Below, piece by piece: positions 1-64,000 of a stretch of DNA of 64,000 bases. This DNA comes from Amniculibacterium aquaticum (GTDB taxonomy: Bacteria > Bacteroidota > Bacteroidia > Flavobacteriales > Weeksellaceae). The position numbers and the translations under genes are program-made. The notes under the pieces are model-generated. The model did no database searches. It saw only the letters and a program-made list of their open reading frames with translations, and had not been told where the DNA came from. Location: contig NZ_REFA01000010.1 of NCBI RefSeq assembly GCF_003852705.1, positions 1 through 64,000 on the forward strand, given 5' to 3'. How positions within the stretch are numbered: the stretch's first letter is position 1; the number at the start of each line of letters is the position of its first letter.

Positions 1-79
1 TGTTCCCATTCCGAACACAGAAGTTAAGCCCTCTAGCGCCGATGGTACTGCTAACGCGGGAGAGTAGGTCGCCGCCAGT
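1..79 (+). rRNA. rrf: 5S ribosomal RNA, 3' part
   Basis: The window opens inside a 5S rRNA gene. The conserved bacterial 5S block TTCCCATTCCGAACACAGAA is near the start, followed by GATGGTACTGC and the 3' arm ending in GGTCGCCGCCAG. Roughly the first 30 nt lie outside the window. It is probably the last gene of an rRNA operon, since a strong terminator follows within 10 nt. The exact mature 3' end is uncertain by a few bases. Confidence 0.93.
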
Positions 80-88
80 TTTTATTAG

Positions 89-124
89 AATCCTCGATTA
101 CGAAAGTAGTCGGGGATTTTTTTT
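89..124 (+). terminator. rRNA operon terminator
   Basis: A 12-bp stem (89-100 with 107-118, two G-U pairs) closes a 6-nt loop and runs into eight T residues. Its position directly after 5S rRNA fits an intrinsic terminator. Confidence 0.9.
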
Positions 125-267
125 GCTCAAAACTCTTTGGTTGATGGTTGATGGGAGTGTTTACATAATATCCTTTTATGGAATATATTTGAATGGGGAA
201 GAAAAAATGACCGTTTGTTTGTGCTTTGATTAAATATTGTTGGAATTATCTCTAATTCTCCATTAAC

Positions 268-297
268 TAAACACCAAACACCAAACACCAAACACCA
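268..297. repeat. Heptanucleotide tandem repeat
   Basis: Four perfect units of AAACACC are followed by degenerate copies (ACTAAAAACCAAACC). The tract is non-coding and lies between the rRNA terminator and the structured element. Units of 7 bp in such an array are prone to slippage, so copy number may differ between strains. Confidence 0.85.
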
Positions 298-339
298 AAA
301 ACTAAAAACCAAACCTCCATCCCGACTGGAGGGTTCTTC

Positions 340-460
340 TCTTTGTTCTAGCCCCGATGGGAGCGGCATCCTTTTGTAAGCCTTGGGAAAGCCCAGGCAC
401 AAAAGATACAGCGGACAGCGGGTGGTGTAGTGAAAAGAGACGGAGTTGTGGTGCTCCCAA
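340..460. other. Structured GC-rich intergenic element
   Basis: This block is clearly richer in G+C than its surroundings. Its centre is a long hairpin: 371-377 (CTTTTGT) pairs with 399-405, 380-382 with 396-398 and 384-387 with 392-395, with small one-sided bulges and an AAAG loop. It contains the strings CCCCGATGGGAGCGGCATCC and ATACAGCGGACAGCGGG. From memory, similar strings recur between genes in many Flavobacteriales genomes and are sometimes mis-annotated as short proteins. That recollection is unverified. No T-run follows, so it is not a simple terminator. Confidence 0.5.
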
Positions 461-489
461 ATAATCTGAAAAATGTGCTTTGTTTTTCG

Positions 490-497
490 TATATTTG
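490..497 (+). promoter_or_regulatory. -7 box (TATATTTG) of the DEAD-box gene
   Basis: This is a perfect match to the Bacteroidota sigma-70 -7 consensus TAnnTTTG, 35 nt before the start codon. No clear -33 TTG is present at the expected spacing. Confidence 0.55.
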
Positions 498-532
498 CAT
501 TTCATTTTTATTAAAATAAAATAACAAATTCA

Positions 533-1804
533 TTGAGTTTTAAAGAATTAGCGTTATTGGATAAAATCCAAAAAGCGATAGACGAACAAGGTTATACACA
601 ACCAACGCCGATACAAGAAAAGGCAATTCCAGAGATATTAAAAGGTCGAGATTTTTTAGGATGTGCACAGACAGGTACAGGAAAAACGGCAGCATTTTCT
701 ATTCCGATTTTACAAAATTTGACGAATATAAATCTACAGAATAAGCATATAAAAGCCTTGATCCTAACGCCGACAAGAGAGTTGGCCATACAGATTGAAG
801 AAAATATAAAAGCTTACGGAAAGTATCTTCCGCTTAGGAAATTGGTAATTTTTGGTGGAGTAAAGCAAGGCAATCAAGAAAGAGAGCTTAGGAAAGGTGT
901 AGATATTTTGGTCGCTACACCGGGAAGGTTACTGGATTTTATTGGACAGGGAATTATCAGTCTAAAACACCTGGAGATTTTTGTTTTGGATGAAGCCGAC
1001 AGGATGTTGGATATGGGCTTTGTACACGATGTGAAAAGGGTGATAAAATTGCTTCCACAGAAGAGACAGACTCTATTTTTCTCGGCGACTATGCCTGCAG
1101 AGATACAAAAATTGGCTTCGTCGATATTGAATAATCCAATAAAAGTAGAGGTTACTCCGGTTTCGTCCACTGCAGAAACCATCAAGCAATCGGTTTATTT
1201 TGTTGATAAGGACAATAAGTTGGAATTGCTGACGCATATTTTGAAAACGGATATTTCGGATTCGGTTTTGGTATTTGCAAGAACGAAACACGGTGCCGAC
1301 AAAATTGCAAGAAAGCTACAGAAAGCTGGTATAGCAACAGAAGCGATCCATGGAAACAAATCGCAGAATGCCCGACAAAATGCACTTACCAATTTCAAAT
1401 CCGGCAAAACGAGGGTCTTGGTAGCTACGGATATTGCTGCCCGAGGAATTGATATTGATGAATTGAAATATGTTATCAACTTCGAGCTGTCCGATGTTTC
1501 TGAAACCTATGTGCATAGAATAGGTAGAACGGGAAGGGCAGGAGCAGAGGGAAGTTCGATTTCTTTTGTAGACGGTTTGGATCTTATTAATCTAAAAAAT
1601 ACGGAGAAACTTATTGGGAAAAAGATTCCTGTCGTAAGGGATCATCCGTACCACACCGATGATTTGGTGGTCCAAAAAAGAGACTCTAATAACAAACCTA
1701 TGGCTGCTGGACAATCCAACAAATCCAGAAAACCTCAAACCCATAAAAAAGAGGACATAAGTTTTAAAAAAGTAAAGAATAAGAATTTTACCAGGAAAAA
1801 ATAA
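533..1804 (+). CDS. rhlE: DEAD-box ATP-dependent RNA helicase (RhlE-like)
   Basis: An RNA helicase that unwinds RNA duplexes during ribosome assembly or mRNA turnover in the cytoplasm. The superfamily 2 motifs appear in order: Q motif (TQPTPIQEKAIP), Walker A AQTGTGKT, PTRELA, TPGR, DEAD (as DEADRMLDMGF), SAT, then the C-terminal helicase domain with ARGIDI and HRIGRTGR. The last 50 residues are a lysine/arginine-rich tail, usual for RhlE-type proteins. The start is TTG at 533: the frame is open from there, the family N-terminus begins at once, and the next methionine is far inside the core. Its 3' end is 5 bp from the convergent alkB-like gene. Confidence 0.93.
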   Translation: MSFKELALLDKIQKAIDEQGYTQPTPIQEKAIPEILKGRDFLGCAQTGTGKTAAFSIPILQNLTNINLQNKHIKALILTPTRELAIQIEENIKAYGKYLPLRKLVIFGGVKQGNQERELRKGVDILVATPGRLLDFIGQGIISLKHLEIFVLDEADRMLDMGFVHDVKRVIKLLPQKRQTLFFSATMPAEIQKLASSILNNPIKVEVTPVSSTAETIKQSVYFVDKDNKLELLTHILKTDISDSVLVFARTKHGADKIARKLQKAGIATEAIHGNKSQNARQNALTNFKSGKTRVLVATDIAARGIDIDELKYVINFELSDVSETYVHRIGRTGRAGAEGSSISFVDGLDLINLKNTEKLIGKKIPVVRDHPYHTDDLVVQKRDSNNKPMAAGQSNKSRKPQTHKKEDISFKKVKNKNFTRKK

Positions 1805-1817
1805 TGGTATTATTTTT
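1797..1817. terminator. A/T hairpin between convergent genes
   Basis: A 9-bp A/T stem (1797-1805 with 1809-1817) overlaps both stop codons of the helicase and the alkB-like gene. A-run on one side and T-run on the other would let it act as a weak terminator in both directions. Confidence 0.45.
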
Positions 1818-2415
1818 CGATAATATTTCTAAAAGTAAGGTTAATCCTTGCTTTTTTTGTTGTTGTGGTTGGTGGTAGTCGGTGCAGCCAATGGTCTTGG
1901 GTGTTTTCCTTCATCAACAATAAGCTGCCGTGTTCCAGTATAAGATCAATTTTTTCTTTAGAATTTTTATGTTTGAAAGAAAATTTTCTTTCTGCACCAA
2001 AGGTTAGGGATGCTATTGTACCCCTTTTTTTAAGATCTTTTTCTCCATCGCTGTGCCAAGCCATACCTTCTGAACCGTCATGATAAAGATTGACCAAACA
2101 AGAGTTGAAGGTTTCTTGAATTTTATTTTCAAGAATCTTTTTCAGCTCCAATAGTTCTTGTGTCCAAGGCAAAGCTTTTTTGGTATAATTGGAGTAGGTA
2201 TATCCAAACGCACGATCTCCATACCAAGCTATTTTTCTTTTGGTGATGATTTCTTTCCCGAAAATATAAACTTTGTCGTTTTCCCATGCCAACGATTCTA
2301 AAAGGATTTTAAAATAACGGTCAGTATCTTTTTTGTTAAAAATAACAGACCAATATTCCACGCAACCGTCGTAAGGAAGAATATTTTGCGGATACTCTGG
2401 GTTAAATAAATCCAT
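1810..2415 (-). CDS. alkB: AlkB-like 2-oxoglutarate/Fe(II) dioxygenase, DNA alkylation repair
   Basis: Predicted to demethylate 1-methyladenine and 3-methylcytosine in DNA by oxidative dealkylation. The iron ligands H121 and D123 (WHSDGE) and H178 (HWLHRLP) are present, as is the 2-oxoglutarate and base-binding arginine motif RINLTFR near the C-terminus (R190, R196). The length of 201 residues is normal for the short AlkB/ALKBH2-type family. It overlaps the upstream methyltransferase gene by 14 bp, so the two are probably translationally coupled and form a direct-reversal repair operon. Exact substrate preference (DNA or RNA) cannot be read from the sequence. Confidence 0.9.
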   Translation of the reverse strand: MDLFNPEYPQNILPYDGCVEYWSVIFNKKDTDRYFKILLESLAWENDKVYIFGKEIITKRKIAWYGDRAFGYTYSNYTKKALPWTQELLELKKILENKIQETFNSCLVNLYHDGSEGMAWHSDGEKDLKKRGTIASLTFGAERKFSFKHKNSKEKIDLILEHGSLLLMKENTQDHWLHRLPPTTTTKKARINLTFRNIIEK

Positions 2416-3007
2416 CTTGTCTATGATTTTCCCACTCTATCATTTCAAATTTTCTTTCGCTGGACCATTTATAATTTCCGATTTTGCCAGTTGTGTTTAT
2501 AACCCTGTGGCATGGGATAAGAAAAGCGATAGAATTGCTTCCCACTGCTGTACCAACAGCTCTACTAGCTTTGGGTTGTCCAATATATTCGGCGATTCCT
2601 TTGTAAGTTGCCAGTTTTCCAATTTCTATATGCGATAGGGCTTCCCATACTTTCATTTGAAAATTCGTTGCAGCAACATGTAAAGTGATTTGGAATTTGA
2701 CGGTGTTTTTTTGGTTAATAAAATCCAATGCATTTTGTTGCAATTCGGTCTTGCAATTTGTAAAATTTGCAATTGGGCAAGAAGCGATAAGATCAATCAT
2801 GGCTAACTCTTCACTGTCGTAAAATTCAATTTGATAGATGCCAATATCTGTATTTGAAATGATGATTTTTCCGAATTTGCAAGTGTAAAAATTATATTTT
2901 ATCTCCGAGTTTGGGGTAGGGTCAAATTTCACTAAAGAAACTTCCTCTCCATGAGCTTTACTTATTGGAGAAATTCTATTTAATAGGGTATTGGATTTCG
3001 AATTCAT
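2402..3007 (-). CDS. ogt: Methylated-DNA--protein-cysteine methyltransferase
   Basis: A suicide repair protein that moves the alkyl group of O6-alkylguanine to its own cysteine. The active site IPCHRV is present with the acceptor at C166, preceded by the helix-turn-helix recognition segment (QPKASRAVGTAVGSN) that holds the arginine finger. The N-terminal ~100 residues are variable, as in Ogt and the C-terminal half of Ada. There is no Ada-type zinc Cys4 domain or AraC domain, so it is not an adaptive-response regulator. It leads the two-gene unit with alkB. Confidence 0.92.
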   Translation of the reverse strand: MNSKSNTLLNRISPISKAHGEEVSLVKFDPTPNSEIKYNFYTCKFGKIIISNTDIGIYQIEFYDSEELAMIDLIASCPIANFTNCKTELQQNALDFINQKNTVKFQITLHVAATNFQMKVWEALSHIEIGKLATYKGIAEYIGQPKASRAVGTAVGSNSIAFLIPCHRVINTTGKIGNYKWSSERKFEMIEWENHRQDGFI

Positions 3008-3232
3008 ATTTAAAATGGTTAGACAAATTTAATGCAAAATAATTTTTTTTGTTGAAGTAAAATTAGAAGAAACTTTTAATTCGGTAAATTCGGATTCAGC
3101 TTAATTGCTCAATATTCTATGCTGCTGTGTGGTTTTATTAATTGATTCGTTCTGTGTTACAAATTTGTCATGCACTAAGTAAAAGTAGGTAAATTTCGGA
3201 ATTTTATATTAAATTTGATTTTTACACTTTCA

Positions 3233-6049
3233 TTGAAGAATATATTTGCATTTTTAGGATTGATATTTTGGGTTTGTACTTCTGCGCAAACCGATAGCAT
3301 CTCTGTTTTTGCTCAGCTTTCTGAAGACAAAAAAACACTGTTGGTTCAACAAAAAATCCGCTATTACAACAACAGCGAAAGTCCATTAGACACCATAAAA
3401 CTTCTGAATTGGACGGCTGCCTATCGCTCGAAGAATACTCCTTTGGCTAAGAGGAAGTTAGAAGATCGAAATTCGGATTTGTATTTTGCAAAGTCCTTAG
3501 ATTATGGAAGCTTGAAGCATTTGGATCTGAACATTAACAACATATCTGTTCGGTTTCTAGAGTCCGATCAAGAGAATTTATGGATCCCTTTGGATGCTCC
3601 GCTTTCTCCCAATAATTTTGTTGATTTGAGTCTTAATTACACCTTAATTTTACCCAATCAGAAGTTTACAGGATACGGAACTTCACAAAATTCAGTTTTG
3701 TTGAAATATTTTTTCATTGTACCGGATCGATTTCAACCTTCAAAGGAAAGACATTTTTTAGACACCGAGGAAAGGGTGAGTTATTCTACATTTTGGTCGG
3801 TAAAATTGGATATTCCGCCACATTATTATTCGAGTAGTAATTTAAAGAAAATAGGTAAAAATAATTTCGAATCTTTTTCAGCGATAGACCCGGAAATATT
3901 GATCAGTTCCAGAGAGTTGCCTGAGATTTCAGCTCAAATAGATGGACAGACAGTGTTGGTTTCTTTTGGTTATGAGCTCAATCCCTATGAAAAATCAAGG
4001 TTAGAAGTTGACCTTATCAAACTCTTGACTTTTTTAAAAAACAAGTGGGGCTTTTTGCCGGAAAAGATTTTTATCTCTGAAAAATTTAAAAATAAAGAAG
4101 ATTTTTTCGGAAACAACGACATCCGTTTTTGGAAGTTCAATTTTCCACTTTTTGCACCCGGCGAAAACTTGGAAATGGACTATGCCAGCATACTTTCCAA
4201 AAAATATGTAGATGAAGCCTTGGCCGTGCACAAGGAAGAAAATCACTGGATCAGCAACGGACTAAAGAGTTATTTGGAACATCAATATCTTAAAAAATAT
4301 TATTCGGATGCTAAATTGTTTGGCAGTTTGCCGGATTCGTTCAGCTTGTTGGGGATTAAGCCGTTGAAATGGTTCCACGCATCCAAGTTAAAGTTGATGG
4401 AGCGGTACGGTTTGGCATATCAATATATGGTTTCACAAAATTTGGATCAAGCCATTGCCACACCCTTTTCCGAGCTTAGTAATTTTAATGAAATGGCCAT
4501 TAGCCAATTCGAAACGGGAAGTGTTTTTAACTTTGTAGCGGACAAAATGAAAGTCGAAGATTTTGATCGTCTGTTGAAAACCTATATCGAACAGCATCAA
4601 AATCAAATTATTAATCAAGACGATTTGCTTTTGGAGCTGGCGAAAAACTCCAACGGAGCATCGGATTTTTTTGCACCTTTTATTAAAAATAAGCAAAGAG
4701 TCAATTTTAAAATCAATAATTTCAAACGCAAAAATGGAGATTTGTTGGTTGATGTCAGTAAAAATACAGCGCTATCCGTCCCTTTTCGTTTAGAAACTCA
4801 AAGCTCAGTAAAAAATGGTATTCGAAAACAATATTGGTTTGATACGCCGGCAAGAAAAAGTCGTGAGATCTATGTCGTTCCGGATAGTTCGGCAGTAAAA
4901 TTGACTTTGAATAGCGAATATTTTTTCCCGGAATCCAATTTTAGAGACAATTATCTGTACACCAAAGGTCTATTTTCCAATGCTAAAAAATTTAAGTTCA
5001 AACTCATAAAAGACATTCCCAATCCGGAATACAACGAAATCTATCTGAATCCAAAGCTGAATTTTAACATTTATGATAAAGTACTTTTAGGGCTCAATTT
5101 TTCCAATGCTTCATTTTTTAGTCAGCCGTTTTTGTACAGTTTTACACCGTATTTCAGCACTGGAACGGGACGCGTAACGGGTTCGGGTGGCATTTCATAC
5201 AGTATTTTACCGGCAAATTCTTTCTTTAATGCTCTTTCGTTTGGAGTTTCGGGATCGTTTTTTCATTATACACCAACTTTAAGTTATGGTAAATTTTCTG
5301 CAGGAGCATCTATGTTATTTTCAAAAAATCCAAGAAGCAGCATCAGTCGAACTGCATTTGCATCGTTTACTCATTTTCAAAAAGATTTGGATCTGTTGAT
5401 GAAACTAAATAACGAGTACGAAAGTTATAACATCTGGTCTCTGGGTTATGGTTTTTCTGATAGGAAAATGATTCATGAAAAATCTTTAGGACTCTCACTA
5501 CAAGGTATGGAAGACTATACCAAAGCTACAGCTGAGGCTTTTTATCGTTGGGAGTTTGCCAAAAATAAGAAAGTGAGTTTTAGGCTCTTTGCTGGAATGT
5601 TTTTGAACAATAAAACCAGGAATAATTTTTTTGATTTTGGAATTTCCAGAGTTTCCAATTATTCATTTTCCTATGGATTGTACGGACAAGGTGAGACGGA
5701 TGGTTTTTGGTCGCAACAATTTGTTTTGGCCGATGGAGGTTTCAAATCCATTATACCGCATACGGCCGACAAGTGGTTGGCATCCCTGAATATCGATGCT
5801 CATGCATGGAAAATGTTTAATCTCTATGCCGATTTTGGAGCCTTCAACAGCCAAGGATTGGGCACTCAGTTCATTTGGGATTCTGGAGTTAAGTTGAAGG
5901 TGATACCGGATTTTCTTGAAATTTATTTTCCCATACAATCCAGTCTTGGCTTCGAGCCTGGTTTTCAAGATTATGCCAAACGAATCCGCTTTTCACTCGT
6001 CTTAAGCCTCAATTCCATCATTGGATCGGCAAGGAGAGGGTGGTTCTGA
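3233..6049 (+). CDS. Outer-membrane protein: degenerate M1 (gluzincin) peptidase-like domain plus C-terminal beta-barrel
   Basis: The protein starts with a signal peptide (MKNIFAFLGLIFWVCTSAQ). The first ~570 residues resemble M1 aminopeptidases: an N-terminal beta domain, then a segment ending HWISNGLKSYLEHQY, which matches the M1 motif WLNEGLASYLE. The zinc site HExxH is missing; only HKEENH stands there (bases 4229-4246), so catalysis is unlikely. The last ~330 residues alternate hydrophobic and polar strands rich in Gly, Tyr and Phe and end in Phe, as outer-membrane barrels do. A TTG at 3215 would lie inside a TAnnTTTG promoter box, so the TTG at 3233 is preferred. The gene stands alone between ogt and the R-M genes. 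Confidence 0.7.
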   Translation: MKNIFAFLGLIFWVCTSAQTDSISVFAQLSEDKKTLLVQQKIRYYNNSESPLDTIKLLNWTAAYRSKNTPLAKRKLEDRNSDLYFAKSLDYGSLKHLDLNINNISVRFLESDQENLWIPLDAPLSPNNFVDLSLNYTLILPNQKFTGYGTSQNSVLLKYFFIVPDRFQPSKERHFLDTEERVSYSTFWSVKLDIPPHYYSSSNLKKIGKNNFESFSAIDPEILISSRELPEISAQIDGQTVLVSFGYELNPYEKSRLEVDLIKLLTFLKNKWGFLPEKIFISEKFKNKEDFFGNNDIRFWKFNFPLFAPGENLEMDYASILSKKYVDEALAVHKEENHWISNGLKSYLEHQYLKKYYSDAKLFGSLPDSFSLLGIKPLKWFHASKLKLMERYGLAYQYMVSQNLDQAIATPFSELSNFNEMAISQFETGSVFNFVADKMKVEDFDRLLKTYIEQHQNQIINQDDLLLELAKNSNGASDFFAPFIKNKQRVNFKINNFKRKNGDLLVDVSKNTALSVPFRLETQSSVKNGIRKQYWFDTPARKSREIYVVPDSSAVKLTLNSEYFFPESNFRDNYLYTKGLFSNAKKFKFKLIKDIPNPEYNEIYLNPKLNFNIYDKVLLGLNFSNASFFSQPFLYSFTPYFSTGTGRVTGSGGISYSILPANSFFNALSFGVSGSFFHYTPTLSYGKFSAGASMLFSKNPRSSISRTAFASFTHFQKDLDLLMKLNNEYESYNIWSLGYGFSDRKMIHEKSLGLSLQGMEDYTKATAEAFYRWEFAKNKKVSFRLFAGMFLNNKTRNNFFDFGISRVSNYSFSYGLYGQGETDGFWSQQFVLADGGFKSIIPHTADKWLASLNIDAHAWKMFNLYADFGAFNSQGLGTQFIWDSGVKLKVIPDFLEIYFPIQSSLGFEPGFQDYAKRIRFSLVLSLNSIIGSARRGWF

Positions 6050-6121
6050 TAGAATTATTTTTATTCGCTATATTGGTGTATAATTTTTTTGATAGAAGTG
6101 ATTTTATTAAAAAAAATGCTT

Positions 6122-6129
6122 TAAATTTG
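6122..6129 (+). promoter_or_regulatory. -7 box (TAAATTTG) before the methyltransferase gene
   Basis: This matches TAnnTTTG, 31 nt before the ATG at 6161 and 13 nt before the ATG at 6143. No -33 TTG is seen at normal spacing, which may mean weak or regulated expression. Confidence 0.45.
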
Positions 6130-6160
6130 TAACCAATGTCTAATGTTGTATAATTTGGTT

Positions 6161-7399
6161 ATGAGTGAGTATTTAACAATTTCAGAAACAGCGAAATTAC
6201 TGAATAAAAGCACGAAAACTCTTCGTCGTTGGGATGAAGAGGGAAAGCTTTCTGCAGTTCGTGAACCGATGAGTAATTATAGAGTTTATAGAAGAGATGA
6301 AGTGGAAACTTTATTTGCTGAATTTCTAAACACTGATATTCAAGAATCGGTTTCTAATTTTGTTGTACCTGATAATGAATATAAAGTTTTAGAATTGTTC
6401 GCAGGAGCTGGAGGTTTAGCGGTTGGAATGGAAAAAGCTGGTCTTAAATGCGTTGCTTTGAATGAAATTGACAAACACGCTTGTGAAACTTTACGAAAAA
6501 ACCGACCCAACTGGAATGTTTTAGAAGGAGATATTAATAATTTCAATTTCTCTGAATATCATAACCAGGTGGATGTGGTTACAGGAGGATTCCCTTGTCA
6601 AGCATTCAGTTACGCAGGAAAAAGATTAGGCTTGGAAGACGCAAGAGGAACTTTGTTTTATGAATTTGCTCGTGCGGTGAAAGAAGTAAATCCTCCAATT
6701 TGCATTGGCGAAAATGTTAAAGGACTATTAAGTCACGATAACGGAAAAACTTTGCAAGGAATGATTTCAATTTTAGATGAAATAGGCTATAATGTAGTTC
6801 CAGTGCAAGTTTTAAAAGCTATCAATTATAAAGTTCCACAAAAAAGAGAACGATTAATTTTGGTCGGAATTAGAAAAGATATTACTGCGAAATATGAATA
6901 TCCAAAACCTTATAAGAAAATCTATAATCTAGAAGATGCCTTGAAAAAAGGCGAGTTATTTGATACCAATGTTCCCAAATCTTTGGGTGCGAAATATCCC
7001 GAAAGCAAAAAAGTGGTTTTAGATTTAGTGCCTCCAAAAGGTTATTGGAGAGATTTACCTATTGATATTCAGAAAGATTTTATGGGTGCAAGCTTTTATT
7101 TAGGTGGAGGAAAAACAGGAATGGCAAGACGCATTGGTTGGGACGAGCCTTGTCTAACACTAACTTGTAGCCCGGCTCAAAAACAAACAGAAAGGTGTCA
7201 TCCAGATGAAACCCGTCCATTTACGGTTCGTGAATATGCTAGAATTCAAACTTTTCCAGATGAATGGGAATTTTCGGGACCAATGGCTCAACAATACAAA
7301 CAAATAGGAAATGCAGTTCCAGTTAATTTAGGTCGGGAAGTAGGATATTCGATTGTGAAATTTTTGAACGATTATTACAATTTATCAAATCCCAAATAA
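6161..7399 (+). CDS. DNA (cytosine-5) methyltransferase with N-terminal MerR/excisionase-type HTH
   Basis: The modification enzyme of a type II R-M system. The C5-methyltransferase motifs are all present: I (ELFAGAGGLAVG), IV (GGFPCQAFS, catalytic Cys), VI (ENVKGLL), VIII (QKRERLILVG) and X (QIGNAVPVNLG). The target-recognition region lies between VIII and X. Before the catalytic domain, residues ~4-52 form a winged HTH of MerR/excisionase type (LTISETAKLLNKSTKTLRRW). Such a domain could repress its own promoter, as HTH extensions do in M.EcoRII and M.SsoII, but that is inference. The ATG at 6161 begins at the HTH; an ATG at 6143 adds six residues. The 3' end overlaps the convergent endonuclease gene by 25 bp. 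Confidence 0.93.
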   Translation: MSEYLTISETAKLLNKSTKTLRRWDEEGKLSAVREPMSNYRVYRRDEVETLFAEFLNTDIQESVSNFVVPDNEYKVLELFAGAGGLAVGMEKAGLKCVALNEIDKHACETLRKNRPNWNVLEGDINNFNFSEYHNQVDVVTGGFPCQAFSYAGKRLGLEDARGTLFYEFARAVKEVNPPICIGENVKGLLSHDNGKTLQGMISILDEIGYNVVPVQVLKAINYKVPQKRERLILVGIRKDITAKYEYPKPYKKIYNLEDALKKGELFDTNVPKSLGAKYPESKKVVLDLVPPKGYWRDLPIDIQKDFMGASFYLGGGKTGMARRIGWDEPCLTLTCSPAQKQTERCHPDETRPFTVREYARIQTFPDEWEFSGPMAQQYKQIGNAVPVNLGREVGYSIVKFLNDYYNLSNPK

Positions 7400-8139
7400 T
7401 AGCTGTAATTTTCAAAAGTTATTTGGTCAAGAATAGAACGCATAGATTTTTTGGTTTCGGAAGTAATTTCATCTAAAGCCGAATTTTCTTTGGTAGTTTC
7501 GTTTTCTTCTATTGATTTTAGATAATAGTCAATAGCTTTTGGTAAAGCTTTGTATAATTGAAAAAGTGCATCTTCTTGTCCAGAAAGTAAGGCATAAAAT
7601 TGGTCGCCTGAAATTTTATAAACTCTTGAATGACTGTATTCTTTTCCATTTATTTCGCCTTTCCAAAGTTCGTTAAAGCTTCCTTTTGCTAAAATCTGAA
7701 CCCAATAACACTTCGCCCTTTTGTAATCGTCAGCATATCGAGCCAATTTTTGAAATAAAGCTTCAGCTGAACTGCTGTTCATTGTGTTATGTTTGTTTTT
7801 GATGTCAGCAAATAGCGTATCATCACTCGCTTTAATATCAAAACCGCTTAATTTTCCAACTTCAAAACCTTTAATACCTCCTAAAATTTGCTCGTGAAAA
7901 GTTCCGATTGAGTTGTTTATGGATTTGTCAATTTGTCGTAGAATTTCAGATTGGATTAAATCGTCTTCGTTGATATCGTTGAATTTAGCGTCAAAAGTCA
8001 GCTTTATGGTATCAACTTTATTGGTGTAGAAGCTCTTTTTTGAAATGTTGTTTTTGGCTTTCAGATAGGATTTGTGCAAATTTTCTATACAAGTTAGAAG
8101 ATGTTTGTCAGAGATGAAGTTTACATATTTATTTGCCAT
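7375..8139 (-). CDS. Type II restriction endonuclease, Eco47II-like (GGNCC-type)
   Basis: It lies beside, and convergent with, a C5-methyltransferase, the normal partner of a restriction enzyme. The N-terminus (YVNFISDKHLLTCIENL) and overall size of 254 residues recall the RE_Eco47II family, which cuts GGNCC. This is from memory, not a search. A PD-(D/E)xK-type active site is likely at D101 (SGFDIK) with D112-I-K114 (FADIKNKHN). The two genes overlap tail to tail by 25 bp. Base composition is A/T-rich, as is common in mobile R-M modules. Confidence 0.78.
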   Translation of the reverse strand: MANKYVNFISDKHLLTCIENLHKSYLKAKNNISKKSFYTNKVDTIKLTFDAKFNDINEDDLIQSEILRQIDKSINNSIGTFHEQILGGIKGFEVGKLSGFDIKASDDTLFADIKNKHNTMNSSSAEALFQKLARYADDYKRAKCYWVQILAKGSFNELWKGEINGKEYSHSRVYKISGDQFYALLSGQEDALFQLYKALPKAIDYYLKSIEENETTKENSALDEITSETKKSMRSILDQITFENYSYYLGFDKL

Positions 8140-8226
8140 TTTGTTTTAGATTAAAAAGTTTTCTAAATTACAAATTCTATTTGAAAATCTTTTAAAAATA
8201 CATACTCGATGTTGCGAAATAGTGAC

Positions 8227-9177
8227 TTACCCATCAATTAAGATGTTCTCAAAACTTTGGAAACCGTTGAGGAACGATTTTATATCCATTCTTTTTTTGC
8301 CCTCCAATTGCAATTCCGAAGGAAGGTAGAAACCGTCTTCTGTATAAATTTTGAATTCGTTTTTGTTGATGTCAATGCTTCCTGCTGTTTTGTTATGATT
8401 GAAAATCTCAAACGAACCCGAATATATTTTTAAAGATTTTTTGTCATTACCCACGGTTAATGTTGTAAATGCACACGGATAAGGCGACATCCCTCGTATA
8501 AAATTATGGATCACTCGACATGGATTTTGCCACTGTATTTTCAAGTCTTCTTTAAAAATTTTGAATGCATTTTTAGGATGTTCCGCTTCTTTTTGTGGTC
8601 TTTCAACAATGGAATTTTCTGCAAGTCCGTCCAAAGTTTTCACCACCAAATTAGCGCCCAAAACCATCAATCTATCGTGTAAGGATCCTGCATTTTCGTT
8701 TGCTTCAATATCCAATTCGGATTGCAAAAGAATATTTCCTTCATCAATTTTTTCATTGATAAAGAAAGTGGTAACCCCCGTTTTCTCGTCCCCATTTATC
8801 AACGCATAGTTGATGGGTGCAGCACCACGATAGTCCGGAAGCAAAGATCCGTGCAGGTTGAAAGTCCCTAATTTTGGCAATTGGAAGAGTACTTTTGGCA
8901 TCATCCTAAATGCGACTACGACAAAGACATCTGCATCAAGATTTTTCATGGCATTCAGAAAATCTTCATTTCTTAATTTTTCCGGCTGAAAAAGAGTTAA
9001 ATTGTTTTCTACAGCATAATTTTTTACCGGAGAGCTGGTCATTTTCTGGCCTCTACCTGTGGGTTTGTCGGCAACGGTTACTACTCCAACAACGGTATGT
9101 TTGCTGTTGTGTATGGCTTCTAAACTGGCTTTTGCGAAATCTGGAGTTCCAAAAAAAACGACTTTCAAATTTTTCAT
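8227..9177 (-). CDS. fmt: Methionyl-tRNA formyltransferase
   Basis: Formylates Met-tRNA(fMet) with 10-formyl-tetrahydrofolate to make the initiator tRNA. The N-terminal hydrolase fold starts VVFFGTPDFA. The catalytic block FNLHGSLLPDYRGAAPI carries the conserved Asn and His, and a later DEGNILLQ segment completes the family signature. The length of 316 residues is normal, and a C-terminal OB-like domain follows residue ~205. The ATG at 9177 follows a perfect -7 box (9182-9189) by only 4 nt, which suggests a leaderless or nearly leaderless transcript. No peptide deformylase gene is next to it. Confidence 0.96.
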   Translation of the reverse strand: MKNLKVVFFGTPDFAKASLEAIHNSKHTVVGVVTVADKPTGRGQKMTSSPVKNYAVENNLTLFQPEKLRNEDFLNAMKNLDADVFVVVAFRMMPKVLFQLPKLGTFNLHGSLLPDYRGAAPINYALINGDEKTGVTTFFINEKIDEGNILLQSELDIEANENAGSLHDRLMVLGANLVVKTLDGLAENSIVERPQKEAEHPKNAFKIFKEDLKIQWQNPCRVIHNFIRGMSPYPCAFTTLTVGNDKKSLKIYSGSFEIFNHNKTAGSIDINKNEFKIYTEDGFYLPSELQLEGKKRMDIKSFLNGFQSFENILIDG

Positions 9178-9181
9178 GTTG

Positions 9182-9189
9182 CAAAAGTA
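9182..9189 (-). promoter_or_regulatory. -7 box (TACTTTTG) abutting the fmt start
   Basis: Read on the minus strand, TACTTTTG is followed by CAAC and then the fmt ATG. A start site 4-7 nt after the box would fall at or inside the start codon. Confidence 0.6.
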
Positions 9190-9254
9190 AGATTATAAAC
9201 TTAATTTTAAAAACCAGAGATGCATCAAAAAGTTTAAAATAAATCAAGGATATC

Positions 9255-9285
9255 TTTGTATTTATATGAAAAAGAATTAAATTTG
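9255..9285 (+). promoter_or_regulatory. secG promoter (TTTG-N19-TAAATTTG)
   Basis: A full Bacteroidota promoter: -33 TTTG at 9255-9258 and -7 TAAATTTG at 9278-9285, spaced by 19 nt. Transcription would start near 9291 and give a leader of about 20 nt. Confidence 0.75.
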
Positions 9286-9313
9286 CCAATTCATAAAAAT
9301 AAGATATAAAAGA

Positions 9314-9679
9314 ATGGGTACTATTTTCACATTATTCATGATTATAATAATGATCGCTTCGGTATTGTTAACTATCGTTATCATGGCTCAAAATCCTAAA
9401 GGTGGAGGTCTTTCTGGTACTTTTGGTGGTACTTCTTCTGCTCAGTTTGGTGTACAAAGAACCAACGATTTTATGGAAAAAGCGACTTGGGTTTTAGGCT
9501 CAATAATCATTGTACTTATCTTATTAAGTGTTGTGATGACCGGTAAACCTTCACAAATGGCTGCGCCAGTTGCAGTTCCGGCAAAAAAAGAAGCTCCAGC
9601 TAAGACAAACGAAACTCCGGCTACTCCTGCAGCCGATGTGCCTGCAATGCCTGCTCCAATTGGTAGTCCTGCAAAATAA
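9314..9679 (+). CDS. secG: Preprotein translocase subunit SecG
   Basis: The small integral-membrane subunit of the SecYEG channel. There are two hydrophobic helices (about residues 3-23 and 55-73) separated by the family loop NPKGGGLSGTFGG and the FGVQRTNDFMEK segment. The C-terminal ~40 residues form an Ala/Pro/Lys-rich tail that is not part of the core SecG fold and is common in Bacteroidota homologues. It is a single-gene unit with its own promoter and terminator. Confidence 0.95.
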   Translation: MGTIFTLFMIIIMIASVLLTIVIMAQNPKGGGLSGTFGGTSSAQFGVQRTNDFMEKATWVLGSIIIVLILLSVVMTGKPSQMAAPVAVPAKKEAPAKTNETPATPAADVPAMPAPIGSPAK

Positions 9680-9713
9680 GAGATTGACCTATAAAGAAAT
9701 AGAGAAAATATAC

Positions 9714-9746
9714 AAAGTCACTGAAATAAATTCAGTGGCTTTTTTA
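9714..9746 (+). terminator. secG terminator
   Basis: A 12-bp stem (9714-9725 with 9731-9742, one G-T pair) has a 5-nt loop and a T-run. Confidence 0.9.
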
Positions 9747-9808
9747 TTGTAAATAAATTTCAGGGAATAAGAAAAACAGAAACCGCCCAGGTTAAGAGAC
9801 GACTTCAT

Positions 9809-10831
9809 TTATTTCCACCATTTCCAATACTCGTCTTGGTGATCAAAGAATAAGGCGTCTAACCAGGAGTCCAAAGTTAATTTTTCAATTTGTTCTTTTG
9901 GTAGATCCTGAAATTCGGTTTCGAAAAACACCTCAGGAATCTCTACGGCATCTCTATCGATAACCAAGATGTTGTTGGGGTTGTAGAACGGGTAGTTTAT
10001 AATTTCTGTGTTGGTAGTAATCATTTTTCTTCCAGAAATTAATGTCTCAAAAGGTCGCATGCTGAGCCCAAACTGAAAGGGTTTGTTGATGTCTAAAATG
10101 GCAAACGATTCTTTATAGATTTCAGCTACTTTCTCATGCTTCAGAGATTGAAACTTTACTTTTTCAATGTTGAATTTTTTAAAATGAGGATCGAATATTC
10201 TTTTCAAATAAAAAATTATTTTGCTGGGAGCGTAGTAATAAAAAAAGGTATTTAGTCCCCGCTTTTTGCTTTCTTTTTCGATGTTTTCACCAACGGTGTA
10301 TCGATCGGTATGCGCACTGCCTATGAAGGTGATGTCGTATTTTTTAAGTTGATTTTTTTCTACCCTCGTGTAGTCGTCTATGAAAAATAAAGGCCTGAAA
10401 TGGACATCGTATTTCTCGGAATCTCTGGCTTCAAAAGTAAAATTTCTATCAAAAAAAACATTTAATTTTAAAAATTTAGGATATTCGGCAACCGAATCGT
10501 AAGCGTAGAAAATGCTTGTCGTTTCTGGATGTTCTTTTTTGAAAATTTCCAAGAAAAATTCCGGAGTTGCTTCGCCTTTTATCAAAAGAAAAAAATCGTA
10601 TTTTTTAGATTGCGTTTCGTCTAAAATCCTTTTGTAATACGACTGTGTTTTCCATGTCAATAGCTTTGGAGCAACACGGATAATGCCCTTTGTCCAATTG
10701 CTGTTTGATGGCCTTTCGTCATAATAATCTACAATTGCACCCAATGTTTCTAACCGACGAACGATGGCTTTTTCATAATCGAAAAAACGAGTGGTAAGTA
10801 ATAAAATGCTTTTATTTTTGAATTTTTCCAT
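9809..10831 (-). CDS. Putative GT-B glycosyltransferase (CgeB/RfaS-like)
   Basis: A cytoplasmic protein of 340 residues without signal peptide or membrane helices. The second half contains YDITFIGSAHTDR and MRPFETLISGRKMITTN, resembling the C-terminal nucleotide-sugar domain of CgeB-like glycosyltransferases, in which an invariant Glu sits in the PFE-type motif. The N-terminal half has a Rossmann-like start (KSILLLTTRFFDYE). It is followed after 8 bp upstream by a family 2 glycosyltransferase, so the two may act on one surface polysaccharide or glycoprotein glycan. Donor and acceptor are unknown, and the family call is tentative. Confidence 0.6.
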   Translation of the reverse strand: MEKFKNKSILLLTTRFFDYEKAIVRRLETLGAIVDYYDERPSNSNWTKGIIRVAPKLLTWKTQSYYKRILDETQSKKYDFFLLIKGEATPEFFLEIFKKEHPETTSIFYAYDSVAEYPKFLKLNVFFDRNFTFEARDSEKYDVHFRPLFFIDDYTRVEKNQLKKYDITFIGSAHTDRYTVGENIEKESKKRGLNTFFYYYAPSKIIFYLKRIFDPHFKKFNIEKVKFQSLKHEKVAEIYKESFAILDINKPFQFGLSMRPFETLISGRKMITTNTEIINYPFYNPNNILVIDRDAVEIPEVFFETEFQDLPKEQIEKLTLDSWLDALFFDHQDEYWKWWK

Positions 10832-10839
10832 GGTTTAAA

Positions 10840-11652
10840 TTACGGTTTTAGCAATAAGCGCAAAGGTCTGGAAAGGTATTTTATTTTAGAGATCACATAA
10901 AAAAAAGCATATTCAAAATTGTTCAGCCTTTTCTGTTGATGCATCTCTTTTAAATTTTTTTGGAATCCTTTTTCCATTTCTTTCAGGTTGGCAGACAATC
11001 CGCTTTCTCCAAAAGATTTTTTTCCAGATCCCGTGGTTACAAGGTTTTCCGCTAAAATATACATTTTGAATTTTCCGGAAATTTTCAACCAAAAATGAGC
11101 GTCTTCGGCATGTTTTTGCAAGGGGTCAAAGTAACCAATGGCATCCAGTATTTTTCTTTTAAAAATTACGGTGGGCGTTGCTGCAACATTCCGGATCAGA
11201 AGTTTCCTGAATGATATTTTCGCCAAATTATTTTTTGAGTTAATGAAATACGGCCAGCCTATTTTCTCGTTATTCCTGGTGGTTGCAAGAAAATCTACGG
11301 CATCTATATTTTCCAAAAACACTTTCATTTGTCTTTCGGTTTTGTCCAAATGCCATTCGTCATCAGAATCTAAAAGTGCAATAAAATCTCCTGTTGCTCT
11401 TTTCAGACCTGCGTTTCTAGCAGCCGAAACCCCTTGGTTGTTTTGGTTGATGATTGTAATGTTGATTGCCGGATTGTTTGAAATAAATTCTTCTACAATT
11501 TTTTGAGATTGATCCGTACTGCCATCGTTCACCACAAAAATTTCAAAAACATTTCCACACGATTGTTTTTTTACAGAATTCAGAGCCTGTAAAATTGTTT
11601 TCTCAGCGTTGTACATGGGGATGACAACTGAAATGGAATGTGTTTCGTTCAT
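10840..11652 (-). CDS. Glycosyltransferase family 2
   Basis: A GT-A fold glycosyltransferase. The N-terminus SVVIPMYNAEKTILQALNSV and FVVNDGSTDQS are the classical GT2 nucleotide-sugar motifs. GVSAARNAGLKRATGDFIALLDSDDEW carries the metal-binding DxD (residues near 95). There are no membrane helices, and 270 residues is normal. It sits between the Sua5-family gene (10 bp upstream) and the GT-B-like gene (8 bp downstream), so it is probably co-transcribed with both. The sugar it transfers cannot be predicted. Confidence 0.9.
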   Translation of the reverse strand: MNETHSISVVIPMYNAEKTILQALNSVKKQSCGNVFEIFVVNDGSTDQSQKIVEEFISNNPAINITIINQNNQGVSAARNAGLKRATGDFIALLDSDDEWHLDKTERQMKVFLENIDAVDFLATTRNNEKIGWPYFINSKNNLAKISFRKLLIRNVAATPTVIFKRKILDAIGYFDPLQKHAEDAHFWLKISGKFKMYILAENLVTTGSGKKSFGESGLSANLKEMEKGFQKNLKEMHQQKRLNNFEYAFFYVISKIKYLSRPLRLLLKP

Positions 11653-11662
11653 TATAATGCTA

Positions 11663-12211
11663 TTATTCGCGAATGACTTTTATCCGACCATCGTTCCAAA
11701 TTTTTATAATGGACGAACCGGAAAATTGAGAGACTCTTTCTCGGTTTTCTTCCACCACAAAGTCCACAGCTTCTACAATTTCTTTAGAAATATCGCTGTA
11801 TTTCATAGGGCTTTTGTCCCCGCTAAGATTTGCAGAAGTAGAAACCAAAGGTTTGTTTAGTTTGGAAATTAATTTTTTGCAAAAATCATCTTTCACCAAT
11901 CTGATTCCGATGCTTCCGTCTTCGGCGAGCAATTCTTTTGGTAAGCCTTTTGGACTTTCGTAGATGATGGTAACCGGTTTTTCGCTAAGGTCAATAATCT
12001 CCCAGGCCATAGCAGGAACATCCACCAAATCCTGAAGTCTTTTTTCGCTTTCAACCAAAATAATCATCGATTTGTTAGCGTCTCTTTTCTTTATATCATA
12101 AATTTTTTGGATGGCCTCGGTGTTGGTGGCATCGCAGCCTATGCCCCAAATGGTATCGGTTGGGTAAAGGATGGTGCCTCCGTTTTTTAAGATTTCGATT
12201 AGGGTGTTCAT
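11663..12211 (-). CDS. tsaC: L-threonylcarbamoyladenylate synthase (TsaC/Sua5/YrdC)
   Basis: Makes threonylcarbamoyl-AMP from threonine, bicarbonate and ATP, the first step of the t6A37 modification of ANN-decoding tRNAs. The YrdC fold is clear: GGTILYPTDTIWGIGCDATN, KKRDANKSMIILV (the KR..K substrate site), IGIRLVKDDFCKKLI and PLVSTSANLSG. The length of 182 residues matches the short TsaC form without the Sua5 C-terminal domain. It is the first gene of a minus-strand unit with two glycosyltransferases, which have no obvious functional link to it. Confidence 0.94.
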   Translation of the reverse strand: MNTLIEILKNGGTILYPTDTIWGIGCDATNTEAIQKIYDIKKRDANKSMIILVESEKRLQDLVDVPAMAWEIIDLSEKPVTIIYESPKGLPKELLAEDGSIGIRLVKDDFCKKLISKLNKPLVSTSANLSGDKSPMKYSDISKEIVEAVDFVVEENRERVSQFSGSSIIKIWNDGRIKVIRE

Positions 12212-12305
12212 GTTGGGTTTTGGGATAAATAGTTACTTCGATTAACAACGATACAAATTTGCAAAAAGAAAAATAGAAATCAGAAAAAACAAAGATAAAA
12301 TGACC

Positions 12306-12333
12306 TTGTGAAACTAAATTATTTGTAATTTTG
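12306..12333 (+). promoter_or_regulatory. mdh promoter (TTG-N17-TAATTTTG)
   Basis: The -33 TTG lies at 12306-12308 and the -7 TAATTTTG at 12326-12333, 17 nt apart. The leader would be about 50 nt and A/T-rich. Confidence 0.65.
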
Positions 12334-12387
12334 ACAATCTTATTTCGAATAAAAATTAATTTAAAATAAATTTAAAATATTTCAAAC

Positions 12388-13314
12388 ATGAAAGTAACTG
12401 TAGTAGGAGCTGGTGCTGTAGGAGCATCTTGTGCTGAATACATCGCAATGAAAAACTTCGCATCAGAAGTGGTTTTGGTAGATATCAAAGAAGGTTTTGC
12501 CGAAGGTAAAGCCATGGACTTGATGCAAACGGCATCGTTGAACGGTTTTGATACCAAAATTACTGGAACAACTGGCGATTATAGCCAAACGGCTGGGTCT
12601 AAGGTTGCTGTAATCACTTCAGGAATTCCAAGAAAACCAGGAATGACCAGAGAAGAGTTGATCGGAATAAACGCAGGTATCGTAAAAGAAGTTACAGCAA
12701 ACTTGGTAAAATATTCTCCGGATGTTATCATCATCGTTGTTTCTAACCCAATGGATACCATGGCATATTTGGTACACAAAACTTCTGGATTACCAAAAGA
12801 AAGAATCATCGGTATGGGTGGAGCTTTGGATAGCGCAAGATTCAAATACAGATTGGCAGAAGCTTTAGAATGTCCTATCTCTGATGTGGACGGTATGGTA
12901 ATCGCTGCACACTCCGATACTGGAATGTTGCCGTTGATGTCTAAAGCAACTAGAAACGGTGTTCCTGCAACTTATTTCCTAAGCGAAGAAAAACAAAACT
13001 ATGTAATCGAAGAAACCAAAGTAGGGGGTGCTACACTAACTAAATTGTTAGGAACTTCTGCTTGGTATGCTCCAGGTGCTGCGGTGTCGGTTATGGTACA
13101 GTCTATCCTCTGCGATCATAAGAAGATGATCCCTTGCTCTTTAATGTTGAATGGCGAATACGGACAAAGCGATATCTGTCTTGGTGTGCCAGCAATCATC
13201 GGTACTAACGGTGTAGAGAAAATCGTAGAAATTGAACTTTCTGAAGCGGAAAAAGAAAAATTCGCAACGGCTGCTCAAGCGGTAAGAGAGGTAAATGGCG
13301 ATCTAAAATTCTAA
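12388..13314 (+). CDS. mdh: Malate dehydrogenase
   Basis: NAD-dependent oxidation of malate to oxaloacetate in the TCA cycle. The N-terminal Rossmann motif VVGAGAVGASCAEYIA is followed by an Asp (VLVDIKEG), which favours NAD. The mobile loop GIPRKPGMTREEL carries the two arginines typical of malate rather than lactate specificity. The Asp/His dyad site is present, the His in the unusual context IAAHSDTGMLPL where most homologues have GGHGD. The length of 308 residues fits the LDH-like MDH type. It is a single-gene unit. Confidence 0.95.
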   Translation: MKVTVVGAGAVGASCAEYIAMKNFASEVVLVDIKEGFAEGKAMDLMQTASLNGFDTKITGTTGDYSQTAGSKVAVITSGIPRKPGMTREELIGINAGIVKEVTANLVKYSPDVIIIVVSNPMDTMAYLVHKTSGLPKERIIGMGGALDSARFKYRLAEALECPISDVDGMVIAAHSDTGMLPLMSKATRNGVPATYFLSEEKQNYVIEETKVGGATLTKLLGTSAWYAPGAAVSVMVQSILCDHKKMIPCSLMLNGEYGQSDICLGVPAIIGTNGVEKIVEIELSEAEKEKFATAAQAVREVNGDLKF

Positions 13315-13340
13315 AAAGTTTTTGATTAGATAAATGTAAG

Positions 13341-13370
13341 AAAAGCACACTTTTTATAGGTGTGCTTTTT
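13341..13370 (+). terminator. mdh terminator
   Basis: A 10-bp stem (13341-13350 with 13360-13369) has a 9-nt loop and ends in T residues. Confidence 0.85.
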
Positions 13371-13393
13371 GATTAAATTTAAACCTTAATCCT

Positions 13394-13636
13394 ATGGGAC
13401 AAAAAATAAAAATGATTTGGGACTTTCGAGGTATGGATGCCTTGCAGTTTGCCAAACATCACATCCATCATTTAGAAGAATATGCCGTGGCCGAAAAATT
13501 AATCCATAACATTACCAATACCGAAGTGTATTCGGATATGTTTGCTGCAGCATACATGATTATCGACGAAAGTGAAATGCTAAAAGTGAGGGACGATCTA
13601 AAACCCAACCGTGCCGAGTATGTTGATGAAGAGTAA
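13394..13636 (+). CDS. Small conserved-looking protein of unknown function
   Basis: I do not recognise this 80-residue protein. It is charged and probably cytoplasmic, has no signal peptide or membrane segment, contains a histidine cluster (KHHIHHLEEY, about residues 21-30), and ends acidic (EYVDEE). Codon use resembles the neighbours, the ATG is well placed 24 bp after the mdh terminator, and the frame is clean, so it is likely a real gene. Paired histidines could bind a metal, but nothing else supports that. It converges on hemB with a palindromic repeat between. Confidence 0.7.
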   Translation: MGQKIKMIWDFRGMDALQFAKHHIHHLEEYAVAEKLIHNITNTEVYSDMFAAAYMIIDESEMLKVRDDLKPNRAEYVDEE

Positions 13637-13640
13637 CTGA

Positions 13641-13690
13641 AAAAAACACTCAATCCTTCAAGGATTTAAAAATCCTTGAAGGATATTGAG
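13641..13690 (-). repeat. Nested palindrome repeat, copy 1; also the likely hemB terminator
   Basis: The core is ATCCTTCAAGGAT, a 4-nt spacer, then ATCCTTGAAGGAT. Each 13-mer is itself a palindrome around one base, and the two are inverted copies. Flanking CTCAAT/ATTGAG extends the stem at 13649-13690. On the minus strand the hairpin runs into a T-rich tract (complement of 13641-13647), so here it can serve as an intrinsic terminator for hemB. Related copies lie at 51240-51272 and 57835-57866. Confidence 0.85.
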
Positions 13691-13695
13691 ATTAA

Positions 13696-14688
13696 TTATT
13701 TTTGAAGTAAAATTGCCGCTTCTTTTGCCGCATAGGTGAAAATCATATCGGCGCCGGCTCTTTTTATACAAGTCAAACTCTCGATAATCGCCTTGTCGTT
13801 GTCCAACCAACCGTTTTGTGCAGCCGCTTTCAGCATGGCATATTCGCCACTAACATTGTAAACGGCAATAGGAAGGTCAATCACTTCTCTAACTTTTGAT
13901 ACGATATCCAGATACGGCATTCCTGGTTTTATCATGATGATGTCCGCACCTTCATCCACATCTTTCAATACCTCATTTATGGCTTCTCGGGAATTGTGAA
14001 AGTCCATTTGATAAGTTTTTTTATCCTTTGGGATGTCTGTGTTTTCTTTAGGTGCGCTGTCCAAAGCCGATCTAAAAGGACCGTAAAAAGAACTGGCATA
14101 TTTCGCAGCATAACTTAAGATCCCAACATTGACATGACCATTTTCTTCTAATGCTTCACGGATTACGGAGACTCTACCGTCCATCATGTCGCTTGGAGCT
14201 ACCACATCGGCACCGGCTTCGGCTACGGAAACTGCCATTCTGGCAAGGGCTTCGTTCGTGGCATCGTTGTCAATTTGTCCGTTGGTGATAATGCCGTCGT
14301 GTCCAAAAACAGAATACGGATCTAGTGCAACATCCGGCATTACAACCATTTCTGGAATGGCATTTTTAATTTCTCGTATGCTTCTTTGCATCAATCCATT
14401 GGGGTTCCAAGATTCTGTTCCTTTGTTGTCTTTTAAGTTTTCAGGAACTTTCATGTAAATGTTCACGGCTTTTATGCCCAATTGGAAAAGTTCTTTACAT
14501 TCTTTTACCGTAAGGTCTATGCTTCGTCTGAAAATTCCAGGCATAGAAGGGATGGGTTCTTGTATGTTTTCTCCTTCCATAACAAACATCGGCATCACAA
14601 AATCGTGACTGCTAAGTGAGGTTTCTCTTACCAAGCTTCTGATGCTTTCGTTGGTTCTTAATCGACGGTTTCTAGAAAAAATTATCAT
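13696..14688 (-). CDS. hemB: Porphobilinogen synthase (delta-aminolevulinate dehydratase)
   Basis: Condenses two 5-aminolevulinate molecules to porphobilinogen in haem synthesis. The family start RNRRLRTNESIRSLVRET is present, with the Schiff-base lysine regions YQMDFHNSREA and ADIIMIKPGMPYLDIV. The metal-site segment reads DVALDPYSVFGHDGI, which lacks the zinc-binding cysteine triad, so the enzyme is probably the magnesium-dependent type. The length of 330 residues is normal. A -7 box at 14718-14725 (minus) precedes it. hemH lies 43 kb away, so haem genes are scattered. Confidence 0.95.
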   Translation of the reverse strand: MIIFSRNRRLRTNESIRSLVRETSLSSHDFVMPMFVMEGENIQEPIPSMPGIFRRSIDLTVKECKELFQLGIKAVNIYMKVPENLKDNKGTESWNPNGLMQRSIREIKNAIPEMVVMPDVALDPYSVFGHDGIITNGQIDNDATNEALARMAVSVAEAGADVVAPSDMMDGRVSVIREALEENGHVNVGILSYAAKYASSFYGPFRSALDSAPKENTDIPKDKKTYQMDFHNSREAINEVLKDVDEGADIIMIKPGMPYLDIVSKVREVIDLPIAVYNVSGEYAMLKAAAQNGWLDNDKAIIESLTCIKRAGADMIFTYAAKEAAILLQK

Positions 14689-14717
14689 CTTTGGTATATT
14701 CTTTGTTTTATGAAATG

Positions 14718-14725
14718 CAAATTTA
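14718..14725 (-). promoter_or_regulatory. -7 box (TAAATTTG) of hemB
   Basis: A perfect TAnnTTTG on the minus strand, 29 nt before the hemB start codon. Confidence 0.5.
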
Positions 14726-14748
14726 ATGATAGTTTGTTGAAAAAACTA

Positions 14749-14779
14749 TTGTGAGTTTCTGTTATAAATCATAAATTTG
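14749..14779 (+). promoter_or_regulatory. Promoter (TTG-N20-TAAATTTG) of the T9SS-tagged small protein
   Basis: The -33 TTG lies at 14749-14751 and the -7 TAAATTTG at 14772-14779. The leader would be about 26 nt. Confidence 0.65.
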
Positions 14780-14811
14780 TTTCATATTTTAAAGTCAGAT
14801 TAATAAAAAAA

Positions 14812-15165
14812 ATGAAGAAAAATCTATTAATGTTGATGTTTTTTGGGATTTCTCTTGTTTTTTCAGGTAGTTTATCCGCTCAATATTCAAGAGAGCCCTT
14901 GTCGTTGTCGCAAAAAAGTGACGATGGAGTTCTTGTGGCTTACCCTAATCCGGCTAAAGATTATATCTTGGTAAAGTCAAAAGATGCTTCGGTAAGAATA
15001 AAATCTGTAACTTTTTATTCCATTTTAGGAATGCAGGTCGCCAGTTATGGTCTGAATTCCAACTCTGCAGAAATTAATATTGAAAAACTTCGACCGGGAA
15101 AATATTTGATGCGATACACCCTAAGCGACGATACCCAGAAAGTAACCCAAATCATTAAACAATAA
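14812..15165 (+). CDS. Very small secreted protein consisting almost only of a T9SS type A sorting domain
   Basis: The protein is 117 residues. A signal peptide (MKKNLLMLMFFGISLVFSGS, cut after LSAQ) is followed by ~18 linker residues and then a T9SS type A C-terminal domain: VAYPNPAKDYILV, a central VTFYSILGMQVASYG strand, and LRPGKYLMRYTLSD near the end. That domain normally targets large cargo across the outer membrane through the type IX secretion channel. Here there is no room for a cargo domain. It could be a remnant, a small surface protein, or a CTD-only decoy. It has its own promoter and terminator, which argues that it is expressed. Confidence 0.85.
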   Translation: MKKNLLMLMFFGISLVFSGSLSAQYSREPLSLSQKSDDGVLVAYPNPAKDYILVKSKDASVRIKSVTFYSILGMQVASYGLNSNSAEINIEKLRPGKYLMRYTLSDDTQKVTQIIKQ

Positions 15166-15169
15166 TCCT

Positions 15170-15201
15170 TATCCTGAAAATTCGTTTTCAGGATATTTTT
15201 T
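15170..15201 (+). terminator. Terminator with UUCG tetraloop
   Basis: An 11-bp perfect stem (15170-15180 with 15185-15195) is closed by TTCG, a very stable tetraloop, and followed by a T-run. Confidence 0.92.
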
Positions 15202-15265
15202 ATCTGGTTTTTCCAAATCCATCCCTTTTCCGTAACTTTAGCCCTTTTAATAATCATTATCGACA

Positions 15266-16174
15266 ATGCTAAGAGCTGAAAATGTTTTGAAAACCTACGA
15301 CTCTGGTCGGAAAATAGCCTTGGATCGTTTTTCCATTTCTGTACCTCAAGGGAGTATCTACGGATTGTTGGGTCCAAATGGAGCCGGGAAAACTTCCTTT
15401 ATCCGAATCATCAATCAGATTACTCAAGCCGATTCGGGTGAAATTTTTATTCACGATGAAAAGCTTAACCCCAAACACATTCGTGAGATTGGTTATATGC
15501 CCGAAGAAAGAGGCTTGTATAAAAACATGACGGTTGGTGACCAGATTTTATATTTTGGCGAACTGAAAGGGATGACGAGAAATGAGGCGCTAAAACAGGC
15601 AAAATATTGGTTTGATGCCCTAGAAATTGAACATTGGTGGAAGAAAAAACTCTCCGAACTTTCCAAAGGTATGGCGCAAAAAATTCAGTTTGTCGTTACG
15701 GTACTGCATCAGCCCAGATTGCTTATTTTGGACGAACCCTTTTCGGGTTTCGATCCGGTGAATGCCAACCTGATTAAAGATCAAATTTTGAAGTTGAAAG
15801 AAAATGGGACAACCATTATCCTTTCCACCCACCGAATGGAAAGTGTAGAGGAAATGTGCGATTCGGTTGCTCTGATCCACCAATCCAAAAAAATCTTGGA
15901 CGGCTCTGTTTTTGAGGTGAGAGAACAATTTAAAAAAAATATTTTTGGAGTTTGTCTTTCTCAAGTAAATGAAGATTTGTGGAAACCTTTTCAGCAAAAA
16001 TTCAACATCGAAAATGAAAATAGGCAACACGATTTGTTAAGTTTTGAACTGAAAAATTCTGGCAACCAAAATGCGTTGTTGGACGAACTTTTAAAGATTG
16101 GAAAAATCCGTTCGTTTGATGAGAAAATCCCAAGCATGAACGAGGTTTTTATCTCTGCAGTTAGCGGGCAATAG
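15266..16174 (+). CDS. ABC transporter ATP-binding protein (NatA-like)
   Basis: The nucleotide-binding subunit of an ABC-2 type exporter. Walker A GPNGAGKTS, Q-loop region GYMPEERGLYKNMT, signature LSKGMAQKIQ (SKGM for SGGQ, typical of the NatA/CcmA class), Walker B LLILDEPFSGFDP and H-loop STHRM are all present. The last ~85 residues are an accessory domain found in this subfamily. The permease follows after 46 bp. It resembles the NatAB sodium-efflux family, but the substrate is unknown. Confidence 0.9.
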   Translation: MLRAENVLKTYDSGRKIALDRFSISVPQGSIYGLLGPNGAGKTSFIRIINQITQADSGEIFIHDEKLNPKHIREIGYMPEERGLYKNMTVGDQILYFGELKGMTRNEALKQAKYWFDALEIEHWWKKKLSELSKGMAQKIQFVVTVLHQPRLLILDEPFSGFDPVNANLIKDQILKLKENGTTIILSTHRMESVEEMCDSVALIHQSKKILDGSVFEVREQFKKNIFGVCLSQVNEDLWKPFQQKFNIENENRQHDLLSFELKNSGNQNALLDELLKIGKIRSFDEKIPSMNEVFISAVSGQ

Positions 16175-16220
16175 CCTTGTGGTAAAGTCTATTTTTATTT
16201 TATAACCTAAATTAAAATCA

Positions 16221-17531
16221 TTGAAAAATATAATCCTCATAACCAAAAGAGAATATCTGACTCAGGTTAAAAAGAAATCTTTTGTGGTATTAACCCTTTT
16301 GGCACCACTGATGATGTTGGGCTTTGGCTTGTTCATCGCCTATCTGATGAATGCCAATACATCGTCCTACAAGCTGGATGTTTTGGATAAAAGCGGTTTG
16401 TTTGATGGGAAGTTGAATTCCGATGAAAATGTGCAATTTGTCTATCTTTCGCCCAATTCCGAAAAACAATTGGTGCAGCTGATGAAAGACAAAAAGGGAG
16501 ATGATGGCATTTTGATCATCCCGGCTTTGGAAAATTCGGACTACAAAAAATTGGAAGCAGAAACCCGTTTGCTGGTAAGCGAAACCATGGACAAAACGGC
16601 TAAGAAAAATGTTTCGGATCAACTGTCGGAGGTCATAAAAAAAGAAAAAATTAAAAAACTGGGACTTCAAGAAGCTCAGATTGAAGAACTGAATGCTTCT
16701 TTCGATCTGAAAACTCAGAATGTGGTTGATGAAAATGCGGAAGACAGCGATACGATTTTTGGTGTGAAATCCGTTCTTGCCATGCTGCTGATGTACGCTA
16801 CTTTTATGTTCATCATCATCTACGGAGTGCGTGTGATGCGCAGTGTTTTGGAAGAGAAAAACAATCGAGTAGTAGAGATTATCATTTCATCCGTAAAACC
16901 TTTTGAATTGATGCTAGGTAAGATATTTGGAGTAACCTTGGTGGCGCTAACTCAGTTTGTAGTTTGGATTGCCATGTCCGTTGGTGGTGCGCTGTTTTTT
17001 AACACCGGTTTTTCTAAAATGTCAACCAGTCCTGTAGAAACTTCTGGGATGCCGATGTCTCAAGATATTGGATCCATGATTGGTGAGGTCTCTCATGCTT
17101 TGTTGAGCCTGAATTATCCTTTGATAATCGGAGTTTTTATCCTGTTCTTTTTGTTGGGGTATGTTTTTTATTCGTCCATGTATGCCGCAATAGGTTCTGC
17201 GGTGGACAACGATACCGAAACGCAACAATTTACGCTATTTGCCGTAATTCCGCTTATGATCGGTATGTACGGAAGTTTTACCATCATGAACAATCCGGAC
17301 GGTCCTTTGGCGTTTTGGTTGTCCATTGTTCCGTTTACCTCACCAGTAGCCATGGTGGCAAGGATACCATTTGGGGTACCTATTTGGCAGATTTTATTGT
17401 CTTTGGTTTTGCTGGTTTGTGCCGTGTTGTTCATGGTTTTTGTAGCCTCCAAAATCTATAGAATAGGAATTTTAATGTACGGAAATAAAGCCAGTTTCAA
17501 AGAAATTTGGAAGTGGATCAGAACGAAATAA
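16221..17531 (+). CDS. ABC-2 type permease (NatB-like)
   Basis: The membrane subunit partner of the preceding ATPase. One N-terminal helix (about residues 20-42) is followed by a ~140-residue extracytoplasmic domain and then five or six helices, with the EEKNNRVVEIIISSVKPFELMLGKI coupling motif of ABC-2 permeases at ~215. The start is TTG at 16221: the sequence MKNIILITKREYLTQVKKKSF is the typical family N-terminus, and there is no ATG nearby. It ends 16 bp before the HD-domain gene, so the three may form one transcript. Confidence 0.9.
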   Translation: MKNIILITKREYLTQVKKKSFVVLTLLAPLMMLGFGLFIAYLMNANTSSYKLDVLDKSGLFDGKLNSDENVQFVYLSPNSEKQLVQLMKDKKGDDGILIIPALENSDYKKLEAETRLLVSETMDKTAKKNVSDQLSEVIKKEKIKKLGLQEAQIEELNASFDLKTQNVVDENAEDSDTIFGVKSVLAMLLMYATFMFIIIYGVRVMRSVLEEKNNRVVEIIISSVKPFELMLGKIFGVTLVALTQFVVWIAMSVGGALFFNTGFSKMSTSPVETSGMPMSQDIGSMIGEVSHALLSLNYPLIIGVFILFFLLGYVFYSSMYAAIGSAVDNDTETQQFTLFAVIPLMIGMYGSFTIMNNPDGPLAFWLSIVPFTSPVAMVARIPFGVPIWQILLSLVLLVCAVLFMVFVASKIYRIGILMYGNKASFKEIWKWIRTK

Positions 17532-17547
17532 TCCCCATCCTTTTATT

Positions 17548-18759
17548 ATGCAAAACAAACTGAAAATCATCAATGATCCGGTTCATGGATTTGTGAAAAT
17601 TCCACATGAAATTCTTTTCGATGTGATCGAGCATCCGTACTTTCAACGCCTGAGAAGGATTGGGCAAACCGGTCTGTTGAATTTGATTTTTCCAGGTGCT
17701 ACGCATACCCGCTTTCATCATGCCATTGGTGCAATGCATTTGATGTTTACCGCATTGGAAACATTGAAATTAAAAGGAGTTCAGATTTCTAAGGAAGAAG
17801 AGAAGTCGGCCATGTTGGCCATTTTAATGCACGATATTGGTCACGGTCCATTTTCGCATGCCTTGGAAAGTATGCTGATGGACGATTGGCATCACGAGAA
17901 ACTATCTCTTTTGTTGATGAAGGATCTGGATCATCAATTTCAGGGTGAACTCTCTTTGGCCATCGAAATGTTTTTGGGCAAATACCATAGAAAATTTTTC
18001 AATCAACTCATCTCTTCGCAGTTGGATGTCGATAGGCTGGATTATCTGAAAAGAGACAGTTTCTATACCGGAGTTACGGAAGGAAATATCAACACCCAAA
18101 GAATTATATCGATGATGAATGTCGCAAATGACGAATTGGTGGTGGATTCTAAAGGGGTGTATTCCATAGAGAATTTCTTAACGGCAAGGATGTTTATGTA
18201 TTGGCAAGTGTATTATCATAAAACATCTGCGTTGGCAGAGCATCTTTTAGTGAAGATCCTGGATCGAGCCAAAACATTGGTGGCACAAGGTGTATCGTTG
18301 CCGGCATCGGAAAATCTGAGCTATTTTTTAGAGAAAAATAAATTTATAAAAGCATCGGTTGAGGACATCTACCGTTTTACCCAATTGGATGATACCGATG
18401 TGGTACAGGCGATAAAAAGTTGGAGTACCTGTGAAGATTTCGTCTTGTCGTACTACTGCACCAGTATTTCCAAGCGAAATTTGCCCAAGACCATTATTTC
18501 GTCCCATCCTTTTTCTGAAGAATTAAAAGCAGAGAAAATCGATCAAACCAATCGATTCTTTAATACCCAAGACGGAGCTTTATTGGTTGATGAGTTTCAA
18601 AGAACTTTACTTCCGTACAACAACAAGAAGCAACCCATTGTTTTATTGAAAAAGAATGGAGAAGTTGTTGATTTGGACCAATCCGAAAATCAGATACTTA
18701 CTTCGGCCATTACCCAAGAGAATACCAAGTATATACTTTCTTTTCCTAGGGAGATATAG
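17548..18759 (+). CDS. HD-domain phosphohydrolase (SAMHD1/YdhJ-like)
   Basis: A metal-dependent phosphohydrolase of the HD superfamily. The N-terminus INDPVHGFVKIPHEI and FQRLRRIGQTG are hallmarks of the dNTP triphosphohydrolase/SAMHD1-like branch. The metal site is made of H (THTRFHHAIGAMH), HD (ILMHDIGHGPFSHALE) and D (SSQLDVDRLDYLKRD). The length of 403 residues is usual for the bacterial single-domain form. It likely degrades dNTPs or a related nucleotide, but the substrate is not proven by sequence. It follows the ABC exporter at 16 bp. Confidence 0.88.
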   Translation: MQNKLKIINDPVHGFVKIPHEILFDVIEHPYFQRLRRIGQTGLLNLIFPGATHTRFHHAIGAMHLMFTALETLKLKGVQISKEEEKSAMLAILMHDIGHGPFSHALESMLMDDWHHEKLSLLLMKDLDHQFQGELSLAIEMFLGKYHRKFFNQLISSQLDVDRLDYLKRDSFYTGVTEGNINTQRIISMMNVANDELVVDSKGVYSIENFLTARMFMYWQVYYHKTSALAEHLLVKILDRAKTLVAQGVSLPASENLSYFLEKNKFIKASVEDIYRFTQLDDTDVVQAIKSWSTCEDFVLSYYCTSISKRNLPKTIISSHPFSEELKAEKIDQTNRFFNTQDGALLVDEFQRTLLPYNNKKQPIVLLKKNGEVVDLDQSENQILTSAITQENTKYILSFPREI

Positions 18760-18901
18760 ATTTTTGGTCCAAGAGAATGTTCGGAAAAAGAGATAAGATG
18801 AGTTAGAAATATCCGGACTTTTGCTGTTGGTAAAATTTAAACTTTCTCTTCGTTGAAAACATTGTTTTAAGAAAAAAAAATCGTTGGTTCTAAGAAATTT
18901 G

Positions 18902-18909
18902 TATCTTTG
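18902..18909 (+). promoter_or_regulatory. -7 box (TATCTTTG) next to the lpxD start
   Basis: A perfect TAnnTTTG ends 6 nt before the lpxD ATG at 18916. Transcription would start at or just before the start codon. A TTG inside this box (18907) is therefore not a credible start. Confidence 0.6.
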
Positions 18910-18915
18910 CAAGAT

Positions 18916-19950
18916 ATGGAATTTACAGCATCGCAAATTGCAGGATTTATCAATGGGAAAATTATCGGTGACGATAATGCCGTAATAACAGGGGTTTCTC
19001 CAATAGAAGGAGGAGAGTCTGGGCATCTTTCTTTTGTAGCACAAGAACGATTTTCTCATTTTTTGGAGAATACAAAATGTTCCGTTCTGATCGTTTCGGA
19101 AAATTTGATCCAAAAAGACAAACACTATCCAGCAACAATAATCGCTGTAGAAGATGCCTATCTTTCTTTTCAAATTCTGATGAATCTCTACCAGCAAATG
19201 CAAGGAAGAAGGACAGGAGTGGAAAGCGGATCTTTTTTTCATCCAAGCTCAGAGTTGGGAGAAAATGTCTATGTCGGAGCGTTCACCTATGTTTCTGAGA
19301 AAGCAAAAATTGGCGACGGATCTCAAATTTATCCTCAAGTTTATATCGGGAAAAATGTTAAAATTGGTAAAAATTGTATCATTTACAGTGGTGCAAGGAT
19401 ATACGATTATTGTGTTTTGGGGGATAACTGCATCATTCATTCCAATACGGTAATTGGGAGCGACGGTTTTGGTTTTCAACCCACAAAAGACGGATTTCAA
19501 AAAATCCCTCAATTGGGAAATGTGGTTTTGGAAAACGATGTAGAAATAGGTTCCAATTGTTCCATAGATAGAGGGACTATAGGTTCAACAGTCATTGGGA
19601 GAGGAACTAAAATTGATAATCTAATTCAGATTGCCCACAATGTTAAGATTGGTAAAAACAATGTGATTGCAGCTCAGGCCGGTATTGCCGGATCTACTGT
19701 AATTGGAGATTGGAACCAAATCGGTGGACAAGTGGGTGTGGTAGGACATATCAAAATTGGGAATCAAGTGAAAATACAGGCACAAAGTGGTGTCAATAAT
19801 TCTGTGAAGGATGGCGATGTTTTGTACGGTTCTCCTGCTATTTCAGCAAGTGATTATCGTAGAAACTATGTGCATTTTAGAAACCTTACAGAAATCGTTA
19901 AAAGAATTAATCAACTAGAAAATAACTCAAAAGATCAAACTAATGAGTGA
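18916..19950 (+). CDS. lpxD: UDP-3-O-(3-hydroxyacyl)glucosamine N-acyltransferase
   Basis: The third step of lipid A synthesis, adding a 3-hydroxyacyl chain to the 2-amino group. The N-terminal uridine-binding domain (~1-100) is followed by left-handed beta-helix hexapeptide repeats (IGKNVKIGKNC, IGDGSQIYPQ). The catalytic histidine lies in NLIQIAHNVKIGK, and the GSDGFGFQ loop of the acyl/nucleotide pocket is intact. The C-terminal helix (residues ~320-344) is usual. It overlaps lpxC-fabZ by 8 bp, so coupled translation is likely. It leads the operon lpxD-lpxC/fabZ-lpxA-efp. Confidence 0.95.
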   Translation: MEFTASQIAGFINGKIIGDDNAVITGVSPIEGGESGHLSFVAQERFSHFLENTKCSVLIVSENLIQKDKHYPATIIAVEDAYLSFQILMNLYQQMQGRRTGVESGSFFHPSSELGENVYVGAFTYVSEKAKIGDGSQIYPQVYIGKNVKIGKNCIIYSGARIYDYCVLGDNCIIHSNTVIGSDGFGFQPTKDGFQKIPQLGNVVLENDVEIGSNCSIDRGTIGSTVIGRGTKIDNLIQIAHNVKIGKNNVIAAQAGIAGSTVIGDWNQIGGQVGVVGHIKIGNQVKIQAQSGVNNSVKDGDVLYGSPAISASDYRRNYVHFRNLTEIVKRINQLENNSKDQTNE

Positions 19951-21337
19951 CTTGCAAAAAACACTTAAACAAGAAGTAACACTTTCAGGAATTGGACTGC
20001 ATACAGGTGCAGAAGTACAACTAACCATAAAACCGGCAAAAGAGAATACAGGATTTGTATTTGTAAGAACCGATTTGGAGGGACATCCTCAGGTGGAAGC
20101 CGATGTCAATTTCGTTACCACTACTGAAAGAGGGACAACTCTGGAAAAATTAGGAGTAAGAATTCATACCTGCGAACATCTTTTAGCCGCTCTTGTGGGG
20201 TGCGATATCGACAATGCTATTTTGGAAATGAACAGTGCTGAGCCCCCAATCTTGGACGGTTCTTCAAAGTTTTTTGTAGAAGCAATAGAACAAGCAGGTG
20301 TTGAGGTTCAGACCCTTCCTAGAGAATATTTGGTAATCAAAGAAGTCATGAATTATGTAGATCCTGCAACGGGATCGGAAATTACCATTATTCCTTCTGA
20401 AAATTACGAAATTACCACCATGGTTGATTTTGGGACTAAAGTTTTGGGTACTCAAAATGCAACTTTAAAGGACATCTCAGAATTTAAAAAAGAATTTTCT
20501 TCAGCTCGTACTTTCAGCTTCTTACATGAGTTGGAAATGCTTTTGGACGCTGGACTTATCAAAGGAGGAGACATTACCAATGCCATTGTTTATGTAGATA
20601 AAGATCTAACACCGGATACAACTGAAAAGTTGAAAAAAGCGTTCGGGAAAGATACGGTTTCCATAATGCCTAACGGAATTTTGGATAATCTGACCTTAAA
20701 CTATCCTAACGAAGCCGCAAGACACAAATTGTTGGATGTCATTGGAGATCTAGCTCTTGTGGGTGTGAAAATAAAAGGAAAAGTGATCGCAAATAAACCC
20801 GGTCATTTTGTAAATACTCAGTTTGCAAAAAAACTGAACAGACAATGGAAACTTCAAAAAAAGAAAAATGTTCCTGATTTCGACTTGACCAAAGAACCGG
20901 TGTACGATATCAATGGAATTATGAAATTGCTTCCGCACCGTTATCCGTTCCTATTGTTGGACAAGGTTCTGGAGTTGTCAGACTCTCATGTGGTAGGGTT
21001 GAAGAACATTACCATGAACGAGCCCTTCTTCCAAGGACATTTCCCAAAAGAGCCCGTAATGCCAGGGGTTTTGCAAATAGAAGCATTGGCTCAAACGGGT
21101 GGAATTTTGGCTTTGGCAAATGTTGAAGATCCGGAAAATTATTCGACTTATTTTGTAAAAATTGATAAAGTGAAATTCAAGAAAAAAGTAATTCCTGGAG
21201 ATCAAATTATCTTTAAAATAGAATTGATGGAGCCTATCCGTCGTGGAATTGTGCACATGCAAGGTTACGGTTATGTAGGCGATAATGTCGTTGTAGAAGC
21301 CGAACTTATGGCACAAATCGCAAAAACTAAAGCATAA
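19943..21337 (+). CDS. lpxC-fabZ: Bifunctional UDP-3-O-acyl-GlcNAc deacetylase / 3-hydroxyacyl-ACP dehydratase
   Basis: Two enzymes in one chain. Residues 1-~305 are LpxC, the zinc deacetylase that commits to lipid A synthesis: VRIHTCEHLLAALVG and ARHKLLDVIGDLALVG carry the zinc and catalytic residues. Residues ~318-464 are FabZ: DINGIMKLLPHRYPFLLLDK and GHFPKEPVMPGVLQIEALAQ carry the catalytic His and Glu. The fusion is a known Bacteroidota feature and links the supply of 3-hydroxyacyl-ACP to its use or removal. lpxA begins 4 bp after the stop. No FtsH-type degron can be judged, since the LpxC C-terminus is internal. Confidence 0.96.
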   Translation: MSDLQKTLKQEVTLSGIGLHTGAEVQLTIKPAKENTGFVFVRTDLEGHPQVEADVNFVTTTERGTTLEKLGVRIHTCEHLLAALVGCDIDNAILEMNSAEPPILDGSSKFFVEAIEQAGVEVQTLPREYLVIKEVMNYVDPATGSEITIIPSENYEITTMVDFGTKVLGTQNATLKDISEFKKEFSSARTFSFLHELEMLLDAGLIKGGDITNAIVYVDKDLTPDTTEKLKKAFGKDTVSIMPNGILDNLTLNYPNEAARHKLLDVIGDLALVGVKIKGKVIANKPGHFVNTQFAKKLNRQWKLQKKKNVPDFDLTKEPVYDINGIMKLLPHRYPFLLLDKVLELSDSHVVGLKNITMNEPFFQGHFPKEPVMPGVLQIEALAQTGGILALANVEDPENYSTYFVKIDKVKFKKKVIPGDQIIFKIELMEPIRRGIVHMQGYGYVGDNVVVEAELMAQIAKTKA

Positions 21338-21341
21338 TCGT

Positions 21342-22130
21342 ATGATTCATCAACTTGCTGCCGTAGATAAAAGAGCAAAAATCGGTAAGAATGTCGTTGT
21401 AGAACCTTTTACAACCATTGCTGCCGATGTAGAAATAGGCGAAGGCACATGGATTGGTCCCAATGTGACCATCATGGATGGAGCCAGAATTGGAAAAAAT
21501 TGTAGAATCTTTCCAGGAACCGTCATTTCTGCCATTCCTCAAGATTTAAAATTTGACGGAGAAGATACTCAAGTCATCATTGGAGATGGAAGTACCATAC
21601 GAGAGTGTGTGACCATCAACAGAGGGACAAAAGCATTGGGGTACACCAAAATAGGGAAGGATTGTCTGATCATGGCGACTTCTCATATCGCTCACGACTG
21701 CGTTTTGGGGGATCATGTCATTATTGTAAACGGTTGCGGTATTGCAGGACATGTAGAGATAGGCGATTATACCGTGATGGGAGGTCTCTCTGCGGTGCAT
21801 CAGTTTGGTAAGATTGGCAAACATGTCATGATTTCTGGTGGAACATTGGTGAGAAAAGACATTCCGCCGTATGTAAAAGTGGCTAGAGAACCCATGAGTT
21901 ATGCCGGTATCAATTCGGTCGGGTTGAGACGAAGAGGTTTTACCAACGATAAAATTTTTGAACTTCAAAAAATTTATAAATACCTATTTCAAAGCAAGAT
22001 GAATGTCTCGCAAGCCATGAAGCTGATCGAAAAAGAAATGCTTCCAACGGCAGAAAGAGATGAGGTTTTAGAATTTATCAAAAACTCACCAAGAGGTATT
22101 GTAAAAGGATACGGAACAGGTAAAGAATAA
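21342..22130 (+). CDS. lpxA: Acyl-ACP--UDP-N-acetylglucosamine O-acyltransferase
   Basis: The first step of lipid A synthesis: 3-O-acylation of UDP-GlcNAc. The protein is almost wholly hexapeptide beta-helix (IGKNVVVEPFTTI, IGEGTWIGPN), with the catalytic histidine in SHIAHDCVLGDHV. The conserved REPMSYAGINSVGLRRRGF segment follows, then the C-terminal helical domain. The length of 262 residues is normal. It lies 4 bp after lpxC-fabZ and 29 bp before efp, and is clearly part of the same operon. Confidence 0.96.
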   Translation: MIHQLAAVDKRAKIGKNVVVEPFTTIAADVEIGEGTWIGPNVTIMDGARIGKNCRIFPGTVISAIPQDLKFDGEDTQVIIGDGSTIRECVTINRGTKALGYTKIGKDCLIMATSHIAHDCVLGDHVIIVNGCGIAGHVEIGDYTVMGGLSAVHQFGKIGKHVMISGGTLVRKDIPPYVKVAREPMSYAGINSVGLRRRGFTNDKIFELQKIYKYLFQSKMNVSQAMKLIEKEMLPTAERDEVLEFIKNSPRGIVKGYGTGKE

Positions 22131-22159
22131 CAATTAAATTAGAAATAAATTAACATTTA

Positions 22160-22723
22160 ATGGCAACAACAGCTGATATTAGAAAAGGACTTTGTATTGA
22201 ATTCAGTAATGATATTTATAAAATTATTGACTTTCAACATGTTAAACCAGGGAAAGGTCCAGCTTTCGTAAGGACAAAACTAAAATCTGTAACCAACGGA
22301 AAGGTATTGGACAATACTTTTTCTGCAGGTCATAAAATTGATGAAGTAAAAGTAATCACTCGTAAATTCCAATACCTTTACGACGATGAAAACGGATTCC
22401 ACTTCATGAACAATGAAGATTTCGTACAAATCTACATCAACAAAGAAATGATTGAGAATGCTCAATTTATGAAGGCGGGTGAAGAAGTAACCATCATCCT
22501 GAAAGAAGTGGATGAAACCCCACTTTCTGCAGAGATACCTCAAACGGTGTATCTAGAAGTTATAGAAGCAGATCCAGGAGTAAAAGGAAATACGGCAACC
22601 AATGCATTGAAAAATGCCATCGTAGAAACGGGAGCTCGTGTTTTGGTACCTTTGTTTATAGAGGCTGGTGATAAAATCAAAATCAATACAGAAGACGGAT
22701 CTTACATAGAAAGAGTGAAGTAA
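22160..22723 (+). CDS. efp: Elongation factor P
   Basis: Rescues ribosomes stalled on polyproline. It has the three-domain EF-P layout of 187 residues: an N-terminal KOW domain with the loop HVKPGKGPAFVRTK, whose Lys at about residue 33 is the site modified in many bacteria, and a C-terminal OB domain ending in GDKIKINTEDGSYIERVK. It sits inside a lipid A operon, 29 bp after lpxA. No epmA/epmB-type modification gene is in the window. A strong terminator follows. Confidence 0.96.
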   Translation: MATTADIRKGLCIEFSNDIYKIIDFQHVKPGKGPAFVRTKLKSVTNGKVLDNTFSAGHKIDEVKVITRKFQYLYDDENGFHFMNNEDFVQIYINKEMIENAQFMKAGEEVTIILKEVDETPLSAEIPQTVYLEVIEADPGVKGNTATNALKNAIVETGARVLVPLFIEAGDKIKINTEDGSYIERVK

Positions 22724-22740
22724 TCTTTTACTGTTCATAT

Positions 22741-22776
22741 ATAAAATCTCCAATTAGTGGAGATTTTATTTTTTTT
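22741..22776 (+). terminator. Terminator after efp
   Basis: An 11-bp perfect stem (22741-22751 with 22759-22769), 7-nt loop and 8 T residues. It separates the lpx-efp operon from the second lpxD-like gene. That gene may depend on read-through or an unseen promoter. Confidence 0.92.
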
Positions 22777-22794
22777 AATTAATTTTTTTTAGAA

Positions 22795-23697
22795 ATGACA
22801 TTTCAACAGCCTCAAACTCTAAAAACAATTGCGGATCTTATCCAAGCAAAATTTATAGGCTCAGAAGATTTTAAGATCCTAGGGACCAACGAAATTCATC
22901 GGGTGCAACCTGGAGAAATTGTTTTTGTGAACCATCCCAAATACTACGACAAAGCATTGCAATCCCCAGCAACCATCATCTTAATAGACAAAGAAGTGGA
23001 TTGTCCCGTAGGTAAAGCATTGCTTATTTCTGAAGATCCTTTTAGAGACTTTAACATCATCAACACGCATTTTACTAAAATTCACAACTTTCGTGAGGAT
23101 CTTAACGATGCTCTAATCGGAGAAAATACTTTTATCCATCCTTCCGCAGTTATTGGTAATGGAGTGAAGATCGGAAAAAACTGCCATATTTTTCCCAATG
23201 TGGTTATTGGAGATCGAACGGAAATTGGCGATCATGTCATCATACAATCCAACACCGTTATCGGTGGCGATGCTTTTTATTATAGAAAATTAAACGGAAA
23301 TTTTGACCGACTCATCTCCGTAGGAAATGTCATCATCGAAGATCATGTAGAAATAGGGAACGGTTGCACCATAGATCGTGGTGTTACGGATAGTACCATC
23401 ATTGGCGAAGGCTCTGTCTTGGATAACCAAATCCAAATTGGGCACGATACCAAATTGGGCAAAAAATGCCTTATCGCTTCCTTGGTAGGTATTGCCGGAT
23501 GTTGCGAAATTGGCGACGAAGTCAGCATTTGGGGACAAGTAGGGATGGCATCAGGACTAACCATCGAGAAAGGTACCGTTATTTTAGGACAAACCGGGGT
23601 GAATAAAAGTTTGAAGAAAGGAACCTACTTCGGTCCACTAGCTCAAGAATTTAAAGATTATCTTCGTAATGAAGTGAAATTGAAAAATTTAAAATAA
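22795..23697 (+). CDS. Second LpxD-like acyltransferase (paralogue)
   Basis: A 300-residue hexapeptide-repeat protein with the LpxD layout: an N-terminal uridine-binding-like domain (LKTIADLIQAKFIGSEDF), then beta-helix. The catalytic His is kept (NQIQIGHDTKLGK) and so is the GNGCTIDRG segment. But the LpxD loop GSDGFGFQ reads GGDAFYYRK, and the C-terminus is shorter. It may N-acylate a different nucleotide sugar or use a different acyl chain. It lies 18 bp after the efp terminator, close to the lpx operon. Most databases would call it LpxD; I think function as such is uncertain. Confidence 0.8.
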   Translation: MTFQQPQTLKTIADLIQAKFIGSEDFKILGTNEIHRVQPGEIVFVNHPKYYDKALQSPATIILIDKEVDCPVGKALLISEDPFRDFNIINTHFTKIHNFREDLNDALIGENTFIHPSAVIGNGVKIGKNCHIFPNVVIGDRTEIGDHVIIQSNTVIGGDAFYYRKLNGNFDRLISVGNVIIEDHVEIGNGCTIDRGVTDSTIIGEGSVLDNQIQIGHDTKLGKKCLIASLVGIAGCCEIGDEVSIWGQVGMASGLTIEKGTVILGQTGVNKSLKKGTYFGPLAQEFKDYLRNEVKLKNLK

Positions 23698-23758
23698 TTT
23701 TTTTTAAGTTTGAATTCTATTTTTCGTATTCAAATTTTTTTAGCCACTGAATAATCAG

Positions 23759-23766
23759 TAAATTTG
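23759..23766 (+). promoter_or_regulatory. -7 box (TAAATTTG) of sucD
   Basis: A perfect TAnnTTTG, 43 nt before the sucD ATG. The -33 region is a T-run without a clear G. Confidence 0.55.
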
Positions 23767-23809
23767 CCCAAAGTATATAATTTTTAATTATCAAAAAAAC
23801 AAATAAATA

Positions 23810-24682
23810 ATGTCAGTATTAGTAAACAAAGATTCTAAAGTAATCGTACAAGGTTTTACAGGAAACGAAGGAACTTTCCATGCAGGACAAATGATAGAGT
23901 ACGGAACCAATGTTGTTGGTGGTGTAACTCCAGGTAAAGGTGGAACAGAACACCTTGGCAAACCGGTATTCAACTCTGTTGCAGATGCTGTAGCAAAAGC
24001 AGGAGCCAATGTATCCATCATTTTTGTACCACCAGCGTTCGCAGCAGATGCCATTATGGAAGCTGCAGATGCAGGGATCAAAGTAATCGTTGCCATTACA
24101 GAAGGTATTCCTGTTGCTGATATGGTAAAAGTAAAATCGTATGTTGCTGACAGAGATTGTAGATTGATCGGTCCTAACTGCCCAGGAATCATCACTTCTG
24201 ACGAAGCAAAAATCGGAATTATGCCAGGTTTTGTTTTCAAAAAAGGAAAAGTAGGTATCGTTTCCAAATCAGGAACTCTAACTTATGAAGCTGCTGACCA
24301 AGTAGTAAGAGCCGGTTACGGAGTTTCTACTGCTATCGGTATTGGTGGAGATCCAATCATCGGTACAACCACTAAAGAAGCCTTGGAATTGTTCATCAAC
24401 GATCCGGAAACTGAAGCCGTTGTAATGATTGGTGAAATCGGTGGTAGCCTAGAAGCGGAAGCTGCAAGATGGTACAGAGATAGCGGTTCTAAAAAACCGG
24501 TTGTTGGTTTTATTGCAGGACAAACAGCACCTAAAGGTAGAACAATGGGACACGCTGGTGCAATCGTTGGTGGTGCAGAAGATACCGCACAAGCTAAAAT
24601 GGAAATCATGGCAGAATGCGGAATTAATGTTGTAGCATCTCCTGCAGATATCGGTAAAACGGTAGCTAAGATTTTAGGATAA
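23810..24682 (+). CDS. sucD: Succinate--CoA ligase, alpha subunit
   Basis: The CoA-binding, phosphohistidine subunit of succinyl-CoA synthetase in the TCA cycle. The N-terminal CoA-binding domain ([22 protein letters not shown]) is followed by the ligase domain with [18 protein letters not shown] and the active-site histidine in [14 protein letters not shown]. The length of 290 residues is normal. The beta subunit sucC is not adjacent, so the two subunits are made from separate loci. The next gene, an outer-membrane protein, follows at 24 bp. Confidence 0.96.
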
Positions 24683-24706
24683 GAATCTAAAAAACACACA
24701 CATATC

Positions 24707-25375
24707 ATGAAAAAATTAGTATTAGCTTCTGCTCTAACGCTTTCTTCTATGGCATTTGCACAAATAGATTTTAGCAATACCCGTTACGGTGTAACAGGTG
24801 GACTGAACTACTCCAGAGTGAGACATGCACACAACCCTTCAGGACCAAGATATTCTTTCCATGCTGGGGTTTTGGCATTGATACCGGTCGATAGAAATCA
24901 AATGTTTTTTATACAACCGGGTGTTGAATACTATGGAGCAGGCGAAACCGGAAAAGACAAAGATGCTAAAGGAACTCCAGGATATAATGCGGTATATGCC
25001 GAAGATTATATCTCTGTGCCTTTAATGTTTAAAGTTTATTTCTCCGAAGCCGAATCTGAGTTCTTTGGTTTGATTGGTCCTCGATTCAACTTTTTGGTAA
25101 ATCAAAAAGTAACGGATCCTTCAAAAGCATATTATGCCGTGGATCAATTAACCGCCTATCCTGGAGTGAATGGTAAAGCCAATTCTTTTAACTTCGGACT
25201 GGGTGCAGGTATTGGCTATAGCTACATGCGAAAGATGGAACTTACCCTAAAGTACGATATGGGATTCTCGAATACCTATCCTAACTTGATGAAAGAACCG
25301 GGTATGGATCCTAACATTCAAAAAGCAAAAACAACCCAAGTGGTTAGTGTAGGACTTAGTTATATATTTGACTAA
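24707..25375 (+). CDS. Porin-family outer-membrane beta-barrel protein
   Basis: A signal peptide (MKKLVLASALTLSSMAFAQ) is followed by ~200 residues of alternating strands with many Gly, Tyr and Phe, starting YGVTGGLNYSRV and ending VSVGLSYIFD. This fits the 8-strand OMP_b-brl_2/PorT-like class common in Bacteroidota. It has no OmpA peptidoglycan-binding domain. It may be co-transcribed with sucD, 24 bp upstream. Function is unknown; a structural or small-pore role is possible. Confidence 0.85.
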   Translation: MKKLVLASALTLSSMAFAQIDFSNTRYGVTGGLNYSRVRHAHNPSGPRYSFHAGVLALIPVDRNQMFFIQPGVEYYGAGETGKDKDAKGTPGYNAVYAEDYISVPLMFKVYFSEAESEFFGLIGPRFNFLVNQKVTDPSKAYYAVDQLTAYPGVNGKANSFNFGLGAGIGYSYMRKMELTLKYDMGFSNTYPNLMKEPGMDPNIQKAKTTQVVSVGLSYIFD

Positions 25376-25397
25376 ATACTGTTTTTTATGAAATCAT

Positions 25398-25426
25398 AAA
25401 CCGGAGCTCAGTCTCCGGTTTTTTAT
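25398..25426 (+). terminator. Terminator after the porin-like gene
   Basis: A 9-bp G/C-containing stem (25398-25406 with 25413-25421), 6-nt loop and T-run. Confidence 0.88.
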
Positions 25427-25566
25427 TTTTTTTCAAAATCAATTGCTTATTTTCATTTTTTTTAAAGGTTTTATAATGAGTACTTTAAACGGGTTATTCA
25501 TTTTGTTTAACGAAAATTTAACGAAACTTCATCTTAATTTTGGTTAATATTAAGAAGAATTGGTCG

Positions 25567-25574
25567 TATTTTTG
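25567..25574 (+). promoter_or_regulatory. -7 box (TATTTTTG) of porX
   Basis: A perfect TAnnTTTG, 55 nt before the porX ATG. A TTTG at 25539-25542 is 24 nt upstream, longer than the usual spacing. Confidence 0.5.
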
Positions 25575-25629
25575 ATTTCAATTGCTGGCTGAAAAATCAT
25601 TCAGCATTCACAATTAAACTAGAAAAATT

Positions 25630-27171
25630 ATGTCGAAAATATTATGGATTGATGACGAAATTGAATTTCTAAAACCACACATTGTGTTTTTGGAAAATAA
25701 AGGTTATCAACTCACTCCCGTCAATAATGTAAATGAAGCCTTGGAATTGATTGAAAAGGAAAAATTTCAACTCGCATTGTTGGACGAAAATATGCCTGGA
25801 ATTTCCGGATTGGATGCCATTCCCATGCTCAAAGAAAAGGATTCGTCCATGAAAATTGTGATGGTCACCAAAAGTGAAGAAGAACACATTATGGAGATGG
25901 CCATAGGATCTCAAATTTCAGACTATATCCTAAAACCTGTCAACCCCAATCAGATTTTACTCTCGCTGAAAAAAAATCTGCAAGAAGAAAATCTTGTAGA
26001 ACAAAAGACCATTTTGCAATACCAACAAGAATTCAGAAACCTGTCTATGGAGCTGTCTTATCTTAGAAATCACCAAGATTGGGCCGATTATTATAAGAAA
26101 ATTCTGAATTGGGAAATAAAATTTGATAAAGTTTTTGATAGCGAATTTGCAGACTTGTTACAATCTCAAAAAGAAGAAGCCAACATTCAGTTTTCTAAAT
26201 TTATTGAAAGAAATTATGAAGATTGGTTGCACACATCAGACAAACCGATGATGAGCCACACCCTTTTTAAAGACAAAATAAAGCCAGAACTTCAGGAGGA
26301 TAAAGTCTTGTTGCTCATGATAGATAACCTGAGATTCGACCAATGGAAGGTGATAGAGCCTTTGTTTACCAAATTTTATAATAAGGTTTCAGAAGATTCG
26401 TATTACAGCATACTTCCAACGGCTACTCAATATGCAAGAAATGCTTTCTTTGCAGGATTAATGCCTAGTGAAATTGAAAAAAGATTCCCGGATAAATGGT
26501 TCAACGATAACGAAGACGGCAATAAAAATGAATTTGAAAAAGATTTTCTTGCCGATCAAATGAAACGATTGGGGCTGGGTGACAAGAGCATGAAGTATCT
26601 AAAAGTTCTGAATGCTGACTATGAAAAGAAAATTTTAGACGAATTCAATCAATACAAAAAAAATGACCTTTTGGTAGTGGTGTATAACTTTATAGATATA
26701 CTGTCACATGCCAAAACGGATAACCATATTGTAGATCAATTGATCCGTGACGATAAAACATTTAGGTCTCTGACCTATAACTGGTTCGAAAACTCTTCGA
26801 TCATTAAGCTTATAAAAGCCGCATCGGAAAACGGTTTCCGACTGGTAATCACTACCGATCACGGTACCGTATATGTCAAAAAAACCAGTCAGGTGGTTGG
26901 AGATAGAGAAACATCGACCAACATACGCTACAAAACCGGAAAGTCCCTAACCTACGACGAAAAAGAAGTTTGGGCCGTAACGCAACCGGAGAAATTATTT
27001 TTACCAAAAGGAAATTTGAGCTCCAAATACATCTTTGCAAAAAACAATACTTTTTTGGCATATCCCAAAAACTACAACCATTTTGTGAATTATTATAAAG
27101 ACACTTATCAGCACGGTGGTATTTCTCTGGAAGAATGCATCATCCCCATTTGTGTTTTAGAACCTAAGTAA
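25630..27171 (+). CDS. porX: PorX: response regulator fused to a PglZ/alkaline-phosphatase-like domain (T9SS control)
   Basis: The regulator of type IX secretion that works with the kinase PorY. Residues 1-~115 form a CheY-like receiver with acidic pocket D8/D9, phospho-acceptor D52 (LLDENMPG) and K102 (YILKPVN). A helical linker leads to a PglZ domain of the alkaline phosphatase superfamily: D232/N233 (MIDNLRFDQW), the nucleophile threonine region ILPTATQYARN (~264-266), H360, and D410-H411 (TTDHGT). PorX from Porphyromonas is reported as a zinc phosphodiesterase on oligonucleotides. The length of 513 residues matches the family. No porY is adjacent. It has its own promoter region and terminator. 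Confidence 0.94.
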   Translation: MSKILWIDDEIEFLKPHIVFLENKGYQLTPVNNVNEALELIEKEKFQLALLDENMPGISGLDAIPMLKEKDSSMKIVMVTKSEEEHIMEMAIGSQISDYILKPVNPNQILLSLKKNLQEENLVEQKTILQYQQEFRNLSMELSYLRNHQDWADYYKKILNWEIKFDKVFDSEFADLLQSQKEEANIQFSKFIERNYEDWLHTSDKPMMSHTLFKDKIKPELQEDKVLLLMIDNLRFDQWKVIEPLFTKFYNKVSEDSYYSILPTATQYARNAFFAGLMPSEIEKRFPDKWFNDNEDGNKNEFEKDFLADQMKRLGLGDKSMKYLKVLNADYEKKILDEFNQYKKNDLLVVVYNFIDILSHAKTDNHIVDQLIRDDKTFRSLTYNWFENSSIIKLIKAASENGFRLVITTDHGTVYVKKTSQVVGDRETSTNIRYKTGKSLTYDEKEVWAVTQPEKLFLPKGNLSSKYIFAKNNTFLAYPKNYNHFVNYYKDTYQHGGISLEECIIPICVLEPK

Positions 27172-27199
27172 TTTTATTTTCATAGATTATTTTTTTAGG

Positions 27200-27237
27200 A
27201 AGTCGGAAGGAAGTCAAAAATTTTTTCCGACTTTTTT
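27200..27237 (+). terminator. porX terminator
   Basis: A 9-bp stem (27200-27208 with 27225-27233) with a long A/T-rich loop and a T-run. Confidence 0.75.
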
Positions 27238-27266
27238 ATCATAACTTATTTCTGTATTTTCGTCTT

Positions 27267-28025
27267 ATGAAAATTATCTCTTACAATCTCAATGGCATTA
27301 GAGCTGCCATGACCAAAGACCTTACCGGATGGTTGCAATCCGAAAACCCCGATGTAGTAGGTGTGCAAGAAACCAAAGCCAGTCCCGAACAGATCGATAC
27401 AAAAGCTTTGGAAGCGTTAGGATATTATTGCTATTGGTTTTCTGCACAAAAAAAAGGATACAGCGGTGTGGGGATCTTAACCAAACAAAAACCCAATCAT
27501 ATCGAATACGGTTGTGGCATTGAAGAATACGATGCCGAAGGCCGAATTATCCGAGCAGATTTTGATGATTTTTCCGTTCTTTCCGTTTATGTGCCATCGG
27601 CTTCCAACATCGAAAGATTGGATTTTAAACTCCAATTTGCAGAAGATTTCCTAAAATACATCAACACAATTCAAAAAGAAGTTCCGAATTTGATCATCTG
27701 TGGCGATTTTAATATCTGTCATGAAGAAATAGACATTCACAATCCCAAGGGTTTAAAAAATGTTTCCGGTTTCTTACCGATTGAGCGAGAGTGGATGACC
27801 AAATTTATGAAGGAATGCAATCTTACAGATTCTTTTAGAAACCAAAATCCAGGTGTACAGACTTTTTCATGGTGGAGTTACAGACAAAGTGCGAGAGCCA
27901 AGAATCTAGGCTGGCGATTGGATTATCATTTTGTGACCCAACCTCTATTGCCACGAGTGAAAAATGCTAGTATCCTGACCGATGTGGTCCATTCCGACCA
28001 CTGTCCGGTAGTGATAGAAATATAA
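27267..28025 (+). CDS. xth: Exodeoxyribonuclease III / AP endonuclease
   Basis: Cleaves DNA at abasic sites and removes blocking 3' ends in base excision repair. It has the exonuclease-endonuclease-phosphatase fold with SYNLNGIRAAM (Asn), VVGVQETKAS (Glu metal ligand), IICGDFNICH (Asp/Asn), GWRLDYHFVT and the final VHSDHCPVVIEI (Asp-His). The length of 252 residues is normal for the ExoA/Xth class. It is a single-gene unit, convergent with the pyrimidine gene, with a shared terminator between. Confidence 0.95.
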   Translation: MKIISYNLNGIRAAMTKDLTGWLQSENPDVVGVQETKASPEQIDTKALEALGYYCYWFSAQKKGYSGVGILTKQKPNHIEYGCGIEEYDAEGRIIRADFDDFSVLSVYVPSASNIERLDFKLQFAEDFLKYINTIQKEVPNLIICGDFNICHEEIDIHNPKGLKNVSGFLPIEREWMTKFMKECNLTDSFRNQNPGVQTFSWWSYRQSARAKNLGWRLDYHFVTQPLLPRVKNASILTDVVHSDHCPVVIEI

Positions 28026-28065
28026 AAAAAGAGCTGTCCAAATGATGAGGACAGCTCTTTTTTAT
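28025..28065. terminator. Bidirectional terminator between xth and the UMP synthase gene
   Basis: A 15-bp perfect stem (28025-28039 with 28049-28063) with a 9-nt loop, flanked by A- and T-runs. It can stop transcription from both sides. Confidence 0.93.
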
Positions 28066-28077
28066 ATGAAATACAGA

Positions 28078-29439
28078 TTAAGCTAATGACTTTTCATAAG
28101 CTTCCCAACCGGCTATTTTGTAGTGTAAAGCCGATTTTTCGATATCTGTAGATTTGTAGATGCCTCTGCCAACAATCATAAAATCGGTGTGCAGGTTTTT
28201 AAAAACATGTTCCGGTGTGTTGTATTGCTGACCTTTGCTATCTCCTTTGCTGTCCAAATTTACACCTGGTGTGAAAAGCAATAAATCTTCTGTGAGGGGT
28301 CTTTGAGAAACTCCTCCGAAAACATTCGGATGGCTAAGAGCAATTTTCAAAGCTTCGTCTTGGTAGTTTTGGTCGGTAAGTGTGCCTTTAGAAGACATTC
28401 CCAGTATGGCAACCACACCGACATTACGGAAGCAGTCCAAACTTTCGTAACCGCCAATGACTTGTGAGGTTACAAAGTCGGCCCATTCAGCAATTCTGTA
28501 GATTCCGTGGCTGAATTGCAATTCTTGGGTATTGCCGATGTCCGCAAACTTTCTATCTTCCATCAGCAAGAAATTGTGTTTTTCTGCCAAAGCTTTTAGT
28601 GGAAGTATGGTGGTTTCCATGTCAAAATCCGAAAGAATATCGATGTGGGTTTTTAGCGCAACAATATGCGGACCTACTTTTTCTGCCAAATCCAAAAGTT
28701 CTTTGGTGGTCAGTACATCCGCAGAAGCAATAAGGTTGGATTTTTTCTCAAGAGCAATAGAGATGATTTTTTTTGAAAGAGAATGTTCGGAAATTTCCAT
28801 TTTTTTCTCGTAGCTCAATCTTTTTTTCTCTTCGAATTTCACCACATTACCCGCTAAGAAATCGTTGATTCTGCCGATTTCATCTTCTAAAAGATGACCT
28901 TCTTCTTGCAAAATACTGCATACTTCTTGTATGGTGAACAGGGTGTGTACACGATAACCTTTGCTTTCTAGCAATTCTTTACCGCCTTGTCCTCTGTCCA
29001 AGACCACAACAACATCAGAAACTTTTATGCCTTCGTTTTCAATTTCAGGGATGGTTTCCAAAAGGGATTTTCCTGAAGTAATCACATCTTCAACCAAAAG
29101 ACAGTTTTGTCCTTTTTGGAAAAGACCTTCAATTAATTTTTTTGTGCCGTATTGTTTGGCTTCTTTTCTTTTGATGATGAGGGGCAAATTGCTTTCAAGC
29201 GACATGGCGGTAGCCATAGGTAGTGCTGCATAAGGTACACCGCAGATTAAATCGAAATTGTCCAACGGCAACATGTTCAGCAAGTGATTGGCCAGGTTTT
29301 TAAGGATTTTTGGATCCGAAGCCAATGGTCTTAAATCTACATAAAATGGACTTTCTATACCGCTTTTTAAGGTGAATTGTCCAAACTTGATGATGCCGTG
29401 TTTGTAGCATTCTAAAAAGAATTCTTTTTTATTTTCCAT
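28078..29439 (-). CDS. pyrEF: Bifunctional orotate phosphoribosyltransferase / orotidine-5'-phosphate decarboxylase (eukaryote-like UMP synthase)
   Basis: The last two steps of UMP synthesis in one chain. Residues 1-~200 are OPRT with the PRPP loop LLVEDVITSGKS (~115-125). Residues ~215-453 are OMP decarboxylase with the catalytic Lys-Asp-Lys-Asp set K263 (ALKTHIDIL), D295, K297 and D300 (EDRKFADIGNT). These motifs match the eukaryotic type (yeast Ura3 has FEDRKFADIGNT and LKTHVDIL), not the usual bacterial DxKFxDIPNT. The domain order is that of animal UMPS. Most bacteria keep separate pyrE and pyrF. An old transfer from, or to, eukaryotes is possible. Confidence 0.95.
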   Translation of the reverse strand: MENKKEFFLECYKHGIIKFGQFTLKSGIESPFYVDLRPLASDPKILKNLANHLLNMLPLDNFDLICGVPYAALPMATAMSLESNLPLIIKRKEAKQYGTKKLIEGLFQKGQNCLLVEDVITSGKSLLETIPEIENEGIKVSDVVVVLDRGQGGKELLESKGYRVHTLFTIQEVCSILQEEGHLLEDEIGRINDFLAGNVVKFEEKKRLSYEKKMEISEHSLSKKIISIALEKKSNLIASADVLTTKELLDLAEKVGPHIVALKTHIDILSDFDMETTILPLKALAEKHNFLLMEDRKFADIGNTQELQFSHGIYRIAEWADFVTSQVIGGYESLDCFRNVGVVAILGMSSKGTLTDQNYQDEALKIALSHPNVFGGVSQRPLTEDLLLFTPGVNLDSKGDSKGQQYNTPEHVFKNLHTDFMIVGRGIYKSTDIEKSALHYKIAGWEAYEKSLA

Positions 29440-29493
29440 TTCGATTTATTAGATTTTGCAAATTTAAGCAAATGATTTGTCTTTGTTGTGCTT

Positions 29494-29530
29494 AAATAAA
29501 AAAGTCGTCAGTTTTTTTCTGACGACTTTC
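29494..29530 (-). terminator. Terminator after the DUF1232 gene
   Basis: An 11-bp perfect stem (29501-29511 with 29519-29529). Read on the minus strand it is followed by a T-run, and it lies 3 bp beyond the stop codon. Confidence 0.88.
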
Positions 29531-29532
29531 GT

Positions 29533-29871
29533 TTATTCAACAATTTCAGCTTCTTTAATTTTTAGATCCGGATTCTTGTCGTTTTCCCACTCTTCAAAAC
29601 GGTCGGCTTCTTTCATTAAAAAAGGGATGGCAAAGGCCAATAACGCAAGGTCATCCGCAATTCCAATGAGGGGGATCCAATCGGGAAGTACATCGATGGG
29701 AGATATGAGATACAAGAGAATGAGTCCCGGTACAAAGAGGTTTTTCTTGCCGGGTTTGTATCCACCTTTAGAAAAAATGGATTTTAACATTCTAATAATG
29801 ATGGGCAGTTTCTGTAAAAACCCTTCATGCTTGATTGCTTCTCTAGCAATTTTGAATTTTGAATACTTCAT
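29533..29871 (-). CDS. DUF1232 (YkvA-family) small membrane protein
   Basis: The signature FVPGLILLYLISPIDVLPDWIPLIG, then DDLALLAFA, defines the DUF1232/YkvA family of small integral membrane proteins with unknown role. One hydrophobic region covers residues ~55-95. A TTG start at 29901 would overlap the last 3 bases of a perfect -7 box (29899-29906, minus), so the ATG at 29871 (MKYSKFKIARE) is preferred. It is a single-gene unit with its own terminator. Confidence 0.85.
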   Translation of the reverse strand: MKYSKFKIAREAIKHEGFLQKLPIIIRMLKSIFSKGGYKPGKKNLFVPGLILLYLISPIDVLPDWIPLIGIADDLALLAFAIPFLMKEADRFEEWENDKNPDLKIKEAEIVE

Positions 29872-29898
29872 TTTGTGTTTTGGTATCTTTTTTCTTTG

Positions 29899-29906
29899 CA
29901 AAGATA
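29899..29906 (-). promoter_or_regulatory. -7 box (TATCTTTG) of the DUF1232 gene
   Basis: A perfect TAnnTTTG on the minus strand, 27 nt before the ATG at 29871. It decides against the upstream TTG start. Confidence 0.6.
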
Positions 29907-29925
29907 GACAAATTGTGTACCAATA

Positions 29926-30465
29926 TTATTTTAAGAAGGTGTTAATTAAATCGTTGGAGTCTTTGTTATTCCAATCCTTTGATGCGTCTTCTTTGAAAAA
30001 GATCTTCCCATCCGTATTCAGTAACAATGTGGTCGGAAATGCTTTGGGTAATAGTGAGGCCGGAATTGGACTTTTGGCAATGTACACCGGTACACTGTAC
30101 TTGTTTTCTTTCAAAAATTTTACAACATTTTCTTCCTGATCCTGCATGGCAATCAGTACAAAATCCAACTGACCTTTTTTGTTGTTGTACAAAGCTTGTA
30201 TGGTGGGCCATTCTGTTCTGCATGGTGGGCACCATGTTCCCCAAAAATTTAGAAACAACTTTTTATTTCTGAAGTTTTTAAGGTTGGTATCCGGTGCATT
30301 GATTCCTTTTAGGTCGATGTCGTAATCCGCCTCGGAGAGCTTATTGATTTCTTCCACCGTCGCTGTTGGAGAAAGAGGAGAGTCCGAAGTACTTTGGTTA
30401 GCAATCCAATACAAGGCTCCTGAAATAACAATGCCTATAATGAAATAAAAGATGTACTTTTTCAT
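29926..30465 (-). CDS. TlpA/ResA-like membrane-anchored thiol-disulfide oxidoreductase
   Basis: An N-terminal hydrophobic anchor (residues 3-21) is followed by a thioredoxin fold facing the periplasm. The active site is WGTWCPPCRTEWP (about residue 76), typical of TlpA/ResA reductases, with the cis-proline region AFPTTLLLNTDGKI. The length of 179 residues is normal. Such proteins reduce disulfides in apocytochromes or envelope proteins; the partner is not evident here. A second thioredoxin-like gene lies 55 bp upstream on the same strand, but a terminator separates them. Confidence 0.92.
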   Translation of the reverse strand: MKKYIFYFIIGIVISGALYWIANQSTSDSPLSPTATVEEINKLSEADYDIDLKGINAPDTNLKNFRNKKLFLNFWGTWCPPCRTEWPTIQALYNNKKGQLDFVLIAMQDQEENVVKFLKENKYSVPVYIAKSPIPASLLPKAFPTTLLLNTDGKIFFKEDASKDWNNKDSNDLINTFLK

Positions 30466-30484
30466 ACGATTTGTTTGTAATTAA

Positions 30485-30514
30485 AATAAAGGGAAGAACA
30501 AAGCTCTTCCCTTT
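30485..30514 (-). terminator. Terminator of the thioredoxin-like gene
   Basis: A 10-bp stem (30488-30497 with 30505-30514). On the minus strand it ends in a T-rich tract. Confidence 0.82.
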
Positions 30515-30520
30515 GGGTAA

Positions 30521-31081
30521 TTAGATAAGTTCTAAGATTTCTTGTATTGCATCTCGACCTCTGTTTTTTGCGTAATAAACTTGAAGATCGTTGTAAAACT
30601 CCTCTCTTGGGTAGCTTTCTGGATTTTCTTTGAATTTCTTTAACAATTCCAATCCGAATTTTGGTCTAGGTCCCCAAGATGCTTTTACGCTAAAATCTTC
30701 GTTCAAAATAAGAACTTTAGGGATGGATTGCGTTCCGTCGGTTAAAAATTGATCGATAAGGCTAGTGTCTTGGTCTCTAAGGAAGATTTTGCAGTCAGTA
30801 CCACATGCTTCGAAAAAATTGTACAATGCCGGTACAGTTGCGCTGGCATCACCACACCAAGGCTCGGAGATGATCATGATTTTTCCATTGAAGTTTTTCG
30901 CTTTAAATGCCTCAGACAGGTCATCCTCAACTTTAAAAGTTTTCAAAGTACGATTCATTCTTTGTACACCAAGGTTGTAGTATTCTTGTTTTTCGTCGCC
31001 TTCAATCGGATTTTTTACTCTTTCGTCTGCAATGTTGAAATATTCTTGAAAGTTTACGGTTTTGTCCCAGTAGTTTTTCAT
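30521..31081 (-). CDS. Thioredoxin-family protein with a WCGDA site
   Basis: A cytoplasmic thioredoxin fold without signal peptide. The region of the usual CxxC reads SEPWCGDASATVPAL, so only the first cysteine is kept. The cis-proline segment QSIPKVLIL and a strand FLRDQDTSLIDQF are present. It resembles the Thioredoxin_9 group of Bacteroidota, which have a single active-site Cys. A monothiol or bacillithiol/glutathione-type exchange role is possible, but it is not shown. The length is 186 residues. aroC is 30 bp upstream on the same strand. Confidence 0.82.
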   Translation of the reverse strand: MKNYWDKTVNFQEYFNIADERVKNPIEGDEKQEYYNLGVQRMNRTLKTFKVEDDLSEAFKAKNFNGKIMIISEPWCGDASATVPALYNFFEACGTDCKIFLRDQDTSLIDQFLTDGTQSIPKVLILNEDFSVKASWGPRPKFGLELLKKFKENPESYPREEFYNDLQVYYAKNRGRDAIQEILELI

Positions 31082-31111
31082 GTTGATTTTAAATTAGATT
31101 TATGTTGTTAA

Positions 31112-32176
31112 TTATTTTATTTTTCTTGATTGGTTGATGAGGTACAAGTCGGCCAAAACAAAGGCTGCAAGGTTTTCTACAATTGGTACGGCTCTAGGTA
31201 CTACACATGCATCGTGTCTTCCTTTTCCCTCAATAATTGTGGGATTGCCTTGGGCATCAAAACTTTCTTGCGCTGACAATAAGGTGGCTACCGGTTTGAA
31301 AGCCACTCGGAAATAGATGTCCATTCCGTTACTGATCCCACCTTGTATGCCTCCAGACAAATTGGTCTTGGTGCTAAAATCAGCATTGAAAAGATCGTTG
31401 TGGTCTTTGCCTGTCATTTTTGCGCCACAAAATCCACTTCCGTATTCAAATCCTTTGCAGGCATTGATGCTCAACATGGCATGTGCCAATTGGGCCTGTA
31501 GTTTTCCAAAAATAGGTTCGCCAATGCCGATCGGCACATTCTTAATCACGCAAGTAACGGTGCCTCCAATGGTATTGCCCTCTTTTTTAATCTCTTTTAT
31601 CTTGGTCATCATTTTTTCTGCCGTTTCAGCATCCGGACAACGGACATCGTTGCTTTCGGTTTTGCTGAAGTCCAAATCCTGATAGGGTTTCACACAAAAA
31701 ATATCACCAACAGAAGAAACATAGGCATTGATTTCTATTTCTTCCGGAAGGATGTGTTTGGCCAAAGCTCCGGCAACAACCCAGTTGGTGGTTTCCCTAG
31801 CTGATGATCTTCCGCCTCCGGCAAAATCTCGAATGCCAAATTTTTGCTGATAAGTAAAATCGGCATGCGAGGGACGAAATTGATCTTTAATGTGATCGTA
31901 GTCCTTGGATTTTTGATTTTCATTTTCAATGATGAATCCAATGCTTGTACCTGTTGATTTTTGATCCAAAATACCAGAAAGAAATTGGACGGTATCGCTT
32001 TCTTTTCTTTGAGTGACAAGAGCGGACTGTCCTGGTCTTCTTCTGTCCAATTGTCGTTGGATTTCTTCTAAATTTAATAAAATTCCAGATGGAAAATTGT
32101 GAACGATGCCGCCGATGGCTTTTCCATGGCTTTCTCCAAAAGTAGAGAGTTGAAGGTAGTTTCCAAGATTGAACAT
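31112..32176 (-). CDS. aroC: Chorismate synthase
   Basis: Converts 5-enolpyruvylshikimate-3-phosphate to chorismate with reduced FMN, the last step of the shikimate pathway. All three signatures are present: [19 protein letters not shown] at the start, [12 protein letters not shown] in the middle, and [16 protein letters not shown] near the end. The length of 354 residues is normal. gpsA lies 12 bp upstream and the thioredoxin-like gene 30 bp downstream, so gpsA-aroC-trx is probably one transcript. Confidence 0.96.
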
Positions 32177-32188
32177 TGACGGGAAGGC

Positions 32189-33238
32189 TTAATTTAATTT
32201 GGTTACTAATTTAGAAAATGTTTTTTCGGCATCCTTGCCGTCGTACAATATTTTGTAAATGCTTTCGATGATTGGAGCATTTACATTTTTTTCTTTTGCT
32301 GTAAAGTAGATGCTGTCACAAGCGTAATAGCCCTCGGCAATTTGATTCATGGATTGCAAAGCCGATTTTACGGTGTAGCCTTTGCCGATGAGATTTCCCA
32401 GGTTTCTGTTTCTGGAAAAAAGCGAATAGGCAGTTACCAATAAATCACCAAGATAGGCGCTCTCATTCACATCCCTCGGGGCTTCATAAATGGCTTCAAG
32501 ATAGGTTTCCATCTCACGGATGGCATTGGATACAAAAACGGCAATAAAATTGTCTCCATATCCCAAACCGCTAGCAATACCTGCTCCAATGGCATAAATG
32601 TTTTTGAGTATTGCGCTGTATTCGTTACCCAAAACATCTTTGGAACAGTGTACATTGATGAAGTCCGAAGAAAATAGTTTTAACAATTGATCGGCAACCT
32701 GATCTTCAACCGTAGCAATGGTCAGATAAGAAAGCCTTTCCATGGCGACTTCTTCGGCATGACAAGGGCCGGCAATCACGCCTTGGCATTTATAGCCAAT
32801 ACCAAATTGCTCTCTCAAATAATTGGCAACGACATCATTTACTTTCGGCACAATACCTTTAATGGCGGAGATGAAGATTTTGCCCTTGACATCCGCATTC
32901 ATCTGATCTAAAGTGTCGGACAGATAGATGGAGGGAGTTGCCAAGACAACAATATCGCATTGCTTGACCAATTCGTTGATGTCTGTGGTGATATTTATTT
33001 TTTTTAAGTCGAAATGTACCGCCGTAAGGTAGGTGGGATTGTGCCCTTTTAGTTCTATGGCGCCTTTAACAAATTCATTTCGTACACACCAATGAACAAC
33101 GGGTGCGTTCTCTACCAACATTTTTACAATTGCTGTTGCAAAGCTACCACTTCCTACAACGCCTACTACAGGTAGACTCGGGTTGATGTTTTTTGTTGTT
33201 TGCGTGTTAGAGGGATGCTTTTCAGTCTTTTTTGCCAT
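32189..33238 (-). CDS. gpsA: Glycerol-3-phosphate dehydrogenase [NAD(P)+]
   Basis: Reduces dihydroxyacetone phosphate to sn-glycerol-3-phosphate for phospholipid synthesis. The Rossmann motif GVVGSGSFATAIVKML, SAIKGIVPK, VIAGPCHAEEV (family GPSFA/GPCHA motif) and the catalytic Lys segment ILKNIYAIGAGIASGLGYGDN are clear. The first ~22 residues (Lys/Asn/Thr-rich) precede the fold and are variable. The length is 349 residues. A -7 box lies at 33257-33264. It leads the unit with aroC. Confidence 0.95.
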   Translation of the reverse strand: MAKKTEKHPSNTQTTKNINPSLPVVGVVGSGSFATAIVKMLVENAPVVHWCVRNEFVKGAIELKGHNPTYLTAVHFDLKKINITTDINELVKQCDIVVLATPSIYLSDTLDQMNADVKGKIFISAIKGIVPKVNDVVANYLREQFGIGYKCQGVIAGPCHAEEVAMERLSYLTIATVEDQVADQLLKLFSSDFINVHCSKDVLGNEYSAILKNIYAIGAGIASGLGYGDNFIAVFVSNAIREMETYLEAIYEAPRDVNESAYLGDLLVTAYSLFSRNRNLGNLIGKGYTVKSALQSMNQIAEGYYACDSIYFTAKEKNVNAPIIESIYKILYDGKDAEKTFSKLVTKLN

Positions 33239-33555
33239 GTCAAATTAAAATGACTACAAAGATAATGATATTTAAGTAGAATTGTTTAAATGTTAAAGTC
33301 TGTATCTTATGATATATTTTAGGTTGAGGAAAAGGTCGAATTGTAATGACTGTAATTGTTTTGTTTGTGTTTATAAGTATTTGTAAATTAATAATTTATG
33401 GTGTTTGGAGATTATAAAGTTGTTTTTAAAGAAATCAGAATGATAATTAAATTGAATTGAAAACTTATTAAAATTATGTTAAATAAATTTTCTATTTCAG
33501 ATATTATTATAATTTTGTCGCGTTTTTAGATAAAAAATAATTTAAAGAAAGGCTA
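33239..33555. other. Divergent intergenic region between gpsA and the M23 peptidase gene
   Basis: These 317 bases are very A/T-rich and hold no credible gene. I see a -7 box for gpsA on the minus strand (TATCTTTG, 33264-33257) and a -7 box for the M23 gene on the plus strand (TAATTTTG, 33510-33517). The ~240 bases between show no strong hairpin or repeat. Confidence 0.65.
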
Positions 33556-34416
33556 ATGAAAAGAATTTTGGTAAAAGTTAGAAAACCTAAAAATGCAACC
33601 TTGTTGTTAGGAATTTTTCTATCTGTAATCATCGGTCAGGCACTGTTAATTGGGAAATTATTTGCAGAAAGAGACAATAAAAATTATGAAGTGAATTTGG
33701 TGAAAATCAATACAAAAAAAGACAGTATCGATTATTCCAAAATGAAAACAGACCTTCATTTAATCAACAATACGGTGCGATCTCTTCGTTCATTTTTAGC
33801 TTCTAAAAACATTGTAGATGCAAAAGTAGAGCAGTTGGCACAAGATAGTTTGGATAATTCTGTATATCTGGCCAAGCAAAGCAACAGATACAGCCAGTTT
33901 TTGGTGGACTTACAGAACAAACTTATGCAAGTGCCTTTGGGTGCACCAACGGACGGCAGGGTTTCTTCTAATTTCGGGAAGAGGGTTAATCCCATTCCTT
34001 TCAAAACCGTTTTAGCAACCGTTGGGACTCCGGTGACCAACTCGAATACGAGTAAAAGCGATAGCGCCATGACCAAAAAAGGAAGTGAAAAACCGGCGGT
34101 TCAGATGCAATTTCACAAAGGGATGGATTTTGCTGTGCCTTTTGGGAGTGATGTAAAATGTACCGCTGCAGGAAAAGTGGTGTTCTCCGGAACTAAAGGT
34201 GGGTACGGAAAATGTGTGATAGTCTCTCATGGAAATGGTTTAGCGACGCTCTACGGACATTTGTCTGAATTGTTGGTGCAAACCAACGATGAGGTAGAGG
34301 TAGGAACAGTTGTTGCAAAATCCGGAAATAGCGGACGATCTACAGGACCTCATTTGCATTATGAAGTGCATAAAAACGGAACTCCAATCAATCCAAAATT
34401 GTTTTTGAATTTATAA
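33556..34416 (+). CDS. M23-family (LytM) peptidase, membrane-anchored
   Basis: A murein endopeptidase or an inactive divisome-type LytM factor. An N-terminal signal anchor (residues ~13-36) is followed by a short coiled-coil-like region (~45-115), then the M23 domain. The zinc ligands are present: H (FHKGMDFAVPFGSDV, with the Asp) and HLH (TGPHLHYEVHKNG), plus GNGLATLYGHLSEL. With a complete H-D-HxH set it is probably catalytic. A segment of ~30 Ser/Thr/Lys residues interrupts the start of the domain (about residues 155-178). It has its own promoter box and terminator. Confidence 0.92.
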   Translation: MKRILVKVRKPKNATLLLGIFLSVIIGQALLIGKLFAERDNKNYEVNLVKINTKKDSIDYSKMKTDLHLINNTVRSLRSFLASKNIVDAKVEQLAQDSLDNSVYLAKQSNRYSQFLVDLQNKLMQVPLGAPTDGRVSSNFGKRVNPIPFKTVLATVGTPVTNSNTSKSDSAMTKKGSEKPAVQMQFHKGMDFAVPFGSDVKCTAAGKVVFSGTKGGYGKCVIVSHGNGLATLYGHLSELLVQTNDEVEVGTVVAKSGNSGRSTGPHLHYEVHKNGTPINPKLFLNL

Positions 34417-34437
34417 ACGATTAAAAGATCTTTAAAG

Positions 34438-34472
34438 AAAGTACTTGGCATCCTTTGTTAGGTACTTTTTTT
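34438..34472 (+). terminator. Terminator of the M23 gene
   Basis: A 9-bp stem (34438-34446 with 34460-34468), 13-nt loop and T-run. Confidence 0.8.
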
Positions 34473-34609
34473 ATTAAATTTTTAAAAGGATCAGGTGTTT
34501 TTAAGGAAGTTCTTTGCTGTGTTTCATGAATTTTGAAGCAGAAAGTTTTTGTTTTCTTAATTTTTTTAAGAGATTAAAAATTTTATCATAAAGGTTGTAA
34601 CAAAATGGT

Positions 34610-34617
34610 TATTTTTG
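34610..34617 (+). promoter_or_regulatory. -7 box (TATTTTTG) of the M16 pair
   Basis: A perfect TAnnTTTG, 30 nt before the ATG at 34648. The TTG at 34615 is part of this box and so not a start. Confidence 0.6.
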
Positions 34618-34647
34618 ACACTTATTGTTAAAATTAATTTAGTCTAT

Positions 34648-35961
34648 ATGAAAAAAAGATTTCTATCTGCAGCAGCAGTGGCATTTTTCGGAATGATGCT
34701 CAATGCGCAGCAAATCAAATTCGAAGAGTACGACTTGCCAAATGGGCTTCATGTAATTCTTCATCAAGATAATTCAGCTCCGGTGGTAACTACCGGCGTA
34801 ATGTACCATGTAGGTGCAAAAGATGAAGCAAAAGGAAGAACCGGTTTTGCACACTTCTTCGAGCATTTGCTTTTCGAAGGTACTCCTAACATCAAAAGGG
34901 GAGAATGGTTTAAGATTGTTTCGTCCAACGGAGGGTCCAACAATGCCAATACGACTAACGATAGAACTTATTACTTTGAAACTTTCCCGTCCAATAACCA
35001 ACAATTGGGTCTGTGGATGGAAGCCGAAAGAATGAGACACGGAATTGTAAACCAAGTGGGTGTAGATACCCAAAGAGAAGTGGTGAAAGAAGAGAAAAGA
35101 TTGAGAATGGACAACCAACCTTACGGTAATCTTCTGAACTCTATTTTGGCAAACTTGTTCACCAACAGTCAGTATAGCTGGCCAACTATCGGGTCTATGG
35201 AGGATCTGAATGCGGCTAAGTTAGAAGAATTCCAAGCGTTCTACAAAAAATACTACATCCCGAACAACGCAACTTTGGTTGTTGCCGGAGATATCAAGCC
35301 TGAGCAAACAAAAAAATGGATTCAGGAGTATTACGGTTCTATTCCAAAAGGAGTAAAATCTACATTTACTTACATCCAAGATGCGCCAATTACCAAAGAA
35401 AAAGAAGTGACGGTTACGGATCCTAACATCCAATTGCCGGCTTATATTTTTGCGTACAGAATACCGGGCAACACCACCAGAGATTCTAAAGCTTTAGACA
35501 TGCTTTCTGCGTATTTAAGCGGTGGTAAATCTTCTGTTTTGTTCAAAAAATTAGTAGATCAGGACAAGAAAGCGTTGCAAGTAGCAGCTCCAAGTATTGG
35601 TTTTGAAAAAGAAGGAGTATTTGCATTCTTCGCAATTCCAATGGGTACTACGCCAAAAGCAGATTTGCAAAAAGACATCGATGTTGAGGTGAAAAAAGTT
35701 CAAACCGATCTAATTTCTGAAGAAGACTATCAAAAACTTCAAAACCAGTTCGAAAATCAGTTTGTAAATGCCAATTCATCCATCCAAGGTATTGCCGATA
35801 ACTTGGCAACCAATCATGTGTTGATGGGAGATACCAACTTGATCAATAAAGGAATTGATATCTATAGAGGAATTACCAGAGAAGATATTCGTGAGGTAGC
35901 TAAAAAATACCTGAATCCGAACCAGAGAGTAATCATCAATTATGTTCCTGAAAAAAAATAA
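34648..35961 (+). CDS. M16 zinc peptidase, catalytic subunit
   Basis: A secreted or periplasmic insulinase-family peptidase. A signal peptide (MKKRFLSAAAVAFFGMMLNA) precedes the M16 domain. The inverted zinc motif HFFEH is at residues 69-73, and the distal glutamate lies in VVKEEKRLRMDN (~145-155). Two M16 half-domains fill 437 residues. The next gene, 7 bp downstream, codes for an M16 protein without the zinc motif, which fits the two-subunit alpha/beta arrangement of M16B peptidases such as the mitochondrial processing peptidase. The likely task is peptide breakdown in the periplasm. Confidence 0.92.
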   Translation: MKKRFLSAAAVAFFGMMLNAQQIKFEEYDLPNGLHVILHQDNSAPVVTTGVMYHVGAKDEAKGRTGFAHFFEHLLFEGTPNIKRGEWFKIVSSNGGSNNANTTNDRTYYFETFPSNNQQLGLWMEAERMRHGIVNQVGVDTQREVVKEEKRLRMDNQPYGNLLNSILANLFTNSQYSWPTIGSMEDLNAAKLEEFQAFYKKYYIPNNATLVVAGDIKPEQTKKWIQEYYGSIPKGVKSTFTYIQDAPITKEKEVTVTDPNIQLPAYIFAYRIPGNTTRDSKALDMLSAYLSGGKSSVLFKKLVDQDKKALQVAAPSIGFEKEGVFAFFAIPMGTTPKADLQKDIDVEVKKVQTDLISEEDYQKLQNQFENQFVNANSSIQGIADNLATNHVLMGDTNLINKGIDIYRGITREDIREVAKKYLNPNQRVIINYVPEKK

Positions 35962-35968
35962 TTAAACA

Positions 35969-37990
35969 ATGAAAAAGCAATTATCATATATCGCGGCAGC
36001 ATTTTTACTTTCAGGAATGCTTACTGCACAAAAAATTGACATCAACAAAATGCCCGTTGCTGGTCCAACTCCAGTAATCAACATTGCAAAGCCTAAATCC
36101 TTCCAACTGAACAACGGACTAACCGTAATGATTGTGGAAAATCATAAATTACCAAGAGTAAACATGAGTCTTTCCATGGACAGACCTCCAATCTACGAAG
36201 GTGCCGTTGCTGGTGTTGCCGATGTAATGTCCGATCAGTTTGAAAACGGAACCATGAACATGTCCAAAGACGAATTCAACAAAAAAGTGGATTTCTTAGG
36301 AGCAAGCTTAGGGTTCTCTTCTTCCGGTGCTAGCGCCAATACTCTGTCCAAATATTTCCCACAAGTTTTGAGCTTAATGTCCGATGCTGTGGTGAATCCG
36401 AAATTTTCTGCAGAAGAAATTAAAACTTCTAAAGAAAGAATGATAGAAGGTCTGAAATCTGAAGAGAAAAACGCTTCGTCTATCGCAAGTAGAGTTTCAA
36501 ATGCATTAACCTACGGTAAAAATACTTCTAGAGGTGAGTTCGTTACAGAAGCGAGCATCAACAAAATTGGCTTGAAGGATGTTCAGGATTTCTACAATAA
36601 ATACTATGCTCCGGACAATGCTTATTTGGTAATCGTGGGCGATGTGACTATGGATCAGGTGAAACCCATGATTGAAAAAGCATTCGGAGGTTGGAAAAAA
36701 TCCAATACGGTATTCCCTAAGTTGGAGCCGGCATCCAATGTAGCAACTACAGAAATTGATGTGGTAGATGTTCCTACGGCAGTACAGTCTGTAATTTCCA
36801 TCAACAACCTGAACAATTTGAAAGTGGGAACTCCTTTGTATTTCCCATCCATGATTGCCAATTACATCCTTGGTGGTGGTGGCGAAGCTAGATTGTTCAT
36901 GAATCTGAGAGAGAAAAATGCCTTTACCTATGGTGCATATTCTTCCATGAGTCCAGGGAAATATTCTTCCGAATTCTCGGCTGAGTCTAGCGTGAGAAAT
37001 GAAGTAACTGATAAAGCAGTGGTTGAATTCATGAAAGAATTAAACGGAATCTCTACCGTGAAGCCTGAAGAATTGGCAAATGCAAAAGCAAAATTGAAAG
37101 GAGATTTTATCCGTTCTATGGAAAGCCCGGGGACCATCGCACGATTTGCTTTGAACCAAAAAGTTCAAAACCTTCCGGATTCTTTCTATGCCGATTACCT
37201 AAAGTCTATTGATGCTGTTACAGCAGCCGATGTAACCAAAGCCGTAAAAGCAAATATTTTACCTAACCAAAGTAGAATTTTTATCGCTGGTAAAGCTTCT
37301 CAAATTACCGAAGGTTTGGAAAAACTTGGATATCCTGTGAAATTCTTCGATAGCCAAGCCAATCCTGTTGCAAAACCACAAGCTCAAAAAGTAGATGCGA
37401 GCGTTTCTGTTGCTTCGGTTATGGACAAATATATCACTGCAATCGGTGGGAAAGAGGCACTTGCTAAGATTAATTCCCTTACAACCAATGCTTCTGCAAC
37501 CGTACAAGGTATGGCTTTGGAACTGAAAGAAATTAAAGCAAAAGGCGGAAAAATCAACCAATCGTTAAGCATGATGGGACAAACCATGCAAAAAATGGTT
37601 TTTGATGGTAAGGACGGTAGAATGGAAGCTCAAGGTCAGAAAATGCCAATCCCAGCACAAAAGAAAGAAGAGTTGTTGAAGAGTTCAGAGATTTTCCCGG
37701 AATTGACTTTGGCTAAAGCAGCTGATGTTAAATTGGGTGGAATCGAAAAGTTCAATAACGAAGATTGCTATGCCGTTAAGGAAGGGGGTTCTGTTTCGTA
37801 TTATTCTGTAAAAACCGGATTGAAAACCGGAGAGACTGGAGACGGAGCAACGACCAATTTCTCAGATTATAAAGAGGTTTCCGGAGTTAAATTGCCATTT
37901 ACGATGACTCAATCAATGGGTGGACAAGATTTCGAATTCAAAGTAAAATCGTATGAATTGAATAAGGCTACAGATGCCGATTTCAAATAA
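35969..37990 (+). CDS. M16-family non-catalytic subunit with C-terminal LolA-like extension
   Basis: A signal peptide (MKKQLSYIAAAFLLSGMLTAQ) is followed by an M16 fold. The zinc motif is replaced (GVADVMSDQFENGT), so this half cannot hydrolyse peptides. It probably completes the substrate chamber of the upstream catalytic subunit, 7 bp away. The Arg/Tyr substrate-binding features of inactive M16 partners are plausible in LREKNAFTYGAYSSM. Residues ~470-673 form an added domain (VMDKYITAIGGKEALAKINSL onward) that resembles lipoprotein-sorting LolA/outer-membrane lipoprotein folds common behind Bacteroidota M16 proteins. Confidence 0.9.
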   Translation: MKKQLSYIAAAFLLSGMLTAQKIDINKMPVAGPTPVINIAKPKSFQLNNGLTVMIVENHKLPRVNMSLSMDRPPIYEGAVAGVADVMSDQFENGTMNMSKDEFNKKVDFLGASLGFSSSGASANTLSKYFPQVLSLMSDAVVNPKFSAEEIKTSKERMIEGLKSEEKNASSIASRVSNALTYGKNTSRGEFVTEASINKIGLKDVQDFYNKYYAPDNAYLVIVGDVTMDQVKPMIEKAFGGWKKSNTVFPKLEPASNVATTEIDVVDVPTAVQSVISINNLNNLKVGTPLYFPSMIANYILGGGGEARLFMNLREKNAFTYGAYSSMSPGKYSSEFSAESSVRNEVTDKAVVEFMKELNGISTVKPEELANAKAKLKGDFIRSMESPGTIARFALNQKVQNLPDSFYADYLKSIDAVTAADVTKAVKANILPNQSRIFIAGKASQITEGLEKLGYPVKFFDSQANPVAKPQAQKVDASVSVASVMDKYITAIGGKEALAKINSLTTNASATVQGMALELKEIKAKGGKINQSLSMMGQTMQKMVFDGKDGRMEAQGQKMPIPAQKKEELLKSSEIFPELTLAKAADVKLGGIEKFNNEDCYAVKEGGSVSYYSVKTGLKTGETGDGATTNFSDYKEVSGVKLPFTMTQSMGGQDFEFKVKSYELNKATDADFK

Positions 37991-38013
37991 TTGTTCACTT
38001 ATTTTTACTTATA

Positions 38014-38045
38014 GTATGCCATGGATTTTTTCATGGCATTTTTTA
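38014..38045 (+). terminator. Terminator of the M16 pair
   Basis: An 8-bp stem (38016-38023 with 38032-38039), 8-nt loop and T-run. Confidence 0.82.
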
Positions 38046-38132
38046 TATCACATTCTTTCGTGTAATCGTATTTTCATACTTATAAATGCAGTAAATTTGT
38101 TGTTTTAAATTTTTAAAGTTTCATTTTCAATT

Positions 38133-39791
38133 ATGAAATATTTGTTTTACGCTCTACTATCCGCACTGTTGTTTTCCATATCATGGCCTGTTTACGGGAT
38201 TCCCTTTTTTATATTTTTCGCATTGGTTCCTTTGATGCTATTAGAGCATGAGGTAGCGAAGTTTTCAAAAATTAAGAAAAAGTCATGGGCGATTTTTGGC
38301 TATTCGTATTTAACATTTTTTATTTGGAATGTCATAACTACAGGTTGGTTGTACGGATCCAAAAACCCAGACGGTAGTCATTCCATTATGGCGGTGGCTT
38401 TTCCGGTAATTGTCAATTCTCTTTTGTATGCTTTAATTTTTATTGCATATCACAAATTCAAAAATTTTTTAGGAACCTATTGGGGCTTTGCATTTTTAAT
38501 TTCCATTTGGATGAGTTTCGAAAAGTTTCACCTAACATGGGAGCTTTCCTGGCCTTGGCTCAATTTAGGTAATGCCTTTTCAGAATACCCCAAACTAATA
38601 CAATGGTACGATACGCTTGGCGCAACAGGAGGGAGTTTGTGGGTATTGGTGGTCAATGTATTTGTCTATTTTTCTTTTAGAACTTGGCAGGCAGGTAGGA
38701 AAAGAGCAGTGTTGATAAAGAATATAGTCGTTCTTTTGGTGATGATTCTCTTTCCCATGGCGCTTTCGTATTCCAAATACCAGTCGTTTGATGAAAAACC
38801 TCTCGCAGAGATTTCTGTCCTAATGTTGCAGCCCGATTTGGATCCGTACAATGAAAAATATGCCAAAGACAGTCTTCTAATTTTGGATGAACTTTTACAA
38901 TTGGCAAACGATAACGCAAAAGGGAAAATAGATTTTTTTATTGCACCCGAAACGGCAATACCGGGAAGCGGTTCTATCTCCGAAACGGGTTTTGAGCAAA
39001 GCATATTGTTGAATAAGGTCAAAGAATTTTTAGTAAAACATCCTCAGTCGGTCTTCGAAACCGGAATTTCTTCGCATCGTTTTTTTAGACCTGGACAGCC
39101 TGCTCCAAAAGAAGCCTATCCGTTGCAGGATGGAGTGAGTGTTGTGAGTTACAATTCAGCTGTTCAGCTTGTTCCGAATCAGAAAGTTGAGGTCTATCAC
39201 AAAGGGAAATTGGTGCCGGGTGTGGAAATTTTCCCATACATGTCCGTTCTCAAACCCCTTCTTGGTGATGCAATGATCAATCTGGGAGGTGCCGTGGTGT
39301 CCCTGGGTTGGGACAAGGAGAGGAAAGTTTTTTCTAACCCCTACAACAAAGGAAAGATGGCACCAATTATTTGTTATGAAAGTATTTATGGTGAATTTGT
39401 AACCGATTATGTCCGTAATGGAGCAAATTTCTTAGGAATTATGACCAACGATTCTTGGTGGGGTGTTAGTCAGGGACACAAGCAATTGTTGTCGTATGCT
39501 CGACTTCGAGCTATAGAGACTCGTAGGGAGGTTGCAAGAGCTGCCAATAGTGGAATTTCGGCTCATATCGATGCAAGAGGAGAGATGGTTGCGGATACTT
39601 TTTACGACGATAAAACTGTGCTTCCGGCAAAAATAAAATTGTACGAAGGGCAGACCATCTATGTGAGAAGCGGTGATCTTCTGTCCAGAATTTGTATTTA
39701 CACTTTTGGTTTTCTCATTTTTTACGGTTTGGTACAATGGATACAAGAGAAAACCAAAAAAGAAAGAAAAAAAATAGTAATCAAACGCTAA
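38133..39791 (+). CDS. lnt: Apolipoprotein N-acyltransferase
   Basis: Adds the third acyl chain to lipoproteins in the inner membrane. About six N-terminal helices (residues 5-215) are followed by a periplasmic nitrilase domain. The catalytic triad is visible: Glu in FFIAPETAIPGSG, Lys in YHKGKLVPGVEIFPY and Cys in APIICYESIYGEF. One C-terminal helix (~518-538) and a basic tail end the protein. The length of 552 residues is normal. It stands alone between the M16 pair and rpmB. Confidence 0.94.
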   Translation: MKYLFYALLSALLFSISWPVYGIPFFIFFALVPLMLLEHEVAKFSKIKKKSWAIFGYSYLTFFIWNVITTGWLYGSKNPDGSHSIMAVAFPVIVNSLLYALIFIAYHKFKNFLGTYWGFAFLISIWMSFEKFHLTWELSWPWLNLGNAFSEYPKLIQWYDTLGATGGSLWVLVVNVFVYFSFRTWQAGRKRAVLIKNIVVLLVMILFPMALSYSKYQSFDEKPLAEISVLMLQPDLDPYNEKYAKDSLLILDELLQLANDNAKGKIDFFIAPETAIPGSGSISETGFEQSILLNKVKEFLVKHPQSVFETGISSHRFFRPGQPAPKEAYPLQDGVSVVSYNSAVQLVPNQKVEVYHKGKLVPGVEIFPYMSVLKPLLGDAMINLGGAVVSLGWDKERKVFSNPYNKGKMAPIICYESIYGEFVTDYVRNGANFLGIMTNDSWWGVSQGHKQLLSYARLRAIETRREVARAANSGISAHIDARGEMVADTFYDDKTVLPAKIKLYEGQTIYVRSGDLLSRICIYTFGFLIFYGLVQWIQEKTKKERKKIVIKR

Positions 39792-39848
39792 CTGATGCAG
39801 AGTGAAAGCAATTCGTTTGAACTATTTTAAGATGATTTTTGAAAAAAG

Positions 39849-39879
39849 TTGTCAAACTGAAAAAAAAAACATAATTTTG
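39849..39879 (+). promoter_or_regulatory. rpmB operon promoter (TTG-N20-TAATTTTG)
   Basis: The -33 TTG lies at 39849-39851 and the -7 TAATTTTG at 39872-39879. The leader is about 36 nt. Confidence 0.72.
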
Positions 39880-39920
39880 CACACTCAAATATTTAAGTAG
39901 AAATATAAGAACATCGAGAT

Positions 39921-40157
39921 ATGTCAAGAATTTGTCAAATTACAGGAAAGCGTGCCATGGTAGGAAACCATGTGTCGCACGCAAACAACAAGACGAAGCG
40001 TCGTTTTGAAATTAACTTATTGGAGAAAAAATTCTTTCTTCCAGAGCAAGGGACAAGCATTACCCTAAAGGTATCTGCACACGGGTTGAGAATCATCAAC
40101 AAAGTTGGTATTGAAGAAGCTTTGGAAAGAGCTGTAAGAAACGGTTTCATTAAATAA
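39921..40157 (+). CDS. rpmB: 50S ribosomal protein L28
   Basis: A 78-residue basic protein with the L28 signature [30 protein letters not shown]. It is the first gene of the cluster rpmB-rpmG-DUF4295, with 11 bp to rpmG. The cysteine pair of some zinc-binding L28 variants is not present (only C5). It has its own consensus promoter. Confidence 0.97.
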
Positions 40158-40168
40158 ATTTATTCAAA

Positions 40169-40357
40169 ATGGCAAAGAAAAGTAAAGGAAATAGAGTGCA
40201 AGTTATCCTTGAGTGTACAGAGCACAAAGAAAGCGGAATGCCTGGAATGAGCAGATATATTACCGTTAAAAACAAAAAAAATACAACGGAAAGAATGGAG
40301 TTGAAAAAATACAACCCGGTTCTTAAAAAGTATACAGTTCATAAAGAAATTAAGTAA
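40169..40357 (+). CDS. rpmG: 50S ribosomal protein L33
   Basis: A 62-residue basic protein of the L33 family: [56 protein letters not shown]-type sequence. It has one cysteine only, so it is a zinc-free (C-minus) type. It is 11 bp after rpmB and 22 bp before the DUF4295 gene. Confidence 0.97.
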
Positions 40358-40379
40358 TAATATATAAAGATATTTTACA

Positions 40380-40532
40380 ATGGCAAAAAAAGTAGTAGCA
40401 ACGCTACAATCTGGGCAGTCTAAAAAGATGACCAAAGTAGTGAAAATGGTAAAGTCTCCTAAAACTGGAGCTTATGTTTTCGAAGAGAAAGTAATGAGCG
40501 CTGATGAAGTTGATGCTTATTTGAAAAAATAA
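40380..40532 (+). CDS. DUF4295 small protein, likely ribosomal protein bL38
   Basis: A 50-residue basic protein starting MAKKVVATLQSGQSKKMTKV and ending ADEVDAYLKK. It is the DUF4295 family, found in Bacteroidota directly after rpmG. From memory, the Flavobacterium johnsoniae ribosome structure assigned this family as a new large-subunit protein, bL38. I could not check this. The gene is easily missed because of its size, but the order L28-L33-DUF4295-FtsY is strongly conserved. ATG at 40380, TAA at 40530-40532. Confidence 0.9.
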   Translation: MAKKVVATLQSGQSKKMTKVVKMVKSPKTGAYVFEEKVMSADEVDAYLKK

Positions 40533-40555
40533 GCTCTTCATGAGTGAATGATATT

Positions 40556-40587
40556 AAAACTATCCAATTATTTGGATAGTTTTTTTG
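40556..40587 (+). terminator. Terminator between the ribosomal genes and ftsY
   Basis: A 12-bp stem (40556-40567 with 40572-40583), 4-nt loop and T-run. It probably lowers ftsY expression relative to the ribosomal genes. Confidence 0.88.
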
Positions 40588-40628
40588 TTATCTTTGTATA
40601 ATTTGTAATTTCAAAATAGAAGCGCACT

Positions 40629-41582
40629 ATGTCATGGTTCAAAAAAATATTCAATAAAGAAGAAAAACAATCCCTAGATCAAGGTCTCGAGAAATCCAGT
40701 CAAGGTTTTTTTGAAAAAATGACCAAAGCAGTTGTCGGTAAAAGCAAGGTCGATGATGAGGTTTTGGATGATTTGGAAGAAATTCTTATCGCTTCCGATG
40801 TGGGAGCTTCTACAACCATTAAAATTATTGAAAGAATTGAACAAAGAGTCGCCAGAGACAAATTTGTGAGTACCTCCGAGCTGGATAGAATCCTAAGGGA
40901 GGAAATCGCTGCGCTTTTGTTAGAAAATCCACATGCATCATCTGGGAATATAGATGCTTCCAAAAAACCGTATGTCATCATGGTTGTAGGGGTAAACGGT
41001 GTTGGTAAGACCACCACGATTGGTAAATTGGCTCATCAATTTAAGTCCGAAGGTAAAAAAGTTGTGCTGGGTGCTGCGGATACTTTTAGGGCAGCAGCGG
41101 TTGACCAACTTGTGATCTGGAGCGAAAGGGTTGGAGTTTCTATTGTGAAACAAGATATGGGAAGCGATCCGGCTTCTGTGGCTTTTGATACGGTACAAAG
41201 TGCGGTAGCTCAGCAAGCAGATGTGGTCATAATAGACACTGCGGGTCGTTTGCACAATAAAGTGAATTTGATGAATGAGCTTTCTAAAATAAAAAGGGTA
41301 ATGCAAAAAGTAATTCCCGATGCTCCACATGAAATTTTATTGGTATTGGACGGTTCTACGGGTCAAAATGCTTTTGAACAAGCAAAACAATTTACCGCAG
41401 TTACTGAAGTAAATGCCTTGGCGGTTACCAAATTGGACGGGACGGCAAAAGGAGGTGTGGTGATTGGTATTTCCGACCAGTTCCAAATCCCGGTGAAATA
41501 TATCGGTGTAGGCGAAAAGATGCAAGATCTTCAACTTTTTAACGGTGAAGAATTTGTGGATTCTTTCTTTAGAAAAAAATAA
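40629..41582 (+). CDS. ftsY: Signal recognition particle receptor FtsY
   Basis: The SRP receptor GTPase that delivers nascent membrane proteins to SecYEG. It has a short N-terminal A region, an N domain, and a G domain with GVNGVGKTTTIGKLA, DTFRAAAVDQL, DTAGR and TKLDGTAKGG, ending in VGEKMQDLQLF. The length of 317 residues is on the short side because the acidic A domain is nearly absent, as in many Bacteroidota. It lies 96 bp after DUF4295, behind a terminator. Confidence 0.97.
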   Translation: MSWFKKIFNKEEKQSLDQGLEKSSQGFFEKMTKAVVGKSKVDDEVLDDLEEILIASDVGASTTIKIIERIEQRVARDKFVSTSELDRILREEIAALLLENPHASSGNIDASKKPYVIMVVGVNGVGKTTTIGKLAHQFKSEGKKVVLGAADTFRAAAVDQLVIWSERVGVSIVKQDMGSDPASVAFDTVQSAVAQQADVVIIDTAGRLHNKVNLMNELSKIKRVMQKVIPDAPHEILLVLDGSTGQNAFEQAKQFTAVTEVNALAVTKLDGTAKGGVVIGISDQFQIPVKYIGVGEKMQDLQLFNGEEFVDSFFRKK

Positions 41583-41620
41583 GTATCAATAAAATTTACC
41601 GTGTTTTTGTGAAATTTGTA

Positions 41621-41628
41621 TATATTTG
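41621..41628 (+). promoter_or_regulatory. -7 box (TATATTTG) of the GlsB-like gene
   Basis: A perfect TAnnTTTG, 26 nt before the ATG at 41655. Confidence 0.55.
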
Positions 41629-41654
41629 ATTGTTTAATCAAAAAAATACAAATT

Positions 41655-41921
41655 ATGTGGACAATTATTTTATGGATTGTTTTTGGGATAGTCGTAGGTG
41701 CTATTGCGAAAATGATTATGCCTGGTAAACAGGAAATGGGCTGGCTAATGACCAGTGCTCTAGGAATTGTTGGTGCTTTTGTTGGTGGTTTTGCTGCCGA
41801 TACATTTTTTGGAGGTGGCGGTGCAACCGATGCAGATATGTTCCATTTCTGGCCTCTGGTTTTTTCGGTTCTTGGTGCTTTAGTTGTACTTTGGATTTAT
41901 GGGAAAATAGTAAAGAAATAA
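41655..41921 (+). CDS. GlsB/YeaQ/YmgE-family small membrane protein
   Basis: The 88-residue protein has three hydrophobic helices with glycine motifs: WIVFGIVVGAIAKMIMPGKQEMGW, then LGIVGAFVGGFAAD and a C-terminal helix. This is the transglycosylase-associated (GlsB/YeaQ/YmgE) stress family, whose function is poorly known. The frame is open upstream to 41616, but the ATG at 41655 gives the family N-terminus and lies downstream of the promoter box. Confidence 0.9.
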   Translation: MWTIILWIVFGIVVGAIAKMIMPGKQEMGWLMTSALGIVGAFVGGFAADTFFGGGGATDADMFHFWPLVFSVLGALVVLWIYGKIVKK

Positions 41922-41923
41922 TA

Positions 41924-41960
41924 AAAAAACAAAGCTCTCGATTTCGAGAGCTTTATTTTT
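41924..41960. terminator. Bidirectional terminator between the GlsB-like gene and sppA
   Basis: A 10-bp perfect stem (41931-41940 with 41945-41954), 4-nt loop, A-run before and T-run after. It serves both convergent genes. Confidence 0.9.
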
Positions 41961-43707
41961 ATTTTAAAGTTACGGAATACGGAGATTCCATCATGATTTC
42001 CGATTTGTTATTCTCTTTTAAAACTTGTTGGTACAGTTTATATTTATCTACTCCAAGCTTAGACTTTATCCAGCGGGCTTCAATCTCATCACTGCTAAAC
42101 ATAGAAATGATTTCGTCCAACTTGTCTTTTTTTGCAGGGTAGGATGCTACTTCATAATTTTTTGCTCCTGCTTTCTTAGCTGCAAACAAAATGGCGTCGT
42201 GCAAACTTCCCAGTTCGTCAACTAATCCAATTTCTTTAGCTCTTGTTCCGCTCCAGATTCTTCCTCCTCCAACTTGGTCTATTTGTTCAAAGGTTTTCTT
42301 TCTGTTTTGAGTAACGAAATGAACGAATCGTTTGTAGGTTTGTTCAACGCTTCTGGTAATGATGTTTACACTATGAGGACTCATTCCATTTAACATAGAA
42401 AACATATTGGAGTTGGCATTTGTAGCAACGACATCGGCTCTAATTCCATTTTTATTGGCCAATTCTTTTGCGTTAGGAATGGTGCCAAAAACACCGATAG
42501 ACCCAGTTAATGTATTGGGTTCGGAATAGATTTTATCAGCAGCCATTGCAATGTAATACCCTCCAGATGCTGCGTAATCACCAAAAGAAACAATAAGAGG
42601 TTTGGTTTTTTTTAGTTGTTGCAGTTCAAATAAAATTTCATCAGAAGCGTTGGCGCTTCCTCCAGGTGAATTGATTCTCAAAACAACTGCTTTTACTTTT
42701 TTGTCGTTTTGCAATTCCTTGATGTATTTTACATAATCTTCGGAATATATATTGTCGTATCCCTCTCCGTTCATAATTTTTCCAGAAGCATAAAGAACAG
42801 CAATTTCTTCTTTTTTGGTAGAGGTTTCAAAAGAATTGATGTATTTGTTGAACGAGATTTTATTGATCTCGTCATCATTCTTTAGATTTAGTTTTTTCTT
42901 TAAAAACGCATCGTACTCAGTTTTTTGAATTAATCGATCCACTAATTTGTGTTGCAAACTTAGGTCAGGGATGATGCCGTACAGGCTGTCCACTGTGGTT
43001 TTAAAACTTTCAGCACTTATTTTTCTTGAAGCAGCAATTTTTGACGAGGTGTTGCTCCAGATGTCATTGAGGAGTGTTGAAAGTTGTTCTTTATTTTCAG
43101 GTGAAATTTCATTTCTCAAGTAAGGTTCAACAGCAGCTTTGAACTTTCCATGTCGGATAACTTGCATGCCGATACCGTATTTCTCCATAAAATCTTTTAG
43201 AAAAACAACTTCTGTAGAAAGACCTTTCAGTTCAATGCCGCCTGCAGGGTTTAGGAAATATTGATCAGCAACAGAACCTAGATAATAAGCAGGTTGCGAA
43301 ACGGAATTGCCATAAGCATAAACAAATTTCCCCGATTTTTTAAAATCTTCTAAAGCCAGTCGGATGTCATCCAATTGGGTAATCCCAGCGTTGATGTTGT
43401 CGGTTTCTATACTGATCCCTTTGATTTTGTCGTCGGTTTTTGCTTTTTTAATGGCTTCGATGATGTTGTAGGCCATTGCATTTTTCACTTTATTTTTTAG
43501 AGTGAAAAAGCTTTCTTGATCTTCGGTTTCGCTATCAATAACTTGAGTCTTTAGGTCAAGGGTCAAGATTGAGTTTTCTTTTACGCTAGGCTTTTCTTCG
43601 CCCATGCTACTCATCATCATGATAAAAATGAAAAAGAAGAAAATAGAAGCACATATAATAAATATAGCTACTATATTTGCTAGTACATTTTTAAAAAAAC
43701 TTCGCAT
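41959..43707 (-). CDS. sppA: Signal peptide peptidase SppA (S49), 67K type
   Basis: Degrades cleaved signal peptides in the inner membrane. The start at 43707 gives MRSFFKNVLANIVAIFII, an N-terminal membrane anchor. The frame is open 84 codons further upstream, but that part would overlap folK antisense and has no family similarity. Two tandem S49 domains follow. The second holds the serine in FGDYAASGGYYIAMAADKIY and LTGSIGVFG; the lysine base lies in the first (region LSTEVVFLKDFMEKYGI). The length of 582 residues fits the tandem type. It is divergent from folK with a 19-bp gap, so promoters must overlap. Confidence 0.94.
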   Translation of the reverse strand: MRSFFKNVLANIVAIFIICASIFFFFIFIMMMSSMGEEKPSVKENSILTLDLKTQVIDSETEDQESFFTLKNKVKNAMAYNIIEAIKKAKTDDKIKGISIETDNINAGITQLDDIRLALEDFKKSGKFVYAYGNSVSQPAYYLGSVADQYFLNPAGGIELKGLSTEVVFLKDFMEKYGIGMQVIRHGKFKAAVEPYLRNEISPENKEQLSTLLNDIWSNTSSKIAASRKISAESFKTTVDSLYGIIPDLSLQHKLVDRLIQKTEYDAFLKKKLNLKNDDEINKISFNKYINSFETSTKKEEIAVLYASGKIMNGEGYDNIYSEDYVKYIKELQNDKKVKAVVLRINSPGGSANASDEILFELQQLKKTKPLIVSFGDYAASGGYYIAMAADKIYSEPNTLTGSIGVFGTIPNAKELANKNGIRADVVATNANSNMFSMLNGMSPHSVNIITRSVEQTYKRFVHFVTQNRKKTFEQIDQVGGGRIWSGTRAKEIGLVDELGSLHDAILFAAKKAGAKNYEVASYPAKKDKLDEIISMFSSDEIEARWIKSKLGVDKYKLYQQVLKENNKSEIMMESPYSVTLK

Positions 43708-43726
43708 AATTATATATTTTACCAAT

Positions 43727-44158
43727 ATGTCGCAACAAGTAGTCGTTTTGTTACTGGGATCTAATCTTGGAGATAAGAAAAAAAATATTCTAGATGCATT
43801 AAGAATGATTGAAGAAGAAATAGGAATTATTTTATATAAAACCGATTTTTTAGAAACATTTCCAATAGATTTTGTTAGTAATAATAATTTTATTAATTTT
43901 GCTATTGAGTTAAAGACTGTTCTTTCTCCAATATTTGTTTTGAATGCAATAAAAAGCATTGAAAAAAAATTAGGGAGGCTGGAAGACTCAAAAGCTTTAG
44001 GTGGGTATTGTGATAGGGTTATTGATATTGATATTGTAAGCTACAATCACTTGCAAATGCAATCTGAAAAGCTGGTAATCCCTCATCAAGAGCATTTGAA
44101 AAGAGAGTTTTCTATAAAACTATTAGAGGAATTAAACGAAATAAAACATAAAGTATGA
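43727..44158 (+). CDS. folK: 6-hydroxymethyl-7,8-dihydropterin pyrophosphokinase
   Basis: Transfers pyrophosphate from ATP to hydroxymethyl-dihydropterin in folate synthesis. GSNLGDKKKNI at the N-terminus, the ETFPIDFVSNNNFINFAIEL segment, and DRVIDIDIVSY (the magnesium-binding DxD) are present; PHQEHLKREF closes the family core. The start ATG at 43727 (MSQQVVVLLLGSNLG) is chosen over an upstream ATG at 43604 that lies inside sppA. The 143 residues make a compact HPPK. The stop overlaps the first ompA-like start by 4 bp (ATGA). Base use is more A/T-rich than in the neighbours. Confidence 0.93.
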   Translation: MSQQVVVLLLGSNLGDKKKNILDALRMIEEEIGIILYKTDFLETFPIDFVSNNNFINFAIELKTVLSPIFVLNAIKSIEKKLGRLEDSKALGGYCDRVIDIDIVSYNHLQMQSEKLVIPHQEHLKREFSIKLLEELNEIKHKV

Positions 44159-45636
44159 AATTAAATTTATTGTTACTTACGACAGTATTGCCGATTTCAA
44201 TTTACGCACAAAAAGACTCTGCTCGAGTTAAAGTGATGGAAGGTTATCCCAACACTTTTTCTTCAGGGGCTTCTTATGTCGAAAAATTTGATAACAAAGC
44301 AAGAAAACTGAACGACTGGTCCATATCCATAGGTGGTGGACCTGCATTTATGACCAAGGCAGATCTTACATCTTTCTATGGAGGTAAGGTTAATTGGGGA
44401 TGGAATGCTTATGCAAGTTTGAATAAGCAAATCTCACATACCTTTGGTTTGATGTTGCAATACCAATTGGGTGAAACAAATCAAAAAGGAAAATTACAAG
44501 ATCCTTATTATGGTTCATTAGCAGGTGTAGCAACAGCTTGGACTAAATTTCATCAAGTAGCTTTAATGGGAGATGTCAATCTTTCTAATCTAATGAGAAG
44601 GGTGGATAATCATTCTCCTTATCGTTGGGCTTTGCATGGTTATGCCGGAATCGGTTTGCAAAGTTATACCACTCAATTGCTAGACAATAATGCTTCTCGT
44701 TGGAATACAACACCTCCTCGAATTCCTATTGAAATTGATCAAGATTTTAACTTCTCAACTTTCTATTCAACCTTTGGTGCTGGATTAAAATATAAAATTT
44801 CCAGAGTGGTTGATATCGAAGGTCGTGTTATGTATGTCTTGACCGGTGACGACGAATTTGATGGCGGCGGATGGACTCATGAGCAACCTGCTGCAATCGA
44901 TTATAACCGTATAAGTTATAAGAGATCCGATGATATGGTAACTGTTAATTTAGGTTTAACATTTAACCTTGGTAAACACATCAGTCATTTAACTTGGCAT
45001 GATCCATTGCAAGATGCTTATGCAAGAGTATATGCATTAGAAAATGCAACACCAAACTTTATTGTATGTCAAAATGGCGATCAAGATAATGATGGTGTTT
45101 GTGATGATTGGGATAGAGAACTAAATACACCGGCTGGAGCTCGAGTAGATGGTGCTGGTGTCGCTTTAGATCTTGACTTGGACGGAACAATTGATCTTAA
45201 TGATAAATGCGTAACGGTTCCTGGACCTAAAGAAAATTTTGGATGTCCAATCAAAGAAACTCCTAAAAAGAATGTCGTATCCGATGATACTCGTACTTTG
45301 GAAGGAATAGAGTTTGATTTGAATTCAGATAAAATCTTGCCTTCAAATACTCCTATTTTGAATAATGCCGTTAATTATATTAATTCGTCTAACGGATCGT
45401 ATAAAGTAATCGGAGCTACGGATACAAGAGCTACGGATGCTTATAACCAAAAATTATCCGAAAGAAGAGCGAATAATGTAAAAGATTATTTAATCAAAAA
45501 TGGAGTTCAAGCAAATAAATTGCAAGCTGAAGGTAGAGGAGAAAAAGATCTGAAATATCCAGAATGCGAACCAGCTACTAAATGTCCAGAATGGAAAAAT
45601 AGAGCAAACAGAAGAGTTTATTTCGAATCCAAATAA
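44155..45636 (+). CDS. OmpA-family outer-membrane protein 1 (with TSP3-like calcium motif)
   Basis: A signal peptide (MKLNLLLLTTVLPISIYAQ) precedes an N-terminal beta-barrel (~40-290), then acidic calcium-binding repeats of thrombospondin type 3 kind (DQDNDGVCDDWDRE and LDGTIDLNDKC). The C-terminal OmpA peptidoglycan-binding domain is residues ~375-493 (EGIEFDLNSDKILP, VIGATDTRATDAYNQKLSERRANNV). It overlaps folK by 4 bp. It is a paralogue of the next gene. It likely anchors the outer membrane to peptidoglycan. A Cys pair near the C-terminus (PECEPATKCPEW) is shared with its paralogue. Confidence 0.94.
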   Translation: MKLNLLLLTTVLPISIYAQKDSARVKVMEGYPNTFSSGASYVEKFDNKARKLNDWSISIGGGPAFMTKADLTSFYGGKVNWGWNAYASLNKQISHTFGLMLQYQLGETNQKGKLQDPYYGSLAGVATAWTKFHQVALMGDVNLSNLMRRVDNHSPYRWALHGYAGIGLQSYTTQLLDNNASRWNTTPPRIPIEIDQDFNFSTFYSTFGAGLKYKISRVVDIEGRVMYVLTGDDEFDGGGWTHEQPAAIDYNRISYKRSDDMVTVNLGLTFNLGKHISHLTWHDPLQDAYARVYALENATPNFIVCQNGDQDNDGVCDDWDRELNTPAGARVDGAGVALDLDLDGTIDLNDKCVTVPGPKENFGCPIKETPKKNVVSDDTRTLEGIEFDLNSDKILPSNTPILNNAVNYINSSNGSYKVIGATDTRATDAYNQKLSERRANNVKDYLIKNGVQANKLQAEGRGEKDLKYPECEPATKCPEWKNRANRRVYFESK

Positions 45637-45671
45637 TTCATCATCACTATTAATTATTAAAAAACAAAATT

Positions 45672-47180
45672 ATGAAATTAAATAAAGCGATTATCGCGTT
45701 TGCATTTTCATTTTCAACATTTGCATTCGCACAAGATACAACCGGAAGTAACGCACAAGTGTACCCAAATACTTTCTCGTCCGGTTCAGCTAATGTGTCT
45801 AAGTTTACACAAGAGTCAAAAAGATTTAACGATTGGGCAATCTCTTTTGGGGTAGGGGTTCCATTGGTACAATCTGCAGACCTTACTTCCATCAAAAATG
45901 GAAACGGAGGCGATGCCAATTTATTTGGTTATTCTGCTTATGTAAGTGTGGATAAAGCAATAACACATGCTTTTGGATTGGCACTTCAATACGATAGAGG
46001 GGAAACCAGACAAGGTTGGTTTGATACCAAAAATGCTATTCCAGCAATGTCTAATCCATATTCTAACAAACCAGTTGCAGGTAGAACTCAGTACGATGCT
46101 ATTTCTATCCTAGGTGATGTTAACTTTTCAAATTTATTGAGAAGGGTAGATAATAAGTCTCCATACAGATGGGCCTTCCACGGTTATGCAGGGGTAGGTA
46201 CTTTGGCGTATAGAGCATATCAAAAATCCGATTATACAGGAGGTACTCAAAATTTAATGTCCGAAGTGAAACCTTTTACTTTAGGATCTATGTTCTTTCA
46301 AGCAGGTTCTGGACTTAAATATAAGCTAAACAATAGATTCGACTTAGAAGCTAGAGCCATGTATGTAATGACTGGTGATGACGAGTTCGATGGAGGTGGT
46401 GCTTACTTAGGAAACGGTAATTTCAATACACCAGTGAATTTGAGAGAAGAACAAACTTCTGATAATTTCTTGAACTTCACTTTAGGAGCAACACTAAAAC
46501 TTGGAAAACACGAATCTCACCTTTTCTGGCATGATCCATTACAAGAACTTTATTACAAAATTGATGTCTTAGCCGATAAAAACCAAGATGTTGAAGTTTG
46601 CAAAAATGGTGATAAAGACAACGACGGTGTTTGCGATGATTGGGACAGACAATTGGATACCCCAGCAGGTGCAAGAGTTGATGGTGCAGGTGTAGCTTTG
46701 GATGCTGACTTGGACGGTGTTATTGATCTTTACGACAAGTGTGTGACTGTTCCTGGACCAGTTGAAAATCAAGGTTGTCCTGTTGAAGCTCAAAAACCAA
46801 ATATTTCTGGTAAAGTGGAAGAGGTTAACAAAACCTTAGAAGGAATTGAGTTCGAATTGAACAAAGCGGTAATCCGTCCTTCATCTTTCGCTAAATTAAA
46901 TCATGCAGCTGATGTTATTAAATCAGTAGGTGGCGATGCTAAATTCTTAGTTATTGGTGCAACCGATACCAGAGGTAATGATGCTCTTAACCAAAAACTT
47001 TCTGAAAGAAGAGCTGCTGCTGTAGTGAAATATCTTGAAGATAAAGGAGTAAGCAAAGGAATGATGGTTTCTGAAGGTCGTGGTAAACATGATTTGAAGT
47101 ATCCTGAATGTGATCCTGCTACGAAATGTCCTGAATGGAAAAACGAAGCGAACAGAAGAGTTTATTTCCAAGAAAGATAA
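45672..47180 (+). CDS. OmpA-family outer-membrane protein 2 (tandem paralogue)
   Basis: It has the same architecture as the gene before it: signal peptide (MKLNKAIIAFAFSFSTFAFA), N-terminal barrel, TSP3-like motif (DKDNDGVCDDWDRQ, LDGVIDLYDKC) and OmpA domain (VIGATDTRGNDALNQKLSERR). The linker and calcium motif are almost identical in protein but differ at many synonymous sites, which points to an old duplication under selection. The 35-bp gap has no terminator, so both are probably co-transcribed; a strong terminator follows this one. Codon use is more biased than in copy 1, so it may be the abundant form. Confidence 0.95.
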   Translation: MKLNKAIIAFAFSFSTFAFAQDTTGSNAQVYPNTFSSGSANVSKFTQESKRFNDWAISFGVGVPLVQSADLTSIKNGNGGDANLFGYSAYVSVDKAITHAFGLALQYDRGETRQGWFDTKNAIPAMSNPYSNKPVAGRTQYDAISILGDVNFSNLLRRVDNKSPYRWAFHGYAGVGTLAYRAYQKSDYTGGTQNLMSEVKPFTLGSMFFQAGSGLKYKLNNRFDLEARAMYVMTGDDEFDGGGAYLGNGNFNTPVNLREEQTSDNFLNFTLGATLKLGKHESHLFWHDPLQELYYKIDVLADKNQDVEVCKNGDKDNDGVCDDWDRQLDTPAGARVDGAGVALDADLDGVIDLYDKCVTVPGPVENQGCPVEAQKPNISGKVEEVNKTLEGIEFELNKAVIRPSSFAKLNHAADVIKSVGGDAKFLVIGATDTRGNDALNQKLSERRAAAVVKYLEDKGVSKGMMVSEGRGKHDLKYPECDPATKCPEWKNEANRRVYFQER

Positions 47181-47203
47181 TTTCTTAAAAATAATATTTA
47201 ATG

Positions 47204-47233
47204 AAAAGTCATGCAACTTGCATGACTTTTTTT
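47204..47233 (+). terminator. Terminator of the OmpA pair
   Basis: A perfect inverted repeat (47204-47216 with 47218-47230), with a tight loop in practice of about 5 nt, followed by a T-run. Confidence 0.9.
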
Positions 47234-47266
47234 GTGAATTGTATTCAGATTTTGTACTTTTACTCT

Positions 47267-49168
47267 ATGTTCAATGCATCAGAAATCAAACATTTAAAAC
47301 TTCAGACTTTAAAACATTTTTGGGGGCATACGGCTTTTAGAGATTTACAAGAGGAAATCATAAATGCGGTATTGCAAGGAGAAGATACCGTAGCGTTGTT
47401 GCCAACCGGAGGCGGAAAATCTCTTTGCTTTCAGTTACCAGCATTGCTTTTACAAGGCGTATGTATTGTGGTATCTCCACTTTTGGCACTTATGAAAGAT
47501 CAAGTTGATCAATTGTTGGGGATGGGCATAGAAGCCGATTATCTCTCTTCCGATTTGGACGAGTTTGAAGCCGAAGGAATCTATGATCGATGTAAAAATG
47601 GACTTATAAAAATACTCTACATTTCACCTGAAAGACTGAGGAATAAATCATTTTTGCAACATATAGAAGAGGTTGATGTCTCTTTTATTGCCGTGGACGA
47701 AGCACATTGCATTTCAGAATGGGGACAAGATTTTAGACCCAGCTTTCAAAATATAAAAGAATTCAGAAATGAGGTGAAAAAAGTACCTATAATAGCACTG
47801 ACAGCAACAGCAACTCCCACCGTTTTAGTAGAAATACAAACAAAATTAGGCTTGCAGACACCGGCTGTTTTTAAAAAAAGTTTTAGTAGGACCAATATTA
47901 AAATTATCACCGAAAAAATAGCGGATAAATTCCAAAAAATTTTCGACTGGCTTCAGTACAATCAAAATTCTGGGATTATTTATGCCAGAACTCGTAAAGA
48001 AACCGAAGAGTTGCATCAGTTTTTAAAATCCAAAGGAATAAATAGTTGTGACTTTTTCCATGCGGGTTTATCGTACAAAGAAAAGCAACAAAAACAAGCC
48101 CATTGGTTACAAAGCAACAACCATGTACTCATTGCAACCAACGCCTTTGGTATGGGGATAGACAAAGACAATGTACGCTTTGTCATACACCTTTCTGTAC
48201 CTCCTTCCATTGAAAATTATTATCAGGAAATTGGTAGAGCGGGTAGAGATGGACAGGATTCTTTTGCCTTTTGCTTGTGGAACGATCAAGAATTTAACAA
48301 GTTTGATGACATACTAAAAAATTCAATTCCTAATAAAATTGAATTTACAAAAATCCTGTATTACCTTTTTTCGATGTTTCAAATTGCTGAAAATGAACTT
48401 CCTGAAGGGTATTTTCAGTTGAATTATCAAAATCTACAACGGTTGACCGGTAGTTCTTTGGCTAAAATTAAAAATGTTCTTCAGTTCTTGCACAATCAAG
48501 AGCTGATATATCTTAACGATTTCAAAGACGCCTCTACCGTAGAATTGAAAATTTCAGTGGACGACTTGGACTCTTTACCCAAAAAGGACGCCTATTTTGT
48601 GGAATTGTTGTTCCGTTGTTTACCAGGAATAACCAGCAGTAAGGTTCATTTTTACGAAAACACACTAAGTGATAAAATGCGTATAGAACCTTTCCTGATA
48701 AAAGATCGGCTAAAGGAACTTCAGAAGCAAAAACTCTTAAACTATATCGATGGAGATATGTCGAGCATTCGTTTTCTAGAGCATAGAAATGACAGAGCCT
48801 ATCAAGGAAAATACTATCAACTATTCAAGCAGATACAGATCAATAAATTGCAAAAATGGGAAGAGATAAAATTCTTTTTCAGAAATGATGATTTTTGTAA
48901 AATGAAAATGATACTCTCTTATTTTGGAGAGAAAAATGCCAAAAATTGTGGACAATGTTCCTACTGTGAACGATCCAAATCTTCGCTATTTTCCAACCAA
49001 ACACCGGATCAAATCCTGAATGTGCTTAGAAATAAACCTTGCTCATTGGATGAAATTGCTTTTCATCTTTCTTTTGTCGCGCGAGAAGATCTTTTAGAAA
49101 ATATCATTCTGCTCTTAGATTCAGGACTCGTAAAAATGCTGGACTTTAGAACATATACTTTAGCTTAA
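47267..49168 (+). CDS. recQ: ATP-dependent DNA helicase RecQ
   Basis: A 3'-5' DNA helicase in recombination and repair. It has Motif 0 (FWGHTAFRDLQEEII), Walker A LLPTGGGKSLCFQLP, DEAH as VDEAHCISEWGQDFRP, SATATP-type TATATPTV, and the C-terminal helicase motif VHLSVPPSIENYYQEIGRAGRDG. The zinc-binding RecQ-Ct ends in CGQCSYCERS. An HRDC domain is not evident, so at 633 residues it is the short form found in many Bacteroidota in addition to a longer RecQ. The ATG at 47267 (MFNASEIKHLKLQ) is chosen over an upstream ATG inside the terminator. Confidence 0.94.
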   Translation: MFNASEIKHLKLQTLKHFWGHTAFRDLQEEIINAVLQGEDTVALLPTGGGKSLCFQLPALLLQGVCIVVSPLLALMKDQVDQLLGMGIEADYLSSDLDEFEAEGIYDRCKNGLIKILYISPERLRNKSFLQHIEEVDVSFIAVDEAHCISEWGQDFRPSFQNIKEFRNEVKKVPIIALTATATPTVLVEIQTKLGLQTPAVFKKSFSRTNIKIITEKIADKFQKIFDWLQYNQNSGIIYARTRKETEELHQFLKSKGINSCDFFHAGLSYKEKQQKQAHWLQSNNHVLIATNAFGMGIDKDNVRFVIHLSVPPSIENYYQEIGRAGRDGQDSFAFCLWNDQEFNKFDDILKNSIPNKIEFTKILYYLFSMFQIAENELPEGYFQLNYQNLQRLTGSSLAKIKNVLQFLHNQELIYLNDFKDASTVELKISVDDLDSLPKKDAYFVELLFRCLPGITSSKVHFYENTLSDKMRIEPFLIKDRLKELQKQKLLNYIDGDMSSIRFLEHRNDRAYQGKYYQLFKQIQINKLQKWEEIKFFFRNDDFCKMKMILSYFGEKNAKNCGQCSYCERSKSSLFSNQTPDQILNVLRNKPCSLDEIAFHLSFVAREDLLENIILLLDSGLVKMLDFRTYTLA

Positions 49169-49204
49169 CTTTAAAAAAATATAAATTTAGAATACCTTAA
49201 AATA

Positions 49205-51229
49205 ATGAATATTCTTACAGAAAACTTTAATACACCACACCAAACAGCCCCTTTTGATCAGATAAAAAACGAAGATTACCTTCCGGCCTTTAAAGAGCTA
49301 ATCGCTCAATCTGAAAAGGAAATTGATGATTTGGTCAACAATACCGAAGCGCCCACTTTCCAAAATACCGTTGAAGCTTTGGCTTTTGCCGGGGAAAAAT
49401 TAGAGGTGGTTTCCAATATTTTTTTCAACCTCAATTCTGCCGAAACTTCCGACGAGTTGCAACAAATTGCCCAAGAAGTTTCTCCACTTTTAACCGAGCA
49501 CGCTTCTAAAATTTCTCAAAATGAAAAATTATTCGAGAAGATAAAATGGGTATTCGACCAAATAGAAAAATACAATCTTAACGAAGAGCAAGCAATGTTG
49601 CTCACGGAAACCTACAAAGGTTTTGTGAGAAGTGGCGCTTTGCTAAACGAAACCGATAAAGAAACTTTAAAGAAAATCAATATGGATCTTTCTTTAAAAT
49701 CGCTTCAGTTCGGGCAAAATGCCTTGGCTTCTACCAATGCCTATTTTAAACACCTTACCAACAAAGAAGATTTGGCGGGGATTCCTGAAAGTATTTTGGC
49801 GCAATATGCCGAAGATGCCAAAGAAAAAAATCTCGAAGGTTGGGTGGTATCTTTGCAATATCCAAGCTATGTTCCGTTCATGACCTATGCGGAAAACAGA
49901 GCATTGAGAGCCGAATTGGCTTTGGCAAACGGCAAAAAATCTTTTGATGGTGGCGAATTTGACAATCAAAATCTCATCAAAGAACTCGTTTCTTTAAAAC
50001 ATCAAAAAGCTCAACTTTTGGGTTATAAATCCTATGCCGATTATGTTTTGGAAGAAAGAATGGCAAAATCTCCGACTCAAGTTCTGGATTTCTTGAATGA
50101 ACTTTTGGTGAAAGCAAAACCCTATGCCGAAAAAGAAATTGAAGAACTGAAAACCCTTGCAAAAGCTTATGGTATCGATGATATGCAAAGTTATGACCAT
50201 GCTTTTTATGCGGAAAAACAGAGAAAAGCCAAATACGACCTTAATGATGAAGAGCTGAAACCGTATTTCCCATTGGATCAGGTTCAGGAGGCGGTTTTCG
50301 GATTGGCTGGAAAACTGTACGGTTTAAATTTTAAAGAAGTTGAAAACATCTCAAAATATCACCCTGAAGTGAAAACCTACGAAGTTTTTGAGAAAACAGA
50401 AAATGGTGAAGAGTTTAAATCTGTTCTTTATGTTGATTATTTCCCAAGAAAAGGCAAAAGAGCCGGAGCGTGGATGACGAGTTATAAAAACCAGTTCAAG
50501 CAGAATAACGAAAACCACAGACCGCATATTTCCATCGTTTGCAATTTTTCTAAACCTACGAAAGATACGCCGAGTTTACTGACTTTTCAGGAGGTGACTA
50601 CTTTGTTCCATGAGTTTGGACATGCGCTGCACGGGATGTTGGCCAACACTACTTATCCCAATCTTTCAGGGACTTCCGTAAAATGGGATTTTGTAGAATT
50701 GCCTTCTCAGTTTATGGAGAATTTCTGTTTCGAACCCGAATTTTTGAAAACTTTTGCGAAACATTATCAAACAGGTGAAGTGCTGGCTGATGAAAAAATT
50801 GAGAAAATAGATCAATCCAAAAATTTTATGGAAGGCTACCAAACCCTTCGTCAGTTAGGCTTTGGGTTGTTGGATATGGAATATCATACGCATCCTGAAA
50901 AAGTGAAGGATGTAAAATCTTTTGAAGACGAGCAATTTGCAAAGACCTCTTTGTATCCACTCAATCCGGAAACGGCGATGAGTCCGACTTTTTCGCATAT
51001 TTTCCAGGGTGGATATTCCGCAGGATATTATTCTTACAAATCGGCGGAAGTTTTGGATGCCGATGCTTTTGCTTATTTCAAAGAAACGGGAATTTTCAAT
51101 TCGGAAACTGCAGCCAAATTCAAGGTTTTACTATCCAGCGGTGGAACGAAAGATCCTATGGAATTGTATAAAAACTTCAGAGGAAGCGAGCCTAAAGTAG
51201 AGAGTCTTTTGAAAAGAGCGTTTGGGTAA
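49205..51229 (+). CDS. M3-family peptidase (oligopeptidase A / dipeptidyl carboxypeptidase type)
   Basis: A cytoplasmic zinc metallopeptidase for short peptides. The zinc site TLFHEFGHALHGML (HEFGH) and the third ligand Glu in WDFVELPSQFMEN are present. The all-helical N-terminal region starts with the family sequence TPHQTAPFDQIKNEDYLPAF. There is no signal peptide. The length of 674 residues is typical for Dcp/PrlC. It follows recQ by 36 bp and could be co-transcribed. A palindromic repeat lies just after the stop. Confidence 0.94.
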   Translation: MNILTENFNTPHQTAPFDQIKNEDYLPAFKELIAQSEKEIDDLVNNTEAPTFQNTVEALAFAGEKLEVVSNIFFNLNSAETSDELQQIAQEVSPLLTEHASKISQNEKLFEKIKWVFDQIEKYNLNEEQAMLLTETYKGFVRSGALLNETDKETLKKINMDLSLKSLQFGQNALASTNAYFKHLTNKEDLAGIPESILAQYAEDAKEKNLEGWVVSLQYPSYVPFMTYAENRALRAELALANGKKSFDGGEFDNQNLIKELVSLKHQKAQLLGYKSYADYVLEERMAKSPTQVLDFLNELLVKAKPYAEKEIEELKTLAKAYGIDDMQSYDHAFYAEKQRKAKYDLNDEELKPYFPLDQVQEAVFGLAGKLYGLNFKEVENISKYHPEVKTYEVFEKTENGEEFKSVLYVDYFPRKGKRAGAWMTSYKNQFKQNNENHRPHISIVCNFSKPTKDTPSLLTFQEVTTLFHEFGHALHGMLANTTYPNLSGTSVKWDFVELPSQFMENFCFEPEFLKTFAKHYQTGEVLADEKIEKIDQSKNFMEGYQTLRQLGFGLLDMEYHTHPEKVKDVKSFEDEQFAKTSLYPLNPETAMSPTFSHIFQGGYSAGYYSYKSAEVLDADAFAYFKETGIFNSETAAKFKVLLSSGGTKDPMELYKNFRGSEPKVESLLKRAFG

Positions 51230-51239
51230 TTTAATAAAT

Positions 51240-51272
51240 AATCCTTCAAGGATTCAAAATCCTTGAAGGATT
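51240..51272. repeat. Nested palindrome repeat, copy 2
   Basis: ATCCTTCAAGGAT, then TCAAA, then ATCCTTGAAGGAT: the same inverted pair as at 13654-13684. It lies 11 bp after the M3 peptidase stop and 17 bp before the SEC-C gene. No T-run follows on the plus strand. Confidence 0.85.
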
Positions 51273-51289
51273 TAATAAAAACGAAAATT

Positions 51290-51667
51290 ATGAAATGTCC
51301 TTGTTGTTCAGGAAAAGATTATAAAGATTGTTGTGAGCCTTTTCATAAAATGGAAACTCATGCGCCTACTGCAGAAGCTCTGATGCGATCGAGGTTTTCG
51401 GCATTTGCTATTCCGAATGCCGAATATTTAATGGAAACGACTTTGCCCGGGAAAAGAAAATTTCACAACAAAGCCGATTTGCAAGAATGGGGCGAAATTA
51501 ACCAATGGACGAAGTTGGAAATTGTAGCCACTCCGGCGTTAAATATTGTAGAGTTTATAGCCTTTTACACCGATGCCGAAGGTGAAAATCAAGTTCACCA
51601 CGAAATTTCTGTTTTCCAGAAAATGCACAACAGATGGTATTATGTGAGCGGAGAGTTTGTGGACTGA
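51290..51667 (+). CDS. YchJ-family protein with SEC-C zinc motif (UPF0225)
   Basis: The protein has 125 residues. The N-terminal SEC-C motif CPCCSGKDYKDCCEPF binds zinc, as at the end of SecA. It is followed by the family block APTAEALMRSRFSAFAIPNAEYLMETT and a small NTF2-like (SnoaL-like) fold. Function is unknown. The frame is open to a TTG at 51263, but that codon lies inside the palindromic repeat; the ATG at 51290 gives the normal family N-terminus. Confidence 0.9.
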   Translation: MKCPCCSGKDYKDCCEPFHKMETHAPTAEALMRSRFSAFAIPNAEYLMETTLPGKRKFHNKADLQEWGEINQWTKLEIVATPALNIVEFIAFYTDAEGENQVHHEISVFQKMHNRWYYVSGEFVD

Positions 51668-51713
51668 TAGGGCTATGGAGAGCCGTACGGAGGAGATGGA
51701 ATCTATCTGTCAA

Positions 51714-51750
51714 CGAAAAAAGGGTTTTACAAAAGCCCTTTTTTCTTTTT
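51714..51750. terminator. Bidirectional terminator between the YchJ and VF530 genes
   Basis: A 9-bp stem (51716-51724 with 51736-51744), extended by four A/T pairs next to the loop, with A- and T-runs on the flanks. It overlaps the 3' end of the VF530-type gene. Confidence 0.82.
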
Positions 51751-51969
51751 TTGTCTGAGGACATAGAGGTACAAACTCTCTACTTTTGTTCTTGCCCAAG
51801 GTGTTTTTCGTAAAAATTTTAAAGATGAAGAAATGCTTGGGTTGTCATTGAAACAGCGAATGTTGATTTGCTTTCCCAACTCTTCCCAACCTTTGTAATA
51901 GTCCACCAATTCTTCCAAAATGGCATCCAGCCTTTTCCCATGCAAAGGGTCTTTTGATTGATTTGTCAT
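51727..51969 (-). CDS. VF530-family DNA-binding-like protein (DUF2132)
   Basis: The 80-residue protein matches the VF530 family along its length: DPLHGKRLDAILEELVDYYKGWEELGKQINIRCFNDNPSISSSLKFLRKTPWAR-type sequence. The family has a known fold and is thought to bind nucleic acid; its role is unknown. The ATG at 51969 (MTNQSKDPLHG) is chosen because the family starts there; an ATG at 51996 would add nine residues and overlap the acetyltransferase gene. It probably forms a two-gene unit with that gene. Confidence 0.88.
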   Translation of the reverse strand: MTNQSKDPLHGKRLDAILEELVDYYKGWEELGKQINIRCFNDNPSISSSLKFLRKTPWARTKVESLYLYVLRQKKKKGLL

Positions 51970-51983
51970 GTTGAGATCTTCTA

Positions 51984-52271
51984 TCAATTTTTCCAAAAAC
52001 TCTGAATTTCAGGAGTTCTGTCAAAAACTTTATGTGCAAAAGGACAAGTGGTTTTTATAGAAATGTCATTTTCCTTGGCGTACTCTACTGCTGCCATTAC
52101 CAGGACTTTTCCTAAACCTTTTCCTCCAAATTTTGGATCGACTTCGGTATGGTCTATGTCGATATTTCCTTCCGCATCGATGTTGAATTCTATATGCCCT
52201 GCATTTTCAGCATCATAAAAAAGAGTAATTGTTCCTTTGTTTCCTTGGATGTTTATTTTTGTTTCGGTCAT
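51984..52271 (-). CDS. Small GNAT-like N-acetyltransferase (YidJ/Acetyltransf_CG type)
   Basis: The 95-residue protein fits the short GCN5-related family: IDIDHTEVDPKFGGKGLGKVLVMAAVEYAKE has the acetyl-CoA loop (GGKGLG), then TTCPFAHKVFDRTP. The latter CPFA motif is diagnostic for the Acetyltransf_CG family. Substrate is unknown. It is just upstream of the VF530 gene on the same strand with a gap of 14 bp. Confidence 0.9.
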   Translation of the reverse strand: MTETKINIQGNKGTITLFYDAENAGHIEFNIDAEGNIDIDHTEVDPKFGGKGLGKVLVMAAVEYAKENDISIKTTCPFAHKVFDRTPEIQSFWKN

Positions 52272-52295
52272 GATGTATAAATTAAAAATCTAAAT

Positions 52296-52327
52296 GTAAA
52301 AAAAAAATCCGGAGTTTTCTCCGGATT
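52296..52327 (-). terminator. Terminator of the secreted Lys-tail protein
   Basis: A 9-bp stem (52306-52314 with 52319-52327) with a 4-nt loop. On the minus strand it is followed by a run of T residues. Confidence 0.9.
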
Positions 52328-52330
52328 CTG

Positions 52331-53140
52331 TTATTTCTTCTTTTTCTTTTTATCGACACTTTCCCAAGCACCACCGGCTTCTTTGTATTTTACCAATTCA
52401 AATTTTTTGAAATCCTCGGTTCTGTACTGTATGTTCTCATTTCCTTCTTGGAAAGGAGTGATGTAAAAATAATCAGCATCTTTTTTATCGCCTTTGTTTC
52501 CTTTCTTAACTTCTGGTGCGAAGCTGGAAAATTTATAATTTGGCAAAATTTCTTCTAGCGATTTGTAGAATTTTTTATCCTCAGTTGGCGGAACTGTACT
52601 CATAATTCTGAACTTGTCCTCATCAACCCAAAGGAAGTATGATTTTTCATTCTTAGTTCTTTTGTCGTATGAAGAGAAGGAGTACAATTGCTTAGGAATG
52701 ATTTCAGAAATTTTTTCTGGATTTACTTCTGTGAAATACAATTTTCTGCTTGGATCAACAAAAGAGATAACATTGTCCATCACCAAAGGATTTTTGTAGT
52801 CTTTCTTTTTAAAGAATTGATCCAAAGCTTGCTCGGCATTGTTTCTTAATGTTTGCTCGTCTTTTTCCAATTTTTTAGTCACATTTGCAGGATAAATTTC
52901 CTTAACAAACTGAAACAAAACATTGGATTTTATTTTTGCCAAATGCGGATAAGCCTTTAGTTCTTCCGCTTTTACCAGCCAAAAGTACTGTTGAAAATAA
53001 TCGTCTTTATCTTTTTCCTTGATCGTTCTGTAGGAGACTGCCAATTTTTTAGAAGTATTTATATCTTCAAACTTATTGGATTGCCCAAATAGAACTCCAA
53101 CCGTAAAAGTTGCTAAAAGAAGTAGAGTATTTCTTTTCAT
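52331..53140 (-). CDS. Secreted protein of unknown function with a lysine tail
   Basis: I do not recognise the family. It has a signal peptide (MKRNTLLLLATFTVGVLFGQ), then a ~250-residue soluble domain rich in Lys, Glu and aromatic residues, with no membrane segments. It ends in six lysines after GGAWESVD. There is no T9SS sorting domain, so it is likely periplasmic. The frame is open 11 codons further upstream, but the ATG at 53140 gives a proper signal peptide. It is a single-gene unit with its own terminator. Confidence 0.8.
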   Translation of the reverse strand: MKRNTLLLLATFTVGVLFGQSNKFEDINTSKKLAVSYRTIKEKDKDDYFQQYFWLVKAEELKAYPHLAKIKSNVLFQFVKEIYPANVTKKLEKDEQTLRNNAEQALDQFFKKKDYKNPLVMDNVISFVDPSRKLYFTEVNPEKISEIIPKQLYSFSSYDKRTKNEKSYFLWVDEDKFRIMSTVPPTEDKKFYKSLEEILPNYKFSSFAPEVKKGNKGDKKDADYFYITPFQEGNENIQYRTEDFKKFELVKYKEAGGAWESVDKKKKKK

Positions 53141-53267
53141 ATTAATTTTAATTATTTTTTTAAAGGAGCTCAAATATAAATATTTTTTACAATATATAAG
53201 TGTAGTTCTTCTTTTTTTAATGAAATACCAAGAAAATGTATTGAACTCTATAAAAAAATCAACGCGA

Positions 53268-54929
53268 TTATTTTTTTACAGTCCCTAAAAGCGTTCCACT
53301 TACATTCCACGAACTGAAACTACTGCCTTCGTTTTCACCTTGCGGAATGCTTATTTTGATACGATGTTTTCCGGATTTCAAATTCCCAAGCGGGATGAAA
53401 TTCGGATTGGTCACCGTACCGGGACACCAATTGCTTCGGCTAAGATCTGAGGATGAAAGCCCATTTTCGAAATTTCCAGACGCCGGATTGTACAATCGAT
53501 AGCTTCCGCACTCCGAACGCCAAGGAATAAAGGAATGAACCAATTGACCGTCTATATAAACTGAATTGACCTTGGGTACGAATTCATCACCATTTCCCCA
53601 ACCTCCATGTCCGGTGGAAAGGTATCGAAGTGTGGCATTTTCCAAATCTTCTTTCAGGTCAAAGTCTATTTCCAAACCTTTGTCGTTGTTGAACATGGTG
53701 CTGTAGTCTTGTCCGGCCATCTCCATGATGTTCAGCGTGTTGAACAATGGAAGGTTGAAGTTGTTTTTGAAAACCTCGCCATCGTTTTTATGGATGGTAA
53801 TTTCCAAATCGATTTGGTGGCCGCCTTTGTCATAATTTCCGATAAAAGCACCTATCCACAGCTCTTTTCCAGAAAGTGAAGGACTCAGCTCGCTGATGTC
53901 TTGTCTATAATTGGCTTTTTCTTCCCAATTTTTACCTTTTAGTTGGATGTGGTTGAATTGTTTTACACCAAAAGGAGTGAAAAAGCGCATCAACTCAAGA
54001 GCGGGGAGATAATCTTTGGTGATTTCGACACCATAATATTTTTTACCGTTTCCGTTTTCGTATGCAGGTACGGCCTTAATGCCTTTTTCCAATGCATCCA
54101 AAAACGACATCGTTCGATCTTGAGGTACGGCGAAAACCGTCCCCGTTCTGTCATAAGCATCTCCTTTGGATTGTTCATTCAGCTGTACAAAAATCTGACT
54201 GCCGCTTGCTATTTCCGGGAATTTTATTTTTTTTAGAATGACCGTACCGTTGGCAAATCGTTTGATGATTTCGTCGGATTTGCTTTCTCCGCTAAAATTA
54301 ATTGTGGCTTGATCAAAAACGCTAAGGGTTTCGAATTTACTTTTCCACAACAAATCTTTGTACGAAAGACCGTCGGTGAATTTTGCTTTTTCGGTATTGA
54401 AAAGGGTACTGAAATCCATGCTTTTCACCTTTTTCAGCTCAGTAGCTTTGGTGGTTGTACTTCCGTTTCGGGTGACTTCCAATACCAAACCCAAGTTTTG
54501 TCCCATCAGATTGGGACCGGCAAAAAGGTTCAATTGATTGGTGTACCAAATTTCTATTGTATTGGAATTGACCGAGGTGATGGCTTTTTTGCACACATAA
54601 CCCAAGATTTTTTTGGTCTCGTCTTTTAGTTGGTAGGTGTAGCTTTTCAAGGCTTTGTCCGTTTCGGTTGCTGCAATTTCTTGATGAGCTAAAAAACCAA
54701 AGTATATCGTTTTGGATTCTTTACTGATGTTTTTTATAACCTCAAACGGAACTTGCTTTTCCTTTTTCAAGATGGACTCGGTCAGGATATAATTTTCATT
54801 GGGATTGGCAAAAACCACTACCGGATCTTGTGGTCTTGTTTTTCCTTCAAAAGAAGTTTGGTAGGTGATTTTATAATTTTGAGAAAATCCCAAAATGGAA
54901 ATGAATAAAAACAAAAGAGCTGTTCTCAT
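53268..54929 (-). CDS. GLPGLI-type domain fused to a PNGase F-like peptide-N-glycosidase (PNGase F-II architecture)
   Basis: A secreted enzyme predicted to cut whole N-glycans from glycoprotein asparagines. A signal peptide (MRTALLFLFISILGFS) is followed by a GLPGLI-like domain (~20-165; ETKKILGYVCKKA, IEIWYTNQLNLFAGPNLMGQ). From ~210 to the end lies the two-lobed PNGase F fold: LRYLSTGHGGWGNGDEF, VHSFIPWRSECGSYRLYNP and SSSDLSRSNWCPG match the C-terminal lobe of PNGase F from Elizabethkingia, including the Cys pair. The layout recalls PNGase F-II, whose N-terminal bowl-like domain is needed for activity (from memory). There is no T9SS tail, so it is probably periplasmic. Confidence 0.86.
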   Translation of the reverse strand: MRTALLFLFISILGFSQNYKITYQTSFEGKTRPQDPVVVFANPNENYILTESILKKEKQVPFEVIKNISKESKTIYFGFLAHQEIAATETDKALKSYTYQLKDETKKILGYVCKKAITSVNSNTIEIWYTNQLNLFAGPNLMGQNLGLVLEVTRNGSTTTKATELKKVKSMDFSTLFNTEKAKFTDGLSYKDLLWKSKFETLSVFDQATINFSGESKSDEIIKRFANGTVILKKIKFPEIASGSQIFVQLNEQSKGDAYDRTGTVFAVPQDRTMSFLDALEKGIKAVPAYENGNGKKYYGVEITKDYLPALELMRFFTPFGVKQFNHIQLKGKNWEEKANYRQDISELSPSLSGKELWIGAFIGNYDKGGHQIDLEITIHKNDGEVFKNNFNLPLFNTLNIMEMAGQDYSTMFNNDKGLEIDFDLKEDLENATLRYLSTGHGGWGNGDEFVPKVNSVYIDGQLVHSFIPWRSECGSYRLYNPASGNFENGLSSSDLSRSNWCPGTVTNPNFIPLGNLKSGKHRIKISIPQGENEGSSFSSWNVSGTLLGTVKK

Positions 54930-54955
54930 AATGGTTTTTTGGTTTAAATAAATAA

Positions 54956-54979
54956 TCCAAGGGAACTAAATCCCTTGGA
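54956..54979 (-). repeat. Short inverted repeat after the RNA methyltransferase gene
   Basis: TCCAAGGGA, 6-nt loop, TCCCTTGGA. On the minus strand it is followed by TTATTTATTTA, so it may end transcription from the RsmB-like gene before the PNGase gene. Its arms resemble the palindrome family (CCTT/AAGG) but are not the same sequence. Confidence 0.65.
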
Positions 54980-55051
54980 AAAATACAGTTTTGTATAACT
55001 ACGATTATGAATTGAAAGAACGCAATTCGTGATGATTAAAACTCTAATTTC

Positions 55052-56257
55052 TTACGCTTTTCTTTCAAGCATTGCCATGTAAAAGCCATCGAAACCTTGG
55101 CTCGGCAAGACTTTGTTTTCTTTTACAAATTTGAAATCCGGATTGTTGGCCAAAAATAATTTTATCTGATTTTCATTTTCGCTCGGTAGGATGGAGCAGG
55201 TTGCATAGACCAATTTCCCGCCTTTTTTTACCATTTTAGAATAGTCTTGAAGGATTTGTTCTTGTTCTTTTTTTATTCGATCGATAAAATCTTGATCGAT
55301 TTTCCACTTGCTGTCAGGATTTCTTCTTAAAACTCCAAGTCCAGAACATGGAGCATCTATTAAAAGTCGGTCGGCTTTTTCGTGCAATCTTTTGATGACT
55401 TTATTGTCGGTAATGGCACGGGTTTCTATGTTATGGGCACCGGCTCTTTTGGCCCTTCTTTTCAGTTCGGTTAGCTTCCAAGCATGGATGTCCAAGGCGA
55501 TAATTTGTCCTTTGTTTTCCATCATGGCTGCAAGGTGCAGGGTTTTACCACCGGCTCCAGCACAAGCATCAATTACTCGCATTCCCGGTTGTGCATCAAC
55601 ATATTCGCCAATCATTTGAGATCCGGCATCCTGAACTTCAAAAAATCCTTCTTTGAAAATAGAGGTCAAGAAAACATTTTTCTTTTCTTCCAACTGTACA
55701 GCATGACTAAAGCCCTGTACTGCAAAGCAATGTACATTTTCTTCTTTCAGCTCTTGGATCAGTCCCTTTGTGCTTGTTCTTAGAGAATTGGCTCTTAGGA
55801 TGGTCGGAGCTTGTACATTCAACGCATCCATTTCTCTTTCCCATTGGCTTCCCAATTCTTTTTCTAAAGTCTCAACCAACCAATCCGGAATGGAGTATTC
55901 AAAAGCTTTTGTAGGGACGGTTCCTTTTTTCAGTTTGTTAAGGATGTCTGCGGTTTTTATGCCTTCAAATTCTTCAAATTTTTTAAATTTGGTATTGCTC
56001 CACAGCAGATATGCAAGGATCAATTTGTAAACATTGGATGGTTTTACCCCTTCGCCCATGTAGTATTCCAATCTTTTTTTCCAACGGATGATGTTGTAGA
56101 AGATCTCGGAAACAACGGCTCTGTCTTGGCTTCCCCATTTTTTGTGAGCCTTCAATAATCGTTCGATTACTTTGTCGGCATATTTGTTTTTTTCAAAAAA
56201 AGTTTCTTGCAGAGAGTCGTGTATTCCTATCAGTAGGTTGCGGTGTATCAGTTCCAT
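55052..56257 (-). CDS. RNA cytosine-5 methyltransferase (RsmB/NOP2/Sun family)
   Basis: Uses S-adenosylmethionine to methylate C5 of cytosine in rRNA or tRNA. An N-terminal NusB-like helical domain (~1-110) is followed by the Rossmann methyltransferase domain: VIDACAGAGGKTLHLAAMM (SAM site), DAPCSGLGVLRRNPDSKWKI (PCSG motif IV) and VYATCSILPSENENQIKLFL (catalytic TCS motif VI). The length of 401 residues fits RsmB-like proteins. It is called RsmB by fold only; the RNA target is not known. A -7 box on the minus strand lies at 56275-56282. Confidence 0.92.
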   Translation of the reverse strand: MELIHRNLLIGIHDSLQETFFEKNKYADKVIERLLKAHKKWGSQDRAVVSEIFYNIIRWKKRLEYYMGEGVKPSNVYKLILAYLLWSNTKFKKFEEFEGIKTADILNKLKKGTVPTKAFEYSIPDWLVETLEKELGSQWEREMDALNVQAPTILRANSLRTSTKGLIQELKEENVHCFAVQGFSHAVQLEEKKNVFLTSIFKEGFFEVQDAGSQMIGEYVDAQPGMRVIDACAGAGGKTLHLAAMMENKGQIIALDIHAWKLTELKRRAKRAGAHNIETRAITDNKVIKRLHEKADRLLIDAPCSGLGVLRRNPDSKWKIDQDFIDRIKKEQEQILQDYSKMVKKGGKLVYATCSILPSENENQIKLFLANNPDFKFVKENKVLPSQGFDGFYMAMLERKA

Positions 56258-56381
56258 AAATTGTAAATATTTTGCAAAAATAAGGTTTTTGAATTTGGAA
56301 ATTGAAAGTTAATACAAAGGATATGGATTATTTGACTAAATATCTGTTTTATTTCAGGATAGACTTGTCGTTTCAAATTGG

Positions 56382-56389
56382 TATCTTTG
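56382..56389 (+). promoter_or_regulatory. -7 box (TATCTTTG) of the zinc-ribbon gene
   Basis: A perfect TAnnTTTG, 25 nt before the ATG at 56415. Confidence 0.58.
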
Positions 56390-56414
56390 CACAGAAAATT
56401 GAAAATTAAAGAAC

Positions 56415-56747
56415 ATGAGCGATTTGATGCCTTGCCCAAAATGTGGAAGCGAATTCACCTACGAACAAGATAATCTGCTGGTTTGCAGCCAGTGTTTTCA
56501 TGAATTTGATCCCAATGAAGTTGGAAATGAAGATAAAATTTTTGACATCAACGGAAACGAATTGCAAAATGGCGACTCGGTTGTGGTGATGAAAGATTTG
56601 CCTGTAAAAGGAGCACCTAAGCCTGTGAAAGCTGGGACAAAAGTTAAAAATATCCGTCTAAGACCGGATTCAGACCATAATATCGACTGCAAAATTGATG
56701 GTTTCGGAGCCATGGCTCTAAAATCTGAATTTGTTAAGAAAGCTTAA
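56415..56747 (+). CDS. PhnA/YjdM-family zinc-ribbon protein
   Basis: The 110-residue protein has an N-terminal zinc ribbon (MPCPKCGSEFTYEQDNLLVCSQC) and a C-terminal SH3-like domain (FDINGNELQNGDSVVVMKDLPVKG, then GTKVKNIRL). This is the YjdM family, once named PhnA but not a phosphonoacetate hydrolase. Function is unknown. It has its own promoter box and lies 15 bp before hemH. Confidence 0.92.
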   Translation: MSDLMPCPKCGSEFTYEQDNLLVCSQCFHEFDPNEVGNEDKIFDINGNELQNGDSVVVMKDLPVKGAPKPVKAGTKVKNIRLRPDSDHNIDCKIDGFGAMALKSEFVKKA

Positions 56748-56762
56748 TCCGATTTACCTGAT

Positions 56763-57776
56763 ATGTCTCCGAAAAAAGGAATTTTATTGGTGAATTTGGG
56801 TTCGCCAAAATCAACTCGTGTTGAAGATGTCAAAGAATACTTGGACGAATTTTTGATGGACGAAAGGGTTATCGACTATCGTTGGCTTTTCCGTGCTTTG
56901 TTGGTCAGAGGAATTATTTTGAAAACGAGACCCAAAAAATCGGCTGCAGCTTATGAAACGGTCTGGACCAAAGACGGATCGCCACTGATTGTTTTCACTG
57001 AAAAAATAAAAGTAAAACTTCAAAAATTGGTCGACTGTCCTGTGGAAATTGGGATGCGATATGCCGAACCCAGCATAGAAACGGGAATTAGAAAATTGGT
57101 AAACCAAGGGGTAGAAGAGATTGTGTTGTTCCCGTTGTATCCTCAATATGCTATGAGTACCACAGAAACGGTGGTGGAAAAGGCAAATGAAGTTAGGGAA
57201 AAATATTTTTCGGATGTTAAAATCTCGTTCGTACAGCCGTTTTATAACAAAGAAATCTACATCAATTGTTTGGCAGAAAGTATTCGGGAGAAATTACCGG
57301 AAAATTATGATGCTTTGCAGTTTTCCTACCACGGTGTTCCGGAGAGGCATCTGTATAAAACGGATCCTACCAAAACCTGTCGTATCGACAATTGCTGTCA
57401 GCAAGAAAGTCTGCCAGCACATCCGTATTGCTACCGACATCAATGTTTTGAAACCACAAGATTGGTAACCGAAAAATTGCAAATCCCGAATGAAAAAGTC
57501 GTGGTTTCTTTCCAATCTCGTTTAGGAAATGACAAATGGATAGAGCCTTACACTGATGCTACTTTGCAAAGTTTGCCTAAAAAAGGAGTGAAAAATTTGG
57601 CCATTTGTTGTCCGGCATTCGTGTCCGATTGTTTGGAAACTTTGGAAGAGATTTCAGTAGAAGGTAAAGAAGAATTTCTACATTCAGGAGGCGAAAGTTT
57701 CAACTATATCCCATGTCTGAACGATGAGGATCGTTGGATAGAAGTCGTAAAAGAACTTTGTCTGGAACTGATGTAA
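56763..57776 (+). CDS. hemH: Ferrochelatase
   Basis: Inserts iron into the porphyrin at the end of haem synthesis. KKGILLVNLGSP at the N-terminus, the catalytic histidine in FSYHGVPERHL and the Glu site in CLETLEEI are present. The length of 337 residues is normal for the membrane-associated bacterial type. Between ~205 and 225 there is a cluster of five cysteines (CRIDNCC, YCYRHQC) that could hold a 2Fe-2S cluster, as some bacterial ferrochelatases do with internal cysteines. It follows the zinc-ribbon gene by 15 bp. Confidence 0.96.
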   Translation: MSPKKGILLVNLGSPKSTRVEDVKEYLDEFLMDERVIDYRWLFRALLVRGIILKTRPKKSAAAYETVWTKDGSPLIVFTEKIKVKLQKLVDCPVEIGMRYAEPSIETGIRKLVNQGVEEIVLFPLYPQYAMSTTETVVEKANEVREKYFSDVKISFVQPFYNKEIYINCLAESIREKLPENYDALQFSYHGVPERHLYKTDPTKTCRIDNCCQQESLPAHPYCYRHQCFETTRLVTEKLQIPNEKVVVSFQSRLGNDKWIEPYTDATLQSLPKKGVKNLAICCPAFVSDCLETLEEISVEGKEEFLHSGGESFNYIPCLNDEDRWIEVVKELCLELM

Positions 57777-57797
57777 TTAAAAACTTTAATAAAAATT

Positions 57798-57823
57798 AAA
57801 ACGAGCTGAAAAGCTCGTTTTTT
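57798..57823 (+). terminator. hemH terminator
   Basis: A 10-bp stem (57798-57807 with 57812-57821), GAAA tetraloop and T-run. Confidence 0.92.
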
Positions 57824-57834
57824 GTTGGTTACAG

Positions 57835-57866
57835 AATCCTTCAAGGATTTTAAATCCTTGAAGGAT
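57835..57866. repeat. Nested palindrome repeat, copy 3
   Basis: AATCCTTCAAGGATT, TT spacer, then AAATCCTTGAAGGATT: the same inverted pair as copies 1 and 2. Its right arm is part of the first unit of the 47-bp direct repeat that follows. Confidence 0.85.
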
Positions 57867-57941
57867 TGAATTATCGAATCTGCTTTTTTAGAAGTTTTAA
57901 ATCCTTGAAGGATTGAATTATCGAATTTGTTTTCTTAGTTC
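57848..57941. repeat. 47-bp tandem direct repeat carrying the plug gene's last codons
   Basis: Unit A (57848-57894) and unit B (57895-57941) are identical over their first 32 bp and differ at 6 of 47 positions in all. Unit B contains the stop and last codons of the plug gene; unit A, downstream on the minus strand, still encodes LLKKQIR-stop against ELRKQIR-stop. Most differences in the coding part are silent (AAG/AAA, CAG/CAA). The shared 32 bp include one arm of the palindromic repeat. Confidence 0.88.
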
Positions 57942-59126
57942 TCCGTATCCGATTAGGGCATCGTAGCTTTTGCCAAAAGGCGTGTAGTATAACAAACCTT
58001 GGTACAGGTTTTCCGTTTGCCAGAAATTGCCATTCACTTCACCGTAATTCAGGATTCCGTTGCTGTCTTTTGTTGCTAAAATATAATTGTAGAATCCTTG
58101 TTTCAGATAGATTTTTGCGATGTATTTTTTTGCACTATTGTCGTACTGCATTTGGCTTTTTTCATCGGCAGTATAGTCGTTGAAAAGACCAAGGACAAAG
58201 ATTTCTTTATCGGTTTTTTCCGAATCCAATACAAAATGTACCCAAGAGTAATCGGCTTCGTTATCGGCATTTCTTTCAATTCCCAAATCGCTGCGTCTGA
58301 AGTAAAAAGCACCGTTGACATCGGGTTGGTATTGGTAATTGTTCGGGAAAGCCCAAACGGGATGCAGGTAAGTATAATTTTCTCCATCTTTATTTTCCAC
58401 ACCAGAGACCATGTCGAAAGGTCGGTCTATATTTTTATTGTCAAAATAATAAAACTCGTTGTTGCCAGGAAACGCCAAATTCATTTGTTGAAATAGCAAC
58501 TGGCTGCCCATCACCGTACTCGGTTTGAGGTTGTATATTCCCAGATTCCAATTGTTGTTTTGGATCATATTCAGACTTATAGAATTGACATTAGAAAGCA
58601 AAGACTGAGATTTGGATATCGCTTGTACCTCAATTCTTTGGTTCAGGTTGGGATTTCTGGCATCGGACAATCGAGAAAGATTGATACCCAATTGTGCACC
58701 GTCTTCAACAATACAAAATCTTTTGCTGAACAATGGATTTTCTGGACTGTCGGTGTAAACGATAATTTCAAAATTTCCTGAAATTTTTGGTTGAATTTTA
58801 TCGTTGGGGAAAGTCATACGATAGTGGGTGTATTTTTGGAAAGTATTGAAGGAATATTGTCGGTCATCGATCAATCCGCTAAGGCTGCCCGTAGCAAACT
58901 CGGAGAAGAAAAGACCGTCTTCTTTCCAATTTCTATCGTAATGTTTTAGGGTGTATCTGTAGATTTCGGATGAATTGCTGAGATCGTCAAAATTCAGAAT
59001 CAATTGATCAGAAAAGCCAATAATAGGCGTTTCGTCATTGGTTTTAGGATTGAAAAGCTGTACGCTTCTGATGTCCTGAGCTAGACAAAAAAAGGAAAGG
59101 AAGAGGGACAGGATGGTAATTTTCAT
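57918..59126 (-). CDS. Type IX secretion system plug protein (DUF5103)
   Basis: The 402-residue protein has a signal peptide (MKITILSLFLSFFCLAQ) followed by beta-rich domains. QLFNPKTNDETPIIGFSDQLILNFDDL, then YRYTLKHYDRNWK, are typical of the DUF5103 family. That family was identified as the plug that closes the SprA translocon pore on the periplasmic side. It therefore belongs with porX and the T9SS-tagged small protein of this window, though they are far apart. The last codons lie in a tandem repeat (57848-57941), so the C-terminus may be recombinant. Confidence 0.87.
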   Translation of the reverse strand: MKITILSLFLSFFCLAQDIRSVQLFNPKTNDETPIIGFSDQLILNFDDLSNSSEIYRYTLKHYDRNWKEDGLFFSEFATGSLSGLIDDRQYSFNTFQKYTHYRMTFPNDKIQPKISGNFEIIVYTDSPENPLFSKRFCIVEDGAQLGINLSRLSDARNPNLNQRIEVQAISKSQSLLSNVNSISLNMIQNNNWNLGIYNLKPSTVMGSQLLFQQMNLAFPGNNEFYYFDNKNIDRPFDMVSGVENKDGENYTYLHPVWAFPNNYQYQPDVNGAFYFRRSDLGIERNADNEADYSWVHFVLDSEKTDKEIFVLGLFNDYTADEKSQMQYDNSAKKYIAKIYLKQGFYNYILATKDSNGILNYGEVNGNFWQTENLYQGLLYYTPFGKSYDALIGYGELRKQIR

Positions 59127-59231
59127 GAATTTTGAAATTTTAAAATGAAAACTCTTTTTACAAAAGGTAAATCTATTAAAAAAAGGCGATCAAAACAGAA
59201 CCGTTTCTATGATTTGCAGAGCGATCAAAAT

Positions 59232-59645
59232 CTATTTTGCTTTGTAGATTAATTTTCTTTTGTAGTACAAGGTTTTGTCATTGATGTTGTAGGTGTATCG
59301 GTTGAATTTGTACAAACCGTTATTGCTTGGGTTTAAAATAAATTGCTTGTTGTTGGGCAGGAACAATTCTGCTTTTGTTTGGTCGTTGTTGAATAGAATG
59401 AATGCGCTGAATACAGCTTCATCTTCTTTTGTTTCAACAGGATCCAATCGTTGCCCTTCGTTGAAAACTTGAATGCAATTTTTTTTCAATTTACTCCATG
59501 TTTGTCCAGCAGCAGGTAGGCAGCCGTGGTTGTCCTTCTCGCCTCCGATGGACTGGATTTCTTTATTGTTTTGGTGTTGACTGTAGCATAGTGTAAAAGC
59601 AAACAATCCCCAGCTTAAGAAAAGTATTTTTGTGGTTTTGTACAT
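59232..59645 (-). CDS. Small secreted protein of unknown function
   Basis: The 137-residue protein has a signal peptide (MYKTTKILFLSWGLFAFTLC, with YSQ before the cut). A characteristic block follows: HGCLPAAGQTWSKLKKNCIQVFNEG, with two cysteines that could form a disulfide. I recall similar blocks in other Bacteroidota secreted proteins, but I know of no function. There is no lipobox and no T9SS tail. It is followed closely by another secreted unknown (gap of 18 bp upstream), so they may be co-expressed. Confidence 0.8.
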   Translation of the reverse strand: MYKTTKILFLSWGLFAFTLCYSQHQNNKEIQSIGGEKDNHGCLPAAGQTWSKLKKNCIQVFNEGQRLDPVETKEDEAVFSAFILFNNDQTKAELFLPNNKQFILNPSNNGLYKFNRYTYNINDKTLYYKRKLIYKAK

Positions 59646-59663
59646 AAAAAAGTTGTTAAAATT

Positions 59664-60227
59664 TTATTGATGTGTTTTTTTTAGATAATTATCGACTTCA
59701 GACAATTGATCTGTTCCATAAATTGTGATGAAATGTCCGTTGGGTTTTAAAACAAAATAGGCTTCGCAACTGCCTTTTTTTGTGAAAATTTTATTGGAAA
59801 AATATCCCGAATCCAGAATATACAGAGGGTTTTGTTCGAGAATTTTTTTGAAGAAAGAATTCTTGGTATATACAAAAAAGTCTATCGCATTGTTATCATT
59901 ACAAATACGATTTGAAATTCGGATTCCATTTTTGATGACTCTTATTTTATCCGAATTATTAAGTTTTGCAAACGAACAAAAATACGCAGCATGGTTATAA
60001 TTTATGACGATGGCTTTATCTCTTGGTAGTTTGGTTTTCAACTCAATTTCCAATTCGCCCATCAAAATAGAATGTTCTTCTGGTTTTAGTTGGCCATAAA
60101 AGTATTGTCTGCTTCCTGAGTATGATGGGTCGAAGGGGTCGGTAATCACTTTTTTTTCATCAAACTTTAGTTGTGAATAAAGAAAGGTGAAGTTCAGTAA
60201 AAAACAAAAAAGAGTCATCTTTTTCAT
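59664..60227 (-). CDS. Secreted protein of unknown function
   Basis: The 187-residue protein has a signal peptide (MKKMTLFCFLLNFTFLYSQ). I do not recognise the family. The C-terminal ~50 residues (KKGSCEAYFVLKPNGHFITIYG) resemble the last strands of a thioredoxin-like fold, but there is no CxxC. Three cysteines are spread along the chain. It lies between the antiporter gene (6 bp upstream) and the second small secreted protein (18 bp downstream), so all three are likely one transcript. Confidence 0.8.
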   Translation of the reverse strand: MKKMTLFCFLLNFTFLYSQLKFDEKKVITDPFDPSYSGSRQYFYGQLKPEEHSILMGELEIELKTKLPRDKAIVINYNHAAYFCSFAKLNNSDKIRVIKNGIRISNRICNDNNAIDFFVYTKNSFFKKILEQNPLYILDSGYFSNKIFTKKGSCEAYFVLKPNGHFITIYGTDQLSEVDNYLKKTHQ

Positions 60228-60233
60228 AAAAAA

Positions 60234-61313
60234 CTAAGGATTAATGGTTAGAAATACATAAGCAACCAAGTTGACCAACAAAACCACACCATAAACGGCG
60301 TTGCTTCGACCTCCAATCAAGGAAAGCATGACGGTAAAAATAGAAATAACCAATAAGATGATGGGTAAAATGTCCAATCCCAGAATTATCGGGATGTCAT
60401 AAGCATAACTGATGATGGATACCGCAGGAATGGTAAGTCCAATACTGGCAATTGCTGAACCCAATGCCAGATTAAGGCTGGTTTGTAGGCGGTTGTTTTT
60501 AGCAGCACTAACGGCAGCTATGCCTTCGGGAAGCAAAATTACGGCAGCCAAAATAATCCCTACCAAACTTTTTGGCAAACCTTGATTCACTAAAAAATCT
60601 TCGATTGGTATAGAAAGCGATTTTGCCAAGAGCACCACAACGGTCAAGCTGATTAAAAGAAATATTAGACTAATAACCATCGATTGATCGTTGACTGAAT
60701 GCTGAATTTCTTCTGAAGTTTCGTTTTCTTCTGTGATAAAATATTCTCTATGCCTAACCGTTTGTGCCGATATAAATGCAATGTAGATGACAATGCAGGC
60801 AAAAAACTCAAACAAAAGTTGCGCTTTGGTATAGTAGGGACCAGCATGGCTCTTGGTGAAGGTGGGAAGGATCAAGGTGAAAGCGACAATGGATACCAAA
60901 GATACCAACGCAATTTTTACAGAATGAGGAGAAAAGGTTTGGGTATGAAATTTTCGGCCACCGATAAATAAACAAATACCAACGATCCCGTTGAGAATGA
61001 TCATAACGGCGGCGTACACCGTATCTCGAGCAAAAGAAGCATATTCGCTGCCTCCGGTTGCCATCAGCGAGATAATGATGGAAACCTCAATAATGGTAAC
61101 CGAAACCGCTAAAATGATGGTTCCGTAGGGTTCGCCAACTCGGTGGGCAATAATTTCGGAATGATGGACTGCAGACATTACACAAAGGAGCAATAAAATA
61201 CCGGCAATAGTTTGGAAAATAATGTTGTTGTCCAACAATCCACTGAGGTACAAAATGCTCGCAAGTATGGGTATGGATGTGGTCCAAGGATACAGTTTTC
61301 GTATTTTATTCAT
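60234..61313 (-). CDS. Ca2+/H+ (or Na+/H+) antiporter, ChaA-like
   Basis: A cation/proton exchanger of the CaCA superfamily with about 10-11 membrane helices in 359 residues. The two alpha-repeat motifs are visible: GEPYGTIILAVSVTIIEVSII with an acidic residue, and LLPEGIAAVSAAKNNRLQTSLNLALGSAIASIGLTIP. A hydrophilic loop of ~35 acidic residues (~193-208) divides the halves, as in ChaA. It lies 6 bp upstream of the secreted unknown. Ion choice cannot be told from sequence. Confidence 0.9.
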   Translation of the reverse strand: MNKIRKLYPWTTSIPILASILYLSGLLDNNIIFQTIAGILLLLCVMSAVHHSEIIAHRVGEPYGTIILAVSVTIIEVSIIISLMATGGSEYASFARDTVYAAVMIILNGIVGICLFIGGRKFHTQTFSPHSVKIALVSLVSIVAFTLILPTFTKSHAGPYYTKAQLLFEFFACIVIYIAFISAQTVRHREYFITEENETSEEIQHSVNDQSMVISLIFLLISLTVVVLLAKSLSIPIEDFLVNQGLPKSLVGIILAAVILLPEGIAAVSAAKNNRLQTSLNLALGSAIASIGLTIPAVSIISYAYDIPIILGLDILPIILLVISIFTVMLSLIGGRSNAVYGVVLLVNLVAYVFLTINP

Positions 61314-61339
61314 TTATTAATTTATGTGATTTGTGTTTA

Positions 61340-61846
61340 TTATTTTGTCTTAGCCTCTGCCTTAGCCTTAGCCTTAACCTTAACCTCAACCTTAGCCTTA
61401 TAAAGTTCCTCGTATTTCTGTATCCAATCGGATACCGTCATTTTCTGCATCAGTTCAGCTATAAGTTCAAAAGGGATGTTTTCCATTTTTTTGAATCGGA
61501 TGCAACTCTTTCCCATGTCCAATTTCTGTGAGCAATGTTTGGGATATTCGGCAACGAACCAATCCAAAAGCTCAGGATCGGCATAAATACCCATGTGGTA
61601 AAAATTGATGCTGTTTTTTTGAGAAGCAATTCCAGCAAAAGGCAGAGGTTCTGTCGGTTTGCAATGGTAACCGTCCGGATATACAGAATGCGGAACTACA
61701 TACCCCAAGCCGCCATAAGAAATGCCGGCTTCAAATCCTTTCGGCAAATGATTTACAATGGTTTCGTGGAGTTTGTTGAAGGCTATTTTTCTGTCGTCTT
61801 GTATAGAGTCAAGGATTTGTTTAACCGAAATTTCTGCTGCACTCAT
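61340..61846 (-). CDS. DUF1801 (YdhG-like) protein with a repetitive Lys/Ala tail
   Basis: A cytoplasmic protein of 168 residues. The first ~140 residues are DUF1801: GFEAGISYGGLGYVVPHSVYP, FYHMGIYADPELLDWF and GKSCIRFKKMENIPFELIAEL. Function is unknown; the fold is related to iron-binding frataxin-like proteins. The last ~20 residues are KAKVEVKVKAKAKAEAKTK, coded by a hexanucleotide tract (61349-61401). Unit length keeps frame, so tail length may vary between strains. The gap to chaA (26 bp) has the same strand. Confidence 0.87.
   Translation of the reverse strand: MSAAEISVKQILDSIQDDRKIAFNKLHETIVNHLPKGFEAGISYGGLGYVVPHSVYPDGYHCKPTEPLPFAGIASQKNSINFYHMGIYADPELLDWFVAEYPKHCSQKLDMGKSCIRFKKMENIPFELIAELMQKMTVSDWIQKYEELYKAKVEVKVKAKAKAEAKTK
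61349..61401 (-). repeat. Hexanucleotide tandem repeat inside the DUF1801 gene
   Basis: Eight to nine degenerate units of AAGGCT/AAGGTT (minus strand) encode alternating Lys-Ala and Lys-Val. The repeat is in the 3' end of the coding frame. Confidence 0.88.
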
Positions 61847-62104
61847 GGAATCTTTTTTTATGTTGAATTGGATAATTATTAAAAGTTTTGCTAAAAATAC
61901 GATTTTTTTTATTTTTAGTTTAAAGCTATTGTTATTTTGTAATGTGTTGATTATTAGTATTTAAAACATTTGTAAACGACTACTGTCGATAATAAGCGTT
62001 TAAACACCGAATAAATTTTATAAAGCGTTGAAACTTTGCACCAGAGATTTGAAGATCAAAAACGAACGATTCAAGTCTGATGTATAATTTAAAAATTTAA
62101 AGTC

Positions 62105-62440
62105 ATGTCACTAAGAAACAAAGTTACCCTAATCGGTAGAACAGGAAAAGAAGTAGAAATGGTAAATTTCGAAAACGGAATGTTGGCAAAAGTAAGCCTT
62201 GCAACAAGCGATCATTACACCAATGCGAAAGGTGAAAAAGTAGAAGATACCCAATGGCACAACTTGGTTGCTTTTGGAAAAACTGCAGAAATCTTTCAAA
62301 AATATGTAGAAAAAGGCAAAGAAATATCCATTGAAGGCAAACTAACCTACAGAAATTATGAAGATAAGGAGGGCAAGAAGCATTACATTACCGAAATCCG
62401 GGTAGAAGAATTGGTTTTGCTGGGCAGCAAATCGTCTTAA
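62105..62440 (+). CDS. ssb: Single-stranded DNA-binding protein, short form
   Basis: An OB-fold protein of 111 residues with the SSB family course: SLRNKVTLIGRTGKEVEM, VSLATSDHYTNAKGEKVEDTQWHNLVAFGKTAEIFQKYVEKGKE and LTYRNYEDKEGKKHYITEIRVEELVLLG. It ends right after the OB fold (GSKSS). The usual disordered linker and acidic tip (DDDIPF-like), which bind other replication proteins, are absent. It may be an accessory SSB beside a full-length one elsewhere in the genome. The upstream 258 bases have no other gene. Confidence 0.93.
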   Translation: MSLRNKVTLIGRTGKEVEMVNFENGMLAKVSLATSDHYTNAKGEKVEDTQWHNLVAFGKTAEIFQKYVEKGKEISIEGKLTYRNYEDKEGKKHYITEIRVEELVLLGSKSS

Positions 62441-62488
62441 AAGAGACGAAGTGCCTTTTAAAATTTTATAACTGATTTATTTACGGAT

Positions 62489-62537
62489 TGTCCATCAAAG
62501 TATTTATATTCATTTACTTTGATGGACATTTTTTTTG
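62489..62537 (+). terminator. ssb terminator
   Basis: A 14-bp perfect stem (62489-62502 with 62515-62528), 12-nt loop and 8 T residues. Confidence 0.92.
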
Positions 62538-62586
62538 GGGGAAAATGGATTTTATGGGCAACCTCATTTTTCCTTTTTGTTTTCCG

Positions 62587-62594
62587 TACTTTTG
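62587..62594 (+). promoter_or_regulatory. -7 box (TACTTTTG) of the ABC-F gene
   Basis: A perfect TAnnTTTG, 26 nt before the ATG at 62621. Confidence 0.6.
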
Positions 62595-62620
62595 CAGACT
62601 TAAAAAGCAATTCCATTTCC

Positions 62621-64000
62621 ATGAATTATATCAGTGCAGAAAACCTCAGCAAATCTTACGGCGTAAAAGTATTGTTCAAAAACATAGAATTTCATGTCAA
62701 CGAAGGCGATAAGATCGCTATTGTAGCAAAAAATGGAAGCGGCAAATCGACATTGCTAAAGATTTTGTTGGGCAAGGAAATACCGGATTCTGGCAAGGTC
62801 ATCATCAACAAGGATATTCAAGTAGTACTTTTCGATCAAGAAATTGATTTTGATCCTGCATTATCCATCGAAGATTTTATCATGACTTTGGATTCGGCTC
62901 CTGTTGTGGCACTTAAGAAGTACCATCAATCCTTGCTGTCGCAGGATCCACAAGAAATGGAAGATGCCATTCACGAAATGGAAGTACATAAGGCTTGGGA
63001 TTTGGAAAATGAGATGAAACTCATCCTTTCACAATTGAAAATTACCAACTTGGAAACTCCCATGGGGAAGCTGTCAGGAGGTGAAGTGAAAAGAGTCGCT
63101 CTCGCCAAATTGCTCGTAGAAACCCGTGCACAACATACCCATAACTTGCTCATCATGGACGAACCCACCAACCATTTGGATGTCGATATGGTAGAATGGT
63201 TGGAGAATTACCTGTCCAAGGAAAAAATCACTTTGTTACTTGTCACGCACGATAGGTATTTCTTGGATTCGGTTTGTGACATCATTTGGGAAATGGAAGA
63301 TCAACAGCTTTTTGTGCATCAAGGAGCTTACGCGACCTATCTGGAAAATAAAATGATCCGTGAGGACAATCTGAATTCTGCCATTGACAAGGCGAACAAC
63401 CTTTACAGAAAAGAATTGGAATGGATGCGACACCAGCCAAAAGCCAGAACCACCAAGTCCAAAAGCAGGATAGATGCTTTTTACGAAACCGAAAAAGTCG
63501 CCAAAACCAATACTTCTAAACAAAGTTTGGTCTTGGATTTCGAAATGAAAAGATTGGGAAACAAAATCTTGGAATTGCAAAATATCGACAAAAAATTTGG
63601 AAATAAAGTTTTGTTGAAGGATTTTTCGTATCAATTTCAACGAGGCGAAAAAGTGGGTATAATCGGTAAAAATGGAGCCGGCAAATCGACTTTACTCAAC
63701 ATCATCCAAGGTTTTGAAAAACCCGATCACGGTAAAATTGAAACTGGAGAAACCATCAAATTTGGTTATTTTTCTCAAAAAGGTTTAGCATATAAAGAAG
63801 ACGAAAGGGTCATTGATTTTATCAAAGAAATTTCTGAAAACTTTCCTTTGGCCAATGGAAAAACCATCTCGGCTTCGCAATTCCTAAGGTTGTTTTTGTT
63901 TGACGATGTCACGCAGTATTCACCCATTTATAAGCTTTCGGGAGGCGAGAAAAGAAGGTTGCACCTGATGTATGTTTTATATCAGAATCCTAATTTTTTG
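62621..64000 (+). CDS. ABC-F family ATPase, 3' end outside the window
   Basis: A cytoplasmic ATPase with two ABC domains and no membrane part, of the Uup/EttA type that acts on ribosomes. The frame runs 460 codons from the ATG at 62621 to the last base without a stop. Domain 1: Walker A AKNGSGKSTLLKIL, signature LSGGEVKR, Walker B LLIMDEPTNHLDV and H-loop VTHDRYFLD. The linker follows (~235-320: ELEWMRHQPKARTTKSKSRID), as in the family. Domain 2: Walker A GKNGAGKSTLLNII and signature LSGGEKRRLHLM near the window edge. It is probably Uup-like by linker pattern, but exact subfamily needs the C-terminus. Confidence 0.95.
   Translation, partial: MNYISAENLSKSYGVKVLFKNIEFHVNEGDKIAIVAKNGSGKSTLLKILLGKEIPDSGKVIINKDIQVVLFDQEIDFDPALSIEDFIMTLDSAPVVALKKYHQSLLSQDPQEMEDAIHEMEVHKAWDLENEMKLILSQLKITNLETPMGKLSGGEVKRVALAKLLVETRAQHTHNLLIMDEPTNHLDVDMVEWLENYLSKEKITLLLVTHDRYFLDSVCDIIWEMEDQQLFVHQGAYATYLENKMIREDNLNSAIDKANNLYRKELEWMRHQPKARTTKSKSRIDAFYETEKVAKTNTSKQSLVLDFEMKRLGNKILELQNIDKKFGNKVLLKDFSYQFQRGEKVGIIGKNGAGKSTLLNIIQGFEKPDHGKIETGETIKFGYFSQKGLAYKEDERVIDFIKEISENFPLANGKTISASQFLRLFLFDDVTQYSPIYKLSGGEKRRLHLMYVLYQNPNFL

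Follow-up and report, generated by a model that had tools for sequence, protein, structure and literature searches.

UMP is the precursor of the cell's pyrimidines, and the enzymes that make it, OPRT (PyrE) and OMP decarboxylase (ODC, PyrF), are organized in several ways among the relatives of the gene described here, a pyrE-pyrF fusion of Amniculibacterium aquaticum (Weeksellaceae). The UMP synthase (UMPS) of animals and plants shares with it the domain order, the active-site residues and both folds (human OPRT, PDB 2wns; the ODCs of human and Coffea arabica UMPS, 2qcd and 8u0z, both fold matches), but the bacterial protein is 43-44% identical to these enzymes and belongs to a different clade in the trees of ODC and of the concatenated domains. 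Yeast Ura3 has an ODC of the same type, with the motifs EDRKFADIGNT and LKTH[VI]DIL, but is unfused, and Ura5, the OPRT of yeast, belongs to a different type (E ~1e-14). The OMPDC-OPRT fusion of cyanobacteria, kinetoplastids and oomycetes (PRK05500) also carries the two activities on one chain, and the OPRT domain of Leishmania is related to ours at 38% identity; as related in a passage of PMC2705460 that cites Makiuchi 2007, the domain order of that fusion is reversed, with ODC before OPRT, an order that the A. aquaticum protein does not have according to Pfam and NCBIfam. The ordinary bacterial PyrE and PyrF, such as those of E. coli and Listeria, have the same folds and the same reactions as those predicted for the fusion, but they are encoded by separate genes, are 23-31% identical to it and are joined to it by a long branch. 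The best NCBIfam match of the OPRT domain is the orphan PyrE of Chlamydiaceae (NF010382/PRK13809; 202 bits against a cut-off of 208 bits), which is reported to occur without pyrF (PMC3091639), whereas the A. aquaticum OPRT is fused to an ODC. In the open-licence literature we came across no account of bacteria with an OPRT-ODC fusion, which is weak evidence of novelty.

Domains, active sites and genomic setting of the fusion

The gene lies in a 64,000-nucleotide stretch of contig NZ_REFA01000010.1, hereafter the window, and its features are collected in Table 1. Pfam places Pribosyltran at residues 60-156 and OMPdecase at residues 234-437, NCBIfam gives the order pyrE, then pyrF, and the AlphaFold model and its fold matches agree with an N-terminal OPRT and a C-terminal ODC on one chain. 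A chance ORF or frameshift artefact was ruled out, as the frame stays open in 318 family genomes.

Table 1. Features of the fusion gene and its flanks, in positions of the window.
Feature	Position	Strand	Remarks
pyrE-pyrF fusion gene	28078..29439	-	453 aa; predicted bifunctional UMP synthase
OPRT domain, residues 1-198	28846..29439	-	phmmer match 15-195 to human OPRT
LLVEDVITSGKSL, residues 114-126, which from general knowledge of PRTases we take to be the PRPP-binding motif	29062..29100	-	from sequence
ODC domain, residues 205-453	28081..28827	-	
LKTHIDIL motif, residues 262-269	28633..28656	-	includes K263 (yeast K59)
EDRKFADIGNT motif, residues 294-304	28528..28560	-	D295/K297/D300 (yeast D91/K93/D96)
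Strong hairpin with T-runs, candidate bidirectional terminator	28020..28070		fold energy -23.1 kcal/mol, z -7.8
Terminator-like hairpin	29500..29530		by position and T-tail only; count not above shuffles

When aligned with yeast ODC, residues D241, K263, D295, K297, D300, S349, Q404, Y406 and R425 of the fusion protein match D37, K59, D91, K93, D96, S154, Q215, Y217 and R235, respectively, so that the catalytic Lys/Asp array and the phosphate-binding residues are present, and the equivalents of all of these except yeast Y217 were found to be invariant in 36 fused proteins. The OPRT half contains both the loop (RKExKxYGT) and the PRPP motif in alignments, with R91, K92, K95 and D118 invariant across the 36 fused proteins and, within the PRPP motif, G123 and S125 likewise. 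The AlphaFold model (mean pLDDT 91.2, pTM 0.73) is confident in its domains and less so in their mutual orientation; its best PDB folds are human, coffee and yeast ODC together with human OPRT, and it matches human ODC at a TM-score of 0.92 and human OPRT at 0.91 of target length. By sequence, the nearest solved structures are yeast ODC (E 1.4e-56), the human and coffee UMPS ODCs, and human OPRT (E 1.9e-52), with bacterial OPRTs reaching only ~1e-18. The ODC domain is 47%, 43% and 27% identical to the yeast, human and E. coli enzymes, respectively, and the OPRT domain is 44% identical to human and 31% to E. coli.

On the strength of these conserved residues and folds, the protein is predicted to be a UMP synthase with both activities. 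Its N-terminal OPRT would join orotate and PRPP to give OMP, which its C-terminal TIM-barrel ODC would decarboxylate to UMP, placing the last two pyrimidine steps on one chain that, by analogy with the human UMPS domains, would be expected to dimerise via both domains. In the 2.55-Mb genome (99.8% complete), the fusion is the single PF00215 match, with no other ODC. Six further proteins match PF00156, which we read from their ORFs as putative Hpt, Prs, Apt, PurF, Upp and ComF, and among the PF00156 proteins of the genome there is no stand-alone OPRT. Dihydroorotate dehydrogenase and an ATCase-like PyrB are both encoded, so the pathway reaches orotate, and the fusion, as sole ODC and sole OPRT, is predicted to be the cell's only UMP synthase. 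At the locus itself, the strong hairpin separates the fusion gene from a convergent exonuclease III-like gene (27267-28025) and the terminator-like hairpin separates it from the upstream gene (29533-29901, minus strand); an own transcript is consistent with both.

A first-pass annotation of this DNA had anticipated much of the above. It described a PyrE-PyrF fusion in the animal and plant domain order, as Pfam and NCBIfam confirm, pointed to the ODC motifs LKTHIDIL and EDRKFADIGNT, which are indeed of the DRKFADIGNT type and unlike E. coli PyrF, and took the neighbouring genes to be transcribed separately, in agreement with the two hairpins. Its claim that the fusion is the only UMP synthase gene in the window is true and widens to the whole genome, and the absence of stand-alone pyrE and pyrF that it proposed to look for is borne out for this genome. 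Near identity to yeast Ura3 holds for the motif but not for the ODC domain as a whole.

Distribution in Weeksellaceae, Bacteroidota and other phyla

Every good genome of the family carries the fusion gene (306 of 306), which is present in 31 of 33 genera; across all 320 family genomes there are matches in 318, and both genomes without a match are incomplete. Frameshifts or stops break the fusion in two genomes of one large genus, one of which is only 75% complete, making sequencing error likely in that case. In a sample of 395 genomes of the phylum searched with the ODC Pfam model, high-scoring frames of ~452-461 aa were confined to Weeksellaceae; in the rest of the Bacteroidota, nearly every genome had an ODC with a weaker score. 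A long ODC frame of 384 aa in this phylum was rejected as an ordinary ODC of the KRGDIGNT type, lengthened by additional open frame upstream, and apparent extra eukaryote-like ODCs in two members of the order, PF00215 proteins from its other family, were set aside as hexulose-phosphate synthase-like with isomerase-like genes adjoining.

Among Saprospiraceae, 4 of 80 genomes have the fusion, which indicates that the gene moves or is lost between bacteria. Two Saprospira plasmids of 53-55 kb (NC_016936.1 and NZ_CP116809.1) carry it in full, the CCB-QB6 plasmid beside dihydroorotate oxidase, guaB and guaA, and S. grandis Lewin has an additional short ODC fragment gene beside KilA-N genes. Annotation can mislead here, since one Saprospira fusion is named pyrF alone in its record. 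Patchy outside Weeksellaceae and family-wide within it, the distribution fits a single acquisition or fusion in the ancestry of the family, together with the loss of its ordinary pyrE and pyrF genes and vertical inheritance from then on.

We also scanned a genome collection for DRKFxDIGNT with the condition that the next codon begin with a base other than C. This design left out Weeksellaceae, in which every locus read has Gln directly after the motif. Outside the family, at least 108 stretches were recovered, and those read, among the matches listed, all hold an ODC of the DRKFxDIGNT type. Carriers include at least Chlamydiota, Gammaproteobacteria (among them isolates of Piscirickettsia and Fangia), Patescibacteria, Verrucomicrobiota, Dependentiae, Cloacimonadota, Chlorobiota, Ignavibacteriota (Ignavibacteria), Calditrichota, Spirochaetota, Bacteroidota (Saprospiraceae) and DPANN archaea, with the qualification that many of the bacterial entries are MAG contigs whose taxon names may be wrong. 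About half of the matches listed have OPRT fused to ODC in this order, and many of the unfused ones have the matching OPRT gene directly upstream of ODC, often overlapping its start by 4 or 7 nt, which makes fusion a small step.

Several of these loci deserve separate mention. Nine from Chlamydiota MAGs, one named Chlamydia sp., hold adjacent eukaryote-like pyrE and pyrF; older papers describe pyrF as absent from all Chlamydiaceae and pyrE as an unexplained orphan (PMC3091639). At six Patescibacteria and similar loci, the eukaryote-like ODC is paired with an OPRT that matches that of Weeksellaceae weakly (E 1e-11 to 1e-16), so OPRT and ODC do not always travel together. Seven loci from MAGs named Gammaproteobacteria or Bacteroidota carry a fusion of the Cloacimonadota/Ignavibacteria type, reflecting either transfer or misnamed bins.

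Placement in trees and rival histories

In the concatenated tree, Weeksellaceae lie inside a fused clade made up of Bacteroidota only (100/99), which also includes Saprospiraceae and Chitinophagales and appears as the same grouping for each domain. A second fused clade, here FCB/Spirochaetota, unites Cloacimonadota, Ignavibacteria and Spirochaetota (100/100). Both domains of the fusion are far from the PyrE and PyrF of E. coli and Listeria rather than inside the normal bacterial clades. Eukaryotes were represented by PDB sequences only (human, coffee and yeast for ODC; human and Leishmania for OPRT). The human protein groups with the unfused bacterial pairs in the concatenated tree (100/95), the OPRT-only tree agrees on this placement, and the ODC-only tree puts coffee and yeast there as well as human. 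Human ODC, taken from a variant chain with a possible difference from wild type at one position, is on average 55% identical to the unfused ODCs; its averages for the Bacteroidota and FCB fused clades are 42% and 44%, respectively, and human and coffee ODC reach up to 65% identity to unfused bacterial ODCs. When the ODC tree is rooted with E. coli and Listeria, a distant outgroup with long branches, its base lies among unfused Patescibacteria.

Given that human and coffee UMPS and yeast Ura3 stand among unfused bacterial pairs, the "eukaryotic type" of the first-pass annotation is a misnomer for a patchy bacterial type that eukaryotes share, found in many bacterial phyla and in DPANN archaea. 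With the gene family-wide in Weeksellaceae and its relatives scattered over many bacterial phyla, the DRKFxDIGNT type looks like an old bacterial enzyme type and not a recent eukaryotic loan. Of the two origins the annotation had offered, recent transfer between domains of life is unsupported, in view of the gene's presence in all good family genomes and the Bacteroidota clade recovered in ODC, OPRT and concatenated trees; retention of an ancient form is nearer the mark, with the retention having taken place within bacteria.

We hold with good confidence that this sole UMP synthase goes back to a bacterial pyrE-pyrF pair that fused and was inherited vertically, and that the animal and plant fusion is most likely separate. 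A co-directional, often overlapping pair would have become one frame in the ancestor of the Bacteroidota fused clade, in an event possibly common to the FCB/Spirochaetota clade, and in Weeksellaceae the fusion would have replaced the ordinary pyrE and pyrF and descended vertically since; animals and plants would most likely have fused the same kind of gene pair in an event of their own. The direction and number of the fusion events, and the replacement of the ordinary genes, are what we infer.

Had the family ancestor instead taken an already fused animal- or plant-type enzyme from a eukaryote, with divergence afterwards, the shared domain order and the eukaryotic best PDB matches would be accounted for, and AU tests tolerate a Bacteroidota+human clade (p 0.235 for the concatenated data; p 0.07 for ODC alone with coffee), as they do FCB+human (p 0.073). 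The free trees nonetheless set human, coffee and yeast ODC apart from the Bacteroidota clade, and human ODC is closer to unfused bacterial ODCs (55%) than to this fusion (43%), which together make direct transfer from eukaryote to bacterium unlikely. With Saprospiraceae and Chitinophagales inside the same clade and a second fused bacterial clade in existence, we consider a eukaryotic donor to the family ancestor very improbable, and a sister relation of Bacteroidota and eukaryotes is disfavoured. It is also unlikely that all OPRT-ODC fusions, in Bacteroidota, FCB/Spirochaetota, animals and plants, stem from one ancient fusion that later split to give the pairs of Chlamydiota, Patescibacteria and Gammaproteobacteria. 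Identical order in all groups, the sufficiency of two fused/unfused state changes by parsimony on the unrooted concatenated tree and the sister position of the Bacteroidota and FCB fused clades when the ODC tree is rooted (82/91) speak for such an origin, but a single clade of all fused proteins including human is marginally rejected (AU p 0.043), the outgroup places the root among unfused Patescibacteria, and with genes that overlap in an operon, fusion could easily occur more than once.

A further reading, in which Chlamydiota, Legionellales-like Gammaproteobacteria, Dependentiae and Patescibacteria obtained their unfused pairs from eukaryotic hosts, so that the type would be eukaryotic in the end and the fused bacterial clades older offshoots, draws on the host-associated lifestyle of many carriers and on the closeness of human and coffee ODC to these pairs. 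Because the carriers also include groundwater Patescibacteria and isolate bacteria, the genes form a bacterial two-gene operon and not a fusion, and unfused Patescibacteria are basal in the rooted tree, we rate it as quite unlikely. Returning to fusion of a bacterial pair, we tentatively extend it to eukaryotes: their UMP synthase may itself derive from a bacterial overlapping pyrE-pyrF pair, with bacteria having joined this pair, in identical order, in one or more independent events, although the odds of this fall a little short of even. We put forward just as tentatively that the pair would be of the kind carried today by Chlamydiota, Patescibacteria and some Gammaproteobacteria, and that Weeksellaceae may carry one such fusion.

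Meaning for Weeksellaceae and for UMP synthase

The enzyme itself is ordinary housekeeping, a known kind doing a known job, and its distribution matters more than the enzyme. Many bacterial phyla contain the kind of ODC and OPRT that is commonly labelled eukaryotic; the two genes are often tightly paired, and in at least two bacterial clades with good support they are fused. This distribution offers context for the orphan pyrE of Chlamydiaceae, which has puzzled the authors of genome papers (PMC3091639), and Weeksellaceae and the other carriers together provide a set of bacterial genes for comparison when the origin of UMP synthase in eukaryotes is considered.
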